Of a stretch of DNA of 14,735 nucleotides, positions 1 through 14,735 are shown piece after piece. Positions within the stretch are counted from its first letter, which is position 1. Each line of letters starts with the position of its first letter. Source of the DNA: Deltaproteobacteria bacterium RBG_13_61_14 (lineage in GTDB: Bacteria > RBG-13-61-14). A model generated the notes under the pieces. The model saw only the letters and a program-made list of their open reading frames with translations. It was not told the DNA's origin and did no database searches. The stretch lies in the NCBI GenBank assembly GCA_001797815.1, contig MGQK01000047.1:1-14735 (forward strand). The letters run 5' to 3'. The position numbers were made by a program, and so were the translations under genes.

Positions 1-1
1 C

Positions 2-2104
2 GAGATCGCGCACAAGATGGAAGACCTGCTCAAGGCGGTGGAAGAGGGCGGGCTGCGCTTGACCGGGGAGTTGACCGACCTCTTGCTGGAAGGCACCGAC
101 CTGCTCACCGCCCTGGTCGAGCAGGGCGTGAAAGCAAAAGCGGCTTCGAAACGGAAAGACCTGGTGGCGCGGCTCAGCCAGGCCGTGGCCGGCCCGGCCC
201 CGGCGCCGGCCGCGCCTCCGCCGGAGGAACCTCCGCCGGTTGCGACCCCAGCGGAGACCAAACCGGCCAAGCCGAAAAAGGCTGCGGCCAAGGGGAAAGC
301 GGTTGCGGCGGAGGAGCGCCCGGTTGCTCCAACGCCGAAGGCTCCGCCCGGGGCCGCGGAGGACGAGCCCCAACCGGCCGAGCTGCGGCGGGTGGAGATG
401 GAAACGGTGCGGGTGGAAGCCCAGCGCCTGGACAGCCTGGTGGATTTGGCCGGGGAGCTTTTGATCAACAAGATCCGGCTGGAGGGCAAAGGCCACCAGG
501 CCAAGACCATGTTCGAGGAACTGGACAGCCTGCTCAACCGCTGGCACGATTATTTTGAGGACGGCCGCCGGCCGGAGGGCCGGGCCAAGCTCCAGGAGCT
601 GCGCAGCCGTCTCCAGGAGTTCCAGCAGGAGATTGCCGAAGACATCATCGAGCTTGACCTCAACACCCAGGAGATGCAAAACCAGGCGCTCGGGCTGCGC
701 ATGCTCCCGGTGAGCACCCTCTTCGACGAGTTCCCCCGCCTGGTCCGCGACCTGGCCCGGGCCATGGGCAAAGAAATTGAGTTCCAGGTGACCGGCGGCG
801 AGACCGAGTTGGACAAGCGGATGCTCGAGCAACTGAAGGGGGCGCTGATCCACATCCTGCGCAATGCCTGCGACCACGGGATCGAGCCGCCGGAGGACCG
901 GGAGAAGCTCTCAAAGCCGCGGCAGGGCCAGATCAGCCTGCACGCGTATCCGCGCGGGTCGAACGTGATCATCGAGGTGAGCGATGACGGCGCGGGCATG
1001 AACACCGACCGGATCCGGGAGGTGGCGCTCTCCCGCGGCCTGGTTGATGAAAAGACCGCGGCCGAGATGAGCGACCATGAGGTCCTCTACCTCACCCTGC
1101 GGCCGGGCTTCACCACCAGCCAGATCATCACCGACCTCTCCGGCCGGGGCGTGGGCCTGGACGTGGTCAAGACCAACATCGAATTGATCCGCGGCGACCT
1201 CCACATCCACAGCGAGCGCGGCGCCGGCACCCGGATCATCCTCACCTTGCCCCTGACCGTGGCCATTATCAATTCCCTGCTGGTCTTAGTCGGAGACGAG
1301 GTCTATGCCCTGCCCCTCAATTTTGTGGAAGAGACCGTGCGCCTCCAGACCAGCCACCTCCAGACCGAGCGGGGCCGCGAGGTGATCAACCTGCGCGGCC
1401 AGGTCATCCCCATCGTGCACCTGGCCGATCTCCTGGGTCGGGACGGCCGCCCCTCCCGCAAAGCCCCGGCCCGACGGGAGTTCCGCCACATGGTGGTGCT
1501 CAAATTCCGCCACCAGAACCTCGCCCTGGAAGTGGACCAGTTCATCCGCGACCAGGAGATCATTGTCAAAACCCTCGGCCCCCACCTGAAGAGCGTCCGC
1601 TTCATCTCCGGCGCCACCTTGCTCCGCCGGGGCGAGCCGGCCTTGATCCTGAACGTGTTTGATATCTTTGCCGCGGCCGAGAGCTGGCGCCAGACCCCGG
1701 GGCCGCGGGCCGTGGAAGAGGAGAGGATTCCGCGGGTGCTGGTGGTGGATGACTCGATTACCACCCGGATCGTGGAAAAGAACATCCTGGAGCGGGCCGG
1801 CTACGAGGTGGACCTGGCCGTGGACGGCCAGGAAGCCCTGGACAAGGTGAAGGCGAAGGACTACGACCTCTTCGTGGTGGATATCGAGATGCCCGGGATT
1901 GACGGCTTCGAGCTGACCGAGCGCCTCAAGGCCGACGAGCGGACCCGGGAGCTGCCGGTCGTGTTCGTGACCTCCCGCGCCGCGGATGAGGACAAGCGCC
2001 GCGGCATGGCCGTGGGCGCCCAGGCCTACATCGTCAAAGGCGCCTTTGACCAGACCGTGCTCCTGGAAACGATCAAGACCCTGATCGGAGAGGGCCGGCG
2101 ATGA
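2..2104 (+). CDS. cheA: Hybrid chemotaxis histidine kinase CheA with C-terminal receiver domain (5' partial)
   Basis: Autophosphorylating kinase of a chemosensory array that passes phosphate to response regulators; cytoplasmic, bound to receptors through CheW. The reading frame is open from base 2, and its first residues (EIAHKMEDLL) look like the end of an Hpt domain, so the gene starts outside the window and the phosphorylated His is not visible. The first in-window Met is at 17. Counting from it: an Ala/Pro-rich linker (about 50-120), a dimerisation helix pair with a long charged insert (about 130-235), an HATPase with N box NACDHG (N283), DDGAG (323-327) and GRGVG (376-380), a CheW-like domain (about 415-555), and a receiver domain from about 571 with D578/D579, phospho-acceptor D622 and K674. 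The stop overlaps the cheB start as ATGA. All visible catalytic motifs are intact. CheA-receiver fusions are common in alternative (non-flagellar) and gliding-type systems, but the sequence does not show what this one controls. Confidence 0.96.
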   Translation, partial: EIAHKMEDLLKAVEEGGLRLTGELTDLLLEGTDLLTALVEQGVKAKAASKRKDLVARLSQAVAGPAPAPAAPPPEEPPPVATPAETKPAKPKKAAAKGKAVAAEERPVAPTPKAPPGAAEDEPQPAELRRVEMETVRVEAQRLDSLVDLAGELLINKIRLEGKGHQAKTMFEELDSLLNRWHDYFEDGRRPEGRAKLQELRSRLQEFQQEIAEDIIELDLNTQEMQNQALGLRMLPVSTLFDEFPRLVRDLARAMGKEIEFQVTGGETELDKRMLEQLKGALIHILRNACDHGIEPPEDREKLSKPRQGQISLHAYPRGSNVIIEVSDDGAGMNTDRIREVALSRGLVDEKTAAEMSDHEVLYLTLRPGFTTSQIITDLSGRGVGLDVVKTNIELIRGDLHIHSERGAGTRIILTLPLTVAIINSLLVLVGDEVYALPLNFVEETVRLQTSHLQTERGREVINLRGQVIPIVHLADLLGRDGRPSRKAPARREFRHMVVLKFRHQNLALEVDQFIRDQEIIVKTLGPHLKSVRFISGATLLRRGEPALILNVFDIFAAAESWRQTPGPRAVEEERIPRVLVVDDSITTRIVEKNILERAGYEVDLAVDGQEALDKVKAKDYDLFVVDIEMPGIDGFELTERLKADERTRELPVVFVTSRAADEDKRRGMAVGAQAYIVKGAFDQTVLLETIKTLIGEGRR

Positions 2105-3180
2105 TCCGGGTCCTGATCGCCGACGACTCCGCCCTGGTCCGCGAGCTGCTCAAGGACATGATCGCGGACGAGCCGGACCTGGAGCTCATCGGCGAGGCCC
2201 GCGACGGGCAGGAAGCGGTGGAAAAAGTCCAGGCCCTGAATCCCGACATCGTCACCATGGACGTGCTCATGCCGGTCATGGACGGCCTGGAAGCGGTCGA
2301 GCAGATCATGGCCTACCATCCCGTGCCCATCCTCGTCTTCAGCTCCGCCGTCTCCAACCGGGAGATGAACATCGCCTTTGTCGCCATCTCCCGCGGCGCG
2401 CTCGACGTCATGGAGAAACCCGCGGAGGCCGGCACCGCCCGCTACGAAGAGATCCGCAAGGACTTTGTCAGCAAGCTCCACCTGCTCAGCCGGATCCCGG
2501 TCATCTCCCATCTGCGTGGACGGCACAAGCGGCCGAAAGAAGCCGCCCCGCTCCCGCCCACACCCCTTCCGGCCCGGGCCCCGGCGCCGCAGCCGACGGC
2601 TGCTGTCCTCGGCGCGCCCCGCCGAAAGGTCGTGGCCATCGGCGCCTCCACCGGCGGGCCCAAGGCCCTGGTCCAGATCTTCCGCGAACTGCCCGGCAAC
2701 CTGCCGGTCCCCATCCTCCTCGTCCAGCACATCGCGCCCAGCTTTGCCGAGGGCCTGGTGGAATGGCTCAATCGCGAGTCCAAGCTGCAAGTCAAGCTCG
2801 CCGCCGAAGGCCAGCAGCTTCAGCCCGGAAACGCCTACATCGCGCCCACCGGCCGCCATCTCCTGGTCAACGCCGAGCGCCTGCGCCTCTCCGACGCTGA
2901 ACCCGTCAACTCCTGCCGGCCTTCGGTGGACGTGCTCTTCCGCTCGGTGGCCGAGTCCTTCGGCGAGCGCGCCCTGGCCGTGCTCCTCACCGGCATGGGC
3001 CGCGACGGCGCCGACGGGATGAAGCTCATCCACGATCGCAAGGGCCGCACCCTGGTCCAGGACGAAGGCAGCTCGGTCATTTTCGGCATGCCCCGGGCGG
3101 CCATTGAGCTAAAGGTGGTGGACGAGGTCTTGTCGCTCGCGGAGATGGCCGCCGGGATCGTGCAATCCCTGGGGAAATAA
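2101..3180 (+). CDS. cheB: Chemotaxis response regulator / protein-glutamate methylesterase CheB
   Basis: CheB removes methyl groups from (and deamidates) glutamates/glutamines of chemoreceptors, giving adaptation when phosphorylated by CheA. The 359-residue length is normal for the family. The N-terminal receiver domain has D8/D9 and phospho-acceptor D54 (VTMDVLMP). A Pro/Ala-rich linker runs from about 140 to 175. The C-terminal methylesterase domain carries the catalytic triad: S183 in GASTGG, H210 in LVQHIAPSF, and D302 in GMGRDGADG. Translation is probably coupled to cheA: the ATG overlaps the cheA stop, and a GGAGAGG ribosome site lies inside the end of cheA (about 2087-2093). cheA and cheB are therefore one transcriptional unit. 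No cheR or cheW follows in the window. Confidence 0.97.
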   Translation: MIRVLIADDSALVRELLKDMIADEPDLELIGEARDGQEAVEKVQALNPDIVTMDVLMPVMDGLEAVEQIMAYHPVPILVFSSAVSNREMNIAFVAISRGALDVMEKPAEAGTARYEEIRKDFVSKLHLLSRIPVISHLRGRHKRPKEAAPLPPTPLPARAPAPQPTAAVLGAPRRKVVAIGASTGGPKALVQIFRELPGNLPVPILLVQHIAPSFAEGLVEWLNRESKLQVKLAAEGQQLQPGNAYIAPTGRHLLVNAERLRLSDAEPVNSCRPSVDVLFRSVAESFGERALAVLLTGMGRDGADGMKLIHDRKGRTLVQDEGSSVIFGMPRAAIELKVVDEVLSLAEMAAGIVQSLGK

Positions 3181-3227
3181 TGCCCGCTGCCGGCGCCCTC
3201 CGCGGCGTGCGCAAAAGGAGACAAGGA

Positions 3228-3749
3228 ATGAAACTATGCTTCAGCCTGCTGGCCATGGTTTTCCTGGCATCGGCCTGCTCGCGGCCGCCGCAGCCCCAGG
3301 CCCCTTCCCAGCCCGGACCCAAGATCGAGCAGAAAGAACTCAAGCCCGAGATCTGGCCGGTGCCCGAGCAAGTCAAGCAGGCCCTGCCCGGCTTGCAGAA
3401 CGACAACATTTACGTTTACCGGGAGATCTCGCCCACCGTCAACCTGGTCGCCTACTTCACCGAGTATTCCCTGCCCGACGCCGTCCGCCGCATGGCCGAG
3501 GCCTTTGTCGCCTTGACCCGCGACCCCAAATTCACCACCGGCATCGAGTTCTGGATCATCCAGGTCCAGCCCAAGCAAGGCGCCGAGGTAATTGTCTGGG
3601 GCGTGCGCCCTTCCGAAGCCTTAGCCTATGCCCAAATCCCTGACCTCCCCCGCTTCTTCTCCGAGTCCGAATACCTCCTGGTCAACGACAAGATCATCCC
3701 CTCCGGACCCGACCGCCTCACCTTCCTCAATCCTCCCCAGCCCCAATAG
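3228..3749 (+). CDS. Small predicted lipoprotein downstream of cheB, function unknown
   Basis: A 173-residue protein beginning MKLCFSLLAM with a short hydrophobic signal and a lipobox LASAC at about residues 13-17, so it should be exported and lipid-anchored through that Cys. A Pro/Gln-rich spacer follows, then a mixed globular domain with no motif I recognise. I chose the ATG at 3228 because AGGAGACAAGGA precedes it directly and the lipoprotein signal then begins at the N-terminus. A longer frame from the ATG at 3180, overlapping the cheB stop, would bury the signal behind 16 residues. It lies 47 bp after cheB on the same strand, so it is likely co-transcribed. A role as an accessory of the chemosensory system is only a guess from position. 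A weak CCGGC-cga-GCCGG hairpin (3758-3770) follows, without a T run. Confidence 0.82.
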   Translation: MKLCFSLLAMVFLASACSRPPQPQAPSQPGPKIEQKELKPEIWPVPEQVKQALPGLQNDNIYVYREISPTVNLVAYFTEYSLPDAVRRMAEAFVALTRDPKFTTGIEFWIIQVQPKQGAEVIVWGVRPSEALAYAQIPDLPRFFSESEYLLVNDKIIPSGPDRLTFLNPPQPQ

Positions 3750-3795
3750 ACCCTAACCCGGCCGAGCCGGAACCAAAGAAAAGGGGGAAGATTTC

Positions 3796-3995
3796 ACGCA
3801 AAGACGCCAAGACGCTAAGGGTTCAAGCTATTGGGGGAGAGAGAATGGTTCGCATTTCAATCTTTCCTCTCCTCCCAAGGTCGCGGCGCCAAGAAACAAA
3901 GTCGCAAAGGAACAACTCTTGGCGGCTTCAGGTTTTTGGCGTCGGCTTCTTCTTGATTTCTCCTCACCCTGGCGACTTTGCGCCTTGGCGTGAAA
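3796..3995. repeat. Inverted-repeat intergenic element with 8-bp periodic arms (element A)
   Basis: The left arm at 3796-3819 is three tandem 8-mers: ACGCAAAG, ACGCCAAG, ACGCTAAG. The right arm near 3970-3995 is the same motif in inverted orientation with the same 8-bp phase (CTTTGCGC, CTTGGCGT, then GAAA). The arms enclose about 150 bp without a convincing gene. Short frames reading through it give low-complexity peptides of the AKAQSRQG type and are not credible proteins. I recall similar AAAGACGC/CCAAGACG repeats in intergenic DNA of environmental bacteria, so this looks like a dispersed non-coding repeat or MITE-like relic rather than a local accident. Confidence 0.6.
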
Positions 3996-4042
3996 CCTCT
4001 TCTTTAATATTCCGGCATAAACTCGGAAAATGCAATTAGGAT

Positions 4043-4192
4043 TTAACCACCAAGACACAAAGGCTCTAAGGCAGGATGATTTCTTGCCGATTCGGCTGGG
4101 ATTTTCTTTGCGATCAAAGTTGATCCCTCGCGCCCGTAATTAGTGGTCTCAACCCGCTTATGCTTCGTGACTTTGTGCCTTCGTGGTTAAAA
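4043..4192. repeat. Second inverted-repeat element with 8-bp periodic arms (element B)
   Basis: The left arm at 4043-4071 starts TTAACCACCAAGACACAAAG. The right arm at 4162-4192 ends CTTTGTGCCTTCGTGGTTAA, nearly its reverse complement. The arms again run in 8-9 bp units (CACCAAG, ACACAAAG; CTTCGTGA, CTTTGTGC, CTTCGTGG). It lies about 50 bp from element A and shares its architecture but not its exact sequence, so the two are probably relatives that diverged. The enclosed 90 bp show no gene. Confidence 0.6.
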
Positions 4193-4262
4193 ATCTTTTT
4201 CTCAACTGCACGATTCGGGATAAAATCATGACCACTTTGGCAACAATTTCAACTTTAAGAGA

Positions 4263-4418
4263 TTAAGGGCAATCGCTGGATAATTTCTCATCGGCATGGT
4301 TCAAGAAAGCGCGGAGAAGGGCGAGGAAGGAGGCGAGAGAGACGTTCTTCTTGCCGGCGTCGAGTGAGAGAGAATGGATGAGCAAAGCCGAAAGCATCGC
4401 AAAAGGGCGGTCTTGTCA
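4263..4418 (-). pseudogene. Possible remnant of a small alpha-helical protein gene
   Basis: One minus-strand frame runs from just after an in-frame stop at 4416-4418 to a stop at 4263-4265. It reads as a plausible amphipathic, Leu/Ala-rich sequence (RPFAMLSALLIHSL ... SLASFLALLRAFLNHADEKL). The only internal ATG, at 4397, would leave 44 residues and has no ribosome site. The composition looks protein-like, unlike the other two frames, so I read it as the C-terminal piece of a decayed gene. It could also be a short real ORF or chance. I do not recognise a family. It lies downstream of the nuclease gene on the same strand. The 76 bp between them contain only a 14-bp imperfect direct repeat (4454-4481). 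Confidence 0.25.
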
Positions 4419-4494
4419 GGTGTATAGGCTGCTCGTTAAGTATCATGTAAAGCTCTGACCCTCATCCCCTGACCCCCATCCCTTGTGAACCTTC

Positions 4495-5328
4495 TTATGG
4501 TTTTACGCCAGATTGTGGCGTTCCAGAAGGCGGAACCTTGACACCAACTTCAGATTTCATTGAAGTATCCAGCGAGGAAGGTTCCCTCACTATTCTCTTG
4601 GCTTTTCTTTTTGGCAGAGAAAATTTGATTGTATCCATTTCTTCGAGAGCCTCAGCGTTTAAAAGACACTCGATTGCCTTGAGTAATTCGGGGGGAGACA
4701 CTTGAACACCAGATGATTTCCTCAATTCACGACGCAAAGCTTTGATCAACTTTTCAGAAATCAAGGTTGCAAGAAGGTTGTGAGGAGTCAATGCTTTCAT
4801 TGACTTGGAAAGCTTATCAAGGCCTTTTTTCTTAAGGTTTTTATAGCTAATCAACTGAAATTTTCTTCCCAAATCCTCCAAAGAATCTTTTAGAAGATCC
4901 CAGTTTTCCACCAAGGTGGTTTGCGGAGGATCTCCTGATACAAGATGCAATTGCCATTCTCTCCCGTTGGTTAAAAGCACCCAGGCACATCCACTTTCGA
5001 TGGCGTAATGGGTAACCTGTTTAAGATGCTTTTCGGCTAAATCTACATTCACCGCTTTTATTTCCAAAATAACATCGGGTTTTGCCCTTTTCCCATCTCC
5101 AAGCCGAATTGCGAAATCGCAATGTTCATCCGTTCCACCATAAGCCCTAACTGCCGTTTCTCGGGATATGTGCTTAAAGACGTCATAACCCAAAAGCATT
5201 TCGAAGATTCTTTCAATCCGACTCCTGGTTTCCGCTTCGTTGCCATCGGTTTTTTTAACCACTTCAATCAATTCGCGAGCTTCGAGTATCTTCTTCTTGG
5301 TCTCTCTATTCAACTTGGTTTTTTTCAT
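4495..5328 (-). CDS. Stand-alone PD-(D/E)XK nuclease-like protein (type I restriction HsdR N-terminal domain family)
   Basis: A 277-residue cytoplasmic protein. Residues about 35-135 match the pattern of the HsdR N-terminal nuclease domain: helix SRIERIFEMLLGY (36-48), a motif I Asp in CDFAIRL (D71), PDVILEIKA with E89-x-K91, and QVTHYA (Q104, Y108) like the Q-x3-Y motif. DNA cleavage is thus possible, but no helicase, specificity or methylase subunit is present. Many such orphan domains are annotated as restriction endonuclease-like proteins of unknown role. The C-terminal half (about 150-235) is helical and charged, and the tail is Ser/Pro-rich. A strong GGGAGGAG ribosome site precedes the ATG. 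The K+ channel gene ends 19 bp before this start codon's first base, so the two are very probably co-transcribed. Base composition is clearly more AT-rich than that of the chemotaxis genes, suggesting acquisition by transfer. Confidence 0.8.
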   Translation of the reverse strand: MKKTKLNRETKKKILEARELIEVVKKTDGNEAETRSRIERIFEMLLGYDVFKHISRETAVRAYGGTDEHCDFAIRLGDGKRAKPDVILEIKAVNVDLAEKHLKQVTHYAIESGCAWVLLTNGREWQLHLVSGDPPQTTLVENWDLLKDSLEDLGRKFQLISYKNLKKKGLDKLSKSMKALTPHNLLATLISEKLIKALRRELRKSSGVQVSPPELLKAIECLLNAEALEEMDTIKFSLPKRKAKRIVREPSSLDTSMKSEVGVKVPPSGTPQSGVKP

Positions 5329-5347
5329 TGGATTCTCCTCCCTCAGT

Positions 5348-6148
5348 TTATTCTTTCAGCACAATCTCTTTCCCGCAATGCGGGCAAACATTAATCTCTT
5401 GCCTCTTGGATTGAATTTCTTTGATAAAGCCAGAACTTAAAACCCCAGCGGGCAAAGCAAAAAGACCGATACCGAGAAATGCAATCAAAGATCCAAGTAA
5501 CTTACCCAATGGTGTAATGGGATAAATGTCGCCGTAACCAACTGTTGTCAGTGTAGCGACTCCCCACCACATTGCCGCGGGAATACTCGAAAAAGCTTCG
5601 GGCTGAATTTCATTTTCGACGTAATACATAAGGCTGGAAGCAATCACCAGCAAGATCACGACGGCGAAAATGGTAATAAGCATCTCTTCTTTTTTATCTT
5701 TCAGCACGTTTGCTAGCGACTTGAGAGAACCCGAGTAGCGGCCAATTTTAAAGATTCGCGACATCCGGGCGAGCCGAAGGGTTCTGATAAATCTCAAATC
5801 CAATGGAATGACCATGGGCAAGTAGAAAGGAAGAATCGCAAGAAGGTCTATTAAGGCCAAGGGAGAGACCAAGAACTTTAGTCTACCAATTATCTTTCCT
5901 TGATAGCGTTTATCGCAAGTTGCGAGCCAGACACGAAGCAAATACTCGACCGTGAAAACAGCAACCGAAAAAACCTCGAAAATATGTAAAATGCCGGAAT
6001 ATTCAGTTTCAATGCTCTTAACGGTTTCCGAAATGACGGCTAAGACATTTAGCAGGATTAAGGTGACAATGAAAAGATTGAAACACCTGGCGTAGCGGTC
6101 TGCCCCTGAAGATGGCTCGATGATCTCAACCATGCGATTCTTAAACAT
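5348..6148 (-). CDS. Voltage-gated-type potassium channel, six transmembrane segments
   Basis: A 266-residue inner-membrane ion channel subunit, expected to act as a tetramer. Segments S1 to S4 fall in the first ~145 residues. S4 is the Arg-rich stretch LRFIRTLRLARMSRIFKIGR, characteristic of voltage sensing. S5, a pore helix, the K+ selectivity filter TVGYGD and S6 (LLGSLIAFLGIGLFALPAG) follow. The short cytoplasmic tail ends with CPHCGKEI, half of a zinc-ribbon-like knuckle. I chose the ATG at 6148. A TTG at 6166 would add six residues (RRRTQ-rich), and an ATG at 6133 is also possible. It is the first gene of a pair with the downstream nuclease-like gene. The AT-richer composition matches its partner rather than the neighbouring core genes. 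Confidence 0.92.
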   Translation of the reverse strand: MFKNRMVEIIEPSSGADRYARCFNLFIVTLILLNVLAVISETVKSIETEYSGILHIFEVFSVAVFTVEYLLRVWLATCDKRYQGKIIGRLKFLVSPLALIDLLAILPFYLPMVIPLDLRFIRTLRLARMSRIFKIGRYSGSLKSLANVLKDKKEEMLITIFAVVILLVIASSLMYYVENEIQPEAFSSIPAAMWWGVATLTTVGYGDIYPITPLGKLLGSLIAFLGIGLFALPAGVLSSGFIKEIQSKRQEINVCPHCGKEIVLKE

Positions 6149-6184
6149 TTGCGTTCTTCTTCGCAAAAAGCTGATTTGTATTCA

Positions 6185-6213
6185 ATCGTTACACAACAGT
6201 TTAATTTTGTCAA
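6185..6213 (-). promoter_or_regulatory. Candidate promoter for the channel-nuclease pair
   Basis: On the minus strand a perfect -35 TTGACA (6213-6208) is followed, after 16 bp, by a weak -10 TAACGA (6191-6186) with a TG-containing stretch just upstream. Transcription would begin about 30 nt before the ATG at 6148. The -10 match is poor, so this is tentative. A 14-bp perfect palindrome ATTGAAATTTCAAT (6255-6268) lies about 40 bp upstream of the -35 and could be a regulator site. Confidence 0.4.
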
Positions 6214-6391
6214 GATAATACTTAGGGTAAAAAAGCCTTTAAATTTAGAGGGTTATTGAAATTTCAATCAACAGTAGATTTGCTAAGGACAGGTTTTTCA
6301 TGCTTCAGACCCCAGACTTTGAATAAAAAATCTGTGAAATCTGCGAAATCTGCGGATGATCTTTTTCTTTGTCTTCAGCCTCCAGCCTCAA

Positions 6392-6509
6392 GCCTCTTGC
6401 CTTCTGCGGATAATCGTGGACAGTGAACAGTGATTCAAGTTTCTGAGGCCCGAGGTCTGAGGTCTGAAGCCTCCTGCCTCCTGCGGATAATAGTGGACAG
6501 TGAATAGTG
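6392..6509. repeat. 41-bp direct repeat, two copies 77 bp apart
   Basis: Copy 1 (6392-6432) and copy 2 (6469-6509) share the order GCCTC-TGCC-CTGCGGATAAT-GTGGACAGTGAA-AGTG and differ at about four positions. The intervening 36 bp contain another small duplication, GAGGTCTGAGGTCTGA. No coding function is apparent. Confidence 0.65.
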
Positions 6510-6554
6510 CACAGTGCACAGTGTGTTAAGCAGTGGTCCCCACCCGGAAAACCT

Positions 6555-6642
6555 GGGGTAGTTGCCGCACAGAATGGGGTGGCTGCTGGACAGAATGGGG
6601 TGACTGCCGCGCAGAATGGGGTGGTTGCTGTGCAGAATGGGG
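6555..6642. repeat. 21-bp tandem repeat, four units
   Basis: Four consecutive 21-bp units at 6555-6575, 6576-6596, 6597-6617 and 6618-6638, each of the form GGGGTrryTGCygnrCAGAAT, followed by a further GGGG. The ends GGGGT and CAGAAT are invariant while the middle varies, mostly by transitions. Unit length divisible by three keeps a frame open (an HPIL-containing heptad on the minus strand), which explains the spurious ORF there. Confidence 0.85.
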
Positions 6643-7053
6643 GAGACTTGCGAAGAGAGTAGGTAGCAGGTCGTAGGTAGTAGGTCGGGGAAGAGAAGAG
6701 GAAGAAACAAAGAGAAATTTCGCAAAGTTAAGTTAGTTCCCGGGCAGTCGGAGAGGAGGATTGGAGGGTTCGGAAGGGCCGGGGCCGGGAATGGGGGTGC
6801 ATCTTGGGGGCGCTGGGGCCAAAAAAGCTTGAAAAATTGCAAGGTTATCATCTCGAACAGTTGTTTGATTTCAGCCTTCATCCTTCGCTCTTCAGCCTTC
6901 TTTTTTCACTCCCCCCTATATATGTATGAATGTTGCAGTTCTGAGGCCAGTGCACGGTGCACAGTAAACAGTAAGCAGTGATTCAAGAGGCTTTGGGCAT
7001 TAGCGGCCTTTGTCTTTGGTCTAACGCCTAAAGCCTAACGCCTCTCTGAGAGG

Positions 7054-7980
7054 TTAGAGGCCGAGGAGGTAGTCTTCCACCGCCTTGAGGGCGTTGCAGC
7101 CGTCGCCCACCGCGGAGGCGATCTGGCGGGTGGGTTTCTTGCGCACGTCGCCGGCGGCGAAGATGCCGGGGACCGAGGTCTTGCAATCTTCGCCGGCCTG
7201 GATATAGCCTTCCGGGGTCATCTCCACCAGGTGCCGGATAAAGCCGGTGATGGGCTTGCCCCCCACGTAGATGAACACCCCCTCCACCGGCAGCGAGCGC
7301 TTCTGGCCGGTGGGCTTGTGCAAGAGCTTGACCGCCTTGACCTGGTCCTCCCCCTCCACCTCCTGGGCCAGGGTGTCCCAGATCAAGGAGATGTTCTTGG
7401 CCTGCTGGGCCGCGTCCTGCAAGACCTGGATGGCGCGGAGCTGGTCGCGGCGGTGGATGAGGTGGACGTGCTTGGCGAGCTTGGAGAGGAGCAGCGCCTC
7501 CTGCACCGCGCTGTCGCCGCCGCCGATGACCGCCACCTCGGCGCCGCGGAAAAAGGCGCCGTCGCAGGCGGCGCAGTAACTCACGCCCCGGCCGTAAAAC
7601 TTGTCCTCGCCGGGGATGCCGAGCCTGTTCGGCTGGCAGCCTGATGCCACGACCAGGGCCCGGCTTGTGACCGTCTTGCCGCCGGCGAGTTTGACCAGCT
7701 TGAGGTTGCCTTCAAGCTCGACGCGGGTGACCTCGTCCTGAAGGAACTCGGCGCCCAGGGACTTGGCTTGCTCTTCCATGCGCTGGGAAAGCTCGGGGCC
7801 GAGGATGCCGCCGGGGAAGCCGGGGTAGTTTTCGATTTTGTCGGTGAGGAACACGGCGCCGCCGGCCACGGCTTTCTCGATGACCAGGCAGGTGAGGCCG
7901 GCGCGCATGGCGTAGATGGCGGCGGTGAGTCCGGCCGGACCGCCGCCCAGGATGACCAGGGGGTATGGCTCTTGCTCCAT
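7054..7980 (-). CDS. trxB: Thioredoxin reductase (NADPH)
   Basis: Cytoplasmic FAD enzyme that uses NADPH to reduce thioredoxin. The 308-residue length is typical of the low-molecular-weight bacterial class. It has FAD site GGGPAG (12-17), redox-active pair C136-A-A-C139 followed by D140, a second Rossmann motif GGGDSA (153-158), and HRRDQLR (176-182), the HRRxxxR signature that contacts the NADPH 2'-phosphate. The C-terminal FAD motif is GIFAAGDVR. All key residues are present. The ATG at 7980 is preceded by AAGGGTAAAGG. The upstream zinc-ribbon gene ends 3 bp before the start, so trxB is the last gene of a three-gene minus-strand operon. No thioredoxin gene is present in the window. Confidence 0.96.
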   Translation of the reverse strand: MEQEPYPLVILGGGPAGLTAAIYAMRAGLTCLVIEKAVAGGAVFLTDKIENYPGFPGGILGPELSQRMEEQAKSLGAEFLQDEVTRVELEGNLKLVKLAGGKTVTSRALVVASGCQPNRLGIPGEDKFYGRGVSYCAACDGAFFRGAEVAVIGGGDSAVQEALLLSKLAKHVHLIHRRDQLRAIQVLQDAAQQAKNISLIWDTLAQEVEGEDQVKAVKLLHKPTGQKRSLPVEGVFIYVGGKPITGFIRHLVEMTPEGYIQAGEDCKTSVPGIFAAGDVRKKPTRQIASAVGDGCNALKAVEDYLLGL

Positions 7981-7983
7981 CCT

Positions 7984-8604
7984 TTACCCTTCGCGGGGAA
8001 TCCGGTAACCGCAGCCGCGGCAGTGCCAGAAGCTCGCGCCGCGGCGGCGGTAGAAGACGCCGAGCCCGACGCCCGCGGGTCCGAGCAGATACAAAGGCCA
8101 GGCCCAGCGGCCGAGCCCGAGCACGACCACGCCGGCGAGGATGAGGGCAATAGGCCCGCCGGCGCCGTAGCTTCCGGCCCGCTCAATGTGCATGGCGCCG
8201 GAGCATTGGATGCAGGTGAGGGTCTTGGGCCCGCTCCGCGCCGCTTGCATCCGACCGACCAGACCGGCGAAGGGGTTGCGGATTTGCCGGAGGGCGGTTG
8301 CGCGCTTGCTCAGCGCGGAGGGGGCGGCGGCTTCTTTGTGCCGGACCGGCGCCGCGGCCGGAGCCGGAGTCGGCATGGACATGAGCGGAGCGACCAGGGT
8401 TCGCGAGGGAGCGCGGCGGGGAATTTGCACCCTGGCGAGCAGGGGCCGGACCAGGCTGAAGAGTTGTTGCCAGGCGGGCTGGGCCGCGGCCGCGCTCGCG
8501 GCCGTCTCCTGGGGCCGGGGCTGGCCGGTGCGAAGATCCACCTGGCACCGGCGACAGAACTGGTCCGAGTCGGTATGGACCAGGCCGCATTGGGGACAGC
8601 GCAT
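7984..8604 (-). CDS. Membrane protein with N-terminal zinc ribbon and a second, membrane-interrupted CxxC pair
   Basis: A 206-residue protein of unknown function. The N-terminus is a compact zinc ribbon (C3/C6 and C17/C20: CPQCG ... CRRC). A low-complexity Ala/Pro/Arg linker spans about 35-125. A third CxxC (C131-C134, CIQC) is followed by two hydrophobic segments (about 149-165 and 168-185) and then the fourth CxxC (C195-C198, CRGCGYRIP). The last two pairs would come together on the cytoplasmic side as one ribbon around a membrane hairpin. I chose the ATG at 8604 with GAGG upstream; a TTG at 8610 would add two residues. It sits between the cytochrome-like gene (12 bp away) and trxB (3 bp away). 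The family is unrecognised; a structural or redox-sensing role is possible but not shown. Confidence 0.8.
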   Translation of the reverse strand: MRCPQCGLVHTDSDQFCRRCQVDLRTGQPRPQETAASAAAAQPAWQQLFSLVRPLLARVQIPRRAPSRTLVAPLMSMPTPAPAAAPVRHKEAAAPSALSKRATALRQIRNPFAGLVGRMQAARSGPKTLTCIQCSGAMHIERAGSYGAGGPIALILAGVVVLGLGRWAWPLYLLGPAGVGLGVFYRRRGASFWHCRGCGYRIPREG

Positions 8605-8616
8605 CCGCAAAGCCTC

Positions 8617-9198
8617 TTATTGATCCAGCTTGGGCGGCGGCTCCGGGGTTGGCGCGGGAGGCGGGGCCGAGGTAGCGCCGGGTTGAGCCATGGGGGCCGG
8701 AGGCTGGGGCTGGGCGGCGCTAACCGGCGCCGCGGGCTGGGGTTTGATCCCGTAGTTCCCATTGAGATAGCGGAGCACGGGCGCGGCGTCGGAGCTGAAG
8801 ATGCGGCCCAGCATCAAGTGCTTTTTCAGGACGATCTCCTTCCACTGGGCCTCGGTCCGGCGCTTGAGGATTTTTTCCTTGGGGTGGCACTTGAGGCAGG
8901 AGGACTCGAAGACCAACTGGTCCTTGCGCCGCTCCACGTAGGTGCCGGGGGCGTCGCCTCCGGCTCCTTCTTCACCGGGGCCAGCCGCGTCGGACCCGGC
9001 TTCTGGAGGGGGCGCCGCTCCCTCACCGGCCGGGACCGGAACGTTGGTGCCGGGAATGGTGGGCACGGTCCCAGGACCGTAACTCGGCGTGCTGGGCTCG
9101 GCTGCGGCTCCGCCGCCGGCCTCCTGAGCCAAGGCATAGGCGAACACCAGCAGTCCGATCACCATGCTTACCAGCAACCATTTTTTAAACAGGTTCAT
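8617..9198 (-). CDS. Exported monohaem cytochrome c-like protein with Pro/Ala-rich flanks
   Basis: A 193-residue protein with a Sec-type signal (KK, then a hydrophobic run, likely cut after YALA at about 24; it may instead stay as a membrane anchor). A Gly/Pro/Ala-rich spacer runs to about 90. A compact domain (about 92-150) has one haem-binding motif CLKCH (101-105) and candidate distal ligand M129 in KHLMLGRI. A Pro/Ala/Gln-rich tail runs from 152 to the end. This is the layout of a small class I-like c-type cytochrome domain tethered in the periplasm. The GGGAGG ribosome site lies 5 bp before the ATG. It is the first gene of the operon with the zinc-ribbon protein and trxB. Redox partners are not identifiable from sequence. 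Confidence 0.82.
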   Translation of the reverse strand: MNLFKKWLLVSMVIGLLVFAYALAQEAGGGAAAEPSTPSYGPGTVPTIPGTNVPVPAGEGAAPPPEAGSDAAGPGEEGAGGDAPGTYVERRKDQLVFESSCLKCHPKEKILKRRTEAQWKEIVLKKHLMLGRIFSSDAAPVLRYLNGNYGIKPQPAAPVSAAQPQPPAPMAQPGATSAPPPAPTPEPPPKLDQ

Positions 9199-9343
9199 GT
9201 CAACCTCCCGGCGGGCTTTTTCTGGCCCGCAATCTTGAAAGGTCCTTAAGGAATCCGCCCCCTCGTCCGGTTGGCACCATGCCCCCGAGTCACGCGGATG
9301 GCCCTACCCTTCGCGGACGATACCATCCCGGGATTACTTTTTT

Positions 9344-9372
9344 ATTATAGTCAAATTTCACTTAAAAATCCA
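9344..9372 (-). promoter_or_regulatory. Possible promoter for the cytochrome - zinc-ribbon - trxB operon
   Basis: A perfect -10 TATAAT is present on the minus strand (9349-9344), but the -35 at 17 bp (TGGATT, 9372-9367) matches only half the consensus. The implied leader is about 140 nt. It lies in an AT-rich patch of an otherwise GC-rich gap, which makes a regulatory role plausible. Confidence 0.35.
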
Positions 9373-9489
9373 TTGCCCTATTCTCTGGATCCAAGAGATG
9401 AGCGAGCTGACTTTGACCGATTGCGATCTAAGCTTCGCGGGAAAGCCGCGGCCGCGGCAAAAAAAATCCTGAGGCAGGGGGTCGCCCCC

Positions 9490-9518
9490 TTGACAAGGAG
9501 GCAGGGGATGGTTATGTT
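9490..9518 (+). promoter_or_regulatory. Sigma-70-type promoter for the Hsp20 gene
   Basis: TTGACA at 9490-9495, a 17-bp spacer and TATGTT at 9513-9518 give a near-consensus housekeeping promoter and a transcription start near 9525, leaving a leader of about 75 nt. No CIRCE element and no clear sigma-32 promoter is visible. The rest of the 9199-9599 gap shows only a GC-rich palindromic patch (CCGCGGCCGCGG near 9448-9459) and no gene. Confidence 0.7.
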
Positions 9519-9599
9519 CATAGCAACGACATTTGAACATATAAGCAACTGTTGGAAAAACTTTTAACCGATCTTTAGCCTTTGAAGGAGGTAACGACC

Positions 9600-10046
9600 A
9601 TGAACCTGAACCTTTACAACCCGTTTGGCAGCCTGCTCAGCCGCTCCTGGTGGGACGACATCCTCAGCCCCACCTGGGTGGTGCCCGAGTCCGGCGTGGA
9701 TGAATACCACGAGCATACCTTCCATCCCCCGGTGGACATCTTTGAGAAAGACGGCACGCTCAACCTGGTGGTGGAGATCCCGGGGGTGCGCAAAGAGGAC
9801 GTGACCCTGGAAGTGCGGGACGGCATTCTCTACCTGACCGGCAGCCGCCGCCTCGCGGAGGGGAGTAATGGCGAGAGCATCCGCCGGCTCGAGCGGGTTT
9901 ACGGCAGTTTCCACCGCCATTTTCACCTGCCGGAAGGCGTCAAGGAAGACGACATCAAGGCCGAGTATCGTGACGGCCTGCTCTTCCTTTTCATGCCGGC
10001 CGGGCCGAGTAGTGGCGGACGCAAGATTCCGATTCTTACCTCGTAA
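9600..10046 (+). CDS. Small heat shock protein, Hsp20/alpha-crystallin family
   Basis: An ATP-independent holdase chaperone that binds unfolding proteins as a large oligomer in the cytoplasm. The 148 residues comprise a short N-terminal arm (NPFGSLLSRSWWDDIL), an alpha-crystallin domain from about 40 to 135 (start PPVDIFEKDG, then LVVEIPGVRKEDV, and GSFHRHFHLPEGV), and a C-terminal I-x-I-type motif (KIPIL) used for oligomer contacts. I chose the ATG at 9600 because the near-perfect AAGGAGGT lies 7 bp upstream; a TTG at 9582 would lie in front of that site. The gene is monocistronic, with its own promoter and terminator, between two minus-strand operons. Confidence 0.95.
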   Translation: MNLNLYNPFGSLLSRSWWDDILSPTWVVPESGVDEYHEHTFHPPVDIFEKDGTLNLVVEIPGVRKEDVTLEVRDGILYLTGSRRLAEGSNGESIRRLERVYGSFHRHFHLPEGVKEDDIKAEYRDGLLFLFMPAGPSSGGRKIPILTS

Positions 10047-10107
10047 GCGGTCTGTGGCAAAAGCTCACGCGAAGCAGCCCTAACCCTTCCCTCTTTCTCC
10101 TTTCTCC

Positions 10108-10136
10108 AGCGGGAGGCAACCCCTCCCGCTTTTTTT
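10108..10136 (+). terminator. Rho-independent terminator after the Hsp20 gene
   Basis: A perfect 9-bp stem AGCGGGAGG (10108-10116) / CCTCCCGCT (10122-10130) with a 5-nt loop is followed directly by a T run to 10136. It works for plus-strand transcription. No T run is present on the other strand, and the stop codon of the convergent minus-strand gene overlaps the T run. Confidence 0.92.
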
Positions 10137-10455
10137 ATGCCCGGATCCCGCCGATCACAGCGCCGAGCAGGAGCAGGCCGGAGTGCATCAGGGCGAAGAC
10201 AAAGCCGCCGAGCCCGGCGAAGAAGCCGAGGAGAGGGATGCCGGTAAGGGAGGACGCCAGGAAGAAGAGGATCACCCCCAGGAGGATCCCGGGCAGAAGC
10301 ACCGCCAGGATGGCCGGGCCTATCCCGCCGGCTTTTTTGCCTCCCACTACGCCGGCGATCAGGGGTCCCGCCACCGGCAGCCAGAACAGCAGGGCCGAGA
10401 GGACGACCATCCAGATCATGGCCCAGAGGACGCTGCCTTGTTTTGGCTTGCTCAT
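10135..10455 (-). CDS. Small hydrophobic membrane protein, unknown function
   Basis: A 106-residue protein with a short basic N-terminus (MSKPKQGS) and about three hydrophobic segments rich in Gly, Leu and Ala (about 10-38, 44-70 and 76-104). A GGKKAGG loop comes after the first. There are no catalytic motifs. The start is well supported by AGAAGGAGGT immediately before the ATG. It follows the Cys-containing hypothetical by 55 bp on the same strand, so it may belong to the iron-sulfur operon, or may have its own promoter that I could not find. It resembles the many small uncharacterised membrane proteins with Gly-rich helices. I do not recognise a named family. Confidence 0.72.
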   Translation of the reverse strand: MSKPKQGSVLWAMIWMVVLSALLFWLPVAGPLIAGVVGGKKAGGIGPAILAVLLPGILLGVILFFLASSLTGIPLLGFFAGLGGFVFALMHSGLLLLGAVIGGIRA

Positions 10456-10510
10456 ATTTTACCTCCTTCTGGATTCGACCACCCCGCGACCGAAGGGGCC
10501 GGGGAAAAGG

Positions 10511-11140
10511 TCAGCGGTTCAGGAACTGGAACTCGCAGAGCCCGTCCGGGTCCATCCGCTTGGTATGGGAGATGGCGCAGCCGATCTGGGCCTTGCGCAT
10601 GGCCTGGCCGAAGCGGGCGAAGCAAATGGCCCCGCAGGGCGTGCCGCGCAAGTCGAGCCCCGCGGCTTTCAGTTTTTCGAAGATGGCACAGGAGTATTCC
10701 TGGAAAACGAGCCGATGGGTGGTGGACTGGAGGATATTCCATTTGTCCTGGGGCCGGAGCGAGAGCAGGCTCAGCTCCAGGTAGCGGCTGAATACGTGGG
10801 GGAAGCGGAGTCCAGTCTGCCCGGCCACGATTTCCACCATCTCGCCGGTGCGGTCCTTGAACTCGCCGTCGCCGGCGGCCATCACCGCCTGCATCCAGCG
10901 GGTGCCGAACTCATCGAAGACCTTGCGGCCGGCGTCCGGGTTCCGGCCTTGCAGGTCGGCCGCGAGCCGGTCGAGGTCGAGCTGGGCCTGGACTGCGGCG
11001 ATCATCCCCGGCGGCAGGTCGAACTCCCGCGCCACTCCTTCTTCCAGCTTCAGGCGCCGGCCGGGCTTGACCTCATCGGTCGGCACCTTCCAGTCGCCCA
11101 GCCGCTTCTTATTCTTCTTGAACTTGCGGACAATTTCCAT
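10511..11140 (-). CDS. Conserved-looking hypothetical protein with C-terminal Cys/His cluster
   Basis: A 209-residue soluble protein. The N-terminal part is charged and helical. The C-terminal 60 residues carry C151, C169, C173, C188, H192 and C202 (in EYSCAIF, TPCGAICF, IGCAISH, LCEFQF), a pattern that could bind a metal or cluster. The tail is somewhat reminiscent of the L-2-amino-thiazoline-4-carboxylic acid hydrolase-like fold, but I cannot confirm this and give no enzyme function. I chose the ATG at 11140, preceded by GGAGAGGAAGAG. An in-frame ATG at 11185 overlaps the ferredoxin stop but would require reading through the 11161-11180 palindrome. It is the third gene after two iron-sulfur proteins on the same strand, so a joint redox role is inferred. 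Confidence 0.75.
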   Translation of the reverse strand: MEIVRKFKKNKKRLGDWKVPTDEVKPGRRLKLEEGVAREFDLPPGMIAAVQAQLDLDRLAADLQGRNPDAGRKVFDEFGTRWMQAVMAAGDGEFKDRTGEMVEIVAGQTGLRFPHVFSRYLELSLLSLRPQDKWNILQSTTHRLVFQEYSCAIFEKLKAAGLDLRGTPCGAICFARFGQAMRKAQIGCAISHTKRMDPDGLCEFQFLNR

Positions 11141-11160
11141 CTCTTCCTCTCCTCGAGGGG

Positions 11161-11180
11161 GACAGACATTCTTGTCTGTC
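11161..11180. repeat. Perfect 8-bp-stem palindrome between ferredoxin and hypothetical gene
   Basis: GACAGACA (11161-11168), loop TTCT, TGTCTGTC (11173-11180): a fully complementary inverted repeat with a 4-nt loop. It sits in the 45 bp between the ferredoxin stop and the next ATG, just upstream of that gene's ribosome site, so in mRNA it would form a stable hairpin there. I recall near-identical palindromes as dispersed intergenic repeats, which often appear in spurious translations as TDILVC. Confidence 0.8.
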
Positions 11181-11185
11181 AACAT

Positions 11186-11422
11186 TCAAAAAGTCACACT
11201 GATCGCCTGCTTCGGACACCCTTGCACGCACACGTTGCAGCCGTCGCAGCGGTCGTAATAGCGGCCGTAAACCCGGAACTCTTCCAGGGGCGTCTCCCGG
11301 AACTTGTAAACCCTGGTCTCGCCCACGATAAAGACACTGTAAGGGCAATGGTTCATGCAGAAGGTGCAGGAGAGCGGGTCCGTGCACTTGCCATAGTCCA
11401 CCGTGATTTTCGGCACCGCCAT
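11186..11422 (-). CDS. Two-cluster 4Fe-4S ferredoxin
   Basis: A 78-residue electron-transfer protein with eight cysteines in two groups. C13, C19, C22 and C26 have an enlarged first spacing (CTDPLSCTFCMNHCP). C59, C62, C65 and C69 form the canonical CxxCxxCxxxCP motif (CDGCNVCVQGCP). Two [4Fe-4S] clusters are expected, separated by an unusually long 32-residue linker. I chose the ATG at 11422 with GAGAGG upstream; a GTG at 11461 would add 13 Pro/Arg-rich residues. It lies 57 bp downstream of the larger iron-sulfur gene, on the same strand and probably in the same mRNA. Its partner enzyme is not identifiable here. Confidence 0.9.
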   Translation of the reverse strand: MAVPKITVDYGKCTDPLSCTFCMNHCPYSVFIVGETRVYKFRETPLEEFRVYGRYYDRCDGCNVCVQGCPKQAISVTF

Positions 11423-11479
11423 CTTTGTTTCCTCTCTTGGTCGGGGCGCGGGCGAGGGCACCCGCGCATTCTCCGCGCA

Positions 11480-12313
11480 CTACCACATATCCTTCAACCG
11501 CGGGTTCAAGTTCCGGTCAGAGAGCGTGATCGCGTCCGCCGCGCACACCGACCGGCACAGCCCGCAGCCGAAGCAGGCCAGCGGGTCCACCAAGGCCTTC
11601 TGGGTGTTGACGTTCATGCCCATGGCCCGGAAGTGGCAGCGCGCGATGCACTTCTCGCAGCCGGTGCATCTCTCCCAATTCACCTTGGCGAACCACTCGC
11701 CCTTGACCAAAAACTTGAATTCGTAGTCCAGGCGGTTGCGGATGGCCACGCACCCGGGGTAATCGCACTGGCACAGCCCGCCGATATAGGGGGTCCCGAA
11801 AGCGTCCAGGGTGTGGACCAGGCCCATCTGGTCGGTCAGCATCACCCATTCCTTGGCCTCGGCCGCGCTCAGGAACTCCACCCCGCCCCGATAAGTCTCG
11901 GGCCAGCGCTCCCACTTATACATGCCCGGGCCGATGCCCAGGCAGGTGAAGTTCCTGGCATCGGCCAGGCCCCACTGCACCCGCCGGCAGGCGCAGGTCA
12001 TCTTGGCGATGGGGTAGGCCAGGTCCAGGATCTCTAGCGTCTCTTCCAGGGTCACCACCTGGCCGAAGTGCATGGCATAGGCAAACTTGACCGCGTCCTC
12101 CTTGAGCTTGGCCTCGGCCGCCGCGTCGCCCCGGACCCGCGCCGCGATGATCGCGTTGATCACGCCCCCGCCCATGCCCGCGGCCTGCGGGTCCGCCTCC
12201 TTGCCCTTGACCTCGGTCTCGAGCTTGCGCACCTTGTAAAGCCGGCGCGCGTAGTTTTTCGGGTTCAAATACCATTTGCCCCCGTCGCCGTATTGTTCAC
12301 AAAACTGGCACAT
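11480..12313 (-). CDS. Multi-cysteine iron-sulfur protein with C-terminal double 4Fe-4S domain
   Basis: A 277-residue soluble protein with 16 cysteines. The C-terminal domain has two ferredoxin-like motifs, C216/219/222/226 (CTGCEKCIARCHF) and C247/250/253/257 (CFGCGLCRSVCAAD). The Pro after the fourth Cys is replaced by His and Ala. Further cysteines, C2/C5 (MCQFCEQYG), C107/C109 (TCACRR), C124 and C181/C183/C188 (CQCDYPGC), could ligate one or two more clusters or another metal. No signal peptide is seen, so it should be cytoplasmic. The GGAGG ribosome site lies 5 bp before the ATG. The mini-TPR gene is 17 bp upstream and the ferredoxin 57 bp downstream. Similar proteins are usually annotated only as 4Fe-4S binding; the substrate or partner is unknown. 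Confidence 0.88.
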   Translation of the reverse strand: MCQFCEQYGDGGKWYLNPKNYARRLYKVRKLETEVKGKEADPQAAGMGGGVINAIIAARVRGDAAAEAKLKEDAVKFAYAMHFGQVVTLEETLEILDLAYPIAKMTCACRRVQWGLADARNFTCLGIGPGMYKWERWPETYRGGVEFLSAAEAKEWVMLTDQMGLVHTLDAFGTPYIGGLCQCDYPGCVAIRNRLDYEFKFLVKGEWFAKVNWERCTGCEKCIARCHFRAMGMNVNTQKALVDPLACFGCGLCRSVCAADAITLSDRNLNPRLKDMW

Positions 12314-12330
12314 GGATCCTCCGTGAGGGT

Positions 12331-12522
12331 TTAGTTTTTCAGTTGTGCCTCGAGGCGTGCGAGTAATTTCCGGGCCAGATCAAAATCCGGGTCGAGTTCA
12401 AGGGCGCGTTCCAGGTGGCCTTTGGCGGCGAGGAGTTTGTCCTGCGCAAACAACTCCCGACCGCGCGAATAATGTTCCTCGGCCAGCTCCTCCTCTGCTG
12501 CCTGACCATGGCCGTGGTGCAT
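12331..12522 (-). CDS. Mini-TPR protein, first gene of the iron-sulfur operon
   Basis: A 63-residue protein. It begins with a His-rich MHHGHGQ, then a single tetratricopeptide-like helix pair: AEEHYSRGRELFAQDKLLAA and then GHLERALELDPDFDLARKLL, with the typical Y, G, A, A, L and P positions. TPR units mediate protein-protein contacts; a single unit probably dimerises or docks on the Fe-S protein encoded 17 bp downstream. The ATG at 12522 has no Shine-Dalgarno sequence and coincides with the predicted transcription start (see promoter at 12529-12557), so it may be translated leaderlessly. A TTG at 12570 would extend the frame by 16 residues, but that stretch is occupied by the promoter. Confidence 0.72.
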   Translation of the reverse strand: MHHGHGQAAEEELAEEHYSRGRELFAQDKLLAAKGHLERALELDPDFDLARKLLARLEAQLKN

Positions 12523-12528
12523 AAATCC

Positions 12529-12557
12529 ATTATCCGGGGAAGGTTGCAGAGTGTCAA
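12529..12557 (-). promoter_or_regulatory. Consensus promoter for the TPR - iron-sulfur operon
   Basis: On the minus strand TTGACA (12557-12552), a 17-bp spacer and GATAAT (12534-12529) give 11 of 12 consensus bases with optimal spacing. The normal start, seven bases after the -10, is position 12522, which is the A of the TPR ATG. This is also where I would expect the operon promoter, given the divergent gene at 12784. Confidence 0.8.
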
Positions 12558-12717
12558 GCTTCCCCGCCAAAGGGATTAGAGCTTAAGGCAGCGGTTTTTT
12601 TCCGAAACCGAGTCCAAAATTTATCTTGGCGGTTGTTTTTTTGCACCACTACCCTGCTCCAGCTCATCTCAAGAATAGAGAGAGTCGCGGTCTCTACCGA
12701 GAGCGGAGCCGAAAGTA

Positions 12718-12745
12718 TTGTCTTTTTAAGAGAATCCGCTATACT
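12718..12745 (+). promoter_or_regulatory. Promoter for the exported-protein gene (and probably ispE)
   Basis: TTGTCT (12718-12723), a 16-bp spacer and TATACT (12740-12745) form a good sigma-70 promoter in the 261-bp divergent gap, with a start near 12752 and a leader of about 32 nt. The Shine-Dalgarno-like AGGAAGG (12761-12767) is 16 bp from the ATG, further than usual. Confidence 0.65.
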
Positions 12746-12783
12746 GAGGCCATTTTCCCGAGGAAGGTAACCGGATTAAGCGA

Positions 12784-13497
12784 ATGAGCAAAATAAAAAC
12801 CCTCCATGCCGTGCTGGCCTTGGGCTTGTGGGCCAGTGTTTTCCCCGGCCTCTTGGGACTGGGCCCGCAAGCCCTGGCGATTATTATTTACCCGCAAGCC
12901 TACTCCACTACCTCCGTGCCGGAAGTGATCACTCCGGTCAGCCTGTATTCCAACGTGCGCATGAAGAGCGTGGCCGCGCTTTACCGGCTGAACCAGGAAC
13001 ACGTGGTCAAGGCCGCGGAACAGTTTCCCCCGGACAGCTTCCGCCTGCTCACCACGGCCGAGTCCTCGGTCGGCGGCGTGGGCTTCTGGATGAACCCGGC
13101 CCAGTTCGGCAACCCGGACCGCTACCTGGGCGTCTTTGCCAAGGTCGTGGTCCCCGGCAATACCCCTTTCCGCAACGACCAGCCGGGACGGGTGGCCGCG
13201 GTCATGGACCGCTACGGCAAGCCGGCGCTGGAAGCGTTAGCCAAGGAGCTTTCCATGATCCCGGATCCGGGCATTAAGGGCGGAGCCCTCATTTTCGTCT
13301 TCAGCCGCGAGCCGCTTTCGAGCCCGAGCTTTTTCGATAACGCCGAGGCCATGGTGCTCTATATCCCCAAGCCGGACCTCATCACCTTTTCGCAATACCG
13401 GCTGACTTTGCAGGCGCTGTTTAACCAGTCCGACCTTTTCATGTTCGAGGGCGCGGACCAGATGCAGACTCTCACCCGGCTTTTTATCCAGCTTTGA
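12784..13497 (+). CDS. Exported protein of unknown function upstream of ispE
   Basis: A 237-residue protein with a basic start (MSKIKTLH), a hydrophobic core (about 8-33) and a likely signal cleavage near QALA (about 33), so it is secreted to or anchored facing the periplasm. The mature part is a mixed alpha/beta domain of about 200 residues without cysteines in the mature part and without motifs I recognise. Conserved-looking stretches are VGGVGFWMNPAQFGNPDRYLG, read here as aromatic/Gly-rich, and FEGADQMQTLTRLF at the end. The spacing between the ribosome site and the ATG is loose, but no better in-frame start exists between 12761 and 12784. It is followed by ispE after 75 bp. No function is assigned. 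Confidence 0.78.
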   Translation: MSKIKTLHAVLALGLWASVFPGLLGLGPQALAIIIYPQAYSTTSVPEVITPVSLYSNVRMKSVAALYRLNQEHVVKAAEQFPPDSFRLLTTAESSVGGVGFWMNPAQFGNPDRYLGVFAKVVVPGNTPFRNDQPGRVAAVMDRYGKPALEALAKELSMIPDPGIKGGALIFVFSREPLSSPSFFDNAEAMVLYIPKPDLITFSQYRLTLQALFNQSDLFMFEGADQMQTLTRLFIQL

Positions 13498-13506
13498 AGG
13501 AAGTGC

Positions 13507-13525
13507 CACCGGATTAAATCCGGTG
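13507..13525. repeat. 19-bp palindrome between the exported-protein gene and ispE
   Basis: CACCGGATT (13507-13515), a central A, and AATCCGGTG (13517-13525) are perfectly complementary. There is no T run, so it is not a standard terminator. The left half with its preceding AGGAAG resembles the sequence at 12761-12779, upstream of the preceding gene. Confidence 0.7.
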
Positions 13526-13572
13526 CCCCTGCCATCCTTGATTTCACGGCCCGGCTCTGGCACTATACCCGC

Positions 13573-14448
13573 ATGGTCCAGTCCCGGCCTTCCCTGACTC
13601 TCCCGGCTCCGGCCAAGGTCAACCTCCACCTGGAAATCCTCGGCCGCCGGCCCGACGGCTTTCACAACCTCCGCATGATCAACCTGCTCCTGGACCTCTG
13701 CGATACCGTCCACCTGCAACTTAAGCCCTCCGGGCTCCGCATCCTCTGCCGCCATCCCCAGGTTCCCAGCGACCGGACCAACCTGGCCGCCAAGGCCGCC
13801 GAACTCCTGCTGCAGCAAATTCCGGAACCCCGGCCGGGAGCGCGCATCTCCATCCGCAAGCGGATCCCGGTGGCCGCCGGCCTGGGCGGCGGCTCCAGCG
13901 ATGCCGCGGCCACGCTGCGCGGGCTGGTCAGGCTCTGGCGGCTTTCCTTTTCCGAAGCCCGGCTCCGGCGCCTTGCCCTGGCGGTAGGGGCCGATGTGCC
14001 TTTTTTTCTTTTCGGCCGGCCCGCGTTGGTGGAAGGCATTGGCGAGCGGCTGAAGCCCTTACCGCCGATTCCGGACTGGACTTACCTCCTGGTCACCCCG
14101 CCCTTCGGGGTCTCGACGGCCTGGGCCTATGGCCGGTGGCGGGCTTCATTGACAAAACGACCCAAACTCCATATAATAAAAAATCTTAAAAATTCGGGAC
14201 ACCTCGAACTTTCCCGCGGGCTTAGGAATGACCTGGAACCCGTGGTGGTCCAGCGTTACCCTGTAGTGGGAGAGGTGAGGCAAGCCTTGGTGTCTTTGGG
14301 CGCTTTGGCCGCGGTGATGACCGGCTCGGGCCCCAGTGTCGTGGGCGTCTTCAAAAATCCGCATCAGGCGGGCAAGGCCAGTAAAAGCATCCGGCAGCAC
14401 TTCCCCGCGTGCCGAGCGGTGGTCACGCGGAGATGGAGAGCGCCCTAA
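13573..14448 (+). CDS. ispE: 4-diphosphocytidyl-2-C-methyl-D-erythritol kinase
   Basis: GHMP kinase of the MEP (non-mevalonate) isoprenoid pathway; it phosphorylates the 2-hydroxyl of CDP-methylerythritol with ATP in the cytoplasm. The 291 residues are normal in length. Visible motifs are PAPAKVNLHLEI near the start (catalytic-type K15), the ATP-binding loop PVAAGLGGGSSDAA (99-112), GADVPFFL with catalytic-type D141, NDLEPVV, and the C-terminal GHMP motif MTGSGPSVVGVF. The ATG at 13573 has no good ribosome site, but the frame and family start agree. An AT-rich patch (14149-14190, residues about 193-206) is unlike the rest of the gene in composition and contains a perfect promoter while staying in frame. 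The tRNA-Gln and prs follow. Confidence 0.96.
   Translation: MVQSRPSLTLPAPAKVNLHLEILGRRPDGFHNLRMINLLLDLCDTVHLQLKPSGLRILCRHPQVPSDRTNLAAKAAELLLQQIPEPRPGARISIRKRIPVAAGLGGGSSDAAATLRGLVRLWRLSFSEARLRRLALAVGADVPFFLFGRPALVEGIGERLKPLPPIPDWTYLLVTPPFGVSTAWAYGRWRASLTKRPKLHIIKNLKNSGHLELSRGLRNDLEPVVVQRYPVVGEVRQALVSLGALAAVMTGSGPSVVGVFKNPHQAGKASKSIRQHFPACRAVVTRRWRAP
14149..14177 (+). promoter_or_regulatory. Perfect consensus sigma-70 promoter inside ispE
   Basis: TTGACA (14149-14154), exactly 17 bp, then TATAAT (14172-14177): 12 of 12 consensus bases. The expected start is near 14184, about 370 nt before the tRNA-Gln gene and inside the ispE reading frame. It would drive tRNA-Gln and prs independently of the upstream genes. 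Confidence 0.8.
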
Positions 14449-14459
14449 GGGGTTAAACT

Positions 14460-14525
14460 GGACGGCAAGAGAGGTCAGCCGTCCGGCCGCGGATGCCCGG
14501 ACCAAGAGATTGGAATCTCCCTTGG
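14460..14525 (+). other. Two possible RNA hairpins in the ispE - tRNA spacer
   Basis: GGACGGC (14460-14466) pairs with GCCGTCC (14478-14484). CCAAG (14502-14506) with an inner GATT/AATC pairs with CTTGG (14521-14525), followed by a short TTTAA. They could end ispE transcripts partly or direct processing of the tRNA precursor. Neither has a proper T run. Confidence 0.3.
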
Positions 14526-14552
14526 TTTAAGGCCTGGAACCAAAGCAAGGAT

Positions 14553-14627
14553 TGGGGCGTCGCCAAGCGGTAAGGCGCGGGACTTTGGATCCCGTATCCG
14601 CAGGTTCGAATCCTGCCGCCCCAGCCA
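14553..14627 (+). tRNA. tRNA-Gln (anticodon UUG)
   Basis: The cloverleaf can be drawn completely. The acceptor stem is TGGGGCG (14553-14559) with CGCCCCA (14617-14623). The D arm is GCC/GGC, the anticodon stem CGGGA/TCCCG with loop CTTTGGA (anticodon TTG at 14585-14587), and the T arm GCAGG-TTCGAAT-CCTGC. The discriminator is G and the CCA is encoded (14625-14627). The weak first pair (U-A) is typical of bacterial tRNA-Gln. It reads CAA (and CAG by wobble). It lies 22 bp before prs, so the two are probably in one precursor RNA. Confidence 0.97.
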
Positions 14628-14649
14628 TTCGCGAAAGAGGTAGTGGAAC

Positions 14650-14735
14650 ATGGACCGCCACTTAGTGTTGCTCTCGGGCACGGCCCATCCGGAACTGTCC
14701 CGGAAGATCGCCGAATACCTGGGGGTCCCCCTGGC
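14650..14735 (+). CDS. prs: Ribose-phosphate pyrophosphokinase (PRPP synthetase), 3' partial
   Basis: Makes PRPP from ribose 5-phosphate and ATP for nucleotide, His and Trp synthesis. Only the first 28 codons are in the window, but they carry the family N-terminus: a short beta strand (LVLLSG), then T-A-HPELSRKIAEYLGVPL, equivalent to the usual SGNANPELAxxIAxxLGxxLG. AGAGGT lies about 8 bp before the ATG. The position after ispE and tRNA-Gln supports the call. Confidence 0.9.
   Translation, partial: MDRHLVLLSGTAHPELSRKIAEYLGVPL

Follow-up and report, generated by a model that had tools for sequence, protein, structure and literature searches.

A probable sigma-70 promoter within ispE upstream of tRNA-Gln and prs, conserved in several bacterial phyla

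A promoter motif in the ispE reading frame

An earlier note on a contig of Deltaproteobacteria bacterium RBG_13_61_14 had described a perfect match to the bacterial promoter consensus, TTGACA-17-TATAAT, within the codons of ispE, which raises the question whether protein or promoter constraint shaped this segment of the gene. The window, i.e. the complete stretch of 14,735 nucleotides that was analyzed, indeed harbors this motif at 14149-14177 on the forward strand, in frame 0 of ispE and starting at nt 576 of the gene (Table 1). It is the sole perfect match in the window, and none occurred in 200 dinucleotide shuffles. Based on the encoded amino acids and the codon usage of the genome (TTG 12% of Leu, ACA 4.2% of Thr, ATA 7% of Ile), the probability of finding both hexamers at this one fixed place is ~1.2e-4. 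The AT-rich patch is likewise present: the 45 nt from 14149 have a GC content of 24%, compared to a mean of 62% for coding windows of the same genome, and equally AT-rich 45-nt coding windows account for 1.1% of those in its sampled contigs. On the forward strand, neither a further promoter-like site between 14178 and the tRNA gene nor an intrinsic terminator between the promoter motif and the tRNA gene was found.

Table 1. Features of the ispE-tRNA-Gln-prs locus (positions in the window)
Feature	Position	Strand	Remarks
ispE, 4-diphosphocytidyl-2-C-methyl-D-erythritol kinase	13573..14448	+	Pfam GHMP kinase N and C domains
-35 hexamer TTGACA	14149..14154	+	ispE codons 193-194 (Leu-Thr); 6/6 consensus match
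17-nt spacer	14155..14171	+	length conserved among relatives, sequence not conserved
-10 hexamer TATAAT	14172..14177	+	6/6 match at 17 nt; TAnnnT core conserved
Predicted transcription start	14182..14184, most likely A14183	+	placed from the -10 position
tRNA-Gln(TTG)	14553..14627	+	confirmed; only close copy found in the assembly
prs (start), ribose-phosphate diphosphokinase	14650..14735	+	cut by contig end

The host genome uses the sigma-70 consensus TTGACA/TATAAT. The pattern TTGACA-N16-18-TATAAT matches 20 times in the 4.74 Mb genome and the backwards pattern not at all. Sixteen of the 20 matches lie outside predicted coding sequences, often shortly upstream of a gene, and one is located 16 nt before a tRNA-Lys gene. 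Among the 20, a position in the middle of a gene was confirmed for the ispE site alone.

The contig ends at position 14735, and only the first codons of prs are part of the window. A 3' part of prs is located at the start of contig C116 (G000 C116:3-436; L150, L151), and we infer that it is to be joined to the start in the window, the two probably representing one gene. On C116, prs is matched by two pieces (model positions 108-166 and 231-308) that do not share a reading frame and leave out about 65 positions of the model, which seems to reflect either a damaged gene or a fault in the assembly. Elsewhere in the window, a near-perfect promoter-like site, TTGACA-17-GATAAT, occurs on the minus strand at 12529-12557, before the gene at 12313-11480. 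Several promoter-like sites are also located near two genes on the minus strand at 4495-6166, whose products resemble by eye a type I restriction-like N-terminal domain (277 aa) and a potassium channel (272 aa).

Conservation of the motif among linked loci

The motif was sought in 240 ispE loci, comprising relatives of the window at various distances, named contigs, and about 130 loci from the phylum of a Desulfacinum genome. The IspE proteins were aligned and the site homologous to codons 193-194 was compared. Loci were termed linked if ispE is followed by tRNA-Gln(TTG) and/or prs, which applies to 165 loci outside the Pseudomonadota, from the Desulfacinum phylum, the phylum of the window and other lineages. 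The class and phylum of the window are represented by three genomes, those of G058 and of G059 (phylum level) by one each, and further loci were therefore sampled around named ones. Pseudomonadota were represented by ninety loci and E. coli K-12. With the phyla of the window, G058, G059 and Desulfacinum, the Pseudomonadota, and contigs of Deferrisomatales and Lindowbacteria, the number of phyla is a lower bound.

Leu-Thr is encoded at the homologous site in 132 of the 165 linked loci, and in 126 of these 132 it is spelled TTGACA, one of 24 possible spellings, always in frame 0. Per-locus codon usage predicts about 3.7 such cases in total; among loci with a GC content of at least 55%, TTGACA was found in 39 of 45, compared to an expectation of 0.43. 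Exactly 17 nt downstream, TA is present in 119 and the complete TAnnnT core in 101 of the 126 loci, whereas TAnnnT occurs in only 0 to 8 of them at each of 19 other spacings. The spacer shows no sequence conservation among linked loci, and the -10 core, although at a fixed distance, falls on differing amino acids. Relatives that share the gene order of the window, in which the earlier note had proposed to look for the motif, also retain it: L010 carries TTGACA-17-TATATT and L011 carries TTGACA-17-TATCTT before tRNA-Gln. Unlinked ispE genes, taken from genome contigs mainly of Clostridia and Armatimonadota, never contain TTGACA at this site (0/55) and encode Leu-Thr in only five of 55. These counts (126/165 linked versus 0/55 unlinked loci) may point to an association with gene order. 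The element extends well beyond this genome, to several phyla. In many linked loci the tRNA gene starts within a few nucleotides of the ispE stop codon or overlaps it, so that a promoter must be located inside ispE.

Several linked loci lacking TTGACA contain a near-consensus motif at the same place (TTGACG-17-TAGACT, TTGACT-17-TAAAAT, TGGACA-17-TAAAAT), and others have a promoter-like site within a long gap between ispE and the tRNA gene. A group of seven (L059, L069, L231, L245, L247, L256, L268) has a gap of 320-410 nt before tRNA-Gln and harbors TTGACG-17-TAnnnT, e.g. TTGACG-17-TAACAT, about 280 nt past the ispE stop codon, which is probably a relocated promoter. The median gap is 274 nt in loci without TTGACA versus 45 nt in those with it (Mann-Whitney p ~9e-5, uncorrected for relatedness); independent-pair tests on the tree for linkage or gap length against TTGACA were not significant and have low power. 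In some linked loci, the element is missing and nothing obvious takes its place.

Within the Pseudomonadota, TTGACA is located at the same site in 29 of 47 loci with the order ispE-tRNA-Gln-prs, in the protein context ELTRDTPPI, and YAnnnT follows 17 nt downstream in 27 of these 29. Of the 20 loci with tRNA-Gln and no detected prs, 18 are without TTGACA. A clade of six loci (L350, L352-L355, L357) has lost the -35 hexamer. It retains TAnnnT at the same column, and in all members except L353 TGn stands in front of it. An extended -10 element (TGn) is a known way to dispense with a -35 element, and this clade provides a natural example of a change of promoter type within a coding sequence. In the clade that includes the E. 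coli type, which mostly has no tRNA-Gln at this place, both hexamers are lost, and several loci still encode Leu-Thr by other codons. On the tree this loss is essentially confined to one clade. Exceptions are L319 and L330, which have tRNA-Gln and lack TTGACA, and conversely L333 and L341, from one lineage, which have kept TTGACA without the tRNA. The parallel absence of element and tRNA-Gln is suggestive of a link between promoter and gene, as an unreplicated event in a single clade.

Promoter constraint and competing explanations

The spelling of the site separates the two kinds of constraint. TTGACA at residue 193 is the most common in-frame hexamer of ispE in linked loci (71%), and the Leu-Thr pair at this position exceeds all others of the gene in synonymous uniformity (0.95 compared to a median of 0.20 at 107 other positions). 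The same hexamer scan found no comparable uniformity in unlinked ispE genes. Elsewhere in linked ispE genes, Leu-Thr pairs are spelled TTGACA in only nine of 276 cases. As the spelling is conserved beyond the demands of protein and codon bias, it is the DNA that is conserved and the amino acids that follow. This comparison of sequences answers the question posed at the outset in favor of promoter constraint, with a -10 core 17 nt further on.

A requirement of IspE for Leu-Thr and nearby residues, with the DNA motif resulting from codon choice, is accordingly very improbable. It would account for the high frequency of Leu-Thr at the site in linked loci and for those gammaproteobacteria that encode LTRNTP without TTGACA, but not for the use of a single spelling out of 24, for the rarity of Leu-Thr in unlinked IspE, or for a -10 core that covers differing amino acids at a fixed distance. 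Moreover, loss of TTGACA usually entails loss of Leu-Thr, which is kept in only five of 27 Desulfobacterota-type linked loci without the hexamer. An AT-rich patch that happened to spell the consensus could be accepted for one gene in a genome of 4.7 Mb, given the probability stated above; the recurrence of the same hexamer and spacing at homologous codons in more than 100 divergent genomes makes such an accident the least credible reading of all. There is hardly more room for a different conserved element, such as a regulator site or a TTG codon at which translation of a C-terminal IspE fragment would start. TTG is able to initiate translation and the site lies in frame 0, but the base table of linked loci shows no conserved ribosome-binding site upstream, the 17-nt spacing to a TAnnnT core is a signature of sigma-70, and the exchange of the -35 hexamer for TGn in one clade is that of a promoter. 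Furthermore, Rfam detects the tRNA alone at the locus and no structured leader. The 104-nt spacer between ispE and the tRNA gene has an ordinary structure (z = -0.95).

The motif is thus very probably a functional housekeeping promoter of the sigma-70/RpoD type, located in ispE, initiating transcription of tRNA-Gln and prs, conserved across phyla and fixing the Leu-Thr pair. The proposal of the earlier note that an intragenic promoter serves both genes is supported by these comparative data, with its strength and start site as predictions. A variant of this explanation, in which the promoter is real but tRNA-Gln alone is the selected product and prs benefits only by read-through, is a serious possibility, if somewhat the less probable one. 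It is in line with the position of tRNA-Gln as the first gene downstream, with the lack of a second close copy in the assembly, and with the loss of both hexamers in the clade mostly lacking the tRNA. P. aeruginosa fits as well, with PA4669.1 as its sole tRNA-Gln gene (PMC13041342); judged by its number, this gene adjoins PA4669, which is ipk, the ispE gene of this species (PMC3922391). On the other hand, 13 of 18 prs loci without detected tRNA-Gln in the samples of window relatives and of the Desulfacinum phylum retain TTGACA, as do L333 and L341, and the Pseudomonadota loci with tRNA-Gln only are mostly without it.

Proposed function and origin of the probable promoter in ispE

For a promoter serving both genes, RNA polymerase would bind TTGACA in codons 193-194 and TATAAT and initiate near A14183. 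The transcript would cross the last 265 nt of ispE and continue through tRNA-Gln and prs; a leader of ~370 nt would cover the 3' end of ispE and extend into tRNA-Gln, which RNase P would then be expected to release. In this way tRNA-Gln and prs would be supplied independently of transcription from upstream of ispE. Purifying selection on the promoter, not on IspE function, would keep TTG ACA, and Leu-Thr would be a by-product. Such selection could be strong because tRNA-Gln is often present in a single copy, as in P. aeruginosa, and the copy here is the only close one found in the assembly. From its sequence, a simple housekeeping role fits the element best, with no sign of regulation here. 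The -10 hexamer is followed by an AT-rich stretch, whereas stable-RNA promoters under stringent control in E. coli have GC-rich discriminators.

The element shares with known sigma-70 (RpoD) promoters the two hexamers, the 17-nt spacer, the predominant conservation of T1, A2 and T6 in the -10 hexamer, and the use of an extended -10 (TGn) instead of a -35 in one clade. It differs from them in its location inside a protein-coding gene and in being retained there at a single pair of homologous codons in different phyla. Intragenic promoters as such are known. A recA-internal promoter of Mycobacterium tuberculosis, for example, drives recX (PMC3062782), and there, too, a promoter within one gene drives the next; conservation over several phyla and the link to a tRNA gene set the element in ispE apart. 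E. coli ispE does not carry this element; it has CTCCCG at the homologous site and no -10 hexamer there. The best promoter-like site in E. coli K-12 (L293) is TTGATG-18-TAGAAT at ispE nt 664. Its putative start is located 301 nt upstream of prs, in agreement with a prs leader of ~302 nt reportedly described in the literature of the 1980s. This candidate is also located inside ispE, but 88 nt further 3' (nt 664 versus 576) at a non-homologous position; its match to the consensus is weaker and no tRNA-Gln lies between ispE and prs. In the open-access literature searched on ispE, prs, tRNA-Gln, lolB and internal promoters, neither a description of this element nor a promoter conserved to a comparable depth was found.

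The agreement in position, phase and spacing makes a single common origin likely, and we consider it reasonably probable that one ancestral promoter was present in ispE before Pseudomonadota, Desulfobacterota and the other phyla split and has persisted at the same codons. Repeated origin under the same pressure is less likely. If ancestral, the element would rank with the most deeply conserved individual promoters of bacteria, and RNA polymerase would have dictated a Leu-Thr pair of IspE ever since these phyla separated.

Bacterial promoters usually turn over quickly and are thought to evolve fast, in contrast to the slow evolution of proteins. In ispE, a promoter seems to be frozen within the coding sequence over inter-phylum distances, with fixed spacing and fixed codon phase, and apparently sets two amino acids of an unrelated enzyme of the isoprenoid pathway. 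This provides a natural system for studies of dual coding and a warning that conserved residues in protein alignments can reflect a function of the DNA. The element also helps to locate, in many bacteria, the promoter of the often single-copy tRNA-Gln and of prs, and thereby of PRPP supply. Knock-outs or recoding of ispE would remove the promoter of tRNA-Gln and prs.
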